This document shows positions 1 to 64,000 of a DNA stretch of 64,000 nucleotides, in pieces (the first letter of the stretch is position 1; each line of letters opens with the position of its first letter). A model generated the notes under the pieces. The model did not search any database and was not told the DNA's origin. It saw nothing but the letters and a program-made list of their open reading frames with translations. Both the position numbers and the translations under genes were made by a program. Origin of the DNA: Sulfuricurvum sp. (GTDB taxonomy: Bacteria; Campylobacterota; Campylobacteria; Campylobacterales; Sulfurimonadaceae). The DNA lies in contig JAQTTG010000001.1 in assembly GCA_028710885.1 (NCBI GenBank), positions 434,001 through 498,000 on the forward strand, in the 5' to 3' direction.

Positions 1-46
1 TCCTTTTGGCTCTTATCGCTTCTTTTATATTAATTTTTTCAGACAT
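1..46 (-). CDS. Start of a gene cut by the window edge, downstream of the ParA-like gene
   Basis: An ATG at 46-44 on the minus strand opens a frame reading MSEKINIKEAIRAKR up to the window edge, preceded by AAAAAGGGATAA as a ribosome binding site. It lies 30 bp after the ParA-like stop codon on the same strand, the usual place of a ParB-type or ribbon-helix-helix partner. The visible 15 residues are too few to name a family; the partner role is inferred from position only. Confidence 0.5.
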   Translation of the reverse strand, partial: MSEKINIKEAIRAKR

Positions 47-63
47 ATTTATCCCTTTTTTAG

Positions 64-94
64 CGCTATTAAAGTGTTATTTATCGCTATTAAA
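64..94. repeat. Two CGCTATTAAA direct repeats spaced 21 bp, iteron-like
   Basis: CGCTATTAAA occurs at 64-73 and again at 85-94, an exact 21-bp period (two helical turns). The motif GTTATTTATC overlaps the second copy (76-85) and recurs at 667-676 on the other side of the ParA-like gene. Such phased repeats beside a ParA-like gene could be a partition site or operator. This is inferred; two copies are weak evidence. Confidence 0.35.
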
Positions 95-637
95 CAGTTC
101 AACAAGGCTTTGATACTGTTGATAAACCGTTCTATAGGCACTTTTTGAAAGAGGTGTCTCAAAATACAGTTGTGTAACCGTCTTCCCTGTTTCCATACTG
201 TTCTTGAAAATCTTCGAGTTTCGAAGCTCCAAAAAATATAGCTCTTCAAAGAATGAACTGATTTCATCCCGGAATGTCTCAAAATCGCTCTCTTTCTCTG
301 TTTTGGTGATGACGACTATGATGTTGGAATTCACCGTTATGATCTCTTCAATCGTCTCAACGGTACGCATCAGTGCGTTATAATCAATAGAACACGGTAC
401 GATCACTGCATTGGATGCTTTGATAATATCCAACACTCCACTATCCACAAACCCGCCAAAGTCATATACACAATCGTCTTGCAATATTGGTCTACCGATT
501 CGAGCTTTGTCAGGATAAATGGTTTCAATCACCGAGTTGTCATTTGATTGCAGCCCATATCCCAAATCTTTTGCGAGTGAGAATGAAATAGGTGTTTTTC
601 CGACACCACCCTTTTTATTGATCACTGAAATAATCAT
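77..637 (-). CDS. ParA/MinD-like partition ATPase
   Basis: A 186-residue ParA-superfamily ATPase. The deviant Walker A motif KKGGVGKTP is at residues 8-16; the position after the P-loop Thr is Pro where most ParA proteins have Thr or Ser. A DFGG segment near residue 59 sits in the Walker B region, and a switch-like IVPCSIDYNAL follows near residue 80. It lacks an N-terminal HTH, so it is the short (type Ib) form found on plasmids and integrative elements. It likely segregates DNA with the truncated gene at 1-46 as a candidate partner. The start ATG at 637 is the first in frame and begins the P-loop strand (MIISVINKKGG). The family is clear; activity is uncertain because of the altered P-loop. 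Confidence 0.85.
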   Translation of the reverse strand: MIISVINKKGGVGKTPISFSLAKDLGYGLQSNDNSVIETIYPDKARIGRPILQDDCVYDFGGFVDSGVLDIIKASNAVIVPCSIDYNALMRTVETIEEIITVNSNIIVVITKTEKESDFETFRDEISSFFEELYFLELRNSKIFKNSMETGKTVTQLYFETPLSKSAYRTVYQQYQSLVELFNSDK

Positions 638-703
638 CTTTAACCCTTTAAAAGCGTTTTGTTAGCGTTATTTATCACTGCACAACCGATAAACATCCGT
701 TAT

Positions 704-773
704 CTATATACAAATTTCACATTTTTCGACTTTTGGAAGTAAATCAATTGAGTTTTGCGAAATTTGTATATAG
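704..773. promoter_or_regulatory. 15-bp perfect inverted repeat in a divergent promoter region
   Basis: CTATATACAAATTTC (704-718) and its exact reverse complement GAAATTTGTATATAG (759-773) are separated by 40 bp. The pair sits between the divergently transcribed ParA-like gene (start 637) and the gene at 804. The outer parts are AT-rich and could contain -10 elements. The arrangement fits a pair of operator half-sites or a looped operator controlling both directions. Binding protein unknown; ParA-like or the HTH-like protein at 804 are candidates by position. Confidence 0.65.
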
Positions 774-803
774 ATGAAACCATTTACAAGGAGGAATAAC
801 ACA

Positions 804-1337
804 ATGAGTTTGGATACTTCAAATCATCTCAAACTATCAGATGTAGAGTTAAAGCAGACGTATCTTTTTTACGCACGATGTCCAATAGCCGATCAAATAG
901 AAATCATGGAGAGACACGGAAGGTTGATTCACAAACTTCGCTCCAATAATGTTAATGAGTTGAGCTTGCCAGAGCTATCCTTTATCGCGATGACAAAAGC
1001 AATCAGATCCATGATGAATGATCGCGATTCAATACGTCGAAAGAATTTTGGTGAGATGACTTTAGATGAGATCGAAAAGTTGTCAGAGATGAAAATTCGA
1101 CGCTTCTTTGATAACAACACAGGTCAAGAATCCGTACGATCAAAACTCATCAATAAGTGGCCGTTGGTTGTATCACTTCGTAATGCACCGATCAAAAAAG
1201 GAAACAAACCGTTATCGTTCAATAAACTGGCTTTAGTTCTGAAAAAAGAACTACATTTAGATCAGTTGGCACCTTCTACTGTCCATAAATTGTGGCATGA
1301 GCTTGAGGCAAAAAATTCAAAAAAGGATGAGCAATGA
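804..1337 (+). CDS. Hypothetical protein with HTH-like C terminus
   Basis: A 177-residue soluble protein that I do not recognise. The ORF track begins at 774, but ATG 804 is preferred because AAGGAGG (788-794) lies nine bases before it, and 774 overlaps the operator repeat. The C-terminal third (LSFNKLALVLKKEL... then PSTVHKLWHEL) has the spacing of a helix-turn-helix, so a DNA-binding role is possible. It overlaps the next gene by four bases (ATGA), so the two are probably translated together. Its place beside a ParA-like gene and a recombinase suggests a plasmid maintenance or mobilisation role, which is inference only. Confidence 0.7.
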   Translation: MSLDTSNHLKLSDVELKQTYLFYARCPIADQIEIMERHGRLIHKLRSNNVNELSLPELSFIAMTKAIRSMMNDRDSIRRKNFGEMTLDEIEKLSEMKIRRFFDNNTGQESVRSKLINKWPLVVSLRNAPIKKGNKPLSFNKLALVLKKELHLDQLAPSTVHKLWHELEAKNSKKDEQ

Positions 1338-1999
1338 ACTTCACAAAAATACTATGGAGACTTCAGTCTCCTGTTTTCTATTGCTACGCGATACCATTGG
1401 ATGAAAAAGGGCGATTACTGTTGTATTTAGTAGTACTGGAAGACTCAAAAGGGAATAATTTTCTTTTGTATGAGTGGCTGGAAGTTGATAGAAAATTTCG
1501 AACAAATACTCTGGCTCAACTTTATAAAATAAAAGCCGGTTTTGAAAAATACTCTCGTGGTCATATGACAAAAGAGTATGCCCACGATTATTTTCACTCA
1601 ACTGAAAAATCTGAATTTGAAGATACAGCAGATAAAAAGAACAAAACCTATAAAAGTCTTCAATGCACTTTCCCTGGTATGGATAAACCTGTCTATATAA
1701 AAGAGCTTGATATTGCTGGAATAATCATGGGATGGGATCAAGCGTTAAAAGGGAGATCAACTATATACTTAATGGACTCATCCATTATATTTTCGCTCTC
1801 ACAGCCACATTACTATTCTGCAAAAGAAGCATCATTGGATATGATTAATCAATTTGGGAAAACCTATGAATTAATTAGTGAGAATTATGCCAATGAGGAT
1901 GTCAAAGAAATGTTCCAACATCATATTTTTGATACCTATGGAGGTAAAGAACTTTTACGAAAATACCAAAATTTCATTAAAAGTGGATTAATACAATAA
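1334..1999 (+). CDS. Hypothetical protein, coupled to the gene at 804
   Basis: A 221-residue protein without a signal peptide or clear membrane segment and with no family I recognise. Its ATG overlaps the upstream stop codon (ATGA at 1334-1337), which points to translational coupling and a shared function. It is rich in aromatic residues (Tyr, Phe, Trp) in the first 60 positions. The pair is followed by about 380 bp without a gene and then a tyrosine recombinase, so it belongs to the mobile part of the window. Confidence 0.7.
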   Translation: MNFTKILWRLQSPVFYCYAIPLDEKGRLLLYLVVLEDSKGNNFLLYEWLEVDRKFRTNTLAQLYKIKAGFEKYSRGHMTKEYAHDYFHSTEKSEFEDTADKKNKTYKSLQCTFPGMDKPVYIKELDIAGIIMGWDQALKGRSTIYLMDSSIIFSLSQPHYYSAKEASLDMINQFGKTYELISENYANEDVKEMFQHHIFDTYGGKELLRKYQNFIKSGLIQ

Positions 2000-2381
2000 T
2001 CGCACAATGTTTTTTTGATCGTTCGCATTTTGTTTTCTTGGTCATTTTCCAAATACAATTTATCACTATCTTTCTTCCCCGTATTTGCGGGGATTTCAAG
2101 CTCTTTACATGCAAAAATAGAAACCGTAGAAAACATCGCACATAGTCCCTCAAAAAATATTCACATCACAAGTTCAAAATGATTGATAGTCTTTTGTTTT
2201 TAAACATAAAAATGTGAAAAATCGGTGGAGCTCAGATCTACCTACGGGGAAATCACACCATCGTAATCAAAAGAGCCGAGGTTCAGCGCAACTCGTATAA
2301 AAACGTAGATTGACTTAACAAATTGCCGGACGGCGGCTTAATCCGTTCATGATATTTTTATGAATTATAGGAGAGAAATTT
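2000..2381. other. 382-bp intergenic stretch before the recombinase
   Basis: No convincing gene. A small hairpin CCCCG-TATTTG-CGGGG lies at 2077-2092, without a clear T-tract on either strand, so it is only a possible terminator. TTCACAT near 2160 and ATGTGAA near 2211 form a distant inverted pair. The last 150 bp has higher GC than its surroundings (for example GCCGGACGGCGGC near 2325) and leads to the recombinase gene, so it could contain the recombination site or promoter; nothing shows this directly. Confidence 0.4.
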
Positions 2382-3299
2382 ATGCGGGGGAGTGTATATT
2401 ATTTGTCAGCAGAACTCATAAAAGCACTGCTAGTTGAAGGCGCAAAAAAGACAGAACGTATCGATCCGAATCATCCAAACTTTCAGAAGATTGCATCGTT
2501 TGGTACTGCTAAAACTTATCGCGCTGTTTGGGAGAATTTTTTTCATTATTTACGCGAACATTGGTTAGTAAAGGACCCTGAAATAATAACAGGCGATATG
2601 GTCGGTTCCTATATGGATTACAAGGTAAGTTATCATCCAAGTAAACAATATTTGGAAAAGCTCAGCGCTTCCTTGGGGGCTCTGGAAACAGCATTGAAAT
2701 TTTATACTCAAAACAAATATGGCGCAGCAAAAGAATACGATTTTTCAGTACGACAATTCATCTTAAATGAGTCAAGAAATTTGGATTTAGTAGCCGATAA
2801 TTATCACAACCGCACTTATGAAAATCCTGAACTTTTGATCGAATCACTATCCGAGCCTTTCCATCGCCTAGCTGCAAAAATTCAACTAAGTGGAGGCTGT
2901 AGACTTGAAGGGGTGGCTCTCATCAAATTTGATCAACTACATGGTATCCGTTTCGATTCAATCACTGGTACCGATAAAGGAGTAATTTTTACAAAAGAGA
3001 AAGGCGGTAAAGAAGGCGATGTGTTAATATCCCTTGAAATCTATAAAGAACTTTTAGAACATATTACTGTTCAAAAACATTTTAAAATTGATCGTCAAAA
3101 ATATTCAACTGACATTCGAGAATCATGTAAAAAATTAGGAATACCAGCAGAGGGATCCCATGCATTTAGATGGAATTTTTCAAAGCGTCGTATGATGGAA
3201 TACGCTCGTGCCGGTTATACTTATGAGCAGAGTCTACAGGCTGTCAGCTGGGAGATGAAACATAACCGGGCATCAATTACTGAGCATTATCTTGGTTAA
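2382..3299 (+). CDS. Tyrosine recombinase/integrase
   Basis: A 305-residue phage-integrase-family recombinase that cuts and rejoins DNA through a 3'-phosphotyrosine. The N-terminal half (about 40-115) is a SAM-like core-binding domain. In the catalytic half the set is visible: Arg174 in SGGCRLEG, a Lys in TKEKGGK (207-210), HAFR (His260, Arg263), His294 in MKHNR and Tyr303 in EHYLG. The tyrosine is only three residues from the end, which is normal for short forms. AGGAG precedes the ATG by about eight bases. The 3' end overlaps the convergent Sel1 gene by 23 bp. It could resolve multimers or integrate the surrounding element; the target is not evident. Confidence 0.88.
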   Translation: MRGSVYYLSAELIKALLVEGAKKTERIDPNHPNFQKIASFGTAKTYRAVWENFFHYLREHWLVKDPEIITGDMVGSYMDYKVSYHPSKQYLEKLSASLGALETALKFYTQNKYGAAKEYDFSVRQFILNESRNLDLVADNYHNRTYENPELLIESLSEPFHRLAAKIQLSGGCRLEGVALIKFDQLHGIRFDSITGTDKGVIFTKEKGGKEGDVLISLEIYKELLEHITVQKHFKIDRQKYSTDIRESCKKLGIPAEGSHAFRWNFSKRRMMEYARAGYTYEQSLQAVSWEMKHNRASITEHYLG

Positions 3300-3699
3300 T
3301 TTTTTTTATTTTTTCTACAATCTGACATGCAGGTGGAAATTCTTGAACACATGATTTTTCAAATAGTTGTCCCGCGTATGTGTAATCGACATTGACACCC
3401 TCTCCGTTTATATACATTGATGCCAGAGCATAACAACTTGGTCCATAATTTTTTTCGCAGGCAGATTGGTAAAGTTTGATAGCTTTATTGGCATCTTTTT
3501 CAATACCGTTACCGTTTCGATAGCATCCGGCCAATGCATCACATGATAGTGGTCCTGTACCATTGTTACAAGATTTAGTCAGATAAGGAATAGCATTTTT
3601 CATATCACCTTTCAACAATGCTGAAAATGATTCTGAATCACTGAGTTGAGCAGAAAATACATTGCCAATCAAAATTCCAAAGATTAAATAAAATTTCAT
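3277..3699 (-). CDS. Exported Sel1-repeat protein (Hcp-like), short
   Basis: A 140-residue protein with a signal peptide (MKFYLIFGILIGNVFSA) and about three Sel1-like repeats, each with paired cysteines (C...A..Y.NG.G pattern, e.g. SCDALAGCYRNGNG and SCYALASMYINGEG). The cysteine-rich form resembles the Helicobacter Hcp proteins, which form disulfide-linked helical arrays outside the cytoplasm. It begins three bases after the larger Sel1 gene, so the two form one unit. Its last 23 bp run into the recombinase gene on the other strand. Role: probably protein-protein interaction in the periplasm; target unknown. Confidence 0.8.
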   Translation of the reverse strand: MKFYLIFGILIGNVFSAQLSDSESFSALLKGDMKNAIPYLTKSCNNGTGPLSCDALAGCYRNGNGIEKDANKAIKLYQSACEKNYGPSCYALASMYINGEGVNVDYTYAGQLFEKSCVQEFPPACQIVEKIKKINQDNAQ

Positions 3700-3702
3700 A
3701 AT

Positions 3703-4311
3703 TTACATACTTTCATTCATCATAATTTGATAATTATTACATCCATTTTGATTGCCAAGATCACACCCTTTTTTCGAATATTCTTTCGCTTTCAATAGAT
3801 CTTTTGAAACTGTTGTGCCATTGTAATATTCAAATCCAAGATCGACACAAGCATCTTTACTGTAATTTTCACAAGCAACTTTAAAAAGATCTATTGCTTT
3901 GAGTTTATTTACCTTCACTCCCTTTCCATCATAATACATTTTTCCAAGTTCATAGCACCCAGCAATACGATAATCGTTGCACGCTTTTAAAAAAAACTTT
4001 GTCGCTTGAATTGGATTTTTCTTTGAATAGTATATTCCTAATATGTAACATCCTGATTGCTCGCCAGCATTACAAGAATTATTCAATAGCTTTATTCCCT
4101 GTTTGGTATCTTGTTCAACACCATCACCAGAAATATATAAACTTCCAAGATAAGAACATGATATTTTCGATCCAGATTTACACTCTTTCTCAAGCAAACC
4201 TTTTGCTTCAGTATAATTACCTTGCATATAAGAGCCCAATCCACTTGCATCAGCATAAACACTATTGACGGATAACACTATAAAGCATCCAATATGTAAC
4301 ATTTTTTTCAT
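3703..4311 (-). CDS. Exported Sel1-repeat protein (Hcp-like)
   Basis: A 202-residue periplasmic or secreted Sel1/TPR-like protein. ATG 4311 is chosen over the track's TTG 4326 because AGAGG lies just before it and MKKMLHIGCFIVLSVNSVYA is a proper signal peptide. About four cysteine-paired Sel1 repeats follow (e.g. SCSYLGSLYISGDG, GCYELGKMYYDGKG, ACVDLGFEYYNGT). Same unit as the gene at 3277 and 34 bp after the exported protein at 4345. Hcp-like family membership is clear from the repeats; a function in this element is not known. Confidence 0.8.
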   Translation of the reverse strand: MKKMLHIGCFIVLSVNSVYADASGLGSYMQGNYTEAKGLLEKECKSGSKISCSYLGSLYISGDGVEQDTKQGIKLLNNSCNAGEQSGCYILGIYYSKKNPIQATKFFLKACNDYRIAGCYELGKMYYDGKGVKVNKLKAIDLFKVACENYSKDACVDLGFEYYNGTTVSKDLLKAKEYSKKGCDLGNQNGCNNYQIMMNESM

Positions 4312-4344
4312 ATTTTTACCTCTCAAAATATTTTTTAACTCAAT

Positions 4345-5766
4345 TTATTTGCTACACCCAAACGTTTCTTTACCAGCAAATTGATTACCCCGCGTATAAA
4401 TCATATTGGCGATACAGCTTGATCCGGCACCTTGTCTGACACATACTGCCGTATAGTTATCAACCCCAAGTTGTGCTGCGCCGTAGGCGCTGCATTGATT
4501 CACCAATGCTTTTTTCGCATCAATCAGTTTTTTAGGCAATCGTGAGATCGATTCAAATGTCCAATTCGGATCAGTGATGTCGTTTGCTGTACCGTTGGTA
4601 ACTTGATAATTTCGAAGTGAACTGACATTGCCGGCTTCTTGAACGTTCACCAATGTGCTTGAGCCGTTGGCGGCATAGACGGTTGCTACTAATTTTCTGT
4701 TTCCGATATTGTTTTCAGACGTACTCCCTACCGGCATAGTGCTCACACTGGCTGCCAATTCTTTCATCGGATCGGATGGTGATACACTTGATTGGATTGC
4801 TTGTAAAGCATTCATCCCTTCCGGCAGAGTATCTTTGGAAACGATAAAGTGGAGATTGTAGTATTTCAGCGTAAAAGGGTGTTCTACACCGATACAGGCC
4901 ACTTTTTCTTTCATACTGGTATTGACCTGTTCTCCCGGTTTAACGGTACGAAAATCAATCATGGTTGTTCCGCCCAATGAATCGCAATATTTATGTGCGG
5001 TATCGGCATAGTTGGTGGAGAGAATGGTGGTAAATCCGGTTTGCAAGAGTAGCTTGTTATCTTTTTTATCCTCGATAAATGGGGCGAATACATCATCAAC
5101 AGTTTTAGTTGCCACCGGTCGTTTTAATAAATCATTTGGCATCTTCTCAGCGAAGGTGATATCGATGTATTCCATGTTGTATTTGCCATCGACTTTTTTA
5201 CTGTGCGCGGTATAAATCAATTTATTGGTTAATGGATCTTTACAGGTGGTATTGTAGTAATAGCTCTCCGGGCGAAGATAATCGGTATCAAACATAAACG
5301 TTCTTTGCAAGCGTTCATCGGTCATAAGCTTTTTACGCAGATCGAACCAGCCAATAACATACTTGTCTCCGATATCTTTAGAGTTAGAATCTTGCTCAAT
5401 ATATTTCATACGTTCTTGCGGACTCATTGCTGCAACAAGCTCTTGATTGAAACTGTGCATGGAGACGGTATCACCGAATTTGTCTTTTTTATCGAAATAG
5501 ACATCTCCACCATATACTAAACAGTTGCGTTCGATCAGGTTTTGGACATCATGTCCATAGGATACTGTATTAATGCCTCCACCCACCATTTGACGTCCAG
5601 TGATGGGGGTGTTGATACTGATCATGTTGTCATCAAGATTTTGAGTTGTTTTTATAGAACTACCAAATATTTCTAGTTGTTCAACAATTGATTGAGAGAT
5701 CGGTTTTTGATCGGCCGACAATACTGCCGATATAAGAAGGGATAAAACAATTTTTTTATTAACCAT
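4345..5766 (-). CDS. Large exported cysteine-containing protein, unknown
   Basis: A 473-residue protein with a signal peptide (MVNKKIVLSLLISAVLSA) and no membrane segment after it. Cysteines occur near the middle (TTCKDPL, HKYCDSLGG, KVACIGVE) and at the end (VNQCSAYGAAQ, TAVCVRQGAGSSCIANM, FGCSK), so several disulfides are likely. I do not recognise the family. AAAGGA precedes the ATG. It is the first gene of a minus-strand unit with the two Sel1 proteins, and faces an XRE regulator across a short region with two operator-like palindromes, which probably regulate it. A surface or conjugation-related part of the element is possible but not shown. Confidence 0.7.
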   Translation of the reverse strand: MVNKKIVLSLLISAVLSADQKPISQSIVEQLEIFGSSIKTTQNLDDNMISINTPITGRQMVGGGINTVSYGHDVQNLIERNCLVYGGDVYFDKKDKFGDTVSMHSFNQELVAAMSPQERMKYIEQDSNSKDIGDKYVIGWFDLRKKLMTDERLQRTFMFDTDYLRPESYYYNTTCKDPLTNKLIYTAHSKKVDGKYNMEYIDITFAEKMPNDLLKRPVATKTVDDVFAPFIEDKKDNKLLLQTGFTTILSTNYADTAHKYCDSLGGTTMIDFRTVKPGEQVNTSMKEKVACIGVEHPFTLKYYNLHFIVSKDTLPEGMNALQAIQSSVSPSDPMKELAASVSTMPVGSTSENNIGNRKLVATVYAANGSSTLVNVQEAGNVSSLRNYQVTNGTANDITDPNWTFESISRLPKKLIDAKKALVNQCSAYGAAQLGVDNYTAVCVRQGAGSSCIANMIYTRGNQFAGKETFGCSK

Positions 5767-5800
5767 ATGAGGGTTCCTTTAGGGTAAAAAATCTTTTACA

Positions 5801-5859
5801 TAGTAATCACTATTTGAGTGATGAGTATAACATAAGTACACTGTAGATAGTAATTACTA
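5801..5859. promoter_or_regulatory. Twin palindromic operators between the exported-protein unit and the XRE gene
   Basis: TAGTAATCACTA (5801-5812) and the perfect palindrome TAGTAATTACTA (5848-5859) differ by one base and have centres 47 bp apart. Both continue with TTT on the plus strand. They lie between divergent starts at 5766 and 5874. Paired near-identical palindromes beside an XRE gene are the usual signature of its own operator, so autoregulation and control of the unit at 5766-3277 are likely. Confidence 0.65.
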
Positions 5860-5873
5860 TTTATGGAGACCTT

Positions 5874-6128
5874 TTGAAAACTGTCGATGACATTAACGAA
5901 ACTGACATTGACAATTTGCATATTCGAATAGGGATGAATGTGAAGAAATACCGTGAACTGCGCGGTATAACACAGCTTCAGCTCTCTTTAGCCATGAATC
6001 TAAAATCACCCGGATTGATTTCGCAAAGCGAACTCTATCTTGGTAAACAGCACTTCAACATCAAACATCTCTATCAACTGGCTTATATTCTTGAATGCAA
6101 CATCACCGATTTTTTTGAAGAGAATTAA
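5874..6128 (+). CDS. XRE-family helix-turn-helix regulator
   Basis: An 84-residue Cro/C1-type repressor. The HTH spans about residues 20-75: RIGMNVKKYRELRGITQLQLS... then SQSELYLG and IKHLYQLAYILEC. The start is a TTG supported by GGAG seven to nine bases upstream; the next ATG would cut into the first helix. A rho-independent terminator follows the stop. It likely binds the two palindromes in its own upstream region. Confidence 0.85.
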   Translation: MKTVDDINETDIDNLHIRIGMNVKKYRELRGITQLQLSLAMNLKSPGLISQSELYLGKQHFNIKHLYQLAYILECNITDFFEEN

Positions 6129-6160
6129 GAGGCGTTAAGCCTCTTATCTCATCTCTTTTT
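6127..6160 (+). terminator. Terminator after the XRE gene
   Basis: AAGAGGC-GTTAA-GCCTCTT (6127-6145) is a perfect 7-bp stem that begins on the stop codon, followed by a T-rich run ending in seven Ts before 6160. It may also serve the convergent gene that ends at 6161. Confidence 0.7.
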
Positions 6161-6496
6161 TTATCGGGATAATGAGCGCTGACGCTTCGATTGTTTAACT
6201 GTCTTTGCTTTCTGCACTTTTCCATGATGAAACGTTTTCCACTCCGAACTCTTATCGTCATTACAGGCAGTGATCATTAATAAAATCGGTGTATCGTTAT
6301 AATCAACCGTCTTTGCAAACACGAAGCTGTGTCCACGTCGGAGAATAGTGATACACTCAGAACGAGTCGGAACAAGGGTTCCGTTACGAACGATATCTTC
6401 TGCTGCGCGTTGTGCTGCATCTTCTCCTCGAATTCCAAAACGTTTAGCAAGCCGCTTTTGAGCATGATGGGTTAATCTCACCGGCAGTGATTGCAT
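6161..6496 (-). CDS. Small basic protein, DUF4258-like, unknown
   Basis: A 111-residue protein. Its N terminus (RLTHHAQKRLAKRFGI) resembles the HA.qR..eR.gi opening of DUF4258-type domains, which are found in mobile elements and some toxin-like proteins, and a strand pattern follows (TILRRGHSFVFAKT, PILLMITAC). The last 25 residues are very basic (KVQKAKTVKQSKRQRSLSR), consistent with nucleic acid binding. It is the last gene of the minus-strand unit of small membrane proteins. Family assignment is tentative. Confidence 0.6.
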   Translation of the reverse strand: MQSLPVRLTHHAQKRLAKRFGIRGEDAAQRAAEDIVRNGTLVPTRSECITILRRGHSFVFAKTVDYNDTPILLMITACNDDKSSEWKTFHHGKVQKAKTVKQSKRQRSLSR

Positions 6497-6511
6497 GTTC
6501 TCACCTTAGGC

Positions 6512-6619
6512 TTAATGGCCCAATGCCATATAAGCACTGAGTAACGTGGCTGTGCTAAACACAACAATATCCAGCCCTACTAAAAACAGAGCAATACGTT
6601 TCCAATGACGTCTAATCAT
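6512..6619 (-). CDS. 35-residue membrane miniprotein
   Basis: Too short for the ORF track. The frame reads MIRRHWKRIALFLVG... with basic residues first and then one hydrophobic segment (about residues 9-29), a typical single-pass membrane miniprotein. A strong GGAGGAAAAAG precedes the ATG. It lies between the 59-codon ORF and the gene ending at 6161 on the same strand. Function unknown; the ribosome binding site and position make it likely real. Confidence 0.6.
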   Translation of the reverse strand: MIRRHWKRIALFLVGLDIVVFSTATLLSAYMALGH

Positions 6620-6655
6620 CTTTTTCCTCCAATAGTACTTTTTTAACGGAAACGC

Positions 6656-6835
6656 TCAAAATCGTTCCAGTAGACTTCTCACCCAAGTAGTATCTTTATG
6701 GGTGAGGAGATAGCACAGCAGAGCTCCCAGTAGCACACCGACGATACTTTGTAGATAATCGATGAAACTCTGGGCATGCCATGCTAATACTAATGCGGGG
6801 AGATAAAATCCTCCCCAAATGATTAGCCGTTTTAT
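6656..6835 (-). CDS. 59-residue membrane protein, probable AUA start overlapping a stop codon
   Basis: An open frame reading KRLIIWGGFYLPALVLAWHA with two hydrophobic segments and a basic end (WVRSLLERF). No ATG, GTG or TTG suits the start; the best candidate is ATA at 6835-6833, which overlaps the TAA of the upstream gene (ATAA, like the common ATGA junction). AAAGAG upstream could act as the ribosome binding site. AUA starts are rare, so the real start may be elsewhere, but the frame stays open and protein-like. Confidence 0.45.
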   Translation of the reverse strand: MKRLIIWGGFYLPALVLAWHAQSFIDYLQSIVGVLLGALLCYLLTHKDTTWVRSLLERF

Positions 6836-7305
6836 AGGGTCTCTTTCGGATTTGCTTGATACCTTCTCAAGAGGATACGGATGATTCTGCTCACAAGAAC
6901 CACAGAGATAAGAATGATGGCTACGACCAATTCAATATTCGATTGAATTGCCGAAGACGGTGACGTCACTAATGCTCCTACAACACCGCTCAATACCACT
7001 GCGATAAAGAGGATCAGTTTATACATAGGTTTTGTAGCTTTAACGCCTGTGCTTAACAAAGCATCGATACGTCGGTCCATCTGAACCATAGAATATTCAA
7101 CTGCAACAATAGTATAAATCATGATGAATGGAATGGTTTTATGAGCGGAATCGTTCATGATCCACCCAATAGCTATTGTTGTAACGCTAAGCAAGACAAA
7201 GAGCGCAAGAATCGATTTCTTTTTGGTGTGTGTCCATAGCATAACACTTCCCAGTATTAACATACTGACTTCTACTAAATAGACGAAAAAGTGCTCTAAA
7301 CTCAT
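6832..7305 (-). CDS. Four-helix membrane protein, unknown
   Basis: A 157-residue membrane protein with about four hydrophobic segments (roughly 5-25, 31-50, 96-115 and 125-147) and a charged loop with QMDRRIDALLSTG between the pairs. No family recognised. Its ATG overlaps the stop of the 42-residue gene upstream (ATGA), and its stop overlaps the probable start of the next ORF, so translation along the unit is coupled. The unit resembles small-membrane-protein clusters of plasmid transfer or phage holin regions; this is inference. Confidence 0.65.
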   Translation of the reverse strand: MSLEHFFVYLVEVSMLILGSVMLWTHTKKKSILALFVLLSVTTIAIGWIMNDSAHKTIPFIMIYTIVAVEYSMVQMDRRIDALLSTGVKATKPMYKLILFIAVVLSGVVGALVTSPSSAIQSNIELVVAIILISVVLVSRIIRILLRRYQANPKETL

Positions 7306-7430
7306 AATCGTTCTCCCTTCTCAAGCAGTTCAAGTTTGGGCTTCAATTCTTCGATTAAACGTAAATCTTCCTCTTTACTCAAACCATTACTTGTATGATT
7401 TATCTGAAATAATCGTTTTATAAACTCCAT
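7302..7430 (-). CDS. 42-residue charged protein, first gene of the small-protein unit
   Basis: Not in the ORF track. The frame reads MEFIKRLFQINHTSNGL... followed by an acidic and basic helix (KEEDLRLIEELKPKLELLEKGE), which could be amphipathic or coiled-coil. GGAG lies about nine bases before the ATG, and the stop overlaps the next start (TTATGAG). It has no membrane segment. Unknown function; coupling and the ribosome binding site support it. Confidence 0.6.
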   Translation of the reverse strand: MEFIKRLFQINHTSNGLSKEEDLRLIEELKPKLELLEKGERL

Positions 7431-7493
7431 ATTTTTTTCTCCAAATATACATGAAGAGCAATCTCTGATCACTCTTCACAACATGACCTCGCC

Positions 7494-7679
7494 TTGTGCG
7501 AAAATCAGACATCAGAAGATTCTCCTCTGATTGGGCCTTTTTTAAAATACTTTGACAACGGCAAAAATCTGATCAGGATTTCATACCAAAACGAAAAAGA
7601 GTGCGGTAGCTATTCACTGCTCTTTTCCAAGATATTTGAGAACGTTCTCAGTCGCGACTGGGATAATTTTAGCCCATAA
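7494..7679 (+). CDS. Doubtful 61-codon ORF
   Basis: An open frame with a protein-like composition (IGPFLKYFDNGKNLIRISYQ) but with only a TTG start and no ribosome binding site. It lies in the 386-bp gap between the small-protein unit and the sensor kinase gene, which holds nothing else I can support. It may be a remnant or a chance frame. Confidence 0.25.
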   Translation: MCENQTSEDSPLIGPFLKYFDNGKNLIRISYQNEKECGSYSLLFSKIFENVLSRDWDNFSP

Positions 7680-7816
7680 TTTCAGATGCGTCAATAGATT
7701 TTTTTCAAAAGTTAAGAGTACTAAGGGTGATTTCTACTTGAAGAAAGTGTTGGAAAACAATAGTTTTTTAGCACATTTAGTTCTTAATTAACATAAGATA
7801 AATTATATTGAAAAAA

Positions 7817-8812
7817 TTATGCACTCGCTTTGGCTAATAGTATTCTACTTCCATGTAATCTTTCGCTATCGACTTGAAGTTTATATCCGTTATTGTGTGC
7901 AAGATTGATGGCAATACTCAGTCCTACCCCCAAGCCGCTTTTTTGCCTGTTTTTACTCGCATCCGCTGTTATAAAAGGATCGCGTATTTGATCCAAAAGT
8001 GATGGATCAATACCGATTCCCGTATCTTCAAATACAATAGAGTCTCCGATACAATAGAGCGAGATTTCTCCCTCCTCTGTAAATTTGGTACTGTTATGGA
8101 GCAGATTGATACACACTTTTTTAAAATCCATCGGATTAAATAGGATCGTAAAATCATCGGGGATAGTGATATCCCAGCGTACATTCGGCGAAATCGGGAT
8201 TAGTTCTATACACTCTTGTACATACTGTTTTACCATGAGTTCTTCTCGCGCGCGTCCGCTTTGTAATGATCCCAGATACTCTAGCATGTCACTGCTAAGA
8301 TCGTTGATGTATCCGCTCTCATGTTTGAGCTTCTCTACAGCCGTGGATGTTTCTATCAGACCGTCTTGAAGCTCTTCGAGATAACCATCGATAATCATTA
8401 ACGGTGTTTTTACATCATGGGCGAACGATACGCTCATATTTGCCATCGTCTTGTTGTGATGTTTGAGATTGTTGATAACCTCGGATAGTCGTGTAGCCAC
8501 ACGGTTGATAGAGTGGTGTATGTGGGCTAACTCATCTATCTTCTCATCCGATTCAACTCTCTCGAAATCCTCGTTTGAAACGGCATCCAACCGCTTCGTA
8601 ATATCCTCAAATTTTGAAAAAAAGTAGCTACCGATCCTATAACTGATAAAACCGATCATCGGCATCGCCAGAACGACGCTCAAAGAGATTTTGGAAAACA
8701 TCTTCATCCCGATCGGTTCGCCGATAATTAGGTAGGTCATGAATGCGCTAAATGCTGCAATCATCAAACTTGCTAAAGTATAGACACTGATCAAAAAAAA
8801 TTTAAAACTCAT
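7817..8812 (-). CDS. Membrane sensor histidine kinase
   Basis: A 331-residue kinase with two membrane segments (about 3-30 and 42-64) and almost no periplasmic domain, a HAMP-like linker, then the H-box SFAHDVKTPL with the phosphorylated His132. The N-box is NLLHNSTKF (Asn240), with DTGIGID (Asp263) and GLGVGLS for ATP. It autophosphorylates and passes phosphate to the regulator upstream, with which it overlaps by 11 bp. The unit begins with a cytochrome P460-like protein, so the pair may respond to a nitrogen oxide or redox signal; this is inferred from gene order. The short periplasmic loop suggests a signal sensed in the membrane or by a partner. Confidence 0.9.
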   Translation of the reverse strand: MSFKFFLISVYTLASLMIAAFSAFMTYLIIGEPIGMKMFSKISLSVVLAMPMIGFISYRIGSYFFSKFEDITKRLDAVSNEDFERVESDEKIDELAHIHHSINRVATRLSEVINNLKHHNKTMANMSVSFAHDVKTPLMIIDGYLEELQDGLIETSTAVEKLKHESGYINDLSSDMLEYLGSLQSGRAREELMVKQYVQECIELIPISPNVRWDITIPDDFTILFNPMDFKKVCINLLHNSTKFTEEGEISLYCIGDSIVFEDTGIGIDPSLLDQIRDPFITADASKNRQKSGLGVGLSIAINLAHNNGYKLQVDSERLHGSRILLAKASA

Positions 8813-9485
8813 GCAGTGTATATCCTAACGAGCGTTCTGTACGGATGATTTTTGCTTCGGTATAGTGAGCAATTTTTTTGCGAATATTGTAGATATGGGT
8901 ATCGATCCCTCTGACATCAATCTCTCCAAAGCCGTGATCATAAACAGCCTGTGACAGCTCATCCCGCGAGACAATATGTCTCGGACGTGATAACAATAGT
9001 GAAAAGATCAAATATTCGCTCGGTGTCAGTGCAAGAGGATGTTCATGGATAAAGATTTTTTTGGATGCATGGTCGTGCCTAATAAATTTTAAAGAGGTAA
9101 CCGCACCGTTGATCAATACGTACCGCCGTTTGAGAAGCGCATCCACCTTGATGGCAAGTTCTTTGGGTGAAAAAGGTTTGGCGATAAAATCATCGATTCC
9201 AATTCCGTATCCTTTGATTTTATTCTCTTCATGGCCGAGTGCACTGATCATGATGATAAGTATTTCACTACTTTTTTGTCTCAAACGTCTGCTAACCTCG
9301 AAGCCATCAATATAAGGGAGCATAAAATCGATGATAGCGACGTCATAATCCTCTTTTGCAATAAAACGTATCGCTTCTTTGCCCTCTTTCGCCACGGTGA
9401 TCTCATAAACTTTCTGATCGAAACGGTTCACAATGAGACGGATGATCTCTTCTTCGTCTTCCACGATCAGCAATCGGTTTTTCAT
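8802..9485 (-). CDS. OmpR-family response regulator
   Basis: A 227-residue two-domain regulator. The receiver has the acidic pair Glu9/Asp10, the phosphorylated Asp53 (AIIDFMLPYIDG) and a Lys in IAKPFSPKEL. The C-terminal winged helix runs from about 130 to 225 (LTPSEYLIFSLLLSRP, GIDTHIYNIRKKI, RSLGYTL). It lies three bases after the P460-like gene and overlaps the kinase gene, so the three form one operon. Confidence 0.92.
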   Translation of the reverse strand: MKNRLLIVEDEEEIIRLIVNRFDQKVYEITVAKEGKEAIRFIAKEDYDVAIIDFMLPYIDGFEVSRRLRQKSSEILIIMISALGHEENKIKGYGIGIDDFIAKPFSPKELAIKVDALLKRRYVLINGAVTSLKFIRHDHASKKIFIHEHPLALTPSEYLIFSLLLSRPRHIVSRDELSQAVYDHGFGEIDVRGIDTHIYNIRKKIAHYTEAKIIRTERSLGYTLHEF

Positions 9486-9488
9486 AAC

Positions 9489-9998
9489 TCAATACATGTT
9501 TTGAAATGTGGTGAAGAGGTAGTCGTTGTTTCCGACAGCAGCATGACAGGCAATACACTCCGCAGAGCCGTTCGCGTACGGTACATACGTATCTCCTTTT
9601 TTCACATATCGGGCATATCCCCAATGATCGCCGTTTTCATTATACCGTTTTGAGTCTTTGACCATATACTCAACCCTCTGAATTTTATCGGCTTCAAGAG
9701 CATCGGGATATGTAGTCATTGGCTTGACGCTCCAGCCGATTTTAACGATTTTGCTCCCCTCCGGCATCGGCATCTTTTTGGATTTCAGCGCATCATACGC
9801 TATAGGGTTTGCCAATACATAGCGCAGTTCGTTTTTATCGGTACGCCAATGGGTTGCGACGATTTTATAGTCCTGATACCCCTCGATCATTTTAAAAGAG
9901 AGACCGTTATCGGGCATTTTTATGTCGGGAAGTGAAGCCGCTAGTAAAAGAGAGGAAAAGCTCAAAGCTGTTATGAAAGTGATAATACGTGAAAACAT
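9489..9998 (-). CDS. Cytochrome P460-family protein
   Basis: A 169-residue periplasmic haem protein. Start 9998 is chosen because CAAGGAG precedes it and a signal peptide follows (MFSRIITFITALSFSSLLLAAS); the track start adds ten upstream residues. The single haem motif is CIACH (148-152) near the C terminus, and the region from KIVATHWRTDKNELRYVLAN to the haem matches the P460 fold. Family members oxidise hydroxylamine or bind NO through a haem with an unusual lysine cross-link; many related proteins in sulfur and iron oxidisers have no known activity. It heads an operon with a two-component system, an uncommon pairing. Confidence 0.82.
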   Translation of the reverse strand: MFSRIITFITALSFSSLLLAASLPDIKMPDNGLSFKMIEGYQDYKIVATHWRTDKNELRYVLANPIAYDALKSKKMPMPEGSKIVKIGWSVKPMTTYPDALEADKIQRVEYMVKDSKRYNENGDHWGYARYVKKGDTYVPYANGSAECIACHAAVGNNDYLFTTFQNMY

Positions 9999-10133
9999 GG
10001 AAACTCCTTGGTTCATTTCCATTATCATAGAATCTCTTTCTCAAGATTGGATGAAGACAGGCTCTATTTTCTTAAATTGAAATTTTCTTCATTAAAAAAT
10101 CAATTTAGGAATACATACAAAACATTCTTATCA

Positions 10134-10406
10134 CTATATCTCAAAGTGTTTCAGCCATAACCAATATCCAGTTAAACTAGGTATTAAAAAAATTAACAAA
10201 AAAATAGAGAATTCTTCTCCTATTCCATATCCTGCTTTCATTATTCCAATAGTCATATTTGTTATAGAAATAGCTAGCCATATAATGAGAAAAGAGCAAG
10301 CTCCAAACGCACGAATTGTTGGTATTGTTGGAGTAAATAATTTAATCAACAAATAAAAAAAACCTAGTAATAAAAAACCATTTAGTAAAAATAACGCCGT
10401 ACGCAT
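10134..10406 (-). CDS. Small three-helix membrane protein
   Basis: A 90-residue hydrophobic protein with three predicted membrane segments (about 3-23, 34-52 and 64-84) and a short polar loop. No family recognised. It stands alone between the P460 operon and ccoG. Composition is AT-rich like its flanks. Confidence 0.55.
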   Translation of the reverse strand: MRTALFLLNGFLLLGFFYLLIKLFTPTIPTIRAFGACSFLIIWLAISITNMTIGIMKAGYGIGEEFSIFLLIFLIPSLTGYWLWLKHFEI

Positions 10407-10716
10407 TGCTGTTCCTTAAAGTGATTTATCAAAATAATCAGGACTAATTCCCCAATGCAAGTATAATCGTAAAATATTATTCAAGCTAGCCTATTCTTCG
10501 ATTGTTTTTGCCTGATACTATAAAATTATTTACATTACTATTATCCGAATCCTATTTAGCGCTGCACTATCCTCTTGAAAATTCATTGTTACTATTATCA
10601 GGAATAAACATACATCAAATTCCTTTCCCTAAAAACTAATCTAGAGTTTGAAAAATTACCACCAAAAAGACACTTTATTTCTTTACAGTTCTCTATTCTA
10701 TCTTCAAGGAGTGCCT
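10407..10716. other. 310-bp AT-rich upstream region of ccoG
   Basis: No gene is supported here. The ORF track extends ccoG into the last part (10648), but no ribosome binding site supports that start. The stretch is AT-rich and should contain the ccoG promoter; I see no clear FNR-type dyad. Confidence 0.4.
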
Positions 10717-12045
10717 ATGTCCTATGCGACGAAACGATATTGGTTCTATGCCTTTGTCACTGTCTTTACGTTTATTGTGCCATTTATTACGGTCAATGAC
10801 AATCACCTTTTACTTCTCTCATTTGAAAAGCTTCAATTTCAATTTATGGGATTGTCATACGATGTCAACGAGTTTTACATCATGCCATTTTTACTGATGT
10901 TTTTGTTTATCGGGATTTTTGCCCTCACTTCCATACTTGGAAGAGCGTGGTGTGGATGGGGATGTCCGCAAACGATCTTTCGAACCATTTACCGTGATTT
11001 AATTCAAGGAACTTTACTTGATCTGAGAAATATCACTAACAAACAAAAACGACCAAATACCTCCAATATCGAAAATAAAATCAAAGTCGTTGTCGGGTTT
11101 TTGCTCTGGACGTTAATTGCAATAACCGCATCGACTAACTTCATTTGGTATTTCGTCCCTCCCGAAGATTTTTTTAAATACATGCAAAACCCCGAAGATC
11201 ATCTCTTTATCGTTATCTTCATTGCTACAACTGCGGCATTTCTGATCTATGACATTGTATGGATGCAAGAGAGTTTTTGTACATACCTTTGTCCTTACTC
11301 ACGGATACAAACTGTTCTCTATGATGATGCAACCAAACACGTTGTATATAACTATAATCGTGGTGGTGCAATTTATCAAAACGGTGAAAAATCGGTTTTT
11401 GATTTGAAACAATTTTCAGCCAATGAAGAGTGTACCACCTGTGAAGCGTGTGTCAAAGTATGCCCGACACATATCGATATTCGTAAAGGGTTACAGTTAG
11501 AGTGCATCAACTGTCTGGGATGCGCTGATGCTTGTACATCTGTCATGGGAAAACTAGGCAAAAAATCGCTGATCGAGTGGGGAAGCCCAAAATCGGTTTT
11601 ACAAAATATACAAAGTAGTATTTTTTCAAAACGCAACATCATGTATTTCGTTGCTATGGCAGGGTCATTAATTTTTGCGGCAGTATTTGCATCGGATCAA
11701 GAGCGAGTATTGGTCAATATAAATAAACCAAACGAACTCTACAAAGAGCAAAACGGTATCGTGAGCAACAACTATATTGTCAATATTCACAATACACAAA
11801 AACAAACCTATACCTACGATGTCAAAGTTGAAGATAAAAACTTCCATATCGATAGTTTTGAAGCACTAAACCTTAAACCGGACGGTATGCGTAAACGAAT
11901 CTTAGTGATCTCAACCAATAAGAATCTATCACTGTCGGATAGAAGAGACACTGCGTTGAAAATCAAACTGGTTATTTTTGCGAAAGAAGACCCGAAAGTA
12001 GCCATCACAAAAGATATTTCTTTCATGTATCCACAAAATCACTGA
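10717..12045 (+). CDS. ccoG: Cytochrome cbb3 oxidase accessory protein CcoG
   Basis: A 442-residue membrane ferredoxin of the CcoG/FixG/RdxA family, which reduces copper for assembly of the cbb3-type oxidase. ATG 10717 is preferred over 10648 because AAGGAG lies seven bases before it. It has several membrane segments, the conserved GRAWCGWGCPQT near residue 76, an SFCTYLCPYSR segment and two [4Fe-4S] cysteine sets (CTTCEACVKVCP and CINCLGCADAC). A C-terminal periplasmic immunoglobulin-like domain follows the last membrane helix (about 310-330). It stands alone, with no cco structural genes in this window, and overlaps the convergent kinase gene by seven bases. Confidence 0.95.
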   Translation: MSYATKRYWFYAFVTVFTFIVPFITVNDNHLLLLSFEKLQFQFMGLSYDVNEFYIMPFLLMFLFIGIFALTSILGRAWCGWGCPQTIFRTIYRDLIQGTLLDLRNITNKQKRPNTSNIENKIKVVVGFLLWTLIAITASTNFIWYFVPPEDFFKYMQNPEDHLFIVIFIATTAAFLIYDIVWMQESFCTYLCPYSRIQTVLYDDATKHVVYNYNRGGAIYQNGEKSVFDLKQFSANEECTTCEACVKVCPTHIDIRKGLQLECINCLGCADACTSVMGKLGKKSLIEWGSPKSVLQNIQSSIFSKRNIMYFVAMAGSLIFAAVFASDQERVLVNINKPNELYKEQNGIVSNNYIVNIHNTQKQTYTYDVKVEDKNFHIDSFEALNLKPDGMRKRILVISTNKNLSLSDRRDTALKIKLVIFAKEDPKVAITKDISFMYPQNH

Positions 12046-13358
12046 TAGATAGCTATCGAGAGGGTAAAGGTTGTTCCCTCTCGAACTTTACTCTCTACCT
12101 TGATTTTCCCTCCGAAGCTTTTTTCAATAATTATTTTGGCCAAATAGAGCCCTATTCCACTTCCCTCTGATTTCGTCGTAAAATAGGGTTCAAAAATCTT
12201 TCCAAGTTTATCGCATTGTATCCCTTTGCCGTTATCTTCAATAACGATCATCGCTTCGCTTTCACTATATTTAGTACGGAGGATAATCTTTGGCTCACTA
12301 ATCCCGCTCAGTGCATCGGAAGCATTAGAAATCAATGCCAAAAGAACTTGAGAAAGCTCATTCTTTTTCCCAAAAAGGATAATCTCTTCATCGCAAAGTA
12401 TCCAATCGAGGACAATCCCCTTACTTTTCAAATCAGGGGTAATGACTGCGATACTGTTTTGAATTGCTTCAGTAAGTAAAAAAGCTTCTTTAGCTTTTGC
12501 TGGGGTATAAAACTCTTTGAAATCATCGATTGTTTTGGATAAAAATTGCAATTGTTCGTGCGCCGAAGCGATTTTTTTATCGAAATACTCATCATCAAGT
12601 GTTCGGTTTTCATACCGATTTTTCAGATTCATCAACATATAAGAGAGGTTATTAAGGGGCTGGCGGAACTGGTGTGTGATATTGGCGATCATCTCACCGC
12701 TTTTCGCCATCTTCGATTGCTGCAACAGCATATTCTGATGATCTAGCGCCTGATTTTTGAAAAGATTGTATTTGTACGAAATAGAGATAGTAAACAGCAC
12801 CGCTTCCACTGCAAATGCCGCCAATACAATATCGATATACCCGTGTTGAACGTACACCTGTTTGAGCTGAAATACAAACAGCAAAATACATAGCAGCGAC
12901 CATCCGATGACATAAACGATCGTCGGTTTAAAACCTGAACGGAGATTAAAAACTACCGAAAGAAACAAGATCGCATAGACTACCGTATAGGGGAGATATT
13001 CAAAAAGGACATAGTGATAAAAAGCGGTCAAAATTACGACATTGAGCAAAAGAGTATTGATCACCAACTCTTTAAAATTAGTAATCTTTGGAATCAAATT
13101 TCCCTCATGAAACGTTATTGCAAAAACCACCGCGCTAAGGGTAGACAACAGAAGAAAAACCTCCTGCATAAAAGACGCGAAGGGAAAAAGATGACTGTAA
13201 GCACTGATATACCCTAAAGAGAAAACCTGCATAGCGCAATAGCTGATATACATAATCTCTTTGGAGTAAACATAACGCACGAACGTATAGACAATACTCA
13301 TCAGCAAAATGCCAAACGTTGCTCCGTAGGCTAAGTGGGTGAACGCTTCAGCACTCAA
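12039..13358 (-). CDS. Seven-helix membrane sensor histidine kinase
   Basis: A 439-residue kinase. The first 200 residues hold six or seven membrane helices without a large periplasmic part, like the 7TM-DISM membrane domain. The H-box is NITHQFRQPLNNL with His229, followed by a long dimerisation helix; the ATPase part has SNASDALSG (N-box), EDNGKGIQ and GSGIGLYLAK. This H-box variant is common in Campylobacterota. It overlaps the regulator upstream by 11 bp. The signal is unknown; the neighbour ccoG is only convergent. Confidence 0.9.
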   Translation of the reverse strand: MSAEAFTHLAYGATFGILLMSIVYTFVRYVYSKEIMYISYCAMQVFSLGYISAYSHLFPFASFMQEVFLLLSTLSAVVFAITFHEGNLIPKITNFKELVINTLLLNVVILTAFYHYVLFEYLPYTVVYAILFLSVVFNLRSGFKPTIVYVIGWSLLCILLFVFQLKQVYVQHGYIDIVLAAFAVEAVLFTISISYKYNLFKNQALDHQNMLLQQSKMAKSGEMIANITHQFRQPLNNLSYMLMNLKNRYENRTLDDEYFDKKIASAHEQLQFLSKTIDDFKEFYTPAKAKEAFLLTEAIQNSIAVITPDLKSKGIVLDWILCDEEIILFGKKNELSQVLLALISNASDALSGISEPKIILRTKYSESEAMIVIEDNGKGIQCDKLGKIFEPYFTTKSEGSGIGLYLAKIIIEKSFGGKIKVESKVREGTTFTLSIAIYQ

Positions 13359-14028
13359 TTTTATACCCTGTTCCTGAGAGATTGGAAATTAGATTCGGAG
13401 GAAGTTTCGCTTTGAGATTTTTAATCAGGGTTTTAAGGGCATCGGCAGTCATCACGCTTTCCCGCCAAAGAGTATGTTCGATCTCGTTATAAGTCACATA
13501 GCGATTTCTATGCCTAAGGAGTAAACTGAGCATATGAAGCTCTTTCGTCCGTAGAATAACAACCTCTCCGTTATGAATAAGGGTCTGATTATACATATCA
13601 AAAAAGGTATTATCGGGAAGTTCCATAATGTTGGAATCTTTATTGTGAATGCTTTCTACACATAACTGCAACGCTTCTTTAAAAGCGTTCTCTTGCACCG
13701 GTTTAATCAGATATTTGACTAATTGCAACTCTATTGCCTGAAGAAGATATATCGTGTCACTGTACGCCGTAATAACAATAATCTGAGTCTCTTTATTCTC
13801 TTTTCGAATTTGTTTGATAAACTCTAAGCCATTGAGTTTAGGCATCTGAATATCAGTAATAATGATTTCGGGATGAACCACCCGATAGAGTTTTAATCCT
13901 TCAAAAGCATCCGAAGCTGCATGAATATGGTCGAAGTAATTTTCTAGATATTCAATACCATTTTCGCGTGCCACATCATCATCTTCGACATACAAAACGT
14001 GAAGATTTTTTGTGAGCAATTTATCCAT
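13348..14028 (-). CDS. Two-domain response regulator
   Basis: A 226-residue regulator. The receiver has Glu15-Asp18 acidic residues (YVEDDD), phosphorylated Asp59 (IIITDIQMPKLNGLEF) and Lys in YLIKPVQE. The C-terminal half (about 150-225: LRTKELHMLSLLLRHRNRYVTYNEIE, LKTLIKNLKAKL, GTGYKIEC) is a winged helix of the OmpR type. It is the first gene of the pair with the seven-helix kinase. Confidence 0.9.
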   Translation of the reverse strand: MDKLLTKNLHVLYVEDDDVARENGIEYLENYFDHIHAASDAFEGLKLYRVVHPEIIITDIQMPKLNGLEFIKQIRKENKETQIIVITAYSDTIYLLQAIELQLVKYLIKPVQENAFKEALQLCVESIHNKDSNIMELPDNTFFDMYNQTLIHNGEVVILRTKELHMLSLLLRHRNRYVTYNEIEHTLWRESVMTADALKTLIKNLKAKLPPNLISNLSGTGYKIEC

Positions 14029-14095
14029 CTATTTTCTCTATACCATTTCTTGTATCATGCCATTTAAAATTAGACAGCATGGATACAATATTTAT

Positions 14096-14326
14096 TTATT
14101 GTTCTTTTGAAGCAATTATAAACGAAATTTTAACTGCAATTGGAGAGATTATTAATAATGAAGGAAAAGAAATAGAATAAGCTATTATCCATGCATGAAA
14201 CCATCTCTGTATAAATGTTTCAATCATACCGAGATTTATATATGTAATTATCCCAGATACTACAAAACTCATAAAGCCAGACATAATCAACGCTTGTAGT
14301 TTAGACTGATATTTTTTCTTTAACAT
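14096..14326 (-). CDS. DUF2798-family small membrane protein
   Basis: A 76-residue protein with two membrane helices (about 10-32 and 44-70) and the basic N terminus KKKYQSKLQALIMSGFMSF typical of DUF2798, a family of two-helix inner membrane proteins of unknown role. It diverges from the yceI-like gene at 14528. Confidence 0.7.
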   Translation of the reverse strand: MLKKKYQSKLQALIMSGFMSFVVSGIITYINLGMIETFIQRWFHAWIIAYSISFPSLLIISPIAVKISFIIASKEQ

Positions 14327-14445
14327 GTTGACTCCAACTAATAAATAAATCAGATCACTTTCTACAAAAAAAAAGTGGCTATTCGGTGGTATATAACTTT
14401 TTATTTTATAAAAAATGAAATATATTGTAGAGGATTAGGCATGTA

Positions 14446-14455
14446 TTCGATAGTT
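14446..14455. promoter_or_regulatory. TTCGATAGTT motif upstream of the yceI-like gene
   Basis: The 10-mer TTCGATAGTT is identical to the core of the motif found before the arsR-family gene (inverted, 16935-16944) and before the SDR gene at 17304 (17266-17275). It lies about 75 bp before the yceI-like start. It may be a weak third site for the ArsR regulator. Confidence 0.4.
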
Positions 14456-14527
14456 TTTGTCTAACAATGTTTATTCTAAAAATATAAACTATCCAGACAA
14501 ATTCTTATCAAGACAAAAGGATATATA

Positions 14528-15100
14528 ATGAAAAAAACTTCTGTTCTAACAGCTTTATTTTTATTGAGTTCTGCATCACTTTTTGCAGGTACCTATACTA
14601 TAGACACAGAGCACTCTACCGTCGGATTTAAAGTAAAACACATGATGATTTCTGATGTCAGTGGTAAATTTGACACTTTCAATGGATCCCTCAATTATGA
14701 TGAAAAAACTAAAGTACTCAAATCACTCAATGGCACAATTGATGTAAATTCAATCAATACGGCTAATCCAAAAAGAGATGATCATTTAAAAGCATCTGAT
14801 TTATTTGATGTTCAGAAATACCCAATGATCATTTTTAACTTAACAGAAGTCAAAAATGATTTTGCATATGGGCAACTGACATTACACGGTGTTACTAAAC
14901 TCATCAAATTAAAATTGGATAACAATGGAATTGTAAAAGACCCTTGGGGAAATCAACGCGTAGGTCTAGAACTTAGTGGACAATTGAATCGAAAAGATTA
15001 TGGCATTACTTGGAATAAGGCTTTAGAAGCTGGGGGTGTGGCTGTAGATGAAAATGTCAAACTTGACATTCAGCTAGAAGGAATTTTAAATAAACAATAA
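14528..15100 (+). CDS. YceI-family periplasmic lipocalin-like protein
   Basis: A 190-residue exported protein with signal peptide MKKTSVLTALFLLSSASLFA. The YceI barrel is clear: YTIDTEHSTVGFKVKHMMISDVSGKF at the start, then PKRDDHLKASDLFDVQKYP and the end pattern RKDYGITWNKALEAGGVAVDENVKL. Family members bind isoprenoids or other hydrophobic molecules in the periplasm. It precedes an SDR gene by 96 bp and may share control with the ArsR-linked SDR further on. Confidence 0.9.
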   Translation: MKKTSVLTALFLLSSASLFAGTYTIDTEHSTVGFKVKHMMISDVSGKFDTFNGSLNYDEKTKVLKSLNGTIDVNSINTANPKRDDHLKASDLFDVQKYPMIIFNLTEVKNDFAYGQLTLHGVTKLIKLKLDNNGIVKDPWGNQRVGLELSGQLNRKDYGITWNKALEAGGVAVDENVKLDIQLEGILNKQ

Positions 15101-15196
15101 TAGAGAATTAGGCAAGAAAACAATAGGATACTTCTATCGTTATATATCGCATTAAAACTATAATTTCTACACAAAATTCTTCACTGGAGAGAGAAC

Positions 15197-15949
15197 ATGA
15201 AATTAGCATTGGTTACCGGAGGCAGTAGAGGTTTAGGCAAAAGCATCTCTTTGCATCTTGCAAAAAAAGGGTACGATATAGTCTTGACCTATAAAAATTC
15301 AAAAACTGAGGCAGATAAGGTTGTCAGTGAAATCGAACAATCTGGGCGTAAAGCTTTCGCGTTGCAACTGGATGTTGCCGATGTGAATACTTTTCCAGAT
15401 TTCGTTGAAAAGCTATTACTTGCATTGAATACACAATGGGATCGTTCCGAATTGGATCTTTTAATCAACAATGCCGGCATCGGTATCAATGAGTCTTGTG
15501 CCAATACGACTGAAGCACAATTCGATGAGCTAATGAATACCCATCTAAAAGGTCCTTTTTTCCTAACGCAAATGATATTACCTTATCTAAAAGATGGTGG
15601 ACAAGTCCTAAATCTCTCATCCGGTCTTACTCGCTTTACCTTGCCGGGATTTGGTGCCTATTCGGCTATGAAAGGGGCTATTGAAGTGTTAACCCGTTAC
15701 ATGGCTCTCGAACTGGGTAGTCGTAATATTACCGTCAATGTCATTGCACCGGGAGCCATCGAAACCGATTTCGGTAATGGTGTTGTTCGAGACAATCCAA
15801 ATGCCAATGCGTTTGTAGCATCTCAAATCGCACTCGGACGGGCAGGCTTGCCGGATGATATCGGAGCGGCTGTTGCGGCAATTGCATCAGATGACTGTCA
15901 TTGGATCAATGGCCAAAGAATTGAGATTTCCGGCGGTATGCGTTTATAA
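15197..15949 (+). CDS. Short-chain dehydrogenase/reductase (FabG-like)
   Basis: A 250-residue SDR. It has the NAD(P)-binding TGGSRGLG (residues 7-14), NNAG, the catalytic Ser (LNLSSG) and YSAMK Tyr-Lys pair, and the NVIAPGAIETDF segment. A 3-oxoacyl-ACP-reductase-like fold is clear, but the gene is not near fab genes, so a different carbonyl substrate is likely. GGAGAGAG precedes the ATG. An AraC regulator follows 42 bp downstream on the same strand and may control it. Confidence 0.9.
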   Translation: MKLALVTGGSRGLGKSISLHLAKKGYDIVLTYKNSKTEADKVVSEIEQSGRKAFALQLDVADVNTFPDFVEKLLLALNTQWDRSELDLLINNAGIGINESCANTTEAQFDELMNTHLKGPFFLTQMILPYLKDGGQVLNLSSGLTRFTLPGFGAYSAMKGAIEVLTRYMALELGSRNITVNVIAPGAIETDFGNGVVRDNPNANAFVASQIALGRAGLPDDIGAAVAAIASDDCHWINGQRIEISGGMRL

Positions 15950-15991
15950 TTACTTCGTTACTAATGTGGTACAACTATACTGGAATAAACT

Positions 15992-16891
15992 ATGACTGAT
16001 ATGATAAAAGAATTGATCCCCATTGTTGACAAAAGCACGAAATACGAAGGAATCAACCAGACAGCTATACCGTTTGTGCAATTTTTCAAAGCTTTTACTA
16101 CATCGCAAATATTGCATACGGTATATGAGCCATCTCTATTCATCATCCTTCAGGCAGCAAAAATAGTGACACTAGGGAGCCATACCTATCGATATGATCC
16201 CCTCTCCTATTTAGTTTCATCGGTTCATCTTCCGGTTGCGGGACAGATCATCGAGGCTTCTGAAGCATTGCCATTCTTATCGGTACAAATCACTTTTACC
16301 CCCGAACAAATCTATAAAATTGCCGAGCAATTAAACCCTATAAATCAAGCCGAATCTCATGAAACATCCATCGGTATCTCCATGAAAGAGATAGGACATG
16401 AGCTCATCGAAGCGGTACATCGATTGATTTGTTTATCAAATAAACCTAGAGATATTGATGTTTTAGCCCCTTTGTATCTGCAAGAGATTCTTTATCGTTT
16501 ATTACTATCGGATCAAGCAAAAACACTCATGCAATTTGCCCCTATAGAGAGTAATGCTGGTCGTATTGCCAAATCGATTCAACTCATTCAAAAGGATTTA
16601 TTCGAGTCAATTACTATTCAGGAATTAGCAGATCAGATAGGGATGAGCGCATCGTCTTTCCATAAACATTTTAAGAACATTACTACCATGAGCCCCATCC
16701 AATACCGTAAATTAAACCGCCTGCAAGAGGCTCGACGATTAATGCTATCACAACACTTAGATGTATCAGATGCAGCATTTCAAGTTGGATATGAAAGCCC
16801 ATCCCAATTTAGTCGTGAATATACTCGATATTTTGGATTGTCTCCGAGCAAAGATATAAAACAAATGAAAAAAATATTTGCTATATCTTAA
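15992..16891 (+). CDS. AraC-family regulator with AraC_N domain
   Basis: A 299-residue regulator. The N-terminal part (about 20-165, with PSLFIILQAAKIVTLG and YDPLSYLVSSVHLPV) is the AraC_N effector domain, the same type as in YqhC. Two HTHs follow (about 205-290: IQELADQIGMSASSFHKHFK and VSDAAFQVGYESPSQFSREY). It is a paralogue of the regulator at 25209. The effector is probably an aldehyde or other small organic molecule, as inferred from neighbouring oxidoreductases. Confidence 0.9.
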   Translation: MTDMIKELIPIVDKSTKYEGINQTAIPFVQFFKAFTTSQILHTVYEPSLFIILQAAKIVTLGSHTYRYDPLSYLVSSVHLPVAGQIIEASEALPFLSVQITFTPEQIYKIAEQLNPINQAESHETSIGISMKEIGHELIEAVHRLICLSNKPRDIDVLAPLYLQEILYRLLLSDQAKTLMQFAPIESNAGRIAKSIQLIQKDLFESITIQELADQIGMSASSFHKHFKNITTMSPIQYRKLNRLQEARRLMLSQHLDVSDAAFQVGYESPSQFSREYTRYFGLSPSKDIKQMKKIFAIS

Positions 16892-16926
16892 ATATCAGCT
16901 TGACATTTAGGATCAATTCAATATAC

Positions 16927-16946
16927 AATTCGACAACTATCGAATT
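16927..16946. promoter_or_regulatory. Inverted repeat operator before the arsR-family gene
   Basis: AATTCGACAACTATCGAATT contains the 7-bp arms AATTCGA and TCGAATT around six bases. It sits 5 bp before the ORF start at 16952. Its right part ACAACTATCGAA is the exact reverse complement of TTCGATAGTTGT before the SDR gene at 17304. A position over the start and a shared motif fit autorepression by the ArsR-family protein. Confidence 0.65.
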
Positions 16947-16951
16947 TACTA

Positions 16952-17248
16952 ATGGATTGGATTTATATGGACATCAAACAAGCGGCAAAAGTGATGAAAG
17001 CACTTTCTCATCCTAATCGGTTGGAAATCTATCTCAAGATTGTCAAGGGCGAACAAAATGACTTTCAGGCACATGAATGCAGTGTTGGTGATCTCATCGA
17101 AAGTTTAAAGATCGGAGCCCCTACGGTTTCGCACCATTTGAAAGAGCTTTCTAACGCAGGTCTCATTATGACTGAACGACAAGGTAAATATCTAATTACC
17201 AAACCGATCCTTGAAACATGGAATGAAGTTAAAGCCTTAATGCCTTAA
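16952..17248 (+). CDS. ArsR-family winged-helix repressor
   Basis: A 98-residue ArsR/SmtB-type regulator with the signature ALSHPNRLEIYLKIVKG, the recognition helix GAPTVSHHLKELSNAGLI and the wing MTERQGKYLITK. A single Cys is present (HECSVGDL), so a typical two- or three-cysteine arsenic site is not evident; the sensing mechanism is unknown. ATG 16967 (MDIKQ) is an alternative start. Its operator-like repeat overlaps the promoter, and the same motif lies before the SDR gene that follows. Confidence 0.9.
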   Translation: MDWIYMDIKQAAKVMKALSHPNRLEIYLKIVKGEQNDFQAHECSVGDLIESLKIGAPTVSHHLKELSNAGLIMTERQGKYLITKPILETWNEVKALMP

Positions 17249-17265
17249 TTTTTTTATCTTTTCAA

Positions 17266-17277
17266 TTCGATAGTTGT
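17266..17277. promoter_or_regulatory. ArsR-type site before the SDR gene
   Basis: TTCGATAGTTGT is the exact inverse of the motif in the arsR-family promoter and lies 27 bp before the SDR start. The upstream bases CAATTCGA match as well. Confidence 0.55.
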
Positions 17278-17303
17278 AAAATTCTACAATAAGGAAACCA
17301 TTT

Positions 17304-18179
17304 ATGAGTTGTTGTAAAACCAAATCGAACAAAGTACCCCTACAAGAACGTACTGCATTGGTAACCGGTGCATCTTCCGGTATCGGTGAAGCGATTGCCA
17401 TACGACTGGCATTTATAGGGATTAAAACGTATGCAGCTGCAAGACGAACCGATAAAATGGATCATCTTGTTCGTCATGGTATCCATGTTATTTATCTCGA
17501 CATCACGGATGAGTCGTCCATTTGGCAATGCGTAGCCAAAATTGAAGATGAATCCGGCGGAATCGACATCCTTGTCAATAATGCAGGATATGGATCCTAT
17601 GGTGCGATAGAAGAAGTTCCTATGATTGAAGCCAGACGTCAAATGGAAGTCAATCTTTTCGGACTGGCAAATTTAACTCAGCTTGTTATCCCGCATATGC
17701 GTGAGCAACGATGGGGGAAAATCTTTAATATTTCTTCTATCGGAGGGGTAGAAGCATACCCTTATGGCGGATGGTATCATACGACCAAGTTCGCTTTAGA
17801 AGGGTATTCTTCATCGCTTAGACAAGAACTTAAGCCATTTGATGTCGATGTAATGATTGTCAGACCGGGAGCAATCAAAAGTGAATGGGCACAAATTGCC
17901 GCCAATAACCTTCAAAACGTTTCAGCTAGCGGTCCTTATAAAAAAGCAGTTGATCAACTTGTATCCTTTTTTACTGGAAAAGATGTAGAAAAACTAAGTG
18001 GAGAACCGGAAGAAATCGCGGATTGTATTGAAGCAGGAGTCCGTTCCGTACATCCCAAAAGTGTTTATGTTGCACCGCGCCATGCACGTATAATGTTATG
18101 TGTTGGACGATGGATTAACAATGACTGCATCAAAGATGGGTTAAAACGCAAATTTATGAGATTGCCGAAAAAAATGTAG
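17304..18179 (+). CDS. Short-chain dehydrogenase, ArsR-linked
   Basis: A 291-residue classical SDR with TGASSGIG (residues 21-28), NNAGYGSYG, ISSIGG and the YHTTK catalytic pair. The N terminus carries a CC pair (MSCCKTKSN), absent from most SDRs, which might bind a metal or a thiol-reactive compound. A Cys-rich end (MLCVGRWINNDCIKDG) is also unusual. Oxidoreductases of this subgroup act on retinoid- or steroid-like carbonyls elsewhere, but the substrate here is unknown. It is probably co-regulated by the ArsR protein. Confidence 0.88.
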   Translation: MSCCKTKSNKVPLQERTALVTGASSGIGEAIAIRLAFIGIKTYAAARRTDKMDHLVRHGIHVIYLDITDESSIWQCVAKIEDESGGIDILVNNAGYGSYGAIEEVPMIEARRQMEVNLFGLANLTQLVIPHMREQRWGKIFNISSIGGVEAYPYGGWYHTTKFALEGYSSSLRQELKPFDVDVMIVRPGAIKSEWAQIAANNLQNVSASGPYKKAVDQLVSFFTGKDVEKLSGEPEEIADCIEAGVRSVHPKSVYVAPRHARIMLCVGRWINNDCIKDGLKRKFMRLPKKM

Positions 18180-18191
18180 TTTTAAATTTTA

Positions 18192-18225
18192 GTACCTTCT
18201 ATTATGAAGGTACCTTTTATGATAA
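18192..18225 (+). terminator. Terminator after the SDR gene
   Basis: GTACCTTC-TATTAT-GAAGGTAC (18192-18213) is a perfect 8-bp stem followed by CTTTTAT. It separates the SDR from the small gene at 18236. Confidence 0.7.
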
Positions 18226-18235
18226 AGGATCAATA

Positions 18236-18541
18236 ATGAACAATATTTTAAACTCTATTGCAGAAAAACGAAATAAACAGATTCAAAATGGAGAATATCT
18301 TCCAAAAGATAGATATGAGTTCAATGATAAAATGATTGCTAATTTAGCAGCATTTTATGCTTCAAAAAATGATTTATATTGCTTATCTATTGATCAAAAT
18401 CATAGCGATATTGAACTTTCTAAAAAAAGTCAATTAGTACGTAAGGAACAACTTATCACTGCTGGGGCACTAATAGTTGCAGAGCTTCAAAGATTGGAAC
18501 ACTTAAATTCTGATCTTTACTGTTTTATAAAATATTTATGA
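18236..18541 (+). CDS. Small protein, paralogue of the protein at 20088
   Basis: A 101-residue soluble protein of unknown family. Its second half (LVRKEQLITAGALIVAELQRLE) is nearly the same as RKEQLLQAAAIIVAELEKIE in the protein at 20088, and NLAAFYAS matches SLAAFYVL. The helix looks like the conserved C-terminal motif of phage-like small proteins, but I cannot name it. A start at ATG with GGATCAATA upstream is plausible. The two copies flank the AraC and cowN genes. Confidence 0.65.
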   Translation: MNNILNSIAEKRNKQIQNGEYLPKDRYEFNDKMIANLAAFYASKNDLYCLSIDQNHSDIELSKKSQLVRKEQLITAGALIVAELQRLEHLNSDLYCFIKYL

Positions 18542-18570
18542 CTTATATGATGAAAATATAAACGGTTTAT

Positions 18571-19614
18571 CTAACTTTTTAGTAAATTATCCTTGGCTAT
18601 CCACTCTCCGGGAGTCACACCATACCACATTTTAAATGCACGAATAAAAGCACTAACTTCAGAGTATCCCAAATAGATTGCTACCGTACCGATATCAATT
18701 TTATCCTGTAAATAACGTGCAGAGAGTTTTTTACGCACTTCCAGCAATAGCAATGTGAAGCTGCTACCTTCTTCTTTGAGCTTTTTTTGGAGAACTCTGG
18801 GATGGATATTCGCTCTTTTAGCTACGCTTGCGAGAGAGAAATCAAGTTCACCAGCGCAAATCAGGATCAATCCTGATATCTCCTCTTTTAATCCACCACG
18901 TATCTCCATTCCAAGAGATTTTTCGGCTTCATTTTCAAATAATTGCAACAATGTTGGGTTCTCATATAAAGTTTTAACCGCCAGTGACTCTTTGGAAAAT
19001 ATGATCGCATTTTCTTCCTCGCCAAAATAAAGTTTGTTTCCAAAAACTCTAACATATTCACTGAGATCAACTGGTTTTTGATGCCGAAATGTTGCGTATT
19101 CAGGAAGAATTTTCTCCGAAGCAATTTTATTGATAAGACTTAGCGCTGCTGAGAGATGTATCTCGCACTGATATTTTCCCAAATGGGTATATTCCCCCTC
19201 ATGATAGAACATAAATCCGAGTTTGTAACGGTTTTTGGTCTCATCAAGTATCGGTTTAAGGGTTCGTCCAATCAAAGGATAATAGCGACATAGTTTCTGT
19301 AATGCTTCATTAATATTTTTGGAGTGCAAAAGTAGATAACCGAATACACCCAGCGAATGTGGATTTGCCCATTCCCCCAATTTAAAAGAGAGATTGCTAT
19401 CGCCGGTAAACAAAGTTGCTTCTTCAAAAAGTTCCGATAGATAGAGAGCATTTACTTGTGTATCTTTCATTCGCAGAGTCTGCATATCCAGAGAGCGTAC
19501 CGATAAAAAAGCATCGGTATCAAAACGATATTTTTGTTGCAAAAACATTAAAATAGGCCATAAGACTTCGGCGCGTACCATTCTTTGGCGTTGATTTGTT
19601 TTTGCCGTTCGCAA
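18571..19614 (-). CDS. AraC-family regulator with arabinose-binding-type N domain
   Basis: A 347-residue regulator of the OruR/ArgR-like subgroup: a long N-terminal ligand domain (about 15-210, including GVFGYLLLHSKNINEALQKLCRYYPLIG) and two C-terminal HTHs (FSLASVAKRANIHPRVLQKKLKEEG and IGTVAIYLGYSEVSAFIRAFKMWYG). The track start is a TTG; ATG at 19581 (MVRAEVLW) is the main alternative. It diverges from cowN across 83 bp and could regulate it, though CowN control in other bacteria is linked to nitrogen fixation. Confidence 0.88.
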   Translation of the reverse strand: MRTAKTNQRQRMVRAEVLWPILMFLQQKYRFDTDAFLSVRSLDMQTLRMKDTQVNALYLSELFEEATLFTGDSNLSFKLGEWANPHSLGVFGYLLLHSKNINEALQKLCRYYPLIGRTLKPILDETKNRYKLGFMFYHEGEYTHLGKYQCEIHLSAALSLINKIASEKILPEYATFRHQKPVDLSEYVRVFGNKLYFGEEENAIIFSKESLAVKTLYENPTLLQLFENEAEKSLGMEIRGGLKEEISGLILICAGELDFSLASVAKRANIHPRVLQKKLKEEGSSFTLLLLEVRKKLSARYLQDKIDIGTVAIYLGYSEVSAFIRAFKMWYGVTPGEWIAKDNLLKS

Positions 19615-19697
19615 AATGTCAATCCTTTGTCATTAAAAGTCATTTGTGATAACCTGTTCTCATTATACAATAACGTAATTTTTGATAAGGCAGTAAT

Positions 19698-20000
19698 ATG
19701 GATAAAAATAATACAGAAATAGTAGACAGATATGTCTCTTTTATGAACATCGATTGTTATCAGCACGCTTCGGATGTGATCGATGCGATAATTGAAGTGA
19801 CTGAAAATGAGAAATACGACAACCTATTCTGGAAGTCTTTTAAAGCAAAAATACCACAAACCTACTTTGACAAAAATGCGGATGAAAAGGTTCTTTATCA
19901 TGTATGTGCATCGGTATTTTATATTGAAGAGCTGTTTGAGACAAGTAATCATCTTGTTGGACTCGAATTGATGAAGAACTGTGAGTATCAATGCTGTTAG
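19698..20000 (+). CDS. cowN: N2-fixation sustaining protein CowN
   Basis: A 100-residue protein that matches CowN in its key parts: VDRYVSFMNIDC near the start, NLFWKSFKAKIP in the middle, FYIEELFE and the CxxxCC end (CEYQCC). CowN lets nitrogenase work in the presence of carbon monoxide by binding near its active site. No nif genes are in this window, so the organism is predicted to have nitrogenase elsewhere. The neighbouring AraC gene is divergent. Recognised from motifs by eye; a family search would settle it. Confidence 0.82.
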   Translation: MDKNNTEIVDRYVSFMNIDCYQHASDVIDAIIEVTENEKYDNLFWKSFKAKIPQTYFDKNADEKVLYHVCASVFYIEELFETSNHLVGLELMKNCEYQCC

Positions 20001-20087
20001 GATTTTACAGTACCAATTTGTTTATAAGAATAGATGCTCTCCGCTAACAAAATTGATATAAATTCAAATGGTATTAAAACTTTCCGT

Positions 20088-20336
20088 TCATAGGTATATC
20101 AAAAAGTAAAAAATCACTCTTTTCTTCCGCAGAGATTGAAATGTTATCGATTCGATTTTTTCTAATTCAGCCACAATAATTGCGGCTGCTTGTAAAAGCT
20201 GCTCTTTTCGTGTTAAGCCTAATTTGTTTTTCACTTTTAGATGATCAGTATATAGACTTGGAAAGAGCTCTGATTTGATTAAGATGTCGCTGTACTGATA
20301 TGGTAGAACATAGAATGCGGCCAAAGAAGCGTTCAC
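20088..20336 (-). CDS. Small protein, paralogue of the protein at 18236, start uncertain
   Basis: An 82-residue ORF with GTG start and no ribosome binding site. The same frame stays open further upstream (reading KERIVRFLFRYDVN), which aligns with KDRYEFND of the paralogue, so the true start may be an unusual codon near 20363, or the gene may be decayed at its 5' end. The C-terminal part RKEQLLQAAAIIVAELEKIE is conserved with the protein at 18236. Function unknown. Confidence 0.5.
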   Translation of the reverse strand: MNASLAAFYVLPYQYSDILIKSELFPSLYTDHLKVKNKLGLTRKEQLLQAAAIIVAELEKIESITFQSLRKKRVIFYFLIYL

Positions 20337-20379
20337 ATCGTATCGGAACAGAAAACGTACAATCCGTTCTTTTTATGTT

Positions 20380-20402
20380 GATGGTGCCTTTCAGACACCA
20401 TC
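20380..20402 (-). terminator. Terminator after the alcohol dehydrogenase operon
   Basis: GATGGTG-CCTTTCAGA-CACCATC is a perfect 7-bp stem 28 bp after the dehydrogenase stop on the minus strand. The following T-tract is poor. Confidence 0.55.
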
Positions 20403-20430
20403 TCTAATATTGCATCTATGCTTCTCATTC

Positions 20431-21606
20431 TTACCACGCCATGGTATAGATTTCCAGTGCTTGAGCCTTATTGATTGGCGACATCGTTCCGATATCTCCA
20501 AACTCCGTTGCTTTTTCAGCCAGATATTCAAGTTGACTTTTTTCAACCCCAGCATCTCTCATCCGTGATGGCATTCCAATGCTTTGATAAAAACTTTCTA
20601 GTTCTTCAATACCAACCAATGCTGCTTTTGCATCATTCGTTTCAATGACTCCGAAGACATTACGGGCGAACCGTGCGAACATCGAAGTGTACTGAGGTGC
20701 CGATATCAGTGTAAAGCGCATCCATGCAGGCGTAATAAGTGCCAGCGTAATACCGTGCGTCATATCATTAAGGCTTGAAAGTTCGTGTCCGAGCGAGTGA
20801 ACAGGAAAAGCGCCGAACTGTTTACCCATCATGAATTGAAATCCTGCCAATGCCATGCTGCTGGCCCACATGATGTTGGCTCTGGCATTATAGTTATTCG
20901 GATTATGACGGAGTTTTGGAGCATTGTCCAAAACCGCTTTCATGACCCCCTCATTCATACGATCAGGAACATCGACCCCGACATCCGGTCTCAAGTACTG
21001 CTCCATCAAATGGCTTAGGATATCCGAGCAGCCTGCCATAGTGTGGTGCTCAGGAACCGTATAGGTGTACTCAGGATCGAGAATCGAAAACTTCGGATTG
21101 AGCAATGGGTGAAGGATCGCGTATTTCTTATGATTTTCACCCACAGTGATAACACCGCCCATATCCATTTCGCTTCCCGTTCCTGCCATAGTCAAGACCG
21201 TTGCGAGCGGTGCAGCATCGCTAACGGCTACTTTGCTGCTGATCAAATCAAAAACGTCACCATCGTATTTTGCGCCTGCTGCCATCGCTTTTGCCGCATC
21301 CAAGGCCGAACCGCCACCAACGGCAACGATGAAATCGAGATGGTTCTCTTTCATGAGACGTATACCCTCATAGACATCCTCGATCGGCGGATTGGGTTTG
21401 ATACCCGAAAGTTCTACATAGAAAATTCCCGCTCCATTTAACTGATCAATCACGGCTTGATAGATACCATTGCTTTTGATACTGCCGCCTCCATAGGCAA
21501 GCAGTACTCGACTACCGCCAAATTCTTTGATTCCACTTGCCAGATTCTCTATCTGTCCTTTTCCAAAGTAGGCTCTTGTCGGTATGTTAAAAATAAAATT
21601 TTCCAT
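20431..21606 (-). CDS. Iron-containing alcohol dehydrogenase, YqhD-like
   Basis: A 391-residue group III alcohol dehydrogenase. It has the dinucleotide site AVGGGSALDAAKAM, the metal-binding residues in AGCSDILSHLMEQY and PVHSLGHELS...MTHG (Asp and His ligands), and the N terminus NFIFNIPTRAYFGKG of the YqhD/butanol dehydrogenase group. Such enzymes reduce toxic aldehydes with NADPH. Last gene of the operon cupin, MFS, aldo/keto reductase, SDR, dehydrogenase. Together with the divergent AraC_N regulator this resembles the enteric yqhC/yqhD/dkgA set for aldehyde detoxification. Confidence 0.92.
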   Translation of the reverse strand: MENFIFNIPTRAYFGKGQIENLASGIKEFGGSRVLLAYGGGSIKSNGIYQAVIDQLNGAGIFYVELSGIKPNPPIEDVYEGIRLMKENHLDFIVAVGGGSALDAAKAMAAGAKYDGDVFDLISSKVAVSDAAPLATVLTMAGTGSEMDMGGVITVGENHKKYAILHPLLNPKFSILDPEYTYTVPEHHTMAGCSDILSHLMEQYLRPDVGVDVPDRMNEGVMKAVLDNAPKLRHNPNNYNARANIMWASSMALAGFQFMMGKQFGAFPVHSLGHELSSLNDMTHGITLALITPAWMRFTLISAPQYTSMFARFARNVFGVIETNDAKAALVGIEELESFYQSIGMPSRMRDAGVEKSQLEYLAEKATEFGDIGTMSPINKAQALEIYTMAW

Positions 21607-21701
21607 TGATTTGCTCCTTGATTGTTGTTAGAATATTGTAAAGCATCATAGTAATACTCGGTAGATCAATTATCCGCATTGATTGCCTAATCATGCAAAT
21701 A

Positions 21702-22532
21702 TTATTTTTTTTGGGCAAGTTCTCCAAAAAAATACGATGACGTTACACCGCCATCCATTAAAAAGTCGCTTCCGGTAATAAACCCGCCATCAGGTCCCAT
21801 AAGCAGAGCAGCGACCTGTCCGACTTCATCAGGCGTACCCGCTCGTCTTACCGGGCAACCTTCTATCATCCGACGGTATCCTTCACCTCTTGGACCGTTC
21901 AGTTCATCATTAGCAAGTGGTGTGATAATGATACCTGGGCTGATCGTGTTAACTCTGGCACCCCGCTTGCCCCAGCGTACCGCTTCGGCCATGACACGTA
22001 GCGAGTTCCCCCGCTTGGAGAGCTGATAAGCGTGGAGGGTGTCTTTGATATTCTCCGGCTGAAGCATAGGCAAAGAGAGCAACTCCTCTGCTGGAGTCAT
22101 TGCAAGCAGTTTATCCTCTTCGAGAGTCAAGGCGGGTAAGCGATGCCCCGATTGAGATGAGATGACAATTCCAGATCCACCTTCGGCAATCACATTGCCA
22201 AATTCTTCGAGTATGACTGCCGTTCCGTAAAGATCAACTTTTAAAATTGCTTCGATGGGTGCCTGCGAAGGGGAAACACCTGCGGCATTGATGACACCGG
22301 TAATTCTCCCTTTGGATGTAGCCGTCTCAACAAGGGTTTTGATCGATTCTCTAGATGAAATATCTACCAAAGTACTGCTGATGTCGAATCCCGCATTTTT
22401 GAAAGTTGTGACAGCAACGCTGAGAGGTTCCTCATGCAAATTCGCCAGAAGCACATGTTTACCGGAGCCTACTCTGCGGGCGATTGCCTGACCGATCATT
22501 CCTGCTCCAATTATTACAATAACGTCTTTCAT
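21702..22532 (-). CDS. Short-chain dehydrogenase
   Basis: A 276-residue SDR with the cofactor motif variant GAGMIGQAIA (residues 9-18; normal TGxxxGIG is altered), NAAGVSPSQ and NTISPGIIITPL. The catalytic Tyr lies in HAYQLSKRG (YxxxK). Gap of 95 bp to the dehydrogenase downstream and 31 bp to the aldo/keto reductase upstream. The substrate is probably a carbonyl handled by the same operon. Confidence 0.88.
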   Translation of the reverse strand: MKDVIVIIGAGMIGQAIARRVGSGKHVLLANLHEEPLSVAVTTFKNAGFDISSTLVDISSRESIKTLVETATSKGRITGVINAAGVSPSQAPIEAILKVDLYGTAVILEEFGNVIAEGGSGIVISSQSGHRLPALTLEEDKLLAMTPAEELLSLPMLQPENIKDTLHAYQLSKRGNSLRVMAEAVRWGKRGARVNTISPGIIITPLANDELNGPRGEGYRRMIEGCPVRRAGTPDEVGQVAALLMGPDGGFITGSDFLMDGGVTSSYFFGELAQKK

Positions 22533-22563
22533 GTTTGATCTCCTTTGTTAAATAACTATTTTT

Positions 22564-23424
<861 letters not shown>

Positions 23425-23429
23425 CTAAT

Positions 23430-24581
23430 TTAAATTTTAGAAAAACGAAGGGCAAAAAATGCAACGCCCATCGCACATACTACGGACATGGCACCTATCC
23501 AGTTGATTGCCATTACCGACCAAGTGTGTATCGCTACACCGCCAATACCCGCACCTGCTGCGAATCCAAGCTGCACAAATGAGCTGTTAAGCCCGATTAA
23601 AGTGCTTGATGCTTCAGGAGCGATCGTTGCGAGATTCAAACTCTGAGTTGGACCAAACATCCAAGTCGACATTGTCCAGAAAATCAGCATAAGTACCATC
23701 AAAAGCAAGGAAGTCGCAAAGATCGGAATAGTGCCCAATGACAGGATCATGACTCCCATACTGCTAAAGAGAATAGGGGCTATGCCAATCCTGTCTGCCA
23801 TGGATGCTCCCAACTTCGAACCCACGACACTGGCGATACCCAAAGCAAGAAATGCCATAGCGATCTGATGTTCTGTAACATGTTTGAGTGAAAGTAGCAG
23901 CGGTGTGATATAGGTACTGATAATGGAATAACTGATAAAGACCAGAAATGTAACCCCGAGAGCTAAAAGTACCTGCGGTTTTTTGAGCAATGCCATTTGC
24001 GCTTTCATCGGTATCGGTTCACGGTCTGCCATGTTTGGGATCAGCCAGATAATCAATGCTGTCCCGATCAGTACTAAAACGCCAAGTATCCAGAAGATTG
24101 CCTGCCAGTCGTACTGAATAGCGACAGCTCTGCCAAATGGTACCCCGATAACCAATGAAAGACTAAATCCCAATGCGATATTAGCCATCGCGCTTCCTTG
24201 ACGTCCTTCTTTTGCCAGTTTGGCAGCAAGTGCATATGATATTACGACAAAGGTAGTCGTAGCTAACCCCGCAACAATCCGTGCGACCATCAAATAATCA
24301 AAACTATATGCAAGCGGCGTCAATAACGTACTGATGAGAAAAATAAAAAGTGCTATCAATAGCTGGGTTTTTAAACCGTATCTGGCCAACAGCATGACTA
24401 GAATCGGCGTCCCTATGCCGCTAGCCATGGCAAACACTGTTACCAACTGACCAGCGGCAGAAATAGAAATCCCATAGGTATCGGCAATTTTGTCCAAAAC
24501 ACCTGCAATGACGAACTGTGATGTTCCGACCATAAAGCCGACCAGGGTCAAAAGATAGATTTTTATTTGATTGTTCATCAT
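23430..24581 (-). CDS. MFS transporter, DHA1-like
   Basis: A 383-residue permease with twelve hydrophobic segments, of the AraJ/YdhP-like DHA1 group (GFMVGTSQFVIAGVLDKIAD at the N terminus; ARIVAGLATTTFVV). It probably exports a small organic compound. It begins nine bases after the cupin stop and ends 14 bases before the reductase start, so it is in the operon. Confidence 0.9.
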   Translation of the reverse strand: MMNNQIKIYLLTLVGFMVGTSQFVIAGVLDKIADTYGISISAAGQLVTVFAMASGIGTPILVMLLARYGLKTQLLIALFIFLISTLLTPLAYSFDYLMVARIVAGLATTTFVVISYALAAKLAKEGRQGSAMANIALGFSLSLVIGVPFGRAVAIQYDWQAIFWILGVLVLIGTALIIWLIPNMADREPIPMKAQMALLKKPQVLLALGVTFLVFISYSIISTYITPLLLSLKHVTEHQIAMAFLALGIASVVGSKLGASMADRIGIAPILFSSMGVMILSLGTIPIFATSLLLMVLMLIFWTMSTWMFGPTQSLNLATIAPEASSTLIGLNSSFVQLGFAAGAGIGGVAIHTWSVMAINWIGAMSVVCAMGVAFFALRFSKI

Positions 24582-24590
24582 TGTCTGTCT

Positions 24591-25031
24591 CTAATCTTTT
24601 AGAGTTTTATAGTACTCATCCGATACGCTCTCAAGCCATTCGTTACTGGTTTCTGTGCCGGGAATTTCAACAGCGATATGACTGAACCAACTGTCAGCCT
24701 TGGCGCCATGCCAATGCTTCACTCCAGTTGGAATATAGGCAATAGATCCCTCTGAAAGGCTGATAGGCTCTTCACCGTCTTTTTGATACCACCCTTCGCC
24801 TGCAGTACAGATCAGTAGTTGTCCTCCGCCGCTTGCAGCGTGATGAATATGCCAATTATTACGACATCCCGGTTCAAACGTGACATTAGCTACAAATGCG
24901 GGAAAACCTTCCGGATTAATCGAGAGGTTAAGAAAGGAATTGCCTGTAAAGTATTTTGCATATGCTTCATTGGGTACACCAGTACCAAACATATTAGCTT
25001 TTTCAAATGCTTCTTTGTCAGTATATTTCAT
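24591..25031 (-). CDS. Cupin-domain protein
   Basis: A 146-residue single-domain cupin. The two metal-binding motifs are visible: NWHIHHAASGGGQLLI and the second PTGVKHWHGA. A small carboxymuconolactone-decarboxylase-associated cupin of this length is often found with aldo/keto reductases and alcohol dehydrogenases in similar clusters. First gene of the operon, with AAGGAG before the ATG. Confidence 0.88.
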   Translation of the reverse strand: MKYTDKEAFEKANMFGTGVPNEAYAKYFTGNSFLNLSINPEGFPAFVANVTFEPGCRNNWHIHHAASGGGQLLICTAGEGWYQKDGEEPISLSEGSIAYIPTGVKHWHGAKADSWFSHIAVEIPGTETSNEWLESVSDEYYKTLKD

Positions 25032-25208
25032 GTTGTTCTCCTTTTTTCTTATTTTGAAACTCCGAAATTCTCAGGATATTGCTAAATCCTTGAGCACTCA
25101 ATATCTGTCTCAATTGTAGCTTATCATTAAAAACTGTCGTAACACGATTCTGTGTACGAGTTGCCTATTTCTGCAAATGATGTATAATGACAGAAAAAAG
25201 GCAGCGTG

Positions 25209-26096
25209 ATGAGTCAGGATTTCGGTATTTACCATCAGGAGTTGAAGAATAGAATAGAGACTACATATGCCGGTGAAGAGCGCATCGAAACTGCTATAGA
25301 CGCACTCCGTTTTTATCTCATATCCAATCCGACTGAAATGCTCGCTACAGTCTATAATCCTTCCATTTGCATTATCGTACAGGGGGCCAAAAAGGTGGGC
25401 ATAGGGGAAGAACTTTTAGGCTATGATCCCTATACATACCTGCTTGCCTCGGTGCATATGCCTGCAAATGTCCGTGTCTCTGAAGCTTCACCCGAACATC
25501 CTTACATGGGTCTTACCATAACCTTTACAATGGAACAGATTTTTGATGTACTCAAGGACCTCGGACCTGTATCTAAACCACAGGGTGGCCCAAAACGGGG
25601 GCTATATTTCGGGGATATGCAACTACGCTTATTAGAACCAATCACACGGTTGGTACGATTGCTTGATTCACCGGAAGACATTTCTATCATGACACCACTA
25701 ATTCTCAAAGAGATTCTCTATGTTCTGATGCGAGATCAAGGGGGTGATTTTATCCGCCAGTTTATTATGGATGGTAATGCAGCCCAGAGAGTTGCGCAGG
25801 CGATTACGAAGATCAAAGAAAATTTCAAAGAGCCGCTTAATGTCAAAGAGCTTGCCCGTTCGGTCAGCTTGAGCGAATCTTCGTTGTACCATAACTTTAA
25901 AAAAATAACTGCAATTAGTCCACTGCAATTCCAAAAACAACTGCGTCTGCATGAAGCTAGACTGATGCTGATGTCTCAGGATATTGAAGCAGCCCAGGTG
26001 GCATTTGAAGTTGGCTATGAAAGCCCATCACAGTTCAGCCGCGAGTATGCACGGATGTTTGGACTACCTCCGAAGGCTCATACAAATAGGGGCTGA
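25209..26096 (+). CDS. AraC_N-type regulator, YqhC-like
   Basis: A 295-residue regulator with the AraC_N domain (PSICIIVQGAKKVGIG, YDPYTYLLASVHMPA) and two HTHs (VKELARSVSLSESSLYHNFK and AAQVAFEVGYESPSQFSREY). ATG 25209 is preferred to the GTG at 25206 since AAAAAGG is at a better distance. It faces the cupin-to-dehydrogenase operon across about 170 bp and is likely its activator, as YqhC is for yqhD and dkgA. Conserved Cys in this domain senses aldehydes in YqhC; here Cys in PSICIIVQG occupies a similar position. Confidence 0.9.
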   Translation: MSQDFGIYHQELKNRIETTYAGEERIETAIDALRFYLISNPTEMLATVYNPSICIIVQGAKKVGIGEELLGYDPYTYLLASVHMPANVRVSEASPEHPYMGLTITFTMEQIFDVLKDLGPVSKPQGGPKRGLYFGDMQLRLLEPITRLVRLLDSPEDISIMTPLILKEILYVLMRDQGGDFIRQFIMDGNAAQRVAQAITKIKENFKEPLNVKELARSVSLSESSLYHNFKKITAISPLQFQKQLRLHEARLMLMSQDIEAAQVAFEVGYESPSQFSREYARMFGLPPKAHTNRG

Positions 26097-26261
26097 AACA
26101 ATATTTGTTAATCGACTCTTACAACTTAGCACATTAAGTTGAAAAAAATATGCCTATATACAAACTGTTCATTTCTACCGATCTATCACGACAATCAAGT
26201 GTTTTCCATATACTCTACCCTACCCTTCATTTAGCAGCTAAAAAGCTGCCATAATCTATAC

Positions 26262-26318
26262 GAAAAACCCTATCGGAATGATATAATAGTCGGATACTAA
26301 AATTTGAGGTTTTCCGAC
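26262..26318. promoter_or_regulatory. Candidate recombination site and promoter of the serine recombinase gene
   Basis: GTCGGA (26289-26294) and TCCGAC (26313-26318) form an inverted pair ending at the start codon, and TCGGAATGATATAATAGTCGGA nearby repeats the TCGGA element directly. TATAAT lies inside. Resolvase genes usually have their res sub-sites directly upstream in this way, where the protein also represses its own promoter. Inferred from repeats and position. Confidence 0.45.
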
Positions 26319-26882
26319 ATGCTAATAGGATATATGAGAGTTTCAACCGATGGTGATCGACAAAGTACTGATTTACAGCGAGATGCACTCATTAGTGCCG
26401 GAGTGGATGAGCGAAATATTTTTGAAGACAAAGCATCGGGAGCCAAAGATGATCGTGTCGGTTTGGCGAAAGCACTGGAGTATGTCAAAGAAGGCGATAC
26501 ACTTGTCGTTTGGAAATTGGATCGATTAGGAAGGTCCCTACCCCACTTGATCGAAATCATCTCACAACTCAAATCTAAAGGTGTCGGGTTTAAATCTCTG
26601 ACTGAGGGGATGGATACTTCCAGCCCATCGGGCGAACTATTATTTCATGTGTTCGGAGCATTGGCACAGTTCGAGCGCTCACTGATTCAAGAACGGGTCA
26701 ATGCCGGATTAGCTGCCGCAAAAAAGCGCGGACGAATCGGCGGACGACCGAGAGCGATTCCTCAAGAGAAGATGGATGCTATTTTAGAAGCGTTGAATAA
26801 TGGAATGTCAAAAGCAGCTGTTTGCAGAACGTTTGAAGTGAAGCGGTCAACGTTGATTGATGCGTTAAAGCGTCAACAATAA
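26319..26882 (+). CDS. Serine recombinase (resolvase/invertase family)
   Basis: A 188-residue Hin/TnpR-type recombinase. The catalytic Ser is in IGYMRVSTDGDRQ (Ser9-10 region), with WKLDRLGRSLPHL and the E-helix LFHVFGALAQFERSLIQERVNAGL; the C-terminal HTH (RPRAIPQEKMDAIL, MSKAAVCRTFEVKRSTLIDAL) follows. ATG 26319 is chosen over TTG 26304 because GAGG is nine bases before it. It likely resolves or inverts DNA at sites such as the repeats just upstream. It stands alone, next to a tRNA gene that marks the edge of the accessory region. Confidence 0.92.
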   Translation: MLIGYMRVSTDGDRQSTDLQRDALISAGVDERNIFEDKASGAKDDRVGLAKALEYVKEGDTLVVWKLDRLGRSLPHLIEIISQLKSKGVGFKSLTEGMDTSSPSGELLFHVFGALAQFERSLIQERVNAGLAAAKKRGRIGGRPRAIPQEKMDAILEALNNGMSKAAVCRTFEVKRSTLIDALKRQQ

Positions 26883-26956
26883 TGAATTTTGCCATATAAA
26901 CATTTAACTTTATCAATTATGATCAGTGTATTGTGGAAGCTATAAATAAAGTGACG

Positions 26957-27032
26957 TGGTGGGTCAAGCAGGACTTGAACCTGCAACAACGCCGTTATGA
27001 GCGGCGGGCTCTAACCATTGAACTATTGACCC
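26957..27032 (-). tRNA. tRNA with CAU anticodon (Met or Ile2)
   Basis: Complete 76-nt cloverleaf including encoded CCA: acceptor GGGTCAA/TTGACCC, D arm GTTC...GAGC, anticodon stem CGCCG/CGGCG with loop CTCATAA, variable loop TTGTT, T arm GCAGG-TTCAAGT-CCTGC, discriminator A. CAU with a paired first base and no GGG/CCC anticodon stem rules out the usual initiator form. It is elongator Met or the lysidine-modified Ile2 type; the bases alone, without alignment, do not decide. Confidence 0.93.
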
Positions 27033-27033
27033 A

Positions 27034-27093
27034 CTAAATGAAGAAATCGGTACCCAACTCGGTACCCGTACAAATCTTAGACTGTTTAACGCC
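27034..27093 (-). pseudogene. Possible integrase 3'-end remnant next to the tRNA
   Basis: A 60-bp open stretch ending in TAG one base before the tRNA 5' end reads KICTGTELGTDFFI. GTELGT-like tails occur at the C termini of some phage integrases, from memory. The rest of the gene is gone. It lies between the intact tRNA and a truncated tRNA copy, the type of place where an integrase is expected. Weak, short evidence. Confidence 0.3.
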
Positions 27094-27127
27094 CTATCTA
27101 TCGGCGTAGAATTATTTTAATTCAACA

Positions 27128-27167
27128 CGTTATGAGCGGAGGGCTCTAACCACTGAACTATTGACCC
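27128..27167 (-). pseudogene. Truncated tRNA copy, 5' half only
   Basis: GGGTCAATAGTTCAGTGG and the following bases to CTCATAACG repeat the 5' half of the intact tRNA with two differences (AGTGG for AATGG, CCCTCCG for CCCGCCG). The copy stops in the anticodon stem; no 3' half follows. It is a scar of recombination in or next to the tRNA, or a decayed tandem copy. Confidence 0.85.
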
Positions 27168-27200
27168 GTTTTGTGGAGCGGTATTATAAACACTCTTAGT

Positions 27201-28310
27201 TTAGACGAAGCTTTTTTTACCCGTACTATCGTAAAGAAAACGAAAACGATACGCTAATAAATTTTCCATAATGGCAAATAAGACCATAAAATTGACAAAA
27301 CTACTCCCACCATAGCTAAACAGAGGCAATGGGACACCAACAACCGGTGCAAATCCAATCGTCATTGCTATATTAATACTCATATAGATAAATATCAACA
27401 AAGAGAGCCCCCCTGCAACCACTTTTATATAATAATCCTGTGCCCATGATGAAATCATAAGTAAATGCATTACCAATGCAGCGTAGAGAGAAATTAGAAT
27501 AAAGGCTCCAAAGAATCCGGTACGTTCAACAACATAAGCAAAAATAAAATCACTGGAAGCGATGGGGAGAAACTTCATCTGTGTTTGGGTTGCATTTTCT
27601 TTGTCTTTGCCAAAAAATCCACCCGATCCGATAGCAATAATCGATTGTTCAACGTGATAACTCGGTTTTTCACTGACGAAATCATTTAAACGCTGTTTTT
27701 GATAATCATGCAATTGCGTATAAATTAACGGCATAGAGATTACAAATACGGTTGCCAACCCAACCCATATTTTCCAATGCACTCCAACGATAAATAAAAT
27801 ACCAAATCCCAGCAATAACAACACAGTTGCTGTTCCCAAATCTGGTTCTTTTGCAATTAAAATAAAAGGCAAAAGGATAAAAAATGAAATTCTAAAAAAA
27901 TCTTTGAGACCATATCCCTCTCTAGGAGGAGGATTTCGACTAATCAAATACGCCATCATTAGGACAAATGCAGGTTTTATCAACTCTGAGGGCTGGAGAG
28001 TAAAGTGGATAAATGGAATTTCTATCCATCGTTTTGCACCCAATCGAGCGTGACCGACAAACTCAACAGCGATCAGCAAAATAACACTGCTCCAATAAAA
28101 TATCGGAATTGTCCAAACCATTCGGCGAAGAGGTAATAAAAATAATCCTAAAAAAACTCCGATTCCGACAAATACATAAATCAAATGTTTTTGCCCTAAA
28201 ACAGGATGTATCTCATGAATAAGCCATCCAGACATAAATATAATCGGAATCAACAAAATAACCGTTATGAAATCAAAATGTGCTAGAATTCGGCGATCTA
28301 TATTAAGCAC
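27201..28310 (-). CDS. rodA: Peptidoglycan polymerase RodA (SEDS family)
   Basis: A 369-residue SEDS glycosyltransferase that polymerises peptidoglycan for the elongasome. It has about ten membrane segments, the motif KRWIEIPFIHFTLQPSELIKPAFV and the catalytic-site region KEPDLGTATVLLLLG with the conserved Asp, and near the end VVGVPLPLFSYGGSSFV. Divergent from the rluD-like gene with a 49-bp gap. The length is normal for RodA. Confidence 0.95.
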   Translation of the reverse strand: MLNIDRRILAHFDFITVILLIPIIFMSGWLIHEIHPVLGQKHLIYVFVGIGVFLGLFLLPLRRMVWTIPIFYWSSVILLIAVEFVGHARLGAKRWIEIPFIHFTLQPSELIKPAFVLMMAYLISRNPPPREGYGLKDFFRISFFILLPFILIAKEPDLGTATVLLLLGFGILFIVGVHWKIWVGLATVFVISMPLIYTQLHDYQKQRLNDFVSEKPSYHVEQSIIAIGSGGFFGKDKENATQTQMKFLPIASSDFIFAYVVERTGFFGAFILISLYAALVMHLLMISSWAQDYYIKVVAGGLSLLIFIYMSINIAMTIGFAPVVGVPLPLFSYGGSSFVNFMVLFAIMENLLAYRFRFLYDSTGKKSFV

Positions 28311-28359
28311 TGCAATCCCGTATGTAAATTTTTAACTGATTGTATCATAAAGGACGTCA

Positions 28360-29337
28360 ATGAACAGAGAAAACGTGACACTTTATGTCGAAGAATCGAT
28401 CCGCCTGGATCTTTTTTTAGCCGGAAAGCTAGAACAAACACGCAACCAAATCACCCAACTTATCGATCAAAACTGTATTCATATTAATGGAAAAGCAACC
28501 GCTAAATCCGGACTAAAGCTCAAACCAGGGCAAAGTGTTTATATTGCATTTCCCGAAGCAAAATCCACCCCTGCACAAGTAATCGATTTTGAGGTAGAAG
28601 TTCTTTTTGAAGATGATGATGTTCTCGTCATCAACAAACCAAGTTCTCTTACCGTCCACCCTGCCCCAAGTGTCAAAGAACCGACATTGGTAGACTGGTT
28701 AAAACACAAGGGAGTAAGCCTCTCAACCCTCAGCGGTGAAGAGCGTCATGGTATTGTTCACCGCCTGGATCGCGGAACCAGTGGTGTCATGGTAGTAGCT
28801 AAAAACAATGAAGCGCATGAAGCACTTTCTTTGCAGCTTCAAGACAAAACCATGGGTCGCTATTATCTGGCAGTTATTACTCCGCCAATGAAAGATCACA
28901 TGACAATGATCGATAAACCAATAGGTCGCAGCAGTCATAATCGACTAAAAATGGCTATCAATGAAGATGGGAAAACTGCTAAAACAGAGTTTCGGCATAT
29001 ACTCATGTCGCATGATGAAACAATTGAACTGATCGGATGTAAACTCTACACCGGAAGAACCCATCAAATACGCGTCCATTTAGAGTCTATAAGCCGTCAT
29101 ATCATTGGTGATCATCTCTATGGAACCTCCTCTAAAAGCGACAAAATGGAACGTATCTTGCTTCATGCTTATACGCTCTATTTCATCCATCCTACATCCA
29201 AAGAAACCGTCCAATTTACGGCGCCTTTAGACCCCGTGATGGAAGATTATTTACAGAAACATTTTGATTCAAAGGAATTGCATGAACACATCGATCCGAT
29301 ACGCATTGAGCGTCTCTTTAGCACTGAGTCTCTTTAG
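28360..29337 (+). CDS. RluD-like 23S rRNA pseudouridine synthase
   Basis: A 325-residue enzyme with an N-terminal S4 RNA-binding domain (RLDLFLAGKLEQTRNQITQLI) and the catalytic motif HGIVHRLDRGTSGVMVVAK with the essential Asp. It makes pseudouridine in large ribosomal RNA, most likely at the RluD positions. Its last 56 bp overlap the start of the lipoprotein gene. Confidence 0.93.
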   Translation: MNRENVTLYVEESIRLDLFLAGKLEQTRNQITQLIDQNCIHINGKATAKSGLKLKPGQSVYIAFPEAKSTPAQVIDFEVEVLFEDDDVLVINKPSSLTVHPAPSVKEPTLVDWLKHKGVSLSTLSGEERHGIVHRLDRGTSGVMVVAKNNEAHEALSLQLQDKTMGRYYLAVITPPMKDHMTMIDKPIGRSSHNRLKMAINEDGKTAKTEFRHILMSHDETIELIGCKLYTGRTHQIRVHLESISRHIIGDHLYGTSSKSDKMERILLHAYTLYFIHPTSKETVQFTAPLDPVMEDYLQKHFDSKELHEHIDPIRIERLFSTESL

Positions 29338-30535
29338 CGGATGTGCTCCACAACCTACACCAGAAAAAGTTGTTACCATTGATTCGACCCTTCCGGTCAT
29401 CTCTCTGAACGGATTTATCGCGGATATTACCTCTGCAGCTTTTGAATGGAAACCTGTTGAAGATCCACGTGTAGCCGGTTATTATATTTATCGGGACACC
29501 CCAAATGGTGAAGACAAAAAACTCCATCGTATTGCAACTATCGATAGCCGTTTTGCGACCCATTTTGTTGATAATGATCTTAAATCAGCTACCCAATACC
29601 AATACCGTTTTTCTACATTTACCAAAGAAGGAACTGAATCCGTAGGAAGCGAAACACTGAATGTAGCAACACAACCTATGATTGCTCCAATCAGTTTTTT
29701 CCAATCCGTCGGTAATATGCCACGCAGTGCAAAACTCCTTTGGCGTCCGCATCCAAACGGAAAAATAAATAGCTATATCATCGAACGTCAAGATGCCGGA
29801 GATCAAAAATGGAATGAGATTGCAACCATCACAGGCCGACTCAATGCTGAATTTATCGATCGTGATTTAAAAGATGCTCATGTTTATTATTATCGAATCA
29901 AAGCAGTTACTTTTGACAAACTGGTAACGGAACCAAGTGAAACTGCAAAAGTTGTTACCAAACCGCTTCCGCCTGAAATCAAAAATATTACGGCTACCAA
30001 TAATATTCCCCATGCCATCACACTTACATGGGAACCAACGACGATTAGCGATTTGAGCCACTATAATATCTATCGATCTTCAACTTCGAACGGAACTTTT
30101 GCTTATCACGTTAAGCTTGAAACAACTACTTTTACCGATAGCATCAATGAAGATGGGAAACTCTATTTTTACAAAGTCACTGCAGTTGATAAAGATGGTC
30201 TTGAAAGCCCATTACCACTCATTACATCTCAAGGTTCTACGTTGGCAAAACCACTTACTCCGGTTGCATATGAAGGTAAAATTGTTAATAAAGCCGTTGA
30301 CTTAAAATGGAGTAATTCCGATCCTCGAACCGTCTCATACACAGTCATAAAAACCACAAAAACGAGCTGGATCACTCGAGAAAGTCTTGAAATAAATAAT
30401 ATTTCAGATACCACTTTTCATGATGCAGATATCAAAGCCGATGTACCGTATATGTATGAAATTATGAGTGTCGATAAAAACGGTATCCGTTCAGTACCGA
30501 CTGCACCTGTCGAACTTAGTTATGAGGCCAAATAA
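29282..30535 (+). CDS. Lipoprotein with fibronectin type III repeats
   Basis: A 417-residue lipoprotein. ATG 29282 follows AAAGGA and gives a lipobox (SLALSLFSGCAPQP); the track start is inside the upstream gene without a signal. About four FN3-like domains follow at roughly 100-residue spacing, each with the pattern W.P...I..Y.IYR and Y.Y.V.AVDK.G.ES. A protein of this type lies between rluD and trmB in many Campylobacterota. Its role is probably in cell envelope structure; not known precisely. Confidence 0.88.
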   Translation: MNTSIRYALSVSLALSLFSGCAPQPTPEKVVTIDSTLPVISLNGFIADITSAAFEWKPVEDPRVAGYYIYRDTPNGEDKKLHRIATIDSRFATHFVDNDLKSATQYQYRFSTFTKEGTESVGSETLNVATQPMIAPISFFQSVGNMPRSAKLLWRPHPNGKINSYIIERQDAGDQKWNEIATITGRLNAEFIDRDLKDAHVYYYRIKAVTFDKLVTEPSETAKVVTKPLPPEIKNITATNNIPHAITLTWEPTTISDLSHYNIYRSSTSNGTFAYHVKLETTTFTDSINEDGKLYFYKVTAVDKDGLESPLPLITSQGSTLAKPLTPVAYEGKIVNKAVDLKWSNSDPRTVSYTVIKTTKTSWITRESLEINNISDTTFHDADIKADVPYMYEIMSVDKNGIRSVPTAPVELSYEAK

Positions 30536-30540
30536 ATAAT

Positions 30541-31713
30541 ATGCCGCATTTAAACCTCGAATCATTTAACACGCTCACATTACCTGCATACTGCGGTGAC
30601 GTTGAGTTTTTGTTTCAAGCCGATTATGCCAATTCTGATGAAGGTGCCTTAATCGCTACTAGATATAAAGGGCGGGAATTCTTTTTAGTCTATAAAAACG
30701 GATCAAAAAAACTTCTCAAGAGTGATAAAATCACCCGTCCTTCTCCGAATTTTATCCTTAAACACGCACTACTTGCCTATGCGGAGTGTTCCGCGTCGCC
30801 CATTCTCGATTCAAATGTCGATAATGCTCCGGAGAACACCCATCTCAAAACGCATGACGCCCTCAAATCGATCTCTTATTTTGCCGAAAATTTTCCTCAG
30901 GATCGAGAAGTAAGAATCGAAATCGGATTCGGTTCGGCACGCCATCTGCTTCATCAAGCAGCGGCAAATCCCGACATCCTTTTTATCGGACTTGAGATCC
31001 ATAAACCCTCTATTGAGCAGGCACTTAAACAGATCGTTATCCAAAATCTAAACAATCTTATGATTCTCGATTACGATGCAAGACTCTTTTTGGAATTTGT
31101 CCCCTCCAATATCGTCGGTAAGATCTATGTCCATTTTCCCGTTCCTTGGGACAAAAAACCACACCGCCGTGTCATTTCGGAGGCATTTTTAAAAGAATCG
31201 GAACGTGTACTGCGCGTCGGCGGTACACTGGAATTGCGCACGGACAGCGAAAACTACTATCGTTTTGCGTTAGAAACATTCAGTTCCCCTTCTGTAAGCC
31301 GTTTCGATGTGCGTAAAAACCAAGAGATCGCTATTGTGAGCAAATACGAAGATCGTTGGAAAAAACAAGAAAAAAATATCTATGACGTCACATTCACCTG
31401 TGAAGCCGAGAGCCCTGAGCCTGACATCATCGGTGATTTTACATTTGCTGGCGCACCAATCGACGTAAACGTCATTGATCGCCTTTCCAAAGATACCTAT
31501 AAACGCGACTGGGGATTTCTCCATGTCGAACGTCTTTTTAGCATCGGTGAGAACGGCCGCATGATCCGACTGGCGATGGGAAGTTTTGATCGACCTGAGA
31601 GCACGTATGTCGTGATCGAAAACAACAGTGCCCACTATTATCCATCCTTTCCGGTTCGTTCAAGCGCGAATCTCAAAGCCCATATCTTATTAGACGAGTT
31701 GATCCATGGATAA
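30541..31713 (+). CDS. trmB: tRNA (guanine46-N7)-methyltransferase, long form
   Basis: A 390-residue enzyme, longer than the usual 210-240. The catalytic core is in the middle (about 115-260): VRIEIGFGSARHLLHQAA, FIGLEIHKPSI, and YVHFPVPWDKKPHRRVI with the conserved PxPW.K..H.RR element. Extra N- and C-terminal parts of about 100 residues each are typical for Campylobacterota TrmB. It methylates the N7 of G46 in tRNA with SAM. It starts five bases after the lipoprotein stop and overlaps ftsE by eight bases. Confidence 0.93.
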   Translation: MPHLNLESFNTLTLPAYCGDVEFLFQADYANSDEGALIATRYKGREFFLVYKNGSKKLLKSDKITRPSPNFILKHALLAYAECSASPILDSNVDNAPENTHLKTHDALKSISYFAENFPQDREVRIEIGFGSARHLLHQAAANPDILFIGLEIHKPSIEQALKQIVIQNLNNLMILDYDARLFLEFVPSNIVGKIYVHFPVPWDKKPHRRVISEAFLKESERVLRVGGTLELRTDSENYYRFALETFSSPSVSRFDVRKNQEIAIVSKYEDRWKKQEKNIYDVTFTCEAESPEPDIIGDFTFAGAPIDVNVIDRLSKDTYKRDWGFLHVERLFSIGENGRMIRLAMGSFDRPESTYVVIENNSAHYYPSFPVRSSANLKAHILLDELIHG

Positions 31714-32377
31714 AGTCATCATTGCCGAAAATCTTTCCCTCTCCTACAAAGAGTTTGAAACCATCATCAGTAAAGCTTCTTTCTCTATTGATGCAGGAAG
31801 TTTTGTATTCATCACCGGTGCCAGCGGAAGCGGTAAGTCAACTCTCCTTAAATCATTTTATGGTGCAATAGAACCTCGTGCCGGACATCTTACCGTCGGA
31901 GGAGTCAAAATGAGCCGTATAAGCACCTCTAAACTCAATTTTCTCCGTCGACATATCGGTATCGTATTTCAAGATTATAAACTTATCAAAGAGTGGACAA
32001 TCGAAAAAAATGTCATGCTTCCACTCATCATCTCAGGCTACACCAAAGATGTCAGCGGTGCCCAAGTACAAAAACTACTCGGACATGTCAAATTAATCCA
32101 CCAAGCAGGTAAATATCCACCTGAACTCAGCGGCGGGGAACAACAACGTGTTGCAATGGCACGCGCATTGGCTCATAATCCGATTTTAATCTTGGCGGAT
32201 GAGCCGACAGGTAATTTGGATGAATATTCCTCTGAAGTTATTTGGAATCTCTTAGAGGGGGCTAATACGCAATTAAAAACGACTATTATCGTCGTTACTC
32301 ACCATATCCCCTCTTCCATCAATGTTCCATACAAACATTTTCATATCGAATTAGGGAATATCCATGAAGTCTCTTAA
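31706..32377 (+). CDS. ftsE: Cell division ATPase FtsE
   Basis: A 223-residue ABC ATPase with Walker A GASGSGKST (about 39-47), Q-loop FQDYKLI, signature ELSGGEQQRVAMARAL and Walker B ILILADEPTGNLD. With FtsX it activates peptidoglycan hydrolases at division. Overlaps ftsX by 14 bases. Confidence 0.95.
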   Translation: MDKVIIAENLSLSYKEFETIISKASFSIDAGSFVFITGASGSGKSTLLKSFYGAIEPRAGHLTVGGVKMSRISTSKLNFLRRHIGIVFQDYKLIKEWTIEKNVMLPLIISGYTKDVSGAQVQKLLGHVKLIHQAGKYPPELSGGEQQRVAMARALAHNPILILADEPTGNLDEYSSEVIWNLLEGANTQLKTTIIVVTHHIPSSINVPYKHFHIELGNIHEVS

Positions 32378-33176
32378 AAATCATATATCACTTATTATTG
32401 CCCTCTTTACAGTCTTGTTTTCAGTTCAGATCTATGTTTCTGTCGACCGAACCATCGCCGCATACGAAACACGTCTAAAAAATGATTATTCAATCATTGT
32501 TGTCTCAAGCAAGCTACTCAATGTCAGCGAATTTAAAGCCATGGACAATTTGATTGACCGCAGTGAGCCGATCGCAACTGATCAGGTATTGGAACGGCTA
32601 AAAGCAGAAATGAGTCAAAAGAATCTTGATCTTCTCAAGCTTACATTGCCTAAATTTTATCGCCTCTATTTAAACCGTTTTCCAACTCCTTATGAGATTG
32701 AGAAACTTCAAAAACAACTCCAAAAAAATCCTGCGATTGAGAGAGTTGAGGGGTATGCTCAAACTCATGATACCGTCTATAAATTAATGTTGTTATTTAA
32801 AGATGTTGTTCAAGTTTTTTCCATTGTCATAGCAGCCGTTACTTCGTTGCTTATCCTAAAAGAGATGCGACTATGGCAATTTCAACATGCAGAACGAATG
32901 AGTATCATGGCACTTTTCGGTGCTCCGGTATGGCTACGTTCAGCAGTATTATTTCGACTTGCCATTGTTGATGCAATCATTGCGACATGTATGTTATGTC
33001 TTGCATTTTTTATCATCAACGAATATGGATGGATGGATGTTTTATTACATACTGTAGGTATTAAGATTCAACTCTTTAATTTTATTAACGACTCAATCCG
33101 ATCACTGATCATTGCATTAAGCGTTTCGATTGTATTAACCCTGACAATCGTTATCGGACAACAAGAAGAGGAATAG
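32364..33176 (+). CDS. ftsX: Cell division protein FtsX
   Basis: A 270-residue membrane protein: one N-terminal helix (about 6-28), a periplasmic part of about 130 residues and three helices near the end (about 150-175, 195-220 and 240-262). Sequence conservation is low in this phylum, but the position between ftsE and an M23 peptidase and the topology match FtsX. Confidence 0.9.
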   Translation: MKSLKNHISLIIALFTVLFSVQIYVSVDRTIAAYETRLKNDYSIIVVSSKLLNVSEFKAMDNLIDRSEPIATDQVLERLKAEMSQKNLDLLKLTLPKFYRLYLNRFPTPYEIEKLQKQLQKNPAIERVEGYAQTHDTVYKLMLLFKDVVQVFSIVIAAVTSLLILKEMRLWQFQHAERMSIMALFGAPVWLRSAVLFRLAIVDAIIATCMLCLAFFIINEYGWMDVLLHTVGIKIQLFNFINDSIRSLIIALSVSIVLTLTIVIGQQEEE

Positions 33177-34394
33177 ATGAAATTACCCCTCTCAATAGTT
33201 GTAGCAACATTACTCTCCGTAAGCTTATATGCTGCGGTGCAGATTGATGAAAAAATAAAAACAACAGCCAGTAAATTAAATGAGACGAAACAAACTTTTT
33301 CCAGCTTGAATGCCAAGCTCGAAATTACTGCCTCTAAAATCATTCAACAAAAACAAATCGTAGGGACACAGGAAGAACATATAAATACCCTCGTTGAACA
33401 GCTTAAAACCAAAGAATCAGTCTATCAATCCAACAAATCGACGCTCAAAGGATTAGAAGTCCAACAAGATTCATTGATAAAAACTCAAAACGATATAGAG
33501 CAGCGTCTTGTTTTTGCTATAGCACGAAACACCTCAATATCATTATTAATCAATGATGATCGTGCAAAAGAAGCCGATGCAATCATCACCGAGGAAGCGC
33601 TTAAAATTCATCTCAAACAAATTCATCAAGAGATAAAAGATCTTAACTCTGTGTACGCTGATAATGCAGAAAAAATTTCAGGACTCACCTCACAAACAAC
33701 CGTTCTTAAACAATCTATCGCTGTTATCGATAAACAAAAAAATAATGTACTTGAAACGAAAAAAGAGAATGAAAAAGCAATAGCTCTGTTAGAAAAAGAG
33801 AAAAATGAGTACAAAAAATCGCTTGATAAAATTCTGGATCAACAACGCTCACTTCAAAATACCCTTGCAAGCCTAAATATTATTAAACGAGAACTGCAAA
33901 AACCTAAGAAAGTACCTCCACCATTAGTAGCACCTAAACCTGGGTACAAACCGGTACCCGAGGATGTTCGAGAAGCGGTATCAGAGTATCGTCCTTCCAA
34001 CATCGCTGCATACGCCGGAGAAAGAACGATTGCACCGCTAGAAAGCTACGTCGTTACAAAACGCTTTGGTCCTTATACAGATCCTGTTTACGGAATTAAA
34101 ATTTTCAATGAATCTGTATCTTTACGGCCAAACGAAAGCGATGCAAAAGTAAAAGCTGTCCTCAATGGAAAAGTTATTTTCGCCAAACCTACTGCGATGC
34201 TTGAAAATGTCATTATTATTGAACATGATAACGGACTGCATACCATCTATGCTCATCTGGATAAAATTGCGCCTACTGTTGAAGTGGGAAAACGGCTCAA
34301 ACAAGGATCGATAATAGGACGAGTTGAAAAAGAACTAATGTTCCAAGTAACCCAGAGAAATGCCCATATTGATCCTCTGCAAATGATTCATTAA
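33177..34394 (+). CDS. EnvC-like M23 murein hydrolase activator
   Basis: A 405-residue exported protein: signal peptide MKLPLSIVVATLLSVSLYA, a long coiled coil (about 20-245) and a C-terminal LytM/M23 domain (about 280-405). The M23 part has VKAVLNGKVIFAKPT and IIEHDNGLHTIYAHLDKI; the H..H of TIYAHLD is present but the first zinc His-x3-Asp is replaced (RPNESDAKV), so it is probably an inactive activator like EnvC rather than an enzyme. The ATG directly follows the ftsX stop, so FtsEX-dependent control is likely. Confidence 0.9.
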   Translation: MKLPLSIVVATLLSVSLYAAVQIDEKIKTTASKLNETKQTFSSLNAKLEITASKIIQQKQIVGTQEEHINTLVEQLKTKESVYQSNKSTLKGLEVQQDSLIKTQNDIEQRLVFAIARNTSISLLINDDRAKEADAIITEEALKIHLKQIHQEIKDLNSVYADNAEKISGLTSQTTVLKQSIAVIDKQKNNVLETKKENEKAIALLEKEKNEYKKSLDKILDQQRSLQNTLASLNIIKRELQKPKKVPPPLVAPKPGYKPVPEDVREAVSEYRPSNIAAYAGERTIAPLESYVVTKRFGPYTDPVYGIKIFNESVSLRPNESDAKVKAVLNGKVIFAKPTAMLENVIIIEHDNGLHTIYAHLDKIAPTVEVGKRLKQGSIIGRVEKELMFQVTQRNAHIDPLQMIH

Positions 34395-34407
34395 ATCCTG
34401 TACGTGG

Positions 34408-35124
34408 TTAAAACGGCCAAACGGCGCTGGCAATTTTGCTAGCCCATCCTTGGTTGATTGAGCGATCAATATCCCCTTCGTTCGCATACATAATTTTAGC
34501 ATCCGAAATTTTTGCAGAAGTGATCTGATTGTATTGGTCAATATCATACGGTCGAATAACCCCACTTAGTTGCATAATCTGTTTTTGGTCATCCACCATA
34601 ATCTCGCGACGACCGGTGATAAAGTAGTTTCCATTAGACATGACTTTAACAATTCGTGCCGATACAGTTGTTGTAAAAGTTGCATTTTTAGTTGCACTTC
34701 CAGATCCGCTATATGAGCTTGTCGATCCTCCTGTTAAACCGATATTTCCCAATCCATTTAATTTACTTACAGCTGAACTAACCGCAGCATTTTGTCCCCC
34801 CGAAGTAAATATACCACCATTTAATCCTAAGGTATCCGCTTCTGAAAGAGATTTTTTACCGGCATTGGAGCTACTAGCCGTTTCCGAAATAACGACAGTA
34901 ACGATATCGCTTACATGCATCGCTTTATGATCTGAAAAAAGTGGATTATCCCCTTGTCCAAACAAACTCCCTTGAGAGACAAAAGTATTTTCTTCTTCAC
35001 GCGGAGGCATCTCTTCTACATATTTAGGAGGACTAAATGCCATATCAGGTTCAGTAAGATGAGATGTACATCCTCCCATTATCAAACTCAAGGTCACAAG
35101 CGAAAGATGGGTAAATGTACGCAT
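34408..35124 (-). CDS. flgH: Flagellar L-ring lipoprotein FlgH
   Basis: A 238-residue outer membrane lipoprotein with lipobox LSLIMGGCTSHL. FlgH motifs: GSLFGQGDNPLFSDHKAMHVSDIVTVVI, SARIVKVMSNGNYFITGRREI and GVIRPYDIDQYNQITS. It forms the L-ring around the flagellar rod. Convergent with the M23 gene (13-bp gap). Confidence 0.95.
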   Translation of the reverse strand: MRTFTHLSLVTLSLIMGGCTSHLTEPDMAFSPPKYVEEMPPREEENTFVSQGSLFGQGDNPLFSDHKAMHVSDIVTVVISETASSSNAGKKSLSEADTLGLNGGIFTSGGQNAAVSSAVSKLNGLGNIGLTGGSTSSYSGSGSATKNATFTTTVSARIVKVMSNGNYFITGRREIMVDDQKQIMQLSGVIRPYDIDQYNQITSAKISDAKIMYANEGDIDRSINQGWASKIASAVWPF

Positions 35125-35186
35125 ACTGCTAAATCCTATGGGAATATTTAGCTATAATAAAGCAAAAATAGTTCCAAAGGATATTT

Positions 35187-35630
35187 ATGAGTTTAAAAGA
35201 ACAAATCAATAACGATATTAAGACGGCAATGAAAGAAAAAAATGTTTCTACTCGTGATGCCCTTAGATTACTTAGCAGCGCAATGAAACAGATTGAAGTG
35301 GATGAACGCAAAGAATTAAGCGATGATGATATCATCAAAATTATTCAGAAACAAGTCAAACAGCGCAATGACGCTATGATCCAATATCGAGATGCCGGAC
35401 GTGAAGACCTATACGAAAAAGAAGCAGCAGAAGCAGCTATATTTGAAACCTATCTCCCAAAACAGCTTAGCGATGAAGAGTTAGAAAATGCGCTTCGTAC
35501 AATCATTGCTGAAACAGGTGCTGAATCGATGAAAGATATTGGCCGTGTAATGGGAGCTGCTTCTAAAACTCTAGGGGCTCAAGCAGATGGCAAACGCATC
35601 AATGAGTGTGCAAAAAAGATTTTAAGCTAA
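35187..35630 (+). CDS. GatB/YqeY-domain protein
   Basis: A 147-residue YqeY-like protein (MSLKEQINNDIKTAMKEK, LPKQLSDEELENALRTII, DIGRVMGAASKTLGAQADGK). The domain is shared with the tail of GatB, and may bind tRNA or serve as an adaptor. GGATATTT precedes the ATG. The diguanylate cyclase gene follows nine bases downstream. Confidence 0.93.
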   Translation: MSLKEQINNDIKTAMKEKNVSTRDALRLLSSAMKQIEVDERKELSDDDIIKIIQKQVKQRNDAMIQYRDAGREDLYEKEAAEAAIFETYLPKQLSDEELENALRTIIAETGAESMKDIGRVMGAASKTLGAQADGKRINECAKKILS

Positions 35631-35639
35631 AGGCAATAT

Positions 35640-36929
35640 ATGATCCAATGGAAAAGCTATCTCCCTCACATCCGATCAATCTTAGAGAAATTTTCCGAAG
35701 ATGCTCGAAATATCGAATGTTTTAATAAAAAAGACCACTCTTTTGTGGAACTTAATAAAAAACAAAATGAAAAATTAATCGCTATCTTTGAAACTTTTGG
35801 AACCCCGCAAGAAAATGAATCCGTAGAAGAATTTCTCTATTTTTGTATTCATCATGAAATCCCCTATCTCTATGTTACAGGAGAGATATCCAATATTGTC
35901 AAAGAACTTTTAACACTTTTAGCTGCTGAACAAAAATACATTGATATCAGTTCTGTAAATGATTATTTTGTACAAATAGAGTACCGACTCTCATGCGAGT
36001 ATTACCATCAATTTTTACGTAAACTTGCTGTCAAAAATCATTTACGCCTTTCACATCTCTCATACCTCATCGAAAAACACTTAATGATACATTACCAACA
36101 CCATTTAGAATGGATGCTAGTTTTAATATCTGAACTTGAGGGGACGCCGAGAGAAGGTAGTAATTGCGAGCTGGATCATACAAAATGTTCTTTTGGACAA
36201 TGGCTTCACAATCCAACCCTTCCTTATATTACCAATACAAGTCATTTTGCTGATATTCAAAATCTCCATATCGTATTGCATGGGCTGGCCGATACTGTAC
36301 TGCAAAAGCATAAATCATCCAAATTGGACCATAAAATCATGATTCAGCTAATGCAACGACTGGACTATACATCGCTTGAGATAGGAAATGAAATCGCTAT
36401 TATTAATGACATGTTGATTATTGGTGAATACACAAAGGATCCACTAACTGGGCTTTTAGGACGAAGACTGTTTGATAAAATCGTTATGGGACAAATCGAA
36501 ATCGCAAAAGCTACAGAAAGTGATTCCTCAATGATTATGTGCGATTTAGACAATTTTAAAAGCATAAATGACCAATTTGGACATTTAGCAGGTGATGAAG
36601 TGATAAAAAACTTTGCAGCATTGTTACAAAAAACACTTCGAAAATCAGATTTTATTTTTCGCTTTGGCGGGGAAGAGTTTTTGATATTACTTCCATGTAC
36701 AAATCATTATGAGGCATTTGTTTTAGCACAAAAACTTTGCGATCTTGCTGCATCTGAAAAAATTCCCTATCAAAATGAAACACTCTCTTACACTGTCAGC
36801 ATTGGTGTCCATGGTATCGATACCAAAGAGCTCTCATTTGTCACAAAAGCAACGATCGAACAATATGTAAAGATTGTTGATTCCAAACTCTATTTAGCTA
36901 AACAAAATGGTAAGAATAGGGTTGAATAG
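35640..36929 (+). CDS. Diguanylate cyclase with CZB-like zinc-binding domain
   Basis: A 429-residue soluble protein. A helical N-terminal part (about 1-110) of unknown type is followed by a CZB-like domain (about 125-230): HHLEWML with His, LDHTKCSFGQWLHNP (Cys183) and HIVLHGL. CZB domains bind zinc with 3His/1Cys, and zinc inhibits the E. coli cyclase DgcZ with a similar arrangement. The C-terminal GGDEF domain has the active variant GGEEF (about 343-347) and SMIMCDLDNFKSINDQFGH. It makes c-di-GMP. It faces the GGDEF-EAL gene with only 12 bp between stops. Confidence 0.9.
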   Translation: MIQWKSYLPHIRSILEKFSEDARNIECFNKKDHSFVELNKKQNEKLIAIFETFGTPQENESVEEFLYFCIHHEIPYLYVTGEISNIVKELLTLLAAEQKYIDISSVNDYFVQIEYRLSCEYYHQFLRKLAVKNHLRLSHLSYLIEKHLMIHYQHHLEWMLVLISELEGTPREGSNCELDHTKCSFGQWLHNPTLPYITNTSHFADIQNLHIVLHGLADTVLQKHKSSKLDHKIMIQLMQRLDYTSLEIGNEIAIINDMLIIGEYTKDPLTGLLGRRLFDKIVMGQIEIAKATESDSSMIMCDLDNFKSINDQFGHLAGDEVIKNFAALLQKTLRKSDFIFRFGGEEFLILLPCTNHYEAFVLAQKLCDLAASEKIPYQNETLSYTVSIGVHGIDTKELSFVTKATIEQYVKIVDSKLYLAKQNGKNRVE

Positions 36930-36941
36930 GTTATTAGTTAC

Positions 36942-38969
36942 CTATTCTAATAATTGAGGGCGTCCGTAATGATACCCTTGAGCATAATCAACACCTATCT
37001 CTCTTAATACATTTAAAGTCTCTTCATCCTCAACATATTCTGCAATGGTTTGCTTCCCAAATTCTTTAGCGATTTGATGGATATGCTTAACAAAAATACG
37101 ATCTTTTTCATTCACAGTAATATTTTTAACAAACTCACCGTCTATTTTTACAAAATCAGTATCAAAATATTTTAGATATACAAATGATGAGAATCCTGAT
37201 CCAAAATCATCAAGAGCAAAACTAATATTCAATTTTTTCATATTTTCCATAATCTCCATGAGACCATTAACATTATGAATCGCTTCACGCTCTAATATCT
37301 CAATCGTAATACCTGTTTTAGCATTATCAGAAAGATTTGGATTCAGTGCATAATGGGCTTCTATAAGCGCACTGTATTCGCCACCAAAAAGACTGTTAGT
37401 TGAAAGATTAAAGAAAAAGCGCTTATTCCACCACCCTTTTTCCATTCGTAATTTTAACCCTTTCGCCAAAATTATTTGATCGATTCTTGCAGCAAAACCT
37501 AAACGTTCAGCTACTTCAATAAATTGCCCTGCTGCCATGTACCGTTTACCATCACGTATCCGAGCCAATACTTCATAACCGAACAATTCTCCATTTTTGA
37601 TATTGTAAATAGGTTGAATAAATGGTTCTAAACAATCTTCGTCAATAGCTTTACGTAGGAATTCACCTTTTTTCTGTATTTCTGCTGCCATCTCTTGATC
37701 ACTTTGATCTGCACGTGCAATCGTATTTTTCCCAGACCTTTTTGCCTTATACATGGCTAAATCTGATCCGGTTAACAAAGATTCTATTGATTCTCCCTGC
37801 TCAGGATATTCAGCAATACCAAAACTGGCTGTCAATGAGACTTGATCAAACATCAATGAAATTGGAGTAGATTCCAAACGTGAACGAAGCTTTTCAACAA
37901 CATAATAACCATTTTCATAAGGAGTTTCAGGAAGAATAATTGCAAATTCATCTCCACCCAAGCGGGCTAGAATATCAGCATTACGTAAATTTGAGCCAAA
38001 AATTTCCGTCACTTCTTTCAAAACCAAATCCCCAGATGCATGCCCATATGTATCATTTATGTATTTGAAGTTGTCCAAATCAATCATCAATATAGTAAAT
38101 TTATGATGATGGCGTAATGAACGTTTGATCTCATAACTCAAAAATTCTTCAAATTTACGACGATTATAGAGACCTGTCAAATAATCGCGGTCGGAAAGTT
38201 CTTGGAGTTTTTCATAGTAATCTTGAATCGAATCAAGCATTTTATTGAAATAATTTTCAATATTTTTCACTTCCAAAATTTTTGTTTTTAGACGAATCCG
38301 TTTTGCCATATCATTTTTATTAATAATCTCTTGAATCAACTCAATAAACTGCTTGAGAGGCTGAACTAGCAATGCATTGAGCCGAAAATACAATATAGCA
38401 AAAATTATAATTGTGAAAAATACAAAAAAGATAATGAAAGAGTTAATCATCGTCGTCAACGAGATTTTTAGATTAGCCACAGGAAAGCGTACATCGATAA
38501 CACCGTTAATATCACCAACATGTGCATTTTTATGACATACGATACACTCTTGATTAACTACAATCGGGTAGAGATAGCGTATCTCATCATCCCCCGTTAA
38601 AATTTCTTCACCTTTCATGGCTCTCGCGACCATCGGGTCATGTTCGCGAATTTGTTTATCATTGACACGATCTCCAAAAAGGGCGGCAACGATAGGGCTG
38701 CGATAAGCATTAATTCGCATGCTAGGTTCAACATTATTTAAACGGACAATAATCGCATCCAGCTCTTGTTTACTCCACCCTTTTTCCATGGCAGAATATA
38801 GAGCTTCAAACGCCATACGACTCGTTTTACGGGCATCCACACGAGCCAAATCATCAATTGCCCGCTTTTTGATAAATACACCATATAAAAATGCTACAGC
38901 TAAACTCGATAACAATGATATCACGACCGTTTTAGCAATGAGCCGCTTATAAGTTATGTATGAATCCAC
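36942..38969 (-). CDS. GGDEF-EAL protein with periplasmic haem-binding sensor domain
   Basis: A 675-residue membrane protein: a first helix (about 10-32), a periplasmic domain with a covalent haem motif CIVCHK near residue 140, a second helix (about 165-190) and a HAMP-like linker. Then GGDEF (LARLGGDEFAIILPE, about 336) and EAL (YEVLARI; DDFGSGFSSFVYLKYFDTDFVKIDG; QGYHYGRPQ). EVL in place of EAL occurs in active phosphodiesterases. The haem domain resembles DUF3365/Tll0287-like sensors for redox, O2 or NO. Both c-di-GMP domains look intact. It likely opposes the cyclase downstream. Confidence 0.9.
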   Translation of the reverse strand: MDSYITYKRLIAKTVVISLLSSLAVAFLYGVFIKKRAIDDLARVDARKTSRMAFEALYSAMEKGWSKQELDAIIVRLNNVEPSMRINAYRSPIVAALFGDRVNDKQIREHDPMVARAMKGEEILTGDDEIRYLYPIVVNQECIVCHKNAHVGDINGVIDVRFPVANLKISLTTMINSFIIFFVFFTIIIFAILYFRLNALLVQPLKQFIELIQEIINKNDMAKRIRLKTKILEVKNIENYFNKMLDSIQDYYEKLQELSDRDYLTGLYNRRKFEEFLSYEIKRSLRHHHKFTILMIDLDNFKYINDTYGHASGDLVLKEVTEIFGSNLRNADILARLGGDEFAIILPETPYENGYYVVEKLRSRLESTPISLMFDQVSLTASFGIAEYPEQGESIESLLTGSDLAMYKAKRSGKNTIARADQSDQEMAAEIQKKGEFLRKAIDEDCLEPFIQPIYNIKNGELFGYEVLARIRDGKRYMAAGQFIEVAERLGFAARIDQIILAKGLKLRMEKGWWNKRFFFNLSTNSLFGGEYSALIEAHYALNPNLSDNAKTGITIEILEREAIHNVNGLMEIMENMKKLNISFALDDFGSGFSSFVYLKYFDTDFVKIDGEFVKNITVNEKDRIFVKHIHQIAKEFGKQTIAEYVEDEETLNVLREIGVDYAQGYHYGRPQLLE

Positions 38970-39059
38970 TCTCGTTTCCCGTGCTATATTTTAAATCATT
39001 ATAACATCTAACTTTCAAAATCAATCAAAAACTATTTATTTTTATTCAATTAAATCTAT

Positions 39060-39989
39060 TTACTTTGCTGATGCAATACGAAAGGCAATTGAATTTTGAA
39101 AAATTAACGGATGTGCATATTGACAAGTTAAAACCCCGCCTGTAGGGGCAACGATGTCTTCAAGTTTTTCTCCGCTTAAAGCATCGGTAACCCGTCCAAG
39201 AATATCACCTTTTTCGACATACGAACTGCAACTGACATATGAATCAAAAATTCCGGCACGAGTTGCTTTGAGAATAGTGATATTTTCAGGTTCAATTATA
39301 TTGCTTTGAAATCCCTCAAATATTGGGATATCCAACATACCGCGTTTTGCCATAAAACGGGTCAATGCGCCCTGAACCTCACTGCTGATAGCATGGTCAA
39401 TGGAACCATTTTTTCCAAATACTACTGAAAGTGCTTTCGTTTCCCATAATTGCCAGTTGTACTGAAGCATAACCGTTTCAATCGGGCTATAAGGGCGATA
39501 ATGGATAAATCGCATCCCTAAATCGCGTGCAGACTCAATGTCTTCATATCCGCTGCGAATCATTTTAACATAAGGAAGACACATTCCCTGATCACGGCGT
39601 CCTTCCAAAATTATTCCAAAATCATACCCCTGTAGTGCCTCAAAAAGCTTTGCAGCAATACGTTGTGTTGTCTCACCTTCAGTATATCCAGGAAACATCA
39701 TATTAAAATCAGTTTTATCAAGAGGCCAAAATTTTTCTCCCATATTAAGAGCATACGTATTGACCGCAGGTATAACCAAAATTTTCCCCGAAATTTTCCC
39801 CTCTTCTTCTTTTTGCCGCAAATAATCGACTAAATGCGAAGCAACATAAAGCTGGTTGATATGATCTCCGTTCATTGCCCCGACAATAGCTACAGAAGGG
39901 CCTTTTGAATCTTCACCGAATAAAAAACCTTCAACTTTTAAAGGGGCACGATTTGGAGATTTAAAGTTTAGAATTTCAAATTTTTTCAT
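39060..39989 (-). CDS. AstE/AspA-like protein with altered zinc-site motifs
   Basis: A 309-residue protein of the succinylglutamate desuccinylase/aspartoacylase family. The family zinc motif HGDE is replaced by MNGDH (GAMNGDHINQLY), DLNR by DFNMMFPG, and D.HS by LEGRRD. The C-terminal barrel-like part (GDILGRVTDALSGEKLEDIVAPTGGVL) is normal. It is thus probably not a normal zinc carboxypeptidase or deacylase; it could have a changed active site or bind a partner. It overlaps the intact paralogue at 39986 by four bases and is last in the ATP-grasp operon. Confidence 0.82.
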   Translation of the reverse strand: MKKFEILNFKSPNRAPLKVEGFLFGEDSKGPSVAIVGAMNGDHINQLYVASHLVDYLRQKEEEGKISGKILVIPAVNTYALNMGEKFWPLDKTDFNMMFPGYTEGETTQRIAAKLFEALQGYDFGIILEGRRDQGMCLPYVKMIRSGYEDIESARDLGMRFIHYRPYSPIETVMLQYNWQLWETKALSVVFGKNGSIDHAISSEVQGALTRFMAKRGMLDIPIFEGFQSNIIEPENITILKATRAGIFDSYVSCSSYVEKGDILGRVTDALSGEKLEDIVAPTGGVLTCQYAHPLIFQNSIAFRIASAK

Positions 39990-40927
39990 CCATTTTCTCC
40001 AAAAATACGTCCTACTAACGAACCTTCATAAACTATAGGATAAGCTCTTAGAGTAAATAAAATTCCTCCAATCGGAGCAATAATTTCATCCAATCGCTCT
40101 CCACTTAATGGGTCTACGATGTAACCAACTATGCACCCTTTTTCAATCATTTGGCAATGTTCAATTTCTGGTACAAAAAGACCTGGTACAGATGCGTTTA
40201 AATATGCAACTTCCCCTACATGAGATTGAATTGGAAACCGAATTTTCGGAGGTTCTATGGATAAGAATCCTTCACTTGCCATCAAATGTAAAATACCATC
40301 CAACAGCTGATGACCGTATGCTTTACCTAAACGCATTCCGACACCCATCTCAACAACAAGAGTCTTTGTCCCCAACGTATTCATTGCATGGGCAAATGTA
40401 GATTCCAAAACCGTTACGGCATCATGTACCCACACGAAATCGATATTGAGTTTGTTTGCAAGAGGAACAAGAATCTTTTCCTGAGATTTTGCAATCCTTA
40501 CTTGAGGAATTTCACGCAGGAAAACATTCGATGAATGGATATCAATCGCAATTTCTGATCCTTTCATCGCATTTACAACACCATCAGCAATCTGTGCAGG
40601 TAGAAAATCATTTTTACTTCCGGGGAATATACGATTTAAATCAACATCATAAAAAGGGATAGAACGTGTAATACTGTCTATTCCGAGACTGTTGATTGCG
40701 GGATAAATATCAACGGTTGCTTTAATTTTGTCAGGATTAGCACGCAACCATTCACCGAGAAGAAAACAGACATATTGTCCCTCTAATTCATCACCGTGTA
40801 TTCCGCTGACAATGGAAATTCGTTTTTTTGTTTCACCATTTGATGGGGTATAGCGACAACGCTGTATTCGAAACTGCTCCCCCACAGGGAGTTCTATCGA
40901 AAAAACCTCTTCTATAACACCCGACAC
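39986..40927 (-). CDS. AstE/AspA-like zinc deacylase or peptidase
   Basis: A 313-residue family member with the zinc and substrate motifs intact: SGIHGDELEGQYV, YDVDLNRIFPGS and AIDIHSSNVFL; the C-terminal domain carries LVVEMGVGMRLG and the barrel-like GEVAYLNASVPGLF. It probably hydrolyses an amide bond next to a carboxylate. It begins nine bases after the alpha-E gene and precedes its altered paralogue. In this operon it may process a peptide made by the ATP-grasp enzyme; inferred. Confidence 0.88.
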   Translation of the reverse strand: MSGVIEEVFSIELPVGEQFRIQRCRYTPSNGETKKRISIVSGIHGDELEGQYVCFLLGEWLRANPDKIKATVDIYPAINSLGIDSITRSIPFYDVDLNRIFPGSKNDFLPAQIADGVVNAMKGSEIAIDIHSSNVFLREIPQVRIAKSQEKILVPLANKLNIDFVWVHDAVTVLESTFAHAMNTLGTKTLVVEMGVGMRLGKAYGHQLLDGILHLMASEGFLSIEPPKIRFPIQSHVGEVAYLNASVPGLFVPEIEHCQMIEKGCIVGYIVDPLSGERLDEIIAPIGGILFTLRAYPIVYEGSLVGRIFGENG

Positions 40928-40936
40928 ATTTTCTCC

Positions 40937-41620
40937 TTATCCTTGTGTTTGCGACATTCCCAAAGGCTGAATTACTTTATCCACGACACTGTTGATAGTA
41001 TTAAATGCTTTAGCAACATTTGAAGAATTAATACTGATCGGCTGATAATGACGGTTTAGCCGTCTTGCTATTGCATTCATAGCATCTAACTCGATATTAA
41101 CAAGATCGATACGATCATACAGTCTCAGCATTAAATCAAGCCGTTCGATTTGTTGACCAAGGCGGATAAAGTTATATGCTTTCGGTCGTCCAATTTCAGA
41201 TGAAAATATACCCAAAATCAAAGCAAAATCATCTATTGCTTCTTCTAAATACGTAGCACTGACAGCACGATCACGCCCAGCAACAATATGGTTGTAAATT
41301 TTGTTCAGTGTTGCGAATCCGCGTTCATCAAGCAGATGTCGTGTTTCTATAGCATTTTCTCTAGCCCAGTGGACAAGGGACTCAATACTTCCTGCATGAT
41401 TGCCATACACACCCTCTTTTAAAAATTCATGTGCATTTTTATAATCGATTTCAACCCCTAATTTCGCGTAAAGTTTTCGTCCGTCATCTATATCACGGTC
41501 TATTACGTAATCATAACTGTTGACTAATTCACATAGAACGGTTTCCGCACGCTGAATATAACGGCCAAACCAATAAAGTCGTTGAGCCGTATTTACTGAA
41601 ATAGCTACACCGTTCATCAT
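40937..41620 (-). CDS. Alpha-E domain protein
   Basis: A 227-residue all-helical protein of the alpha-E family (COG2307), beginning with SVNTAQRLYWFGRYIQRAETV, and with VSATYLEEAIDDFALILGIFSSEIGRPKAYNF and the end HYQPISINSS. ATG 41620 overlaps the stop of the ATP-grasp gene (ATGATG), so the two are coupled. The family always accompanies COG2308 ATP-grasp proteins and is thought to take part in synthesis of a small peptide-like compound; chemistry not established. Confidence 0.9.
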   Translation of the reverse strand: MMNGVAISVNTAQRLYWFGRYIQRAETVLCELVNSYDYVIDRDIDDGRKLYAKLGVEIDYKNAHEFLKEGVYGNHAGSIESLVHWARENAIETRHLLDERGFATLNKIYNHIVAGRDRAVSATYLEEAIDDFALILGIFSSEIGRPKAYNFIRLGQQIERLDLMLRLYDRIDLVNIELDAMNAIARRLNRHYQPISINSSNVAKAFNTINSVVDKVIQPLGMSQTQG

Positions 41621-42987
41621 AATTCCACCACCCATGTATCTTTAAAGCCACCGCCTTGAGAAGAATTAACAAGATAGTTACCCTCTTCCATGGCATAGCG
41701 AGTAAGTCCGCCCATACTGACACTAATCTCTTCACCATGTATTACATAAGCACGCAAATCTGCTTTACGAGGGACAATTCCACCCTCCATCATACAAGGG
41801 AGATCGTAAAATTCAATTACCTCTTGAGCAATCCAACGACGTGGTTCTGCCAAAATCATCTCGATAATCTCAGCACGTTTTTCGCTCGTTAAACGGTTTC
41901 CAAATAAAACTCCATATCCACCAGCTTCTGCGACATCTTTTATAACTAATTTATCAATATTTGCCAGTACATATTCACGATCTTTTTCATAATAAGGGAG
42001 ATACGTTGGAGCGTTTCGGAGAATAGGTTCTTCATCTAGATAATATTTAATCATTTGCGGAACAAAATAATAAATTCCTTTGTCATCAGCGACACCATTT
42101 CCGATACTGTTCATAATAGCAACATTTCCAGAGCGATATGCACGAGTTAATCCACGAACTCCGATTAAACTCTCTGCCTCAAACTCTTCTGGATCAAGAA
42201 AATCATCATCAAGACGCCGATAGATTGCCCCTACACGGAGACGTTCACCATTATATGCAGATAAAAATACCTCATCATTTTCCACAATCAAGTCTTCACC
42301 TAATGCTAAAGTAGCACCGGTAATTTTTGCCAAATAACTATGTTCATAATAGGCTGAATTGTATCGGCCAGGGGTAAGAACAACATTCAGTCCCCCTGTA
42401 TTAACATAATCCATCGCTGCTTTAAGCTCATCACCATATTGTTTTATCTTAGAAATTTTCATCTCTTCAAAAAATTCGGGATAGGTATGACGAAAAGCAC
42501 GCCGAATAGTGAGCGGGTAGCTAACACCACTTGGTACACGTAAGTTATCTTCAAGAATGACCCATTCATTGCTTACAGCATCTTTTACAAGATCAATCCC
42601 ACTGATATGAGTACGAACCCCTTTTGGTGGGTTTACTCCCATAAAATCAGGTAAAAAAGCTTTTGCAGAATCGACATATTCTCGCGGCACAACACCATCA
42701 TTTACAATTTTTTGCTCATTATAGATATCATTTAAAAAAGCATTAAGGGCTTTTACTCTCTGTATAATTCCAGCTTCCAAATGATCAAATTCTTTTTTTG
42801 GGATAATTCGCGGGATCATATCAAAAGGGAAAGAACGCTCAATAAAATTCCCCTCTTTAAAAAGATTGAAATTGACCGCATTGGTTTCTAAAAAGTCTTT
42901 AAACTCTGAGACTTTAGTTTGATCTACACTATCGAAGACATCATAAAACTTTTGTAATTCTGGACACACTGGTTCAATCATCGGCAC
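41617..42987 (-). CDS. Circularly permuted ATP-grasp protein
   Basis: A 456-residue ATP-grasp protein of the COG2308 type. Motifs: GVDPPKGVRTHISGIDLVKD-like segment (MGVNPPKGVRTHISGIDLV), EDNLRVPSGVSYPL, RYNSAYYEHSYLAK, AEAGGYGVLFGN and GGFKDTWVVEL at the end. It probably forms an amide bond with ATP. First gene of a four-gene operon with alpha-E and two AstE-like proteins; many relatives are linked to transglutaminase and NTN-hydrolase genes instead, so this AstE pairing is less usual. Confidence 0.92.
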   Translation of the reverse strand: MPMIEPVCPELQKFYDVFDSVDQTKVSEFKDFLETNAVNFNLFKEGNFIERSFPFDMIPRIIPKKEFDHLEAGIIQRVKALNAFLNDIYNEQKIVNDGVVPREYVDSAKAFLPDFMGVNPPKGVRTHISGIDLVKDAVSNEWVILEDNLRVPSGVSYPLTIRRAFRHTYPEFFEEMKISKIKQYGDELKAAMDYVNTGGLNVVLTPGRYNSAYYEHSYLAKITGATLALGEDLIVENDEVFLSAYNGERLRVGAIYRRLDDDFLDPEEFEAESLIGVRGLTRAYRSGNVAIMNSIGNGVADDKGIYYFVPQMIKYYLDEEPILRNAPTYLPYYEKDREYVLANIDKLVIKDVAEAGGYGVLFGNRLTSEKRAEIIEMILAEPRRWIAQEVIEFYDLPCMMEGGIVPRKADLRAYVIHGEEISVSMGGLTRYAMEEGNYLVNSSQGGGFKDTWVVEL

Positions 42988-43059
42988 CCCTTGGAATTTA
43001 GGACTAAGTCAATCATATCCTAAAGTATTCTCAAGGGTTGCTTAAAAAGTAGTCAAATG

Positions 43060-43851
43060 TTATTTTTCTCCATTTTTAAGAATACTAAGTGCATTTTCTA
43101 CATCATCTTGGCGCATTAGTGACTCACCGACGAGAAAAGCATCCACACCCGCTTTATTTAAATCTTCCAATTGACCATGCTCATAGATACCGCTTTCGGC
43201 TACAATAATTTTACCATTAGGGATAAGAGGTATTAAATCATAGCTCAGATTCATATTCATATCAAATGTCTGAAGATTACGATGATTGATCCCAATGATA
43301 TCTGCACCAGCAGTAATCGCTTTCGTCAGTTCAGACTTATCATGAATCTCTACCAATGCTTCCATCCCAAGATGACGAGTATAGTTTAACAACTCTTTGA
43401 GTTCACTGGTCGATAGAGCCGCAGCAATCAGCAGAACAAAATCAGCACCATAAACAAGTGCTTCGAGGAGCTGATATTTAGAGATGATGAAATCTTTACG
43501 AAGCAAAGGTATACTGACATACCGACGAATTTCAGCAAGGTAATCAAGATTTCCCTGAAAAAAATGGGGCTCTGTCAAAATTGAAATAGCATTAGCACCG
43601 CCGCGTTCATACGCCTGTGCAATCGCTACCGGATCAAAATCTTCACGAATTACCCCTTTGGACGGGCTCGCTTTTTTTACTTCTGAAATAATACGATAAG
43701 GCTCTTCCGGAGTGGAAGTCAAAAAGGGACGTACATCACGTGGAGCACGAGCGTTAAATGCGAGTGAACGTCCTAGCCAATCCATACTGAACTTGGCTTC
43801 ACGCTCTTTTAAATCTTCTTTTGTTTTTGCAATTATCTCATCTAAAATCAT
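43060..43851 (-). CDS. trpC: Indole-3-glycerol-phosphate synthase
   Basis: A 263-residue TIM-barrel enzyme of tryptophan synthesis. ATG 43851 overlaps the TPR gene stop (ATGA) and follows AAGGAG, so the track's longer start is not used. Motifs: [54 protein letters not shown] and [12 protein letters not shown]. No other trp genes are near, as is common in Campylobacterota. Confidence 0.95.
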
Positions 43852-45107
43852 TTGTTTTTCTCCTTTGGTTTGCACTTTTCAATCGCTAAGATATGATCTC
43901 TTACCTCTTGTTCATCATCTCCGACCTTTGATTCAACTTCTTTGATGAGCTTGAGTGCTTCAGCACATTCACCCAATTTATAGTGTCCCCAAGCTAAAGA
44001 GTCAATGTAAAATGGTGAATCAGGCTGTTTTTCCAGTGCTCGACGCACATACCCCATCCCCTCGTTAATATTTAAATCATGATCAATTAGCAAATAGCCC
44101 AAATAATTCAAATACAGTGGGTCATTGAGTTGCGAATTTGCTTTTTTCAACCCTTCTACGACTTTTGCAATCATTGCCGCATCGTGACGATTGCTCGAAC
44201 CTTCATAAGTAAAAATTGAACTTTGTGCTAAAAATAAAGGGTTATCTTCTCGTTCATACAGAGTCTGTGCCAGAGTAGAAGCCTTTGCATACTCTTTATT
44301 TTTAACATACAAATCTAACAATAGTTGATCGTTAATATGCGATTTTTCGAGTAATAAACCCATTTTAGGAAGATTTTGCTGATACGCATAAATTTTAATC
44401 GCCTCTTGTGCGACGAGAGGATCATGATCAATATCATAGGTTTGTTCATACATCAAAGCTGCATTATCAAGATCACCGCTATCAGCATATAGAGTCGCTA
44501 AGCGTTTTCCAACTATCTTACTGTTACCATGAACACTGATATGTTCTTTTAGAAATTTTATTGCTTCTGTTTTTTCACCGAGTTGTGCGTACTGAATCAA
44601 TGCGATTCTTTCTGCTGTTTCATTACTATAGTTAATGGCATATGCTTTTTTCAAAGCACTTATTGCCCCTTCATAATCTACTAGCTTTAAACGCGATTCT
44701 CCGTATAAAAGATAATCGGAAGCTTTATTTGTTTTTTCGCTGAGTAAAAACGCTTTTTGGGAAGCTTCACCAAAACTTCCACCCTTGAGCAATCCGACAA
44801 TTTCAAACCGTTTCAATGTCTCATCATCTGGGAATTTATTCAACGCATCTGCCGTCGATTTGGAAAGAGATTTTGGATCATTCGCATCTTCTAACATTTG
44901 TAAAGACTGATACAAATACTCTTTTTTAGAAGTTTGTTTATAGAGCTCAGCAAAAAACTGTGAAGCTTGATGGTATTTTTGATGCATCTGCGCATCCAAT
45001 GCATACAGCGAAAAAGTATCTTGAAGCATATTAGGATTTACTACCGTTCTGGCTGATGCACCTGTTACACAAATCACTAATACAAAAATGGATAATAATT
45101 TAATCAT
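43848..45107 (-). CDS. Exported TPR-repeat protein
   Basis: A 419-residue periplasmic protein with signal peptide [19 protein letters not shown] and about ten helix pairs of the TPR type (e.g. [43 protein letters not shown]). It lies between the YkgJ-type gene and trpC with overlaps at both ends (8 and 4 bases). Role unknown; likely protein scaffold in the envelope. Confidence 0.85.
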
Positions 45108-45480
45108 GGATAATCCCCGGACATTCAGCTTTTAGCTCATCAATACGGTGACGAAAATAATCCCAAAACGGAAACGTTCGACACTGCAATGGACGCGCTT
45201 GATAAATGCTACACCCATTTAGTGAACGGTTAAAAAACACACAGTCATAGGAGTCATTCACTTTTTTCTCCGTGAGAGAATAACGGAACCCCTCTTTACG
45301 CAGATAAGTGCGGCGAAACTCCCCCTCATCCATCTCCAACAATTTGGCGATTGCAGCGATCTCCGTCACGGATACAAAGATATTACCGCTCTCACCCGTA
45401 CAACAGTTTCCTCCGCATGAGGCGCAGGCAGAAGAATCAAATGCGTAGCTGAAGCCTTCTTGTGTCATGTAATCGGACAT
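45100..45480 (-). CDS. YkgJ-family cysteine-cluster protein
   Basis: A 126-residue protein with the typical cysteine pattern CASCGGNCCTG near the start and CRTFPFWDYF late in the chain (CSIYQARPLQCRTFP). Eight or so cysteines likely bind zinc or an iron-sulfur cluster. The family (UPF0153/YkgJ) has no fixed function. Overlaps the methyltransferase gene upstream by 16 bases. Confidence 0.88.
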   Translation of the reverse strand: MSDYMTQEGFSYAFDSSACASCGGNCCTGESGNIFVSVTEIAAIAKLLEMDEGEFRRTYLRKEGFRYSLTEKKVNDSYDCVFFNRSLNGCSIYQARPLQCRTFPFWDYFRHRIDELKAECPGIIHD

Positions 45481-46163
45481 TTGATACTGTGCACCTTTGC
45501 TTTGTCGTAGATCGTTTGTACCGCAGGGGTATATTCGCCGTTTTCTTCCGTAATCATCGGAGGCAAGACGGTGAGAGCCGCTTTGGAGTTTTTTTTCAGA
45601 TGAAGCATCACGAGCGTACTGGGACGATCCACTTTTGAATGGACGAATTGTACCTCAACGACTCTTAATCCTGTACGTTCACACGCACTGCACAGTTGGA
45701 CAAATTGCCGTGCATCGTAACAGATCCCCGCCTCTCCGTCGGATTTGAGGAGCTTGGAGATTTTTGTGATAAACGGCTCAATCGGCAAATGGACGTTGTA
45801 GCGAGCCTGATGGAGGATCGGGTTTTCGGAACGTGAAACATTTTCGTGATAAAACGGGGGATTTGAGACGATCCAATCGTAACTCCCATGCGGAGCGTGA
45901 TCCAAAAAATCCCCCTCATGCAAAGTATAACCGATACGGTTTATCGCGGCATTTCGGCGAGCAAATTCGACATACAACGGCTGTTTCTCAACTGCTTCGA
46001 GGCTCACTTGCGGAAAATCTCGCCCGATCAAAAGCCCTACGATTCCGCTCCCTGCCCCCACATCGAGAAGCTTTCCACGCGGGGAAAATCGGGAGATAAA
46101 TCCGTACAGCAGTATCGAATCGCTGTTGTAACAATAGCCGCCGTCGGGTTGATAAAGGAGCAT
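45465..46163 (-). CDS. tRNA1(Val) adenine-N6 methyltransferase-like
   Basis: A 232-residue SAM-dependent methyltransferase of the TrmN6/YfiC group: QPDGGYCYNSDSILLYGFI, LLDVGAGSGIVGLLIG (SAM site, about 37-48) and the N6-adenine motif IVSNPPFYHEN. It probably methylates A37 in tRNA-Val. First gene of the run trmN6, ykgJ-like, TPR, trpC. Confidence 0.88.
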   Translation of the reverse strand: MLLYQPDGGYCYNSDSILLYGFISRFSPRGKLLDVGAGSGIVGLLIGRDFPQVSLEAVEKQPLYVEFARRNAAINRIGYTLHEGDFLDHAPHGSYDWIVSNPPFYHENVSRSENPILHQARYNVHLPIEPFITKISKLLKSDGEAGICYDARQFVQLCSACERTGLRVVEVQFVHSKVDRPSTLVMLHLKKNSKAALTVLPPMITEENGEYTPAVQTIYDKAKVHSIKCPIT

Positions 46164-46218
46164 TTACGACTCTTTTCGTTATTATTTAGGCAATTATATC
46201 TTATCTATAGGTTTAACT

Positions 46219-46938
46219 ATGATTATTATCCCAGCCCGTCTCGCTTCTACCCGCTTCCCCGAAAAAGTTCTCGCCGACATTGGTGGTTTGCCGATGGTGA
46301 TCCGTACCGCCAAACGGGTCGAATCGATCGATCGCGTTGTCGTCGCGTGCGATGATGAGAAAATCCTCGAAATCTGTGCCGCACACGGTGTCGAAGCACG
46401 CCTCACCTCCACGACCCACAAAAGCGGAACCGACCGTATCAACGAGTGTGCTCAGATCATCGACGTTCCGGATGATGAACTCATTATCAATGTCCAAGCC
46501 GATGAGCCGTTTATCGAAACCGAAGTACTCGAACTCCTCATCGAGCGACTCAATATGCTCAAAAGCCAAAATGCACCGTTCATCATGGGAAGCTGCTACA
46601 ACGCGATCAATACCGAGTCGGCACAAGATCCGAACCTCGTCAAGGTAATCACCGACGCTGATCACAACGCCATCTATTTCTCCCGTTCACCAATCCCGTT
46701 TAACCGCAGCGGAGAGGCAAACTATTTCGGGCATATCGGCATTTACGGTTTTACCAAAAAATCACTCCACGATTTCTGCGCTCTGGGTGAAGCACCACTC
46801 GAAGACATCGAAAAACTCGAACAGCTCCGCGCCCTCTATCACGGCAAAAAAATCTCGATGGTCAAAGTCGCAAGTAGCGGATTCGGGATCGATACGGTAG
46901 AAGATTTAGAGCGGGCGAAAAAGATTTTCGGTGTTTAA
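46219..46938 (+). CDS. kdsB: 3-deoxy-manno-octulosonate cytidylyltransferase
   Basis: A 239-residue nucleotidyltransferase that activates Kdo as CMP-Kdo for lipid A core synthesis. Motifs: IIIPARLASTRFPEKVLADIGG, TSTTHKSGTDRINE, INVQADEPFIE and FSRSPIPFNR; the end FGIDTVEDLERAKKIF is typical. It begins after a short divergent gap of 55 bp. Confidence 0.95.
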   Translation: MIIIPARLASTRFPEKVLADIGGLPMVIRTAKRVESIDRVVVACDDEKILEICAAHGVEARLTSTTHKSGTDRINECAQIIDVPDDELIINVQADEPFIETEVLELLIERLNMLKSQNAPFIMGSCYNAINTESAQDPNLVKVITDADHNAIYFSRSPIPFNRSGEANYFGHIGIYGFTKKSLHDFCALGEAPLEDIEKLEQLRALYHGKKISMVKVASSGFGIDTVEDLERAKKIFGV

Positions 46939-47022
46939 GAAACTTTTCCTTATCCGATTCGTGCTACGCTATTGCTACGATTGAAGCGTACAATCATTAA
47001 AACGAATAAATAAGGAGTTATT

Positions 47023-47364
47023 ATGTCACTCATAGAAACTTTTACCGATTACGTCCTAAACCGCAAAAGCCTCAAGGATTATGTCGAAGAGCGTAAGACT
47101 ATCAACGAACGGGGCGAATTTAATGATACAAAGCTCATCCAAGCCCAAGAAAATTTGGATCGTCTCAAAGCTGAAGACTCCGAAGTTTATGAGGGGATGT
47201 ACGAAACATTAGCAAAAATCTATGCGCGCAATGCAGGTTTATCTATCGAATATCCACTCGATTTTATCCGACAAATCCTCAGAATGTATAAAACATCCCT
47301 TACACCTGCGCAAGTATATGAAGAGTATAAACGGGTATTGGAACATTATCATCACGATGTATGA
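47023..47364 (+). CDS. Small acidic helical protein, unknown
   Basis: A 113-residue mainly helical protein (MSLIETFTDYVLNRKSLKDY, LTPAQVYEEYKRVLEHYHH). AAGGAG lies before the ATG, and it has its own gap from kdsB (84 bp). No signal or membrane segment. I do not recognise a family; the position next to rpsO suggests a conserved hypothetical of this phylum. Confidence 0.65.
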   Translation: MSLIETFTDYVLNRKSLKDYVEERKTINERGEFNDTKLIQAQENLDRLKAEDSEVYEGMYETLAKIYARNAGLSIEYPLDFIRQILRMYKTSLTPAQVYEEYKRVLEHYHHDV

Positions 47365-47409
47365 TTATTAACTCTGATAAAAAATTATAAAGATTTAGAA
47401 AAGAAGAAG

Positions 47410-47428
47410 TTCCCCGAAAATCGGGGAA
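47410..47428. terminator. Bidirectional terminator between 47023 gene and rpsO
   Basis: TTCCCCGA-AAA-TCGGGGAA is a perfect 8-bp stem directly after the rpsO stop on the minus strand, followed there by CTTCTTCTTTTC. It also lies 45 bp after the convergent gene. Confidence 0.75.
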
Positions 47429-47436
47429 AGAGGGGA

Positions 47437-47712
47437 TTAGATGTTGTCGCGGATTCCGAGATCAGCAACCAATTTGTTGTAACTAGTACGGTTTGTACGT
47501 TTCAAATAACGCATCAAACGACGGCGTTGACCAACTAATTTCAAAAGACCAAGACGTGATGAATGGTCTTTTTTAAATGTTTTTAAATGCTCAGTAAGAG
47601 CAGCGATACGAGTTGAAAGAAGAGCGATTTGCACTTCACTTGAACCAGTATCACCTTCAGTTCTTTGGTATTGTTTGATAATTTGCGTTTTGTTCGCCGT
47701 ATCTAAAGCCAT
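47437..47712 (-). CDS. rpsO: Ribosomal protein uS15
   Basis: A 91-residue S15. ATG 47712 follows AGGAGG and gives [14 protein letters not shown]; the longer track start is not used. Motifs: [33 protein letters not shown] and [14 protein letters not shown]. It binds the central domain of 16S rRNA. Its neighbour flhA region is as in other Campylobacterota. Confidence 0.97.
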
Positions 47713-47873
47713 AATAGCCTCCTGATGGGTATAAAATTTACTTGTGAAAACAATTTTTCTCAAGCAGGACCGGAATTATAGCTAAAAATTTCTCATTTTG
47801 CGTTAAATTCCACTACAAGTCGACTCTAATAAAATTTAGCTATAATAGCTTTTCAAATACAGGAGACTAGACG

Positions 47874-48278
47874 ATGCTTATGACCCGTGCCAGCGAATAC
47901 GCTTTATTGTCACTCATCGTTTTAGCCAAAACCGGTCATGCACTCGATGCGGACACCCTCTCCAAAGAACTCGATATCTCTAAAAGTTTTTTAGCAAAAA
48001 TTCTCCAAGCCATGGCACGCAAAGGGATCCTTAACTCATACAAAGGGGTTAACGGCGGATTCGAACTCGCCCGTAAAAGCTCAGAGATTACTGTACTCGA
48101 AGTCATGGAAGCTGCAGAAGGTAAAAGTCCTGCAGTCTTTAGCTGTTCCCCTTCACAAGAAGATTGTCCTTCTAATAAAGCAATGAGTTGTGGTTTATGG
48201 CCATTTTTAAACCGATTACAGGGGAAAGTCGATGCCTTTTTAGGTATCCTGACCCTCGAAGCCATTTTAGAAGAGTGA
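47874..48278 (+). CDS. Rrf2-family regulator
   Basis: A 134-residue winged-helix protein: RASEYALLSLIVLAKTG, SKELDISKSFLAKILQAMARKGIL and the wing SYKGVNGGFELAR. Three cysteines (CSPSQEDCPSNKAMSC) at about residues 97-110 match the Fe-S ligand region of IscR/NsrR-like proteins. It precedes flhA by three bases and so is in one operon; a redox or NO input to flagellar assembly is possible but not shown. Confidence 0.9.
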   Translation: MLMTRASEYALLSLIVLAKTGHALDADTLSKELDISKSFLAKILQAMARKGILNSYKGVNGGFELARKSSEITVLEVMEAAEGKSPAVFSCSPSQEDCPSNKAMSCGLWPFLNRLQGKVDAFLGILTLEAILEE

Positions 48279-48281
48279 TTC

Positions 48282-50453
48282 TTGGCAAAAGCAAAGAATA
48301 AAACGCCCACTGTAAAGACGGTATTATCCGCCCTTTTCGCTTCACGGGATTTAAGTGTCGTCTTTTTTGTTATGACAATTTTGGCGATTATTATCGTCCC
48401 GCTACCCAGCGCACTGCTCGACTTATTTCTTGCTGTCGTTATCTCAATTTCAGTATTGATTTTATTGATTTCATTGTATATTCCAAAACCAACCGATTTA
48501 ACTACCTTTCCGACATTACTATTGGTCATTACCCTCTTTCGTCTATCGCTCAACATTGCAACGACACGTATGATTCTCAGCCATGGTCACGAAGGGCCGC
48601 AAGCGGTCAGTGACATCATTACCAGTTTCGGAAATTTCGTTGTCGGAGGTAACTACGTTATCGGGGTTATCGTTTTTAGTATCTTGGTCTTGATCAATTT
48701 CATGGTTGTAACCAAAGGGTCCAACCGCGTCGCCGAAGTCGCAGCACGTTTTACTCTCGATGCAATGCCAGGGAAACAGATGGCAATCGATGCCGATTTA
48801 AACAGTGGTCTGATTGATGAAAAACAGGCCAAAAAACGTCGTGCCGAAATTTTGCAAGATGCCAATTTCTATGGAGCAATGGACGGGTCTGGAAAATTTA
48901 TTAAAGGGGATGCGATTGCAGGGATCATCATTACGTTGATCAATATCGTCGGAGGATTTTTAATCGGTATTTTCCAATTTAACCTCGATGTCTCCGCAAG
49001 TGCACAAACCTATACAATCCTCACAATCGGGGACGGTCTGGTTTCTCAAATCCCTGCTCTTATTATCTCAACGGCAACCGGTATCATGATTACCCGCGCT
49101 TCAAATGACGAAGGCAATTTCGCAGAGGGCAGTATTAATCAGCTTATGGGTAATGCAAAAATCATGCTGATTGTCGGATTTATCATGATCATGTTTGCTG
49201 CCGTACCTGGTCTGCCAACCATCTCAATGGGATTTGTCGGACTTGTTTTCTTAACATTAGGATATGCTCTGCACAAATACGAAAAAGGGGAATTAATCCT
49301 CACTTCAGCCCCTCAAATCAAAAAAGCGGGTGAAGAAGATATCGAAGAAACTGCCCCAAGTACCTCACGTAAAAAAAGCAACGAAGAGATTGCAAAAGAA
49401 GAAGAAGCCGCACTCGAAGATATTCTCAAAATTGAGATGCTCGAACTCACGTTGGGGTATCAGCTCATCCGTCTCGCCGACAGTGCACAAGGTGGAGATT
49501 TGCTGGAGCGTATCCGCTCAATGCGACGAAAAATTGCCTCCGATTTTGGTTTTTTAATGCCTCAGGTACGTATTCGCGATAATCTCCATCTCAAACCAAA
49601 TCAATATGAGATCCTCCTAAAAGGGGTCAATATTGGTGATGGAATTATCCAGCCTGATCGCTTTTTAGCAATGGACAGCGGTATGGCAATCGGAGAAATA
49701 GACGGAGAACCGACAAAAGAGCCGGCATTCGGTCTCGATGCACTGTGGATCGACCCTGCTCTCAAAGAAGATGCGATTATCAATGGATACACCGTCGTGG
49801 ACCCTGCAACTGTTATCTCTACCCACATGAGTGAACTGATCAAACGCCATGCCGAAGAGCTTCTTACCCGCCAAGAAACTCAAGCACTCATTGAAAAAAT
49901 TAAAGGCGATTATCCTGTTGTGGTCGATGATCTGCTCAAAGTAGCGAATATTGGTTTGATCCAACGTGTTTTCAAAGCATTATTGCATGAACGTATTCCT
50001 CTCAAAGATATGATTACGATCTTAGAAACGATGGCAGATGTGGCTGAATACACCAAAAGTATTGATATCATCACCGAACATGTTCGTGCCAAACTCTCCC
50101 GTATCATTACACAGCTCTATACCGGACCAGATGGAATTATTAAACTTCTCACTTTTGATACGATGAGTGAGCAAAAAATGTTGGAAAAATCACAAGAACG
50201 TGATGGAATCCGTCAGCTTTTACTTAATGTTGGAGAGATCAATGATCTTATTCAAGCAACCAGCGCAAAAGCAACAGAGCTCTTACAAAAAGGAATTTCT
50301 CCGATCATTATTATCGTCGATCCAAAACTTCGTCGTCCGCTGGCTGAAATCTATGAGCGTTTCAGCCTCGACATCGTCACCCTCTCGCATGCCGAAATCG
50401 ATTCAAATGCCAAATTTGAAGTACTCGGTTCCATTAATCTAGACAATAAATAG
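48282..50453 (+). CDS. flhA: Flagellar type III export protein FlhA
   Basis: A 723-residue export gate protein with about eight N-terminal membrane helices (25-320) and a large cytoplasmic domain. The family signature is seen in NRVAEVAARFTLDAMPGKQMAIDADLNSGLID. The start is a TTG (MAKAKNKTP), 3 bp after the Rrf2 stop. It moves flagellar substrates through the basal body. Confidence 0.96.
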   Translation: MAKAKNKTPTVKTVLSALFASRDLSVVFFVMTILAIIIVPLPSALLDLFLAVVISISVLILLISLYIPKPTDLTTFPTLLLVITLFRLSLNIATTRMILSHGHEGPQAVSDIITSFGNFVVGGNYVIGVIVFSILVLINFMVVTKGSNRVAEVAARFTLDAMPGKQMAIDADLNSGLIDEKQAKKRRAEILQDANFYGAMDGSGKFIKGDAIAGIIITLINIVGGFLIGIFQFNLDVSASAQTYTILTIGDGLVSQIPALIISTATGIMITRASNDEGNFAEGSINQLMGNAKIMLIVGFIMIMFAAVPGLPTISMGFVGLVFLTLGYALHKYEKGELILTSAPQIKKAGEEDIEETAPSTSRKKSNEEIAKEEEAALEDILKIEMLELTLGYQLIRLADSAQGGDLLERIRSMRRKIASDFGFLMPQVRIRDNLHLKPNQYEILLKGVNIGDGIIQPDRFLAMDSGMAIGEIDGEPTKEPAFGLDALWIDPALKEDAIINGYTVVDPATVISTHMSELIKRHAEELLTRQETQALIEKIKGDYPVVVDDLLKVANIGLIQRVFKALLHERIPLKDMITILETMADVAEYTKSIDIITEHVRAKLSRIITQLYTGPDGIIKLLTFDTMSEQKMLEKSQERDGIRQLLLNVGEINDLIQATSAKATELLQKGISPIIIIVDPKLRRPLAEIYERFSLDIVTLSHAEIDSNAKFEVLGSINLDNK

Positions 50454-50460
50454 GATATTT

Positions 50461-51537
50461 ATGCAAAAAACTTTCTTCCACCTCTCTCACATCGATCTTG
50501 ACGGTTATGCCTGCCAGCTGGTTATGGCACAGACAGAACATACAATGGTCAGCTTTAATGCCAATTATGGTGCCGAAGTGATGGATCGCCTCGAAGAGAT
50601 TATCGAGCGGATCAAAAAAAACAAGCAAACTGCGACCATCTTAATCAGTGATCTAAACCTCTATCCGGATGAAGCACGCTGGCTCAATACAGAAGTAAAC
50701 CGTCTAAATGAAGGTGGATGGAATATTACGATTACTCTGCTCGATCACCATGGAAGCGGCAAAGATACGGCGGCACAATATCCGTGGTATTTTCTGGATA
50801 CCGAGCGTTGTGCTACGAAAATCGTTTACGAATACGCGATGGAGCATTACGGGTTGGAAGGTGGCGGATGGCTCGAAGCCTTTGTTAAAGTCGTCAATGC
50901 TGTCGATCTTTGGCATCAAGACGAAGAAGATGATTTTGAATACGGTAAAGTTTGTATGCGCCTCATCTCTGATGCTAAAGAACTTAGCCGCGTCATGTTT
51001 GCTGATGAAGACCGCGCCTACAAACTTGCCATGCTTGAACATGCTGCAACTATGCGATTTATGACAAATGCCAATATCGTCCTCGACGAATCACTTCATA
51101 AAATGAAAAAAGATTTTTTCAAAGACGGTGTGGATAATACTCTCGATAATCTCTCCACCAAATACATCGTCGCATTGCTGGGAACCAAACGCTCAACCAT
51201 GACCATCTATTACAAAGGATGGCGCGGATTTTTGAGCTATGGTTTAGGTAATACCTCGATCATCGGAAACGGCTTTTTGACCGAATTTCCCGATTTTGAT
51301 TTTATCGTTGACGTAGGAACACGCGGAACGATGAGTTTACGAGGTCATGATAAAGTCGATGTGGCGATGATGTCAGGCGAATGGGTCGGCGGCGGCGGAC
51401 ATCCCAATGCAGCTGGGGGACGGATTAATGCCTTTAAAGAGCAATTTCGCTACGACAAAGTGAAACGTCAAATCGAAGATATGCTCGCCAATAAAGAGGC
51501 GATGCCCGGTAAATTACCACACAAAATAGAGGAATAA
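50461..51537 (+). CDS. DHH-family phosphoesterase
   Basis: A 358-residue protein with DHH motifs SHIDLDGYACQLVM, ISDLNLYPDE, LLDHHGSG and the DHHA1 motif GGGGHPNAAGG near the end. Family members cleave pAp, c-di-AMP or short RNAs (NrnA-like); which one is not evident. AGGATATTT precedes the ATG, seven bases after flhA. Confidence 0.9.
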   Translation: MQKTFFHLSHIDLDGYACQLVMAQTEHTMVSFNANYGAEVMDRLEEIIERIKKNKQTATILISDLNLYPDEARWLNTEVNRLNEGGWNITITLLDHHGSGKDTAAQYPWYFLDTERCATKIVYEYAMEHYGLEGGGWLEAFVKVVNAVDLWHQDEEDDFEYGKVCMRLISDAKELSRVMFADEDRAYKLAMLEHAATMRFMTNANIVLDESLHKMKKDFFKDGVDNTLDNLSTKYIVALLGTKRSTMTIYYKGWRGFLSYGLGNTSIIGNGFLTEFPDFDFIVDVGTRGTMSLRGHDKVDVAMMSGEWVGGGGHPNAAGGRINAFKEQFRYDKVKRQIEDMLANKEAMPGKLPHKIEE

Positions 51538-51547
51538 CTGCCGCCTC

Positions 51548-53380
51548 ATGATTCAAATCAATAACCTCACCAAAAGCTACGGGACACGCGTCCTGTTCGA
51601 TAACCTCTCTCTCAAACTAAACGCCGGAAACAAAGTGGGTTTCGTCGGACGCAACGGGACGGGTAAATCGACCCTCTTTAAAATCATCCTCGACGAAGAA
51701 CCCTACGATTCGGGAGAGATCATCATCCCGAAAAATTACCGTATCGGCACCCTCCGCCAACACCTCCACTTCACCCACAAAACCGTGCGTGAAGAGTGTG
51801 CCTCCGTCCTCACCGGAGATATGGAACATGAAGTGTATCGGGTAGAGAAGATCCTCTTTGGTCTAGGATTTACGCAGGACGATTTAGACAAAGACCCGCT
51901 CAGTTTCTCAGGTGGGTATCAAATCCGTCTCAACCTCGTCAAACTCCTCGTCACCGAACCGAACCTGCTGCTACTGGATGAGCCGACCAACTACCTCGAT
52001 ATCGTCTCTCTGCGATGGCTAGCAAGCTTTATCCGCAGTTTTGAGGGGGAAGTGATCCTCATCACCCATGATCGTGATTTCATGGATTCGGTCACTACCC
52101 ACACGATGGGATTGCGCCGCCGTAATGTGAGCATCATCAAAGGCAATAGCCACAAGTATTATGAGATGATGGAAAGCGAAGATGAGCTCTACGTCAAGAC
52201 CAAAATAAACCACGACAAAAAGCGCGCCGAATTGGAAGATTTTGTCGCCCGCAACAAAGCTCGTGCATCGAGCGCGGTGATGGCGCAGTCCAAACAAAAA
52301 GAGCTGGACAAAATGGGGGTAATGGAATCACTGGAGGGGGAAAAAGATCTCTCCTTTTCCTTCTCGTATAAACCGACTCCCGCCAAAGTGATCATGCAGG
52401 TGAAAAATCTCTCGTTTGGCTACACACCCGAAGAGCCGTTGTTCCAAGATGTCTCTTTCTCCCTCGAAGCGAAAAAATGTCTCGCCATCATCGGGAAAAA
52501 TGGCAAAGGTAAATCGACCCTCCTCAACACCCTCGCGGGAGTTTTGACACCGAACGGGGAGATCATCTCTCACCCCGCCACCGCCATCGCCCATTTCGGT
52601 CAGACCAACATCGACCGCCTCGATAAAAACCGCACGATCACCGAAGAGATCCAAAGTGCCGACAACACCCTCCAAAACGTCCGTATCCGAGGGATCTGCG
52701 GGACAATGATGTTCAGCGGCGACGATGCCGATAAAAAAATCTCGATCCTCTCAGGGGGAGAGCGCAGCCGTGTCATGCTGGGCAAAATCATCGCCACCCC
52801 TGCTAACCTCCTCTTTCTCGATGAGCCGACCAATCACCTCGATATGCAGTCGATCGATTCACTCTGCGACGCTATCAAACGCTTCGAAGGCTCCACGGTA
52901 ATCGTCACCCACTCCGAGATGCTCTTGCGCGAGCTTGCCGATCAGCTCATCATCTTTCGTGAGGGAACTGCCGAGTTTTTTGATGGCGGGTACGATGACT
53001 TTTTGGAAAAAATTGGATGGGATGAAGAGATCACCGACGCTCCAAAACCTGTCAAAGTAACCCAAAATATCAACAAAAAAGAGAATAAACAACAGCGTGC
53101 CGCATTGGTACAGGAGCGTTCCAAACTTCTAAGCCCGCTGAAAAAAGAGGTCGAAAAGTGCGAAGAGACGATCATGAAGCTCGAAGAGAAGCTCAAAACC
53201 TCCCATGAACTCCTCATCGAGTATTCGAATAAAGGAGAAAGCTCCAAGCTTATGGAACTCTCCAAAAGCGTCGCAGAGGATGAGAAGATGATCGAAGAGC
53301 TGTTCGAGAAGCTCGAAATCGCTCACGATGAGATCACACGGATCGAGGCCGAATACGAGGAAAAGCTAGGTGAATTCTAA
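51548..53380 (+). CDS. ABC-F ATPase
   Basis: A 610-residue soluble protein with two ABC domains: Walker A GRNGTGKST and GKNGKGKST, signatures LSFSGGYQIRL and LSGGERSRVML, and Walker B LLLLDEPTNYLD and LLFLDEPTNHLD. A coiled coil ends the protein (about 510-605). It resembles the Uup/YbiT type, translational factors that bind at the ribosomal E site. The next gene overlaps it by 11 bases. Confidence 0.93.
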   Translation: MIQINNLTKSYGTRVLFDNLSLKLNAGNKVGFVGRNGTGKSTLFKIILDEEPYDSGEIIIPKNYRIGTLRQHLHFTHKTVREECASVLTGDMEHEVYRVEKILFGLGFTQDDLDKDPLSFSGGYQIRLNLVKLLVTEPNLLLLDEPTNYLDIVSLRWLASFIRSFEGEVILITHDRDFMDSVTTHTMGLRRRNVSIIKGNSHKYYEMMESEDELYVKTKINHDKKRAELEDFVARNKARASSAVMAQSKQKELDKMGVMESLEGEKDLSFSFSYKPTPAKVIMQVKNLSFGYTPEEPLFQDVSFSLEAKKCLAIIGKNGKGKSTLLNTLAGVLTPNGEIISHPATAIAHFGQTNIDRLDKNRTITEEIQSADNTLQNVRIRGICGTMMFSGDDADKKISILSGGERSRVMLGKIIATPANLLFLDEPTNHLDMQSIDSLCDAIKRFEGSTVIVTHSEMLLRELADQLIIFREGTAEFFDGGYDDFLEKIGWDEEITDAPKPVKVTQNINKKENKQQRAALVQERSKLLSPLKKEVEKCEETIMKLEEKLKTSHELLIEYSNKGESSKLMELSKSVAEDEKMIEELFEKLEIAHDEITRIEAEYEEKLGEF

Positions 53381-54074
53381 AACCCGCCTCGACAAACTCA
53401 TAGGCTCTTTGGGCTATTGCAGTCGCAAAGAGGTTGCCTCTCTCATCCGTGAGGGAATCATCACCCACACCGAAAACCTCCCTCTCAAACCCGACACCAA
53501 AGTCTCTCATGAACATATCCTCTTCGAGAAAGAACCGCTTGACCCGCCGCAGGGGATGGTGATTTTGATGAACAAGCCCGTAGGGTATGTTTGCAGCCAC
53601 GACGACGGCGAAGGGCGTCTCGTCTACGATTTGTTGCCTGAGCGGTGGCGCAGACGCGATCCAAAAATCTCCACCGTCGGACGACTGGACAAAGATACGA
53701 GCGGACTGCTGCTGCTCACCGATGATGGCGCACTACTGCATCGCCTCACCTCTCCGAAACATCATGTCTCGAAAATCTACGAAGCGACATTGGATCGACC
53801 TCTCAAAGGGGATGAAGAAGCTATTTTTGCTTCGGGGGCGCTGATGCTTAACGGCGAAAAAACACCGTGCATTCCTGCCCATCTTACCGTGATCGATGAG
53901 ACTCATGCCACGCTAGAAATCGTCGAGGGGCGCTACCATCAGGTACGGCGGATGTTCGCGGCGGTGGGGAATCATGTTGTCTCCTTGCACCGCTCATCGT
54001 TCGGGGATTTGACGCTGGGGGATTTAGAGGTTGGAGAGTATCGAATTCTAACTCAAAAAGAAATACCTAACTAA
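53370..54074 (+). CDS. RsuA/RluB-type pseudouridine synthase
   Basis: A 234-residue enzyme with an N-terminal S4 domain (KTRLDKLIGSLGYCSRKEVASLI) and the catalytic motif VGRLDKDTSGLLLLT. It starts with GTG inside the end of the ABC-F gene. Probably modifies large-subunit rRNA (RluB/RluE type) or 16S (RsuA); not decided by eye. Two diverged fragments of the 3' end of such a gene occur downstream (54291-54366 and 62245-62373), so this gene end is an insertion hotspot. Confidence 0.92.
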   Translation: MNSKTRLDKLIGSLGYCSRKEVASLIREGIITHTENLPLKPDTKVSHEHILFEKEPLDPPQGMVILMNKPVGYVCSHDDGEGRLVYDLLPERWRRRDPKISTVGRLDKDTSGLLLLTDDGALLHRLTSPKHHVSKIYEATLDRPLKGDEEAIFASGALMLNGEKTPCIPAHLTVIDETHATLEIVEGRYHQVRRMFAAVGNHVVSLHRSSFGDLTLGDLEVGEYRILTQKEIPN

Positions 54075-54098
54075 TCTGTCATTCCCTCCAGCTCAATT

Positions 54099-54314
54099 TT
54101 AATCGTTCACAAAATCCCTCTTCTCAAAACTCCAGTGATACCATTCATCCCCTACTTTCAGTAAAGCATGTGTATCTGAATAACGTTGGCGATCAAAAAA
54201 ATTATACAAAGGATTTAACCATTGATATTTCCTATACATAGCTAAAATGATGATGACAAATATTTTGCTACTAGTTAATTTTTCGCTACATGGAATCATG
54301 TCACAGCGTTGCAC
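54099..54314 (-). CDS. Doubtful ORF, maybe a gene remnant
   Basis: A 71-codon frame. Its last 45 residues (NFFDRQRYSDTHALLKVGDEWYHWSFEK) look like a real protein end, but the first 25 lie in the pseudouridine synthase fragment and are not protein-like. It may be the 3' end of a gene cut by an insertion. No ribosome binding site. I cannot name the family. Confidence 0.3.
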   Translation of the reverse strand: MQRCDMIPCSEKLTSSKIFVIIILAMYRKYQWLNPLYNFFDRQRYSDTHALLKVGDEWYHWSFEKRDFVND

Positions 54315-54366
54315 CGCTCTTCGTTTGTGGGAGTTAAAGGTGGGAGAGTATAAGTTAATTTCTTAA
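54291..54366 (+). pseudogene. Fragment of the 3' end of a pseudouridine synthase gene (copy 2)
   Basis: GTCACAGCGTTGCACCGCTC and the bases after it match the end of the gene at 53370 (HVVSLHRSSF) and more closely copy 3 at 62245 (HVTALHRSSF). An internal deletion shifts the frame; the last codons read LKVGEYKLIS and stop, parallel to LEVGEYRILT of the intact gene. It is a leftover of an insertion or exchange at this gene end. Confidence 0.75.
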
Positions 54367-54370
54367 TTAC

Positions 54371-54862
54371 TTAATTTTTCTGACTTAACGTGCTAACTAT
54401 TTCATTCCACTTTTTCGATAGAGCAATTAAATTTTCTGCTGATTTGTTTAATCTCTCTCGATCAATAATAAATATTTCGATCTTGTGTTCCTTATCTTTG
54501 CCAACAACTTTACCAATTTTAATTTCATTTTTATCGTAAAATTCCAGAACACCATGAGCACAAACATCACGAATTTGTACAGTGTTTTTTGTTAATTTAA
54601 TTATTGATTCAATTTTATACTGCTTCGCCAATTGATCAGGTAATTTGTTTGAAATAAAGTCGAACTTTCCAGCCAGTCTCATTGGTTTACACTTTAATGG
54701 ATTTTGTTTATGTAATAAGTGGACACATTGATCTATTGACCTCTCTACTGAAGACCAAGACACAACTATCATACCAATCACACAAAACCACGATATGAGT
54801 AATTCTTGATCATTTTCCATAGATGCTGATAGTGAGATGGATTCTTGTACCATAATGGTCAT
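54371..54862 (-). CDS. HEPN-like protein, single gene
   Basis: A 163-residue mainly helical protein. IRDVCAHG (Arg98-His103) fits the RX4H motif of HEPN ribonucleases and follows a long helix pair, so a HEPN-type fold is likely though unproven. No antitoxin gene is fused or overlapping. The track start at 54862 lies in the promoter-like sequence GATACAAT, so translation may begin at ATG 54853 or 54820. It ends four bases after pseudouridine synthase fragment copy 2, the same relation as the HEPN gene at 62412 to copy 3. Confidence 0.6.
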   Translation of the reverse strand: MTIMVQESISLSASMENDQELLISWFCVIGMIVVSWSSVERSIDQCVHLLHKQNPLKCKPMRLAGKFDFISNKLPDQLAKQYKIESIIKLTKNTVQIRDVCAHGVLEFYDKNEIKIGKVVGKDKEHKIEIFIIDRERLNKSAENLIALSKKWNEIVSTLSQKN

Positions 54863-54879
54863 ATTGTATCAAATAAAAT
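54862..54879 (-). promoter_or_regulatory. Shared 18-bp promoter sequence of HEPN gene 1
   Basis: ATATTGTATCAAATAAAA is identical to 62965-62982 upstream of the second HEPN-like gene. On the minus strand it gives TTTGATACAATAT with an extended -10 element. Confidence 0.55.
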
Positions 54880-54934
54880 GGTTTCATTTCCCATTTTTAA
54901 CTTGATCCCACTCTCCTGAATAGAAATGACGTTG

Positions 54935-55192
54935 TTACCCATGCGCCTTTAAGCCATCCGCAATCAACATCTTTAGATACGACTGATAGGGAATGTCATT
55001 TTTATTGGCTTGAATTTTGAGTGTTTCGATCATATCGACAGGCATACGAATCGAGATCGTTTTCGCACTCTTTTGCAACTTTGTAAGGCGTACCGGTTTG
55101 GCTTTGTCCCAGTCGATATACTCGGTCGAGTCGTGTTCGTCCCAAAATGCCGCAATCTCTTCTTCGGTTTTAAGTTCAGGATTTTTTTTCAT
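54935..55192 (-). CDS. brnA: BrnA-type antitoxin
   Basis: An 85-residue protein: an acidic N-terminal part (ELKTEEEIAAFWDEHDSTEYIDW) that binds toxin, and a C-terminal ribbon-helix-helix (KTISIRMPVDMIETLKIQANKNDIPYQSYL). It overlaps the brnT gene by 17 bp, the standard order for this module, toxin first. It represses the operon and neutralises BrnT. Confidence 0.92.
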   Translation of the reverse strand: MKKNPELKTEEEIAAFWDEHDSTEYIDWDKAKPVRLTKLQKSAKTISIRMPVDMIETLKIQANKNDIPYQSYLKMLIADGLKAHG

Positions 55193-55481
55193 AATAGCTT
55201 CTCTCCTTTTTGCTCATCGGTCGTGCCGAAATCACCCGGATATTTTGTCCTCGCACCGTAAAGGCGACAAAGAGCATTTGTCCATTATCGGCTTTACCCA
55301 ACGCATAACATCGGCACTCTTGCTCCGAATGGGCATTATCTTCATAGATGAGTAACGGTTCGTTGAAAAATATCTCTTCGATCAGCCAAAAATCGAGACC
55401 ATGTTTGAGTTTGTTTTTTTGGATATTGCCATCGTCCCAATCAAACCCGTGTAATCGTTCGACATCGAGACAATCAAACAT
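55176..55481 (-). CDS. brnT: BrnT-type toxin
   Basis: A 101-residue RelE-fold ribonuclease toxin with GFDWDDGNIQKNKLKHGLDFWLIEEIF at the N-terminal half, LFVAFTVRG and the end ISARPMSKKERSYYEK. These match BrnT closely. The protein has ten extra N-terminal residues (MFDCLDVERLHG) before the usual start; a later start is possible but no better ATG is seen. Confidence 0.92.
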   Translation of the reverse strand: MFDCLDVERLHGFDWDDGNIQKNKLKHGLDFWLIEEIFFNEPLLIYEDNAHSEQECRCYALGKADNGQMLFVAFTVRGQNIRVISARPMSKKERSYYEKKS

Positions 55482-55549
55482 TACTCACCTTTTTATAGAA
55501 TGTATATTATGATTATATACACTATTATATACCATGTCAAGATAATGAA

Positions 55550-55612
55550 TCAAAGCTTCTCACCCCACAATCGTAATGCATTCGTAATCACCGACATCGA
55601 GCTGAAACTCAT
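55550..55612 (-). pseudogene. 3'-end fragment of a copper P-type ATPase gene (copy A)
   Basis: Minus strand reads MSFSSMSVITNALRLWGEKL and a stop. This is the last membrane helix end of copper-transporting P1B ATPases (S.SVSV..NALRL). It lies 10 bp after the parE stop; nothing of the rest of the gene is present here. It is about 80 percent identical by eye to copy B at 56219. Confidence 0.75.
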
Positions 55613-55621
55613 CAATAAACA

Positions 55622-55900
55622 TCACGGCAAATTTTCCCGATACAGCGTCAATATCCAAATCTGATCTTTCTCAACGGTATAGATGATCGAGTAGCCCTGA
55701 TATACAAGTTTGCGCGAACCACTGATCAGTTCTTCCGAACTTCGCCCCGCATAGGGAAAAGCACTCAATGTACTCACAATAAATTCATGAAGACGTTGCA
55801 AATACTCTCGTGTAAATTTTTTGGATTGTGTTTGTTCATAGATGTATTCGGCAATCATCTCCAAACGATGATGCGCTTTGGGTGAAAAATCAATCCGCAT
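55622..55900 (-). CDS. ParE/RelE-family toxin
   Basis: A 92-residue toxin: FSPKAHHRLEMIAEYIYEQTQ, LQRLHEFIVSTLSAFPYAGR and VYQGYSIIYTVEKDQIWILTLYR, typical of the ParE/RelE fold. It overlaps the Phd gene upstream by 11 bases. Probably a gyrase-inhibiting ParE or an mRNA-cutting RelE type; not decided. Confidence 0.9.
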   Translation of the reverse strand: MRIDFSPKAHHRLEMIAEYIYEQTQSKKFTREYLQRLHEFIVSTLSAFPYAGRSSEELISGSRKLVYQGYSIIYTVEKDQIWILTLYRENLP

Positions 55901-56144
55901 ATTTCGCGATTACACAATCAAATGCTTCATCTATCCCTATGTATTCGCCCCGCTCGATCTGCTCTTTTGCCTCTTTGAGTTCGCGTTTGAGCTGTGCATG
56001 GGTACGGTTGTATTCATCGAGCGACATGATGACGACACTCTTGTCGTTTTTGGTCGTGACAATCACCTCTTCGTTATTGTCACACACCTCATCGATGATC
56101 GATTTGAGTGAGTTGCGAGCGGTTGTGTAGTTGAGGGCTTGCAT
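55890..56144 (-). CDS. Phd/YefM-family antitoxin
   Basis: An 84-residue antitoxin starting MQALNYTTARNSLKSIIDEV, with VIVTTKNDKSVVIMSLDEYN of the Phd/YefM family and a charged C-terminal helix that binds the toxin. ATG 56144 with AAAGGCG upstream is preferred to the track start (56174). Confidence 0.9.
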   Translation of the reverse strand: MQALNYTTARNSLKSIIDEVCDNNEEVIVTTKNDKSVVIMSLDEYNRTHAQLKRELKEAKEQIERGEYIGIDEAFDCVIAKYAD

Positions 56145-56218
56145 AGGATCGCCTTTATGACAGCTTTCTGTCATTATATCGGATTTTTAAGGTTTTATGT
56201 ATGAAATCTATATCGTCA

Positions 56219-56338
56219 TCAGAGCCTGACATTGCGCAACCGCAATGCATTCATAATCACTGACACCGAACTGAAACTCATCGACGCCGCCGCGATTATC
56301 AGTTCCAGCGCCATCGCGCAGACAACGTCTTTTTCCAT
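56219..56338 (-). CDS. 39-residue ORF from a copper P-type ATPase C terminus (copy B)
   Basis: Begins 11 bp after the cusA stop, with GGGAG five bases before its ATG. The chain MEKDVVCAMALELIIAAAS then MSFSSVSVIMNALRLR ends as P1B ATPases do. The P-type ATPase body is absent. It is either a decayed fragment or a small membrane protein made from the last ATPase helix and kept by the ribosome binding site. Together with copy A it brackets the ParE/Phd module. Confidence 0.55.
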   Translation of the reverse strand: MEKDVVCAMALELIIAAASMSFSSVSVIMNALRLRNVRL

Positions 56339-56349
56339 AGTAACTCCCT

Positions 56350-59300
56350 TTATAAAAGTTCTTCACCTCGCTGCAATTTTCGCTGCATCACCATCTGATA
56401 CAAAATCGGGATCAAGATGAGACTCACTACTGCCGAGGTGACAATCCCCCCAATCATCGGGGCGGCGATCCGCTGCATCACTTCGCTCCCAACACCGTGG
56501 TTGTACATGATCGGCAGCAGCCCCGCGAGGATCGCAAATACCGTCATCAGTTTCGGACGAACCCTCTTAACCGCCCCCTCGTAAATCGCCTCATTGAGGG
56601 CTGCTTTGTCCATTGCGACACCGCCGCGGATACGGCTCTCGATACTCTCGTGCAGATAGACGATCATGACAATCGCCGTCTCCGCCGCCACCCCCAGAAG
56701 TGCCAAAAATCCGACGATAACGGCGACACTGATGTTGAAGTGGAGCCATTTGAGATAGAGGACACCGCCCAAAAGGGCAAACGGGAGCATCGAGAGGACA
56801 ATGATCGTCGAGACCCACTCGCGCAATGCCAGATAGATAAGGACGATGATAAGAGCGATCACGGCAGGGACAATCCACATCAGCGTATTGAGCGCCGATT
56901 CGAGATATTCGCTCTGTCCCGCCCACTCGTACGTGTACCCCTCGGGGAGTTTGAGCGAAGAGAGCTGTTGCAGCGCCTCGGCTTTGTACGCCGTCGCACT
57001 CACCCCCTCTTTGGGAGTGATGTAGACATAGGCGACGGGACGCGCTTTTTCACTCTTGATCATCGCCGCACTCTCGCGATAATCGATACGGGCGAAGGTC
57101 GAGAGCGGTGCGTAACCGAGCGGTGTTTTAATCAGGATGGATCGGATTGCGTCAAGTGAGGTGCGCTCATCCTCTTCGAGACGGAGGCTGACGCTGTAAC
57201 GTTCCCGCCCTTTGTACATCGTCGAGAGCCCCATCCCCCCGATCGCGGCGGAGGTGTAATCCAGCAGCGCCTCTTTGCGGAGGTTATAGCGCGCCAATGC
57301 CGCTTCGTCGATATCGATATCGATGTAATACCCGCTGTCGCTGCGGTCGGCAAAGACGCTCTGGGTAGAGGGAATCTGCTGCAAACGGCTTTCGATCTCG
57401 CGCGCCGTTTTTTGGAGCGTCGGCAAATCATCGCCGTAAAGCTTGATCCCCAGCGGAGTGCGGATACCGCTGAGGAGCATATCGATCCGTCCTCGGATCG
57501 GATAGGTCCATGAGTTGACCAGTCCCGGAACCTGTAGGGCGCTGTCGAGTTCCTGCTGCAATTTGGCAGTTGTCATCCCATCTCGCCATTGATCTTTGGG
57601 TTTGAGGGTGATAATCGTTTCGATCATCCCCAGCGGAGCGGGATCGGTCGCACTGTCCGCCCGTCCCCCTTTTCCAAATACGCTCTGCACTTCCGGAAAG
57701 CTTTTGATCACCGAATCGGTATATTGGGTCAGCGCTTTGCTCTGATCGATACTGACACCGCTTTGGGTGACGGGCATGTACATCAGTGTCTGCTCATCCA
57801 TCATCGGCATAAACTCCCACCCCAAAGAGCGGTACACATACGCCGTATACCCCAATGCGACAACGACCAAAACAAGGAGAAGATAGCGAAACTTCATCGA
57901 AGCAATAAGAATCGGATGATAAAGCCAAATGAAAAAACGGCTCACCGGATTGGTCTGTTCGGAGAGGATACGACCCCGTACGATCAGGTAGATCAGTACC
58001 GGTACGAGCGTCACCGAGAGCAGCGCCCCTACCCCCATAGCGAAACTTTTGGTAAACGCCAGCGGAGTGAACAGCAATCCCTCCTGTCCCTGAAGGGCAA
58101 AGATAGGGAGGAACGATACGACAACAAGCGCCAATGCGAAAAAGATGGGACGCCCTACCATTTTCGACGAATAGAGGACGGCATCAAGCCGCTGTGCGGT
58201 TGTAAGCGTTCCCGACTCACTTTCACGCTGAAGCAGTACCTTGTGGGCATTTTCGATCATGATAATCGACGCGTCTACCATCGTCCCCACTGCGATGGCG
58301 ATCCCGCCCAGCGACATGATGTTCGAGCCGATCCCGAAAAGTTTCATCAGCAAAAAGGTGATCGCGATGGTAAGCGGCAAGATAATAAGGACAATCAGTG
58401 CACTGCGCAGATGGAGCAAAAAGAGGGCGATTACCGCAATGACGATCAGACTTTCATGCTCGAGCGTCGTCGTGAGGGTAGCGATGGCGGAGCGGATCAG
58501 GCTGGAGCGGTCATATACGGGGACTACTTCGACCCCTGCAACATGGATCGTGTCGAGTTTCTCCCGTATCCGCTGAATGACACGGTAAACGTCTTCGCCG
58601 TATCGGACGACGACGATACCCCCGACAACTTCCCCCTGACCGTTTAGATCGGCATACCCGCGACGGTTTTCAGGGACTTTTTCGATACGGGCGATTTGGG
58701 AGAAAAGGACGGGAACACCCCCGCGGGTCGCAATGACAAGGTTTTCGATCGAGTCGATGTTTTGGAGATACCCTTTGGCTTGTACCATCCACTCATACCC
58801 GTTTTGGACGACAATCCGCCCTCCGACGTCGTTGTTATTCCCTCTAATCGCTGCGGCGACTTCGCCGACACTGAGGTTATAGCGCACCAATGCATCGTTG
58901 TTCAATGTTACCTGATAGGTCGGGACGAATCCTCCGACGGAGGCAACTTCACTGACCCCCGAAACCCCCTGCAGCGCATAGCGGTAGGTGTAGTCCTGCA
59001 ATGTCCGCAATTCGGCAAGGTTTTTGGTTTTGGAAACAAGGGCGTATTCGTATACCCACCCTACCCCTGACGCATCGGGTCCGAGAGAGACTTCAAGCGT
59101 TTTGGGAAGCTGCGACTGCAGCGTTGAGAGCTGCTCAAGGACACGCGAACGTGCCCAGTACAGATCGACCCCGTCTTTAAATATGATGTAAATCAGACCG
59201 TTCTCATACCCCGAAAATCCCCGAACCGTTTTGATCGCAGGGAGAGAGAGGAGCTGACGGACGATCGGATAGGTCCCCTGCGCTTCGATGATCTCGGGGC

Positions 59301-59469
59301 TTTGCCCTTTCCATTTGAGCTGCAAGATCACCTGCGGTGGAGAGAGATCGGGGATAGCGTCCAGCGGAGTGTGCCGTATCGCCCAGATCGATAACAGGCT
59401 CAGCACGAGTGCCGCCGCTATAACCCAGTAGCGAAATCGCAGACTCCACTCTATCAGACGCTCTACCAT
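56350..59469 (-). CDS. cusA: Copper/silver RND efflux pump CusA-type
   Basis: A 1039-residue heavy-metal RND protein with twelve membrane helices. The three methionines of the CusA site appear in the right contexts: EFMPMMDEQTLMYMP, APLGMIETIITL and GRIDMLLSGIRTPLG. Transport acidic residues are in the fourth helix region (GIAIAVGTMVDASIIMIENAHK). It pumps Cu(I)/Ag(I) from the periplasm. It is the third pump gene in transcription order, eight bases after cusB. GC content is higher than in the core genes around it. Confidence 0.93.
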   Translation of the reverse strand: MVERLIEWSLRFRYWVIAAALVLSLLSIWAIRHTPLDAIPDLSPPQVILQLKWKGQSPEIIEAQGTYPIVRQLLSLPAIKTVRGFSGYENGLIYIIFKDGVDLYWARSRVLEQLSTLQSQLPKTLEVSLGPDASGVGWVYEYALVSKTKNLAELRTLQDYTYRYALQGVSGVSEVASVGGFVPTYQVTLNNDALVRYNLSVGEVAAAIRGNNNDVGGRIVVQNGYEWMVQAKGYLQNIDSIENLVIATRGGVPVLFSQIARIEKVPENRRGYADLNGQGEVVGGIVVVRYGEDVYRVIQRIREKLDTIHVAGVEVVPVYDRSSLIRSAIATLTTTLEHESLIVIAVIALFLLHLRSALIVLIILPLTIAITFLLMKLFGIGSNIMSLGGIAIAVGTMVDASIIMIENAHKVLLQRESESGTLTTAQRLDAVLYSSKMVGRPIFFALALVVVSFLPIFALQGQEGLLFTPLAFTKSFAMGVGALLSVTLVPVLIYLIVRGRILSEQTNPVSRFFIWLYHPILIASMKFRYLLLVLVVVALGYTAYVYRSLGWEFMPMMDEQTLMYMPVTQSGVSIDQSKALTQYTDSVIKSFPEVQSVFGKGGRADSATDPAPLGMIETIITLKPKDQWRDGMTTAKLQQELDSALQVPGLVNSWTYPIRGRIDMLLSGIRTPLGIKLYGDDLPTLQKTAREIESRLQQIPSTQSVFADRSDSGYYIDIDIDEAALARYNLRKEALLDYTSAAIGGMGLSTMYKGRERYSVSLRLEEDERTSLDAIRSILIKTPLGYAPLSTFARIDYRESAAMIKSEKARPVAYVYITPKEGVSATAYKAEALQQLSSLKLPEGYTYEWAGQSEYLESALNTLMWIVPAVIALIIVLIYLALREWVSTIIVLSMLPFALLGGVLYLKWLHFNISVAVIVGFLALLGVAAETAIVMIVYLHESIESRIRGGVAMDKAALNEAIYEGAVKRVRPKLMTVFAILAGLLPIMYNHGVGSEVMQRIAAPMIGGIVTSAVVSLILIPILYQMVMQRKLQRGEELL

Positions 59470-59477
59470 GACATATC

Positions 59478-60476
59478 CTAAAAGTTCCCGTTGATCTGGG
59501 CATCCGAGTCGATCATGAAGAGGGCATTGGCTACTACTTCATTCCCCTCGGAAAGTCCTGAACGGATCTCATAGCGATCATTTCCGACCGCTATGGCATT
59601 GACCTCTACCGGCTCGTATTCCCCCTCGTATTCCCCTTTTTTAAAGCAGAACCATTTCCCTTTTTTTCGGATGACGGCACTGCGGGGGACGACCAAGGCT
59701 CCGCTTGCATGCATCATCGGGGTAATCGAAGCATACATCCCCGGAAACAGTTTTCCGCCCGGGTTTGGAAGAGTGATACGCATCGTCAGTGTCGATTCGC
59801 TCGGATTGGTGTTCGGATAGATTTTCCCCCGTTTGGCGTATAACGGACGCTCAAACCCCGTTACACGGATTTCGTAGGAGTCCACTTTTTGAAGCGTTTC
59901 GAGCTGTTCGGGAGGAAATTTCATCTCCAGCCAGATCGGATCGAGCCGGACAACCCGAAACAGCGGCTGCATAGCGCCAAAAGCGGAACCTTTGTCGATC
60001 TTTTTATCGAAAATATATCCGGATACGGGAGAGCGTACCGTCGTCGTAGATCCTACCGTCCCCGTTTTTTCGATCGCGCTTATCTCGGACATCGGAACAT
60101 TCAGATAAATCAGCCGCTCTTTCGTACTCTGAACCATCCCCGGATTAGGACGGATAGCGTTGTATTTGAGCGAACTGAGATACTCATCTTTGGCCTGCAG
60201 CACTTCGGGGCTGTAGACCTCTGCGATTACTTCTCCTTTGGAAATATGCTGATAGGTCTCGGTAGCGCGAAGCTTTTCGACATATCCGCCGAAACGGAGC
60301 GCGATGATCGATTCTTGAGATTCATCCGCCCTGAGATAGCCGAAGTTTTTTCCCACATTCGCCGTCGTGTCAGCACGTTTGACCTTTACCGTCGTGACGT
60401 TAAACTGCTGGATGATCGGGGCGGGTTTGGCCCACAATACCGATCCCACTATCACTAAAGCTAAAAAATATCTCAT
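59478..60476 (-). CDS. cusB: Cus-type membrane fusion protein
   Basis: A 332-residue periplasmic adaptor with signal peptide (MRYFLALVIVGSVLWA). Lipoyl/barrel-hybrid motifs: FGGYVEKLRATETYQHISKGEVIAEVYSPEV, VRSPVSGYIFDKKIDKGSAF and LTMRITLPNPGGKLFPGMYASI. It joins CusA and the outer membrane channel. Short form without the CusF-like end. Overlaps the channel gene by four bases. Confidence 0.92.
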   Translation of the reverse strand: MRYFLALVIVGSVLWAKPAPIIQQFNVTTVKVKRADTTANVGKNFGYLRADESQESIIALRFGGYVEKLRATETYQHISKGEVIAEVYSPEVLQAKDEYLSSLKYNAIRPNPGMVQSTKERLIYLNVPMSEISAIEKTGTVGSTTTVRSPVSGYIFDKKIDKGSAFGAMQPLFRVVRLDPIWLEMKFPPEQLETLQKVDSYEIRVTGFERPLYAKRGKIYPNTNPSESTLTMRITLPNPGGKLFPGMYASITPMMHASGALVVPRSAVIRKKGKWFCFKKGEYEGEYEPVEVNAIAVGNDRYEIRSGLSEGNEVVANALFMIDSDAQINGNF

Positions 60477-61675
60477 GACTCTTTCCCCACCAGTAAATCA
60501 AGTTCCGCCTGGGCACGGTAGAACGCCGCAACGGAGCGTGACTGTTGCAGTTGCAGTTGCAGTTTTTGTTTGAGCAGTTCAGTAAATCGGAACAAATCCT
60601 CACCGTTGCGGATTGAAGCTTCGGAGAGTTCGAACATGTGGTTGAGCTGCGGCAGACTTTCATCGTGAATCACTCTCCACACTTCGGCAGATTTCACCAT
60701 CTCGGCATATTTTTGGCGCATTGAAGCTTCCAGCTGCAGATAGACCGCCTCTTTGTCGCGGCTTCGCTCCAGTACCTTTTCACGGTTAATCTGCTCTTTC
60801 ACCGACTCCGTACCATACACAGGTAGCGGAATGTTGACACCGATACTCCAATAGTCATTGAACGCTTCACGACGGCTGTATCCTGCCTGCACCGTTACGT
60901 CCGGATAGACATCGAGCTGTGATTGGCGCAGCTGTACCCCTGCCGATTTTAGCTGAGCCTCTTTGGCACGGTAGCCGAAATTGTTTTCCAGAGATGTTTT
61001 ATACGACTCGATGGGTTCAATCTGCCCCATGTTCAAATCCACATCTACCTTCTCTACCTGTTTTGCACACAACTGTGAAAGAGCGGCATAGGAGCGTTCC
61101 TTCTCCTGCGCCAGATCGGCCTGAATGATTTTGATCTGTGAAAGATCCATTTGAGATGACATGATCCCCATATGCCGCCCCGCAGCAGCAGAGGATGAGA
61201 GGGCGGTATAAAGTTCGCCGTTTTGGCGGACGATTGTCTCAAAATCTCGATATATCCGTTCCTCTTCGCTAATCTGCCAAAGACGGTAAGCCTCTTTTTT
61301 GATTTCACTGACCAATAACGCTTTGGATTGGCTCAGAGTTAAATCTGCATACACTTCCTGTGCCTGTGCATCCTCGTAACGCAGATCGCGCTTGCCGGCA
61401 AACGGGAGCTTTTGCTGTAATGAGAGGGTCGTAAACTGCATCGGTTCTAACGAACGGTTGGTAATATCCCGAGTCTGGATATCATTGACCAGCAGCTGCA
61501 AAGAGGGGTTGTCAAAATTACGGGATATCTCTTTTTGAGATCGGCTTTGTTCGACACGAGCCTGCGCACTGATAAGAGAAGGACTATTTTGCAATGCCTG
61601 ACGTATCAGGACATCTACACTCTCACAGTAGCCCAATACCGCGGCAACCGATAGTGCCAGAGCGACTCGTATCAT
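60473..61675 (-). CDS. cusC: Outer membrane efflux channel, CusC/TolC-like
   Basis: A 400-residue outer membrane factor with signal peptide and two efflux-protein repeats of long coiled helices (e.g. SLISAQARVEQSRSQKEISRN, LQQKLPFAGKRDLRYEDAQAQEVYADLTL, QAGYSRREAFNDYWSIGVNIPLP). It lacks an obvious lipobox. With cusA and cusB it forms a tripartite pump. Confidence 0.88.
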   Translation of the reverse strand: MIRVALALSVAAVLGYCESVDVLIRQALQNSPSLISAQARVEQSRSQKEISRNFDNPSLQLLVNDIQTRDITNRSLEPMQFTTLSLQQKLPFAGKRDLRYEDAQAQEVYADLTLSQSKALLVSEIKKEAYRLWQISEEERIYRDFETIVRQNGELYTALSSSAAAGRHMGIMSSQMDLSQIKIIQADLAQEKERSYAALSQLCAKQVEKVDVDLNMGQIEPIESYKTSLENNFGYRAKEAQLKSAGVQLRQSQLDVYPDVTVQAGYSRREAFNDYWSIGVNIPLPVYGTESVKEQINREKVLERSRDKEAVYLQLEASMRQKYAEMVKSAEVWRVIHDESLPQLNHMFELSEASIRNGEDLFRFTELLKQKLQLQLQQSRSVAAFYRAQAELDLLVGKES

Positions 61676-61685
61676 CGCCCTATTC

Positions 61686-62066
61686 CTAGAGGCTCAACGA
61701 TGTTTTAAGACGGTATTTTTTTCCCTCTTTCGTGGTTACGAAGATTTGAAACTGCCACGTTCCGCCCATATCCAGATTAACCGACGTTTTGTATATTCCA
61801 TGACCTTGTGCGACCGCTTTGCCTTTGGATTCCATAGCGGGCATTCCCGGCATTGCCGGCATAAATGCTTTAACTTCTACACCCGCATTATCGATCGGCA
61901 TATTTTGCTGATTCAACGTAATCATGAGAGCATTATTGCCAACGATCAATGGCTTGTCGGAACTGACAACCGCTTTTACATTTTGTGATGATGTACTTTG
62001 TTCCCACGCCGCACCAAATGACAACGATGCGAACAACATGCTGATAAGGATAAACTTGAATTTCAC
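61686..62066 (-). CDS. YtkA-like/FixH-like periplasmic protein
   Basis: A 126-residue exported protein with signal peptide (MKFKFILISMLFASLSFG) and a GTG start. The domain has Met- and Pro-rich FMPAMPGMPAMESKGKA, and ends GTWQFQIFVTTKEGKKYRL. YtkA-like domains of this type occur in copper and cbb3-oxidase loci; the Met-rich loop may bind Cu(I). First gene of the cus operon, ten bases before the channel gene. Confidence 0.82.
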   Translation of the reverse strand: MKFKFILISMLFASLSFGAAWEQSTSSQNVKAVVSSDKPLIVGNNALMITLNQQNMPIDNAGVEVKAFMPAMPGMPAMESKGKAVAQGHGIYKTSVNLDMGGTWQFQIFVTTKEGKKYRLKTSLSL

Positions 62067-62152
62067 AGGAGACCCCTTTGATAACTTTTTATTATTGTAA
62101 CGCTATTCTCGCTCAATAAGTATGAACGCTATATTAATGCAGTCTCTTCGTC

Positions 62153-62244
62153 TCAAATTCTACGATTAAAAATCCGAAATAAAACGGCAAACACAATAAC
62201 CCCAACGATATCAAAACCAAACACGATTAACGAACCGAGCCCTC
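62153..62244 (-). pseudogene. Truncated membrane-protein gene end
   Basis: The minus-strand frame reads GSLIVFGFDIVGVIVFAVLF and then RIFNRRI with a stop. It is one hydrophobic helix and a basic tail, the likely 3' end of a gene. The upstream part is replaced by the pseudouridine synthase fragment at 62245. It lies just upstream of the cus operon. No family assigned. Confidence 0.4.
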
Positions 62245-62373
62245 CTCCATCGCCTCACTTCTCCAAAACATGCGGTTGGGAACCATGTGACAGCATTGCA
62301 CCGTTCGTCGTTTGGGAATTTGACGTTGGGGGATTTAGAGGTTTGGGAGTATCAGATTATCAAATACGAGTAA
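62245..62373 (+). pseudogene. Fragment of the 3' end of a pseudouridine synthase gene (copy 3)
   Basis: Reads LHRLTSPKH, then jumps in frame to AVGNHVTALHRSSFGNLTL and GDLEVWEYQIIKYE with a stop. Both parts match the gene at 53370 (LHRLTSPKH at about residue 124, AVGNHVVSLHRSSF near 205), so about 75 codons are missing between them. It shares VTALHRSSF with copy 2, not with the intact gene. It has no start or S4 domain. Confidence 0.82.
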
Positions 62374-62411
62374 AACCAACTTATGGGTTTTTAATTGGCT
62401 CTGCTAATTTG

Positions 62412-62918
62412 TTAAACTTTTTTACCAATAATTTCTAAGTCTCCATTTTCTCCATCTAAGACCATGATCAAGTTTTCAATTATATTTTCTTCAATTAAAT
62501 GACGACCAATTTCTTTTTCCAAATTATGAATATCAAATCGAATTTTTTCTAGCTTTGTAATAGCTTCGATATAAGCATCATTACTCATCAGAGGCCAACC
62601 ATAATCTCTTAAAATATGATGAGCAACATAATTTCTTTTTTCTACTGTTTCCTCAAGCAAGATGGTAAGCTCTGAATTTTGAAAATGTTTTTTAAATCTA
62701 TTTGCAATCCATCCCAAAGTTTTTGTTGAAAGTAACTCTTGATTTTCTTTAAAATTTTTATCCGACTGATTGTTTTGTGTAAGTAACGCTGAAAATTTAA
62801 AAGACAAAGAAGCCTCAAAAACCTGAATTTCTGCAACTGTAGCACCCAATAGCAAAAATAAAGCGTGATCAGCATCTTCAAAGTCAAAATTAAAAGCTGT
62901 TTCACCAATGATAAGCAT
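62412..62918 (-). CDS. HEPN-like protein, single gene
   Basis: A 168-residue mostly helical protein with EKRNYVAHHILRDYG (Arg95-His100, RX4H) after a long helix pair, a HEPN-like signature. ATAGGAG precedes the ATG. It differs from the protein at 54371 in sequence but has the same length, motif placement, promoter sequence and position after a pseudouridine synthase fragment (39 bp). No partner gene overlaps it. RNase activity is a guess from the motif. Confidence 0.6.
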   Translation of the reverse strand: MLIIGETAFNFDFEDADHALFLLLGATVAEIQVFEASLSFKFSALLTQNNQSDKNFKENQELLSTKTLGWIANRFKKHFQNSELTILLEETVEKRNYVAHHILRDYGWPLMSNDAYIEAITKLEKIRFDIHNLEKEIGRHLIEENIIENLIMVLDGENGDLEIIGKKV

Positions 62919-62964
62919 ATATCTCCTATATTGCGTTAAACTAGAATTTTTTTCCTCAGTACTA

Positions 62965-62982
62965 ATATTGTATCAAATAAAA
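62965..62982 (-). promoter_or_regulatory. Shared 18-bp promoter sequence of HEPN gene 2
   Basis: ATATTGTATCAAATAAAA, identical to 54862-54879. On the minus strand TTTGATACAATAT gives an extended -10 about 45 bp before the start codon. Confidence 0.55.
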
Positions 62983-63049
62983 CTACACCCTTTCCCCTTT
63001 TGACAAAAACACTATAGAGGGATATAATTTGAGAAAAAGGAGTTTAAGA

Positions 63050-63346
63050 ATGCCCTGCACCAAACAAACCATTCTAAGCTACCTTACAACGCATATCCAA
63101 GAATTTAAAACCAAATACGGTGTACAGCAAATCGGGCTGTTTGGCAGTTATGCCAGAGACGAAGCAACCGATACGAGTGACATCGATCTGTATGTCCATC
63201 TCGAAAAAAACACTTTTGACGCGCTCAGCGGACTATGGGTTCAAATCGAAAACGATCTACTCAAGAAAGTAGATTTGATCGCTTCTCATGCTCACATGAG
63301 ACCCGGATTAAAAAGCACTATCGAGAACGAAGTGATCTATGGATAA
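63050..63346 (+). CDS. mntA: MntA-type minimal nucleotidyltransferase (antitoxin)
   Basis: A 98-residue protein with the exact GSX10DXD motif (GSYARDEATDTSDIDLYV, Gly32 to Asp46). ATG 63050 follows AAGGAG; the track start 63029 is inside that site. MntA proteins AMPylate the HEPN toxin HepT near its RX4HXY motif and so inactivate it. Overlaps hepT by eight bases. Confidence 0.92.
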   Translation: MPCTKQTILSYLTTHIQEFKTKYGVQQIGLFGSYARDEATDTSDIDLYVHLEKNTFDALSGLWVQIENDLLKKVDLIASHAHMRPGLKSTIENEVIYG

Positions 63347-63710
63347 AAAAAGCGCACAGGAGCTTTTAGAGTTCATCGCGGAGAGTATCCAAATCATTAA
63401 AAAGCGGATGAGCGTGATAAAAAGTATCGATGACTTTTTGGATACCGATGAAGGTCAGGAAAAACTCGATTCCATCTTGATGCGTATCCAAGCGATTGGA
63501 GAAGCTACCAAAAATCTAAACAAGAGAAATGCGGAACTCCTTGAAAAGTATAGAGACAACACCTATTGGAGTCAAGTCATCAAAACGAGAGAAGTTATTT
63601 CACACCACTACATCGACATTAACGCTGAAATCGTTTTCGACATCGCGACCAATAAATTAGATGATTTATACTCCGTTGTTAATACAATCCTCGAAAAAGA
63701 ATTTGCGTAA
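63339..63710 (+). CDS. hepT: HepT-type HEPN RNase toxin
   Basis: A 123-residue DUF86/HepT protein. TREVISHHYIDIN holds the RX4HXY motif (Arg84, His89, Tyr91), where Tyr is the AMPylation site in known systems. It cuts RNA when not neutralised by MntA. Complete module, with order antitoxin then toxin. Confidence 0.92.
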   Translation: MDKKSAQELLEFIAESIQIIKKRMSVIKSIDDFLDTDEGQEKLDSILMRIQAIGEATKNLNKRNAELLEKYRDNTYWSQVIKTREVISHHYIDINAEIVFDIATNKLDDLYSVVNTILEKEFA

Positions 63711-63754
63711 AGATAGGAGGGGCTTCCCTTATCCCCTTTCGCTATAATCACATC

Positions 63755-64000
63755 ATGCTAATCTATGATCACCCCTCTTTTCTCCTACTCACCAAAAATG
63801 CAGGTGCCAACTTCCACTCCGAAGACTCGGCTGGATTTGTCGTGCAAATGTCCGAGCAGTTCGGTATCCCCCTTTTCCCCGTTCATCGTCTCGACAAAAT
63901 GACTTCCGGACTGGTGATTCTCGCCAAAAATTCCGAAACGGCGGCGCAGTTTGGGAAAATGTTTGAAAACCGAGAGATCGAGAAATACTACCTCGCGATC
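63755..64000 (+). CDS. RluA-family pseudouridine synthase, cut by the window end
   Basis: Not in the ORF track. The frame from ATG 63755 runs to the window edge (82 codons): MLIYDHPSFLLLTKNAGANF, then FPVHRLDKMTSGLVILAK with the catalytic Asp. No S4 domain, like the TruC/RluA group, which modifies tRNA or rRNA. It marks the return to housekeeping genes after the insertion hotspot. Confidence 0.88.
   Translation, partial: MLIYDHPSFLLLTKNAGANFHSEDSAGFVVQMSEQFGIPLFPVHRLDKMTSGLVILAKNSETAAQFGKMFENREIEKYYLAI

Follow-up and report, generated by a model that had tools for sequence, protein, structure and literature searches.

The locus described here raises the question whether the 3′ end of an rluB-type pseudouridine synthase gene of a Sulfuricurvum sp. 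serves as the entry point of a mobile cassette. In the window, i.e. the whole stretch of 64,000 nucleotides that was analyzed (assembly GCA_028710885.1, contig JAQTTG010000001.1, positions 434,001 to 498,000), a fragment of this gene is twice followed by a convergent gene whose product contains an RX4H motif (163 and 168 residues, hereafter HEPN_A and HEPN_B) and by the same 18-mer. A preliminary description of the sequence took the two units for members of a cassette type that targets the 3′ end of the host gene and carries a variable HEPN cargo. The island between rluB and the downstream rluA-type gene was split into modules by DNA comparison with the rluB-rluA gaps of relatives, which gave the following features:

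53370-54074, plus strand: intact rluB-type pseudouridine synthase gene, left core flank (Pfam PseudoU_synth_2, PF00849, E 6.4e-23)
54106-54149, minus strand: remnant of a small membrane-protein gene (c40 of L074; 84-90% DNA identity over 40-44 nt; 45% over 33 aa, E 3e-5)
54292-54358, plus strand: rluB remnant A, 3′ end (nhmmer, blastn)
54371-54862, minus strand: ORF of a 163-aa orphan, putative HEPN protein (HEPN_A), motif RDVCAHG (R-x4-H)
54861-54878, minus strand: promoter-like 18-mer TTTTATTTGATACAATAT (exact match)
54925-55549, minus strand: CopG antitoxin / BrnT toxin module (Pfam, E 5e-31 and 7e-25)
55548-55613, minus strand: 3′-end remnant of a P-type-ATPase-like gene (c0), 77-87% identical to the c0 3′ end of several relatives
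55622-56174, minus strand: ParE / Phd toxin-antitoxin pair (Pfam, E 1.8e-8 and 4e-14)
56235-56338, minus strand: second c0 remnant, in which the 3′ end (56235-56303) abuts the 5′ end (56311-56338), the interior being deleted
56350-62066, minus strand: CzcCBA-like efflux operon and FixH-like gene (names by inspection)
62150-62238, minus strand: tail of a VanZ-like gene (c9 of L066/L090) with an internal deletion (weak, short tblastn/blastp matches; aligned by eye)
62237-62377, plus strand: rluB remnant B, nt ~361-393 plus nt ~592 to stop (nhmmer)
62412-62918, minus strand: 168-aa solo HEPN-like protein (HEPN_B), motif RNYVAHH (family alignment)
62965-62982, minus strand: promoter-like 18-mer, 46 nt upstream of the HEPN_B ATG (exact match)
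62992-63710, plus strand: MNT / HepT toxin-antitoxin pair (Pfam, E 2.5e-13 and 3.3e-13)
63755-64000, plus strand: start of the rluA-type gene, right core flank (the orthologue follows rluB at up to 10.5 kb in relatives)

An rluB orthologue is present in 36 of 41 genomes of the genus, and in relatives, too, the rluA-type gene lies downstream of it. The gap between the two genes extends from a 7-nt overlap to 10.5 kb, the shortest gaps (overlap or few bases) being those of L077, L100 and L101 and the longest that of L076; in the window it comprises 9.7 kb. Besides CopG/BrnT and MNT/HepT toxin-antitoxin modules, these gaps contain the P-type-ATPase-like gene and a CzcCBA-like efflux operon as cargo; there are also a gene with pentapeptide repeats, a sensor kinase accompanied by a hydrolase, and numerous singletons. 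Several of the names were assigned by inspection of the translations, without a profile match. The interval is a hotspot, as the same core flanks enclose variable content in most species of the genus. Neither an integrase nor a transposase was recognized there, judged by Pfam for the small genes of the window and by inspection of translations for the families of the relatives, few of which were scanned. DprA and ComEC are encoded in the genome, and DNA uptake is thus possible. Hotspots without mobile elements diversify through recombination at the flanking core genes (PMC5635113). The rluB-rluA interval is a further example of this known kind, extending over the whole genus: its core flanks are fixed, its cargo is highly variable, no integrase was seen and DNA-uptake genes are present. 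Cargo would enter or be replaced via recombination in the flanking core genes. Along the host rluB the nearest relative switches between L065 and L085. What distinguishes the island from other integrase-less hotspots are the internal remnants of a flanking core gene, which would record additive joins. The 3′ side of rluB is indeed a site of repeated gene acquisition, as had been proposed, but a defined cassette type is not supported. The island can also be compared to integron gene cassettes. The array of small toxin-antitoxin and HEPN-type genes resembles them in consisting of exchangeable modules. By contrast, no integron integrase was recognized, nor, in a direct comparison of the two units, a recurrent attC-like site, and the ends of the modules are uneven.

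A profile was derived from the rluB genes of 37 loci in the genus, and with it nhmmer detected three rluB pieces in the island, located at 54292-54358 (E 5.6e-9), 62272-62377 (E 1.8e-19) and 62237-62271 (E 0.0076). The first one is fragment A (75% by blastn). The other two make up fragment B, in which rluB nt ~361-393 are joined to nt ~592 to the stop codon, about 200 nt in between being missing. Because of the piece from the middle of the gene, fragment B is not a pure 3′-end repeat. The order of remnant, convergent RX4H gene and 18-mer was confirmed for both units, while the notion that both begin with a mere 3′ end applies to fragment A only. Both fragments keep a 3′ portion of rluB from near nt 590-600, with a single convergent gene and the common 18-mer behind it. 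Such an arrangement could be produced by a site-specific mobile cassette or integrative element that attaches at the rluB 3′ end, repairs rluB on entry and brings in a variable HEPN cargo; repeated entries in tandem would then have displaced the earlier 3′ ends. However, among the 37 rluB loci of the genus, remnants of rluB within the gap occur in this genome (G000) only, even though most species carry cargo there. This distribution speaks against the repeated use of an attachment site, and the rluB 3′ end was rejected in this role on the basis of the survey. Moreover, none of the hotspot families inspected or scanned contains an integrase-like gene, fragment B reaches into the middle of rluB, the lengths and boundaries of the two units are unequal, and other members of the genus have the 18-mer in front of unrelated genes. 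An element of this type is thus very unlikely. The convergent orientation does not require a cassette either, since in the genus 25 of 32 loci have a convergent gene in the first position 3′ of rluB. The alignment of the two units that had been suggested revealed the rluB remnant and the 18-mer as common elements and nothing else; the units differ in the extent of the fragment, in spacing and in the flanking modules.

Remnants in the island are not restricted to rluB. At least four hotspot genes left such traces (rluB, the c40-like gene, c0 twice and the VanZ-like gene), and rluB is therefore not special in this respect. The c40-type gene lies directly 3′ of rluB in L074, L086 and L090. The CopG/BrnT module is present at 82-89% DNA identity in the rluB-rluA gaps of six relatives, in addition to which L086 has copG alone, and is, along with the first c0 remnant, collinear with copG-brnT-c0 of L074. 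The segment 56311-62138 is collinear with the gaps of L070 and L088 at 83-87% DNA identity, and the VanZ-like tail reads directly up to rluB remnant B. On the right-hand side, the MNT/HepT module is 85% and 73% identical to modules located after rluB in L089 and L084, respectively. The island is thus a mosaic of modules that are found in the hotspot of different relatives, and it is best read as a string of several hotspot alleles, with the remnants as decayed seams. We consider it probable that donor alleles were added beside the resident one and left their rluB ends at the seams. Two or more alleles would have come in and settled alongside the resident one rather than replacing it. Due to the single rluA at the right end of the island, a homologous exchange is suggested on this side, and it would probably have been combined with an illegitimate join on the opposite side, as in homology-facilitated illegitimate recombination following natural transformation. 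Each rluB remnant would mark the place where a donor allele, beginning in its own rluB, met resident DNA, and the convergent gene behind it would be the cargo that adjoined rluB in this donor allele. The donor rluB ends would later have decayed by point changes and internal deletions, so that the surviving gene ends would be the outcome of allele joining and subsequent trimming. We infer this route, including its additive, one-sided variant, from the arrangement of the modules. If the seam reading holds, this one genome shows where alleles met in a hotspot without its own recombinase, and the island would be physical evidence that islands of this kind can expand by gaining alleles and not solely by exchanging them.

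The rluB remnants could also stem from the host itself. An internal tandem duplication of an rluB-containing segment within the lineage, followed by insertion and decay, would not require any foreign rluB, and the top score across all of fragment B (84%) is indeed that of the host rluB. On the other hand, fragments A and B agree with each other against the host gene at some positions (CACAGC/GACAGC versus TGTCTCC), where they resemble a type common in other species, and the adjoining cargo is low in GC and absent from relatives. An internal duplication appears rather unlikely on these grounds, though it deserves more credit than an attachment-site element. Regarding the joining of donor alleles, L084 and L089 are, by score, closest to fragment B after the host's own rluB, and they are the only relatives with an MNT/HepT module in the gap. 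With the host rluB scoring as well, a donor-like source related to L084/L089 is only suggestive; many rluB genes, that of the host among them, lie at about the same distance from these short fragments. No relative with the order rluB-HEPN_A or rluB-HEPN_B was found among the loci of the genus, which counts against the joining of donor alleles.

One property of the two units, the shared 18-mer, is not predicted by the joining of alleles and counts against it, as do the start of both retained 3′ portions near rluB nt 590-600 and the lack of detectable relatives of HEPN_A. The 18-mer, TTTTATTTGATACAATAT on the minus strand, is an extended -10-like sequence. Its identity at the two sites, which had been reported before, is exact, and the 2.64 Mb genome contains no copies other than these two, both in the island. 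In 4000 trials with dinucleotide shuffles of the two upstream regions, the longest shared word had 12 nucleotides, so that the 18-mer is beyond chance. Four exact copies exist in the genus: the two described here, one in G007 and one in G015. The latter two are located 98 and 5 nt, respectively, upstream of ORFs unrelated to HEPN_A and HEPN_B. With up to two mismatches, the 18-mer is about twice as frequent in the genus as a reversed control (41 vs. 20). A Shine-Dalgarno-like AGGAG is positioned between the 18-mer and the HEPN_B start codon. At 54861-54878 the 18-mer overlaps the ATG given as the start of the 163-aa ORF; provided that the 18-mer is the promoter of HEPN_A, translation of this gene starts later, e.g. 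at Met4 (54853) or Met16 (54817). Judging from its sequence and positions, the 18-mer is best read as a promoter, in agreement with the earlier proposal, and would provide the -10 region of each HEPN-like gene's own promoter. As a cassette end it was rejected because of the exact copies preceding unrelated genes in G007 and G015. An integrase-free class of cassettes which enters at the rluB 3′ end, consists of an rluB 3′ tail, a convergent HEPN effector and the shared 18-nt promoter end, and is active in this lineage only, must be regarded as extremely improbable.

The genes for HEPN_A and HEPN_B have a GC content of 31% and 30%, compared to 52% for rluB, and are low-GC accessory genes. Neither protein gave a usable result when searched against Pfam, NCBIfam, PADLOC, PHROGs and PDB, and tblastn of plasmids and phages as well as pattern scans of viral and genome contigs did not reveal close relatives of either protein. 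The previous conclusion that they do not result from a recent duplication holds. For HEPN_A, no relatives were detected among the families, plasmids, phages and genomes searched. The protein carries the motif RDVCAH, which hhalign lines up with the motif of the HEPN_B family, without significance. The preliminary description had recommended structure prediction for both proteins. The single-sequence model of HEPN_A is poor (pLDDT 36), that of HEPN_B is helical (pLDDT 52), and a Foldseek search with the latter, low-confidence model gave no significant match. From its motif and the local context, HEPN_A is possibly a HEPN protein.

HEPN_B belongs to a family that is named in none of the profile libraries searched. 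Phylum-wide searches yielded a single real match (L060), the rest being mostly chance matches. In the same genus, G020 contains a relative, a 173-residue frame outside the hotspot and approximately 26 kb away from rluB, and via the G020 protein HEPN_B is linked to solo plasmid genes of Vibrio, Candidatus Tenderia, Emticicia and Sinorhizobium. The HEPN genes had been thought to be tied to the rluB site, with an occurrence at unrelated sites named as speaking against this; the locations of the HEPN_B relatives contradict such a tie. Across seven diverse members of the family, R95, N96 and H100 are invariant. HEPN proteins are characterized by a conserved Rx4-6H motif with a polar residue following the arginine (PMC3710099), and the HEPN_B family shows this pattern. 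The Pfam models of the HepT-like, RiboL-PSP and ApeA HEPN proteins recur below the threshold among its members (best value 4.7e-4). On account of the invariant R, N and H residues and these recurring, weak HEPN-clan models, HEPN_B very probably has a HEPN fold. The earlier assignment of both proteins to HEPN is very probably right for HEPN_B, whereas for the orphan HEPN_A the support is at the level of the motif. The HEPN superfamily includes an integron-cassette protein (PDB 3jrt; PMC3710099), with which HEPN_B has in common that it is a small, solo, helical protein with an R-N-x3-H motif. However, HEPN_B of the window matches neither 3jrt nor any of the Pfam HEPN models significantly in sequence, and its identification with 3jrt was not supported by the profile test. 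By analogy to the superfamily (PMC3710099), HEPN_B (very probably) and HEPN_A (possibly) would act as HEPN RNases and might be growth-arrest or anti-phage effectors.

HEPN_B is adjoined, at 63029-63710, by a pair of the MNT/HepT type (PMC7641770), but neither HEPN protein has an MNT partner of its own. The head-to-head and tandem adjacency may suggest that HEPN_B works as a single defence or toxin-antitoxin unit with the divergent MNT/HepT pair, or HEPN_A with CopG/BrnT. This is highly doubtful, as relatives carry the MNT/HepT and CopG/BrnT modules without HEPN_A or HEPN_B and the relatives of HEPN_B are solo genes in unrelated neighbourhoods. One of them resides within a Vibrio array containing repeated DUF3265 genes, which are typical of integrons, and another one adjoins a Qat defence operon. 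The locus also points to a solo HEPN-like family, unnamed in the libraries, that occurs on plasmids, in a DUF3265-rich, integron-like Vibrio array and once beside a Qat operon.

The same promoter-like 18 nt are present at 54861-54878 and 62965-62982 of the window, ahead of two genes that are unrelated to each other. This identity exceeds chance and is left without explanation by the seam model, in which hotspot alleles are joined end to end and decayed gene remnants persist at the joins. Such remnants also occur outside the genome of the window, since a copG 3′ remnant (97% over 32 nt; L089:2659-2690) immediately precedes MNT/HepT in the relative G042. Within the window, one short reading frame was compared with the membrane protein encoded directly after rluB at a relative's locus (L074):

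54099-54314, 71-aa ORF, final ~33 residues resembling the L074 membrane protein

Because the match is confined to these residues, which align to the C-terminal part of the 155-aa protein, the ORF is probably not a real gene.

The G015 assembly contains two distinct rluB loci (G015:C39 and G015:C8; L065 and L066) differing in hotspot content, which points to either contamination or a second copy. In G007, the DNA downstream of rluB encodes, at L068:5241-5900 (coordinates with rluB on the + strand), a HEPN protein of the RiboL-PSP type (match to PF18735 in Pfam at E 1e-10), adjoined by a ParA-like ATPase gene.

Relatives of the 168-aa protein, both annotated solely as hypothetical protein, were found on a Vibrio plasmid immediately after a QatCD defence operon (L109:3998-4510) and inside an array rich in DUF3265 (L112:2935-3477).
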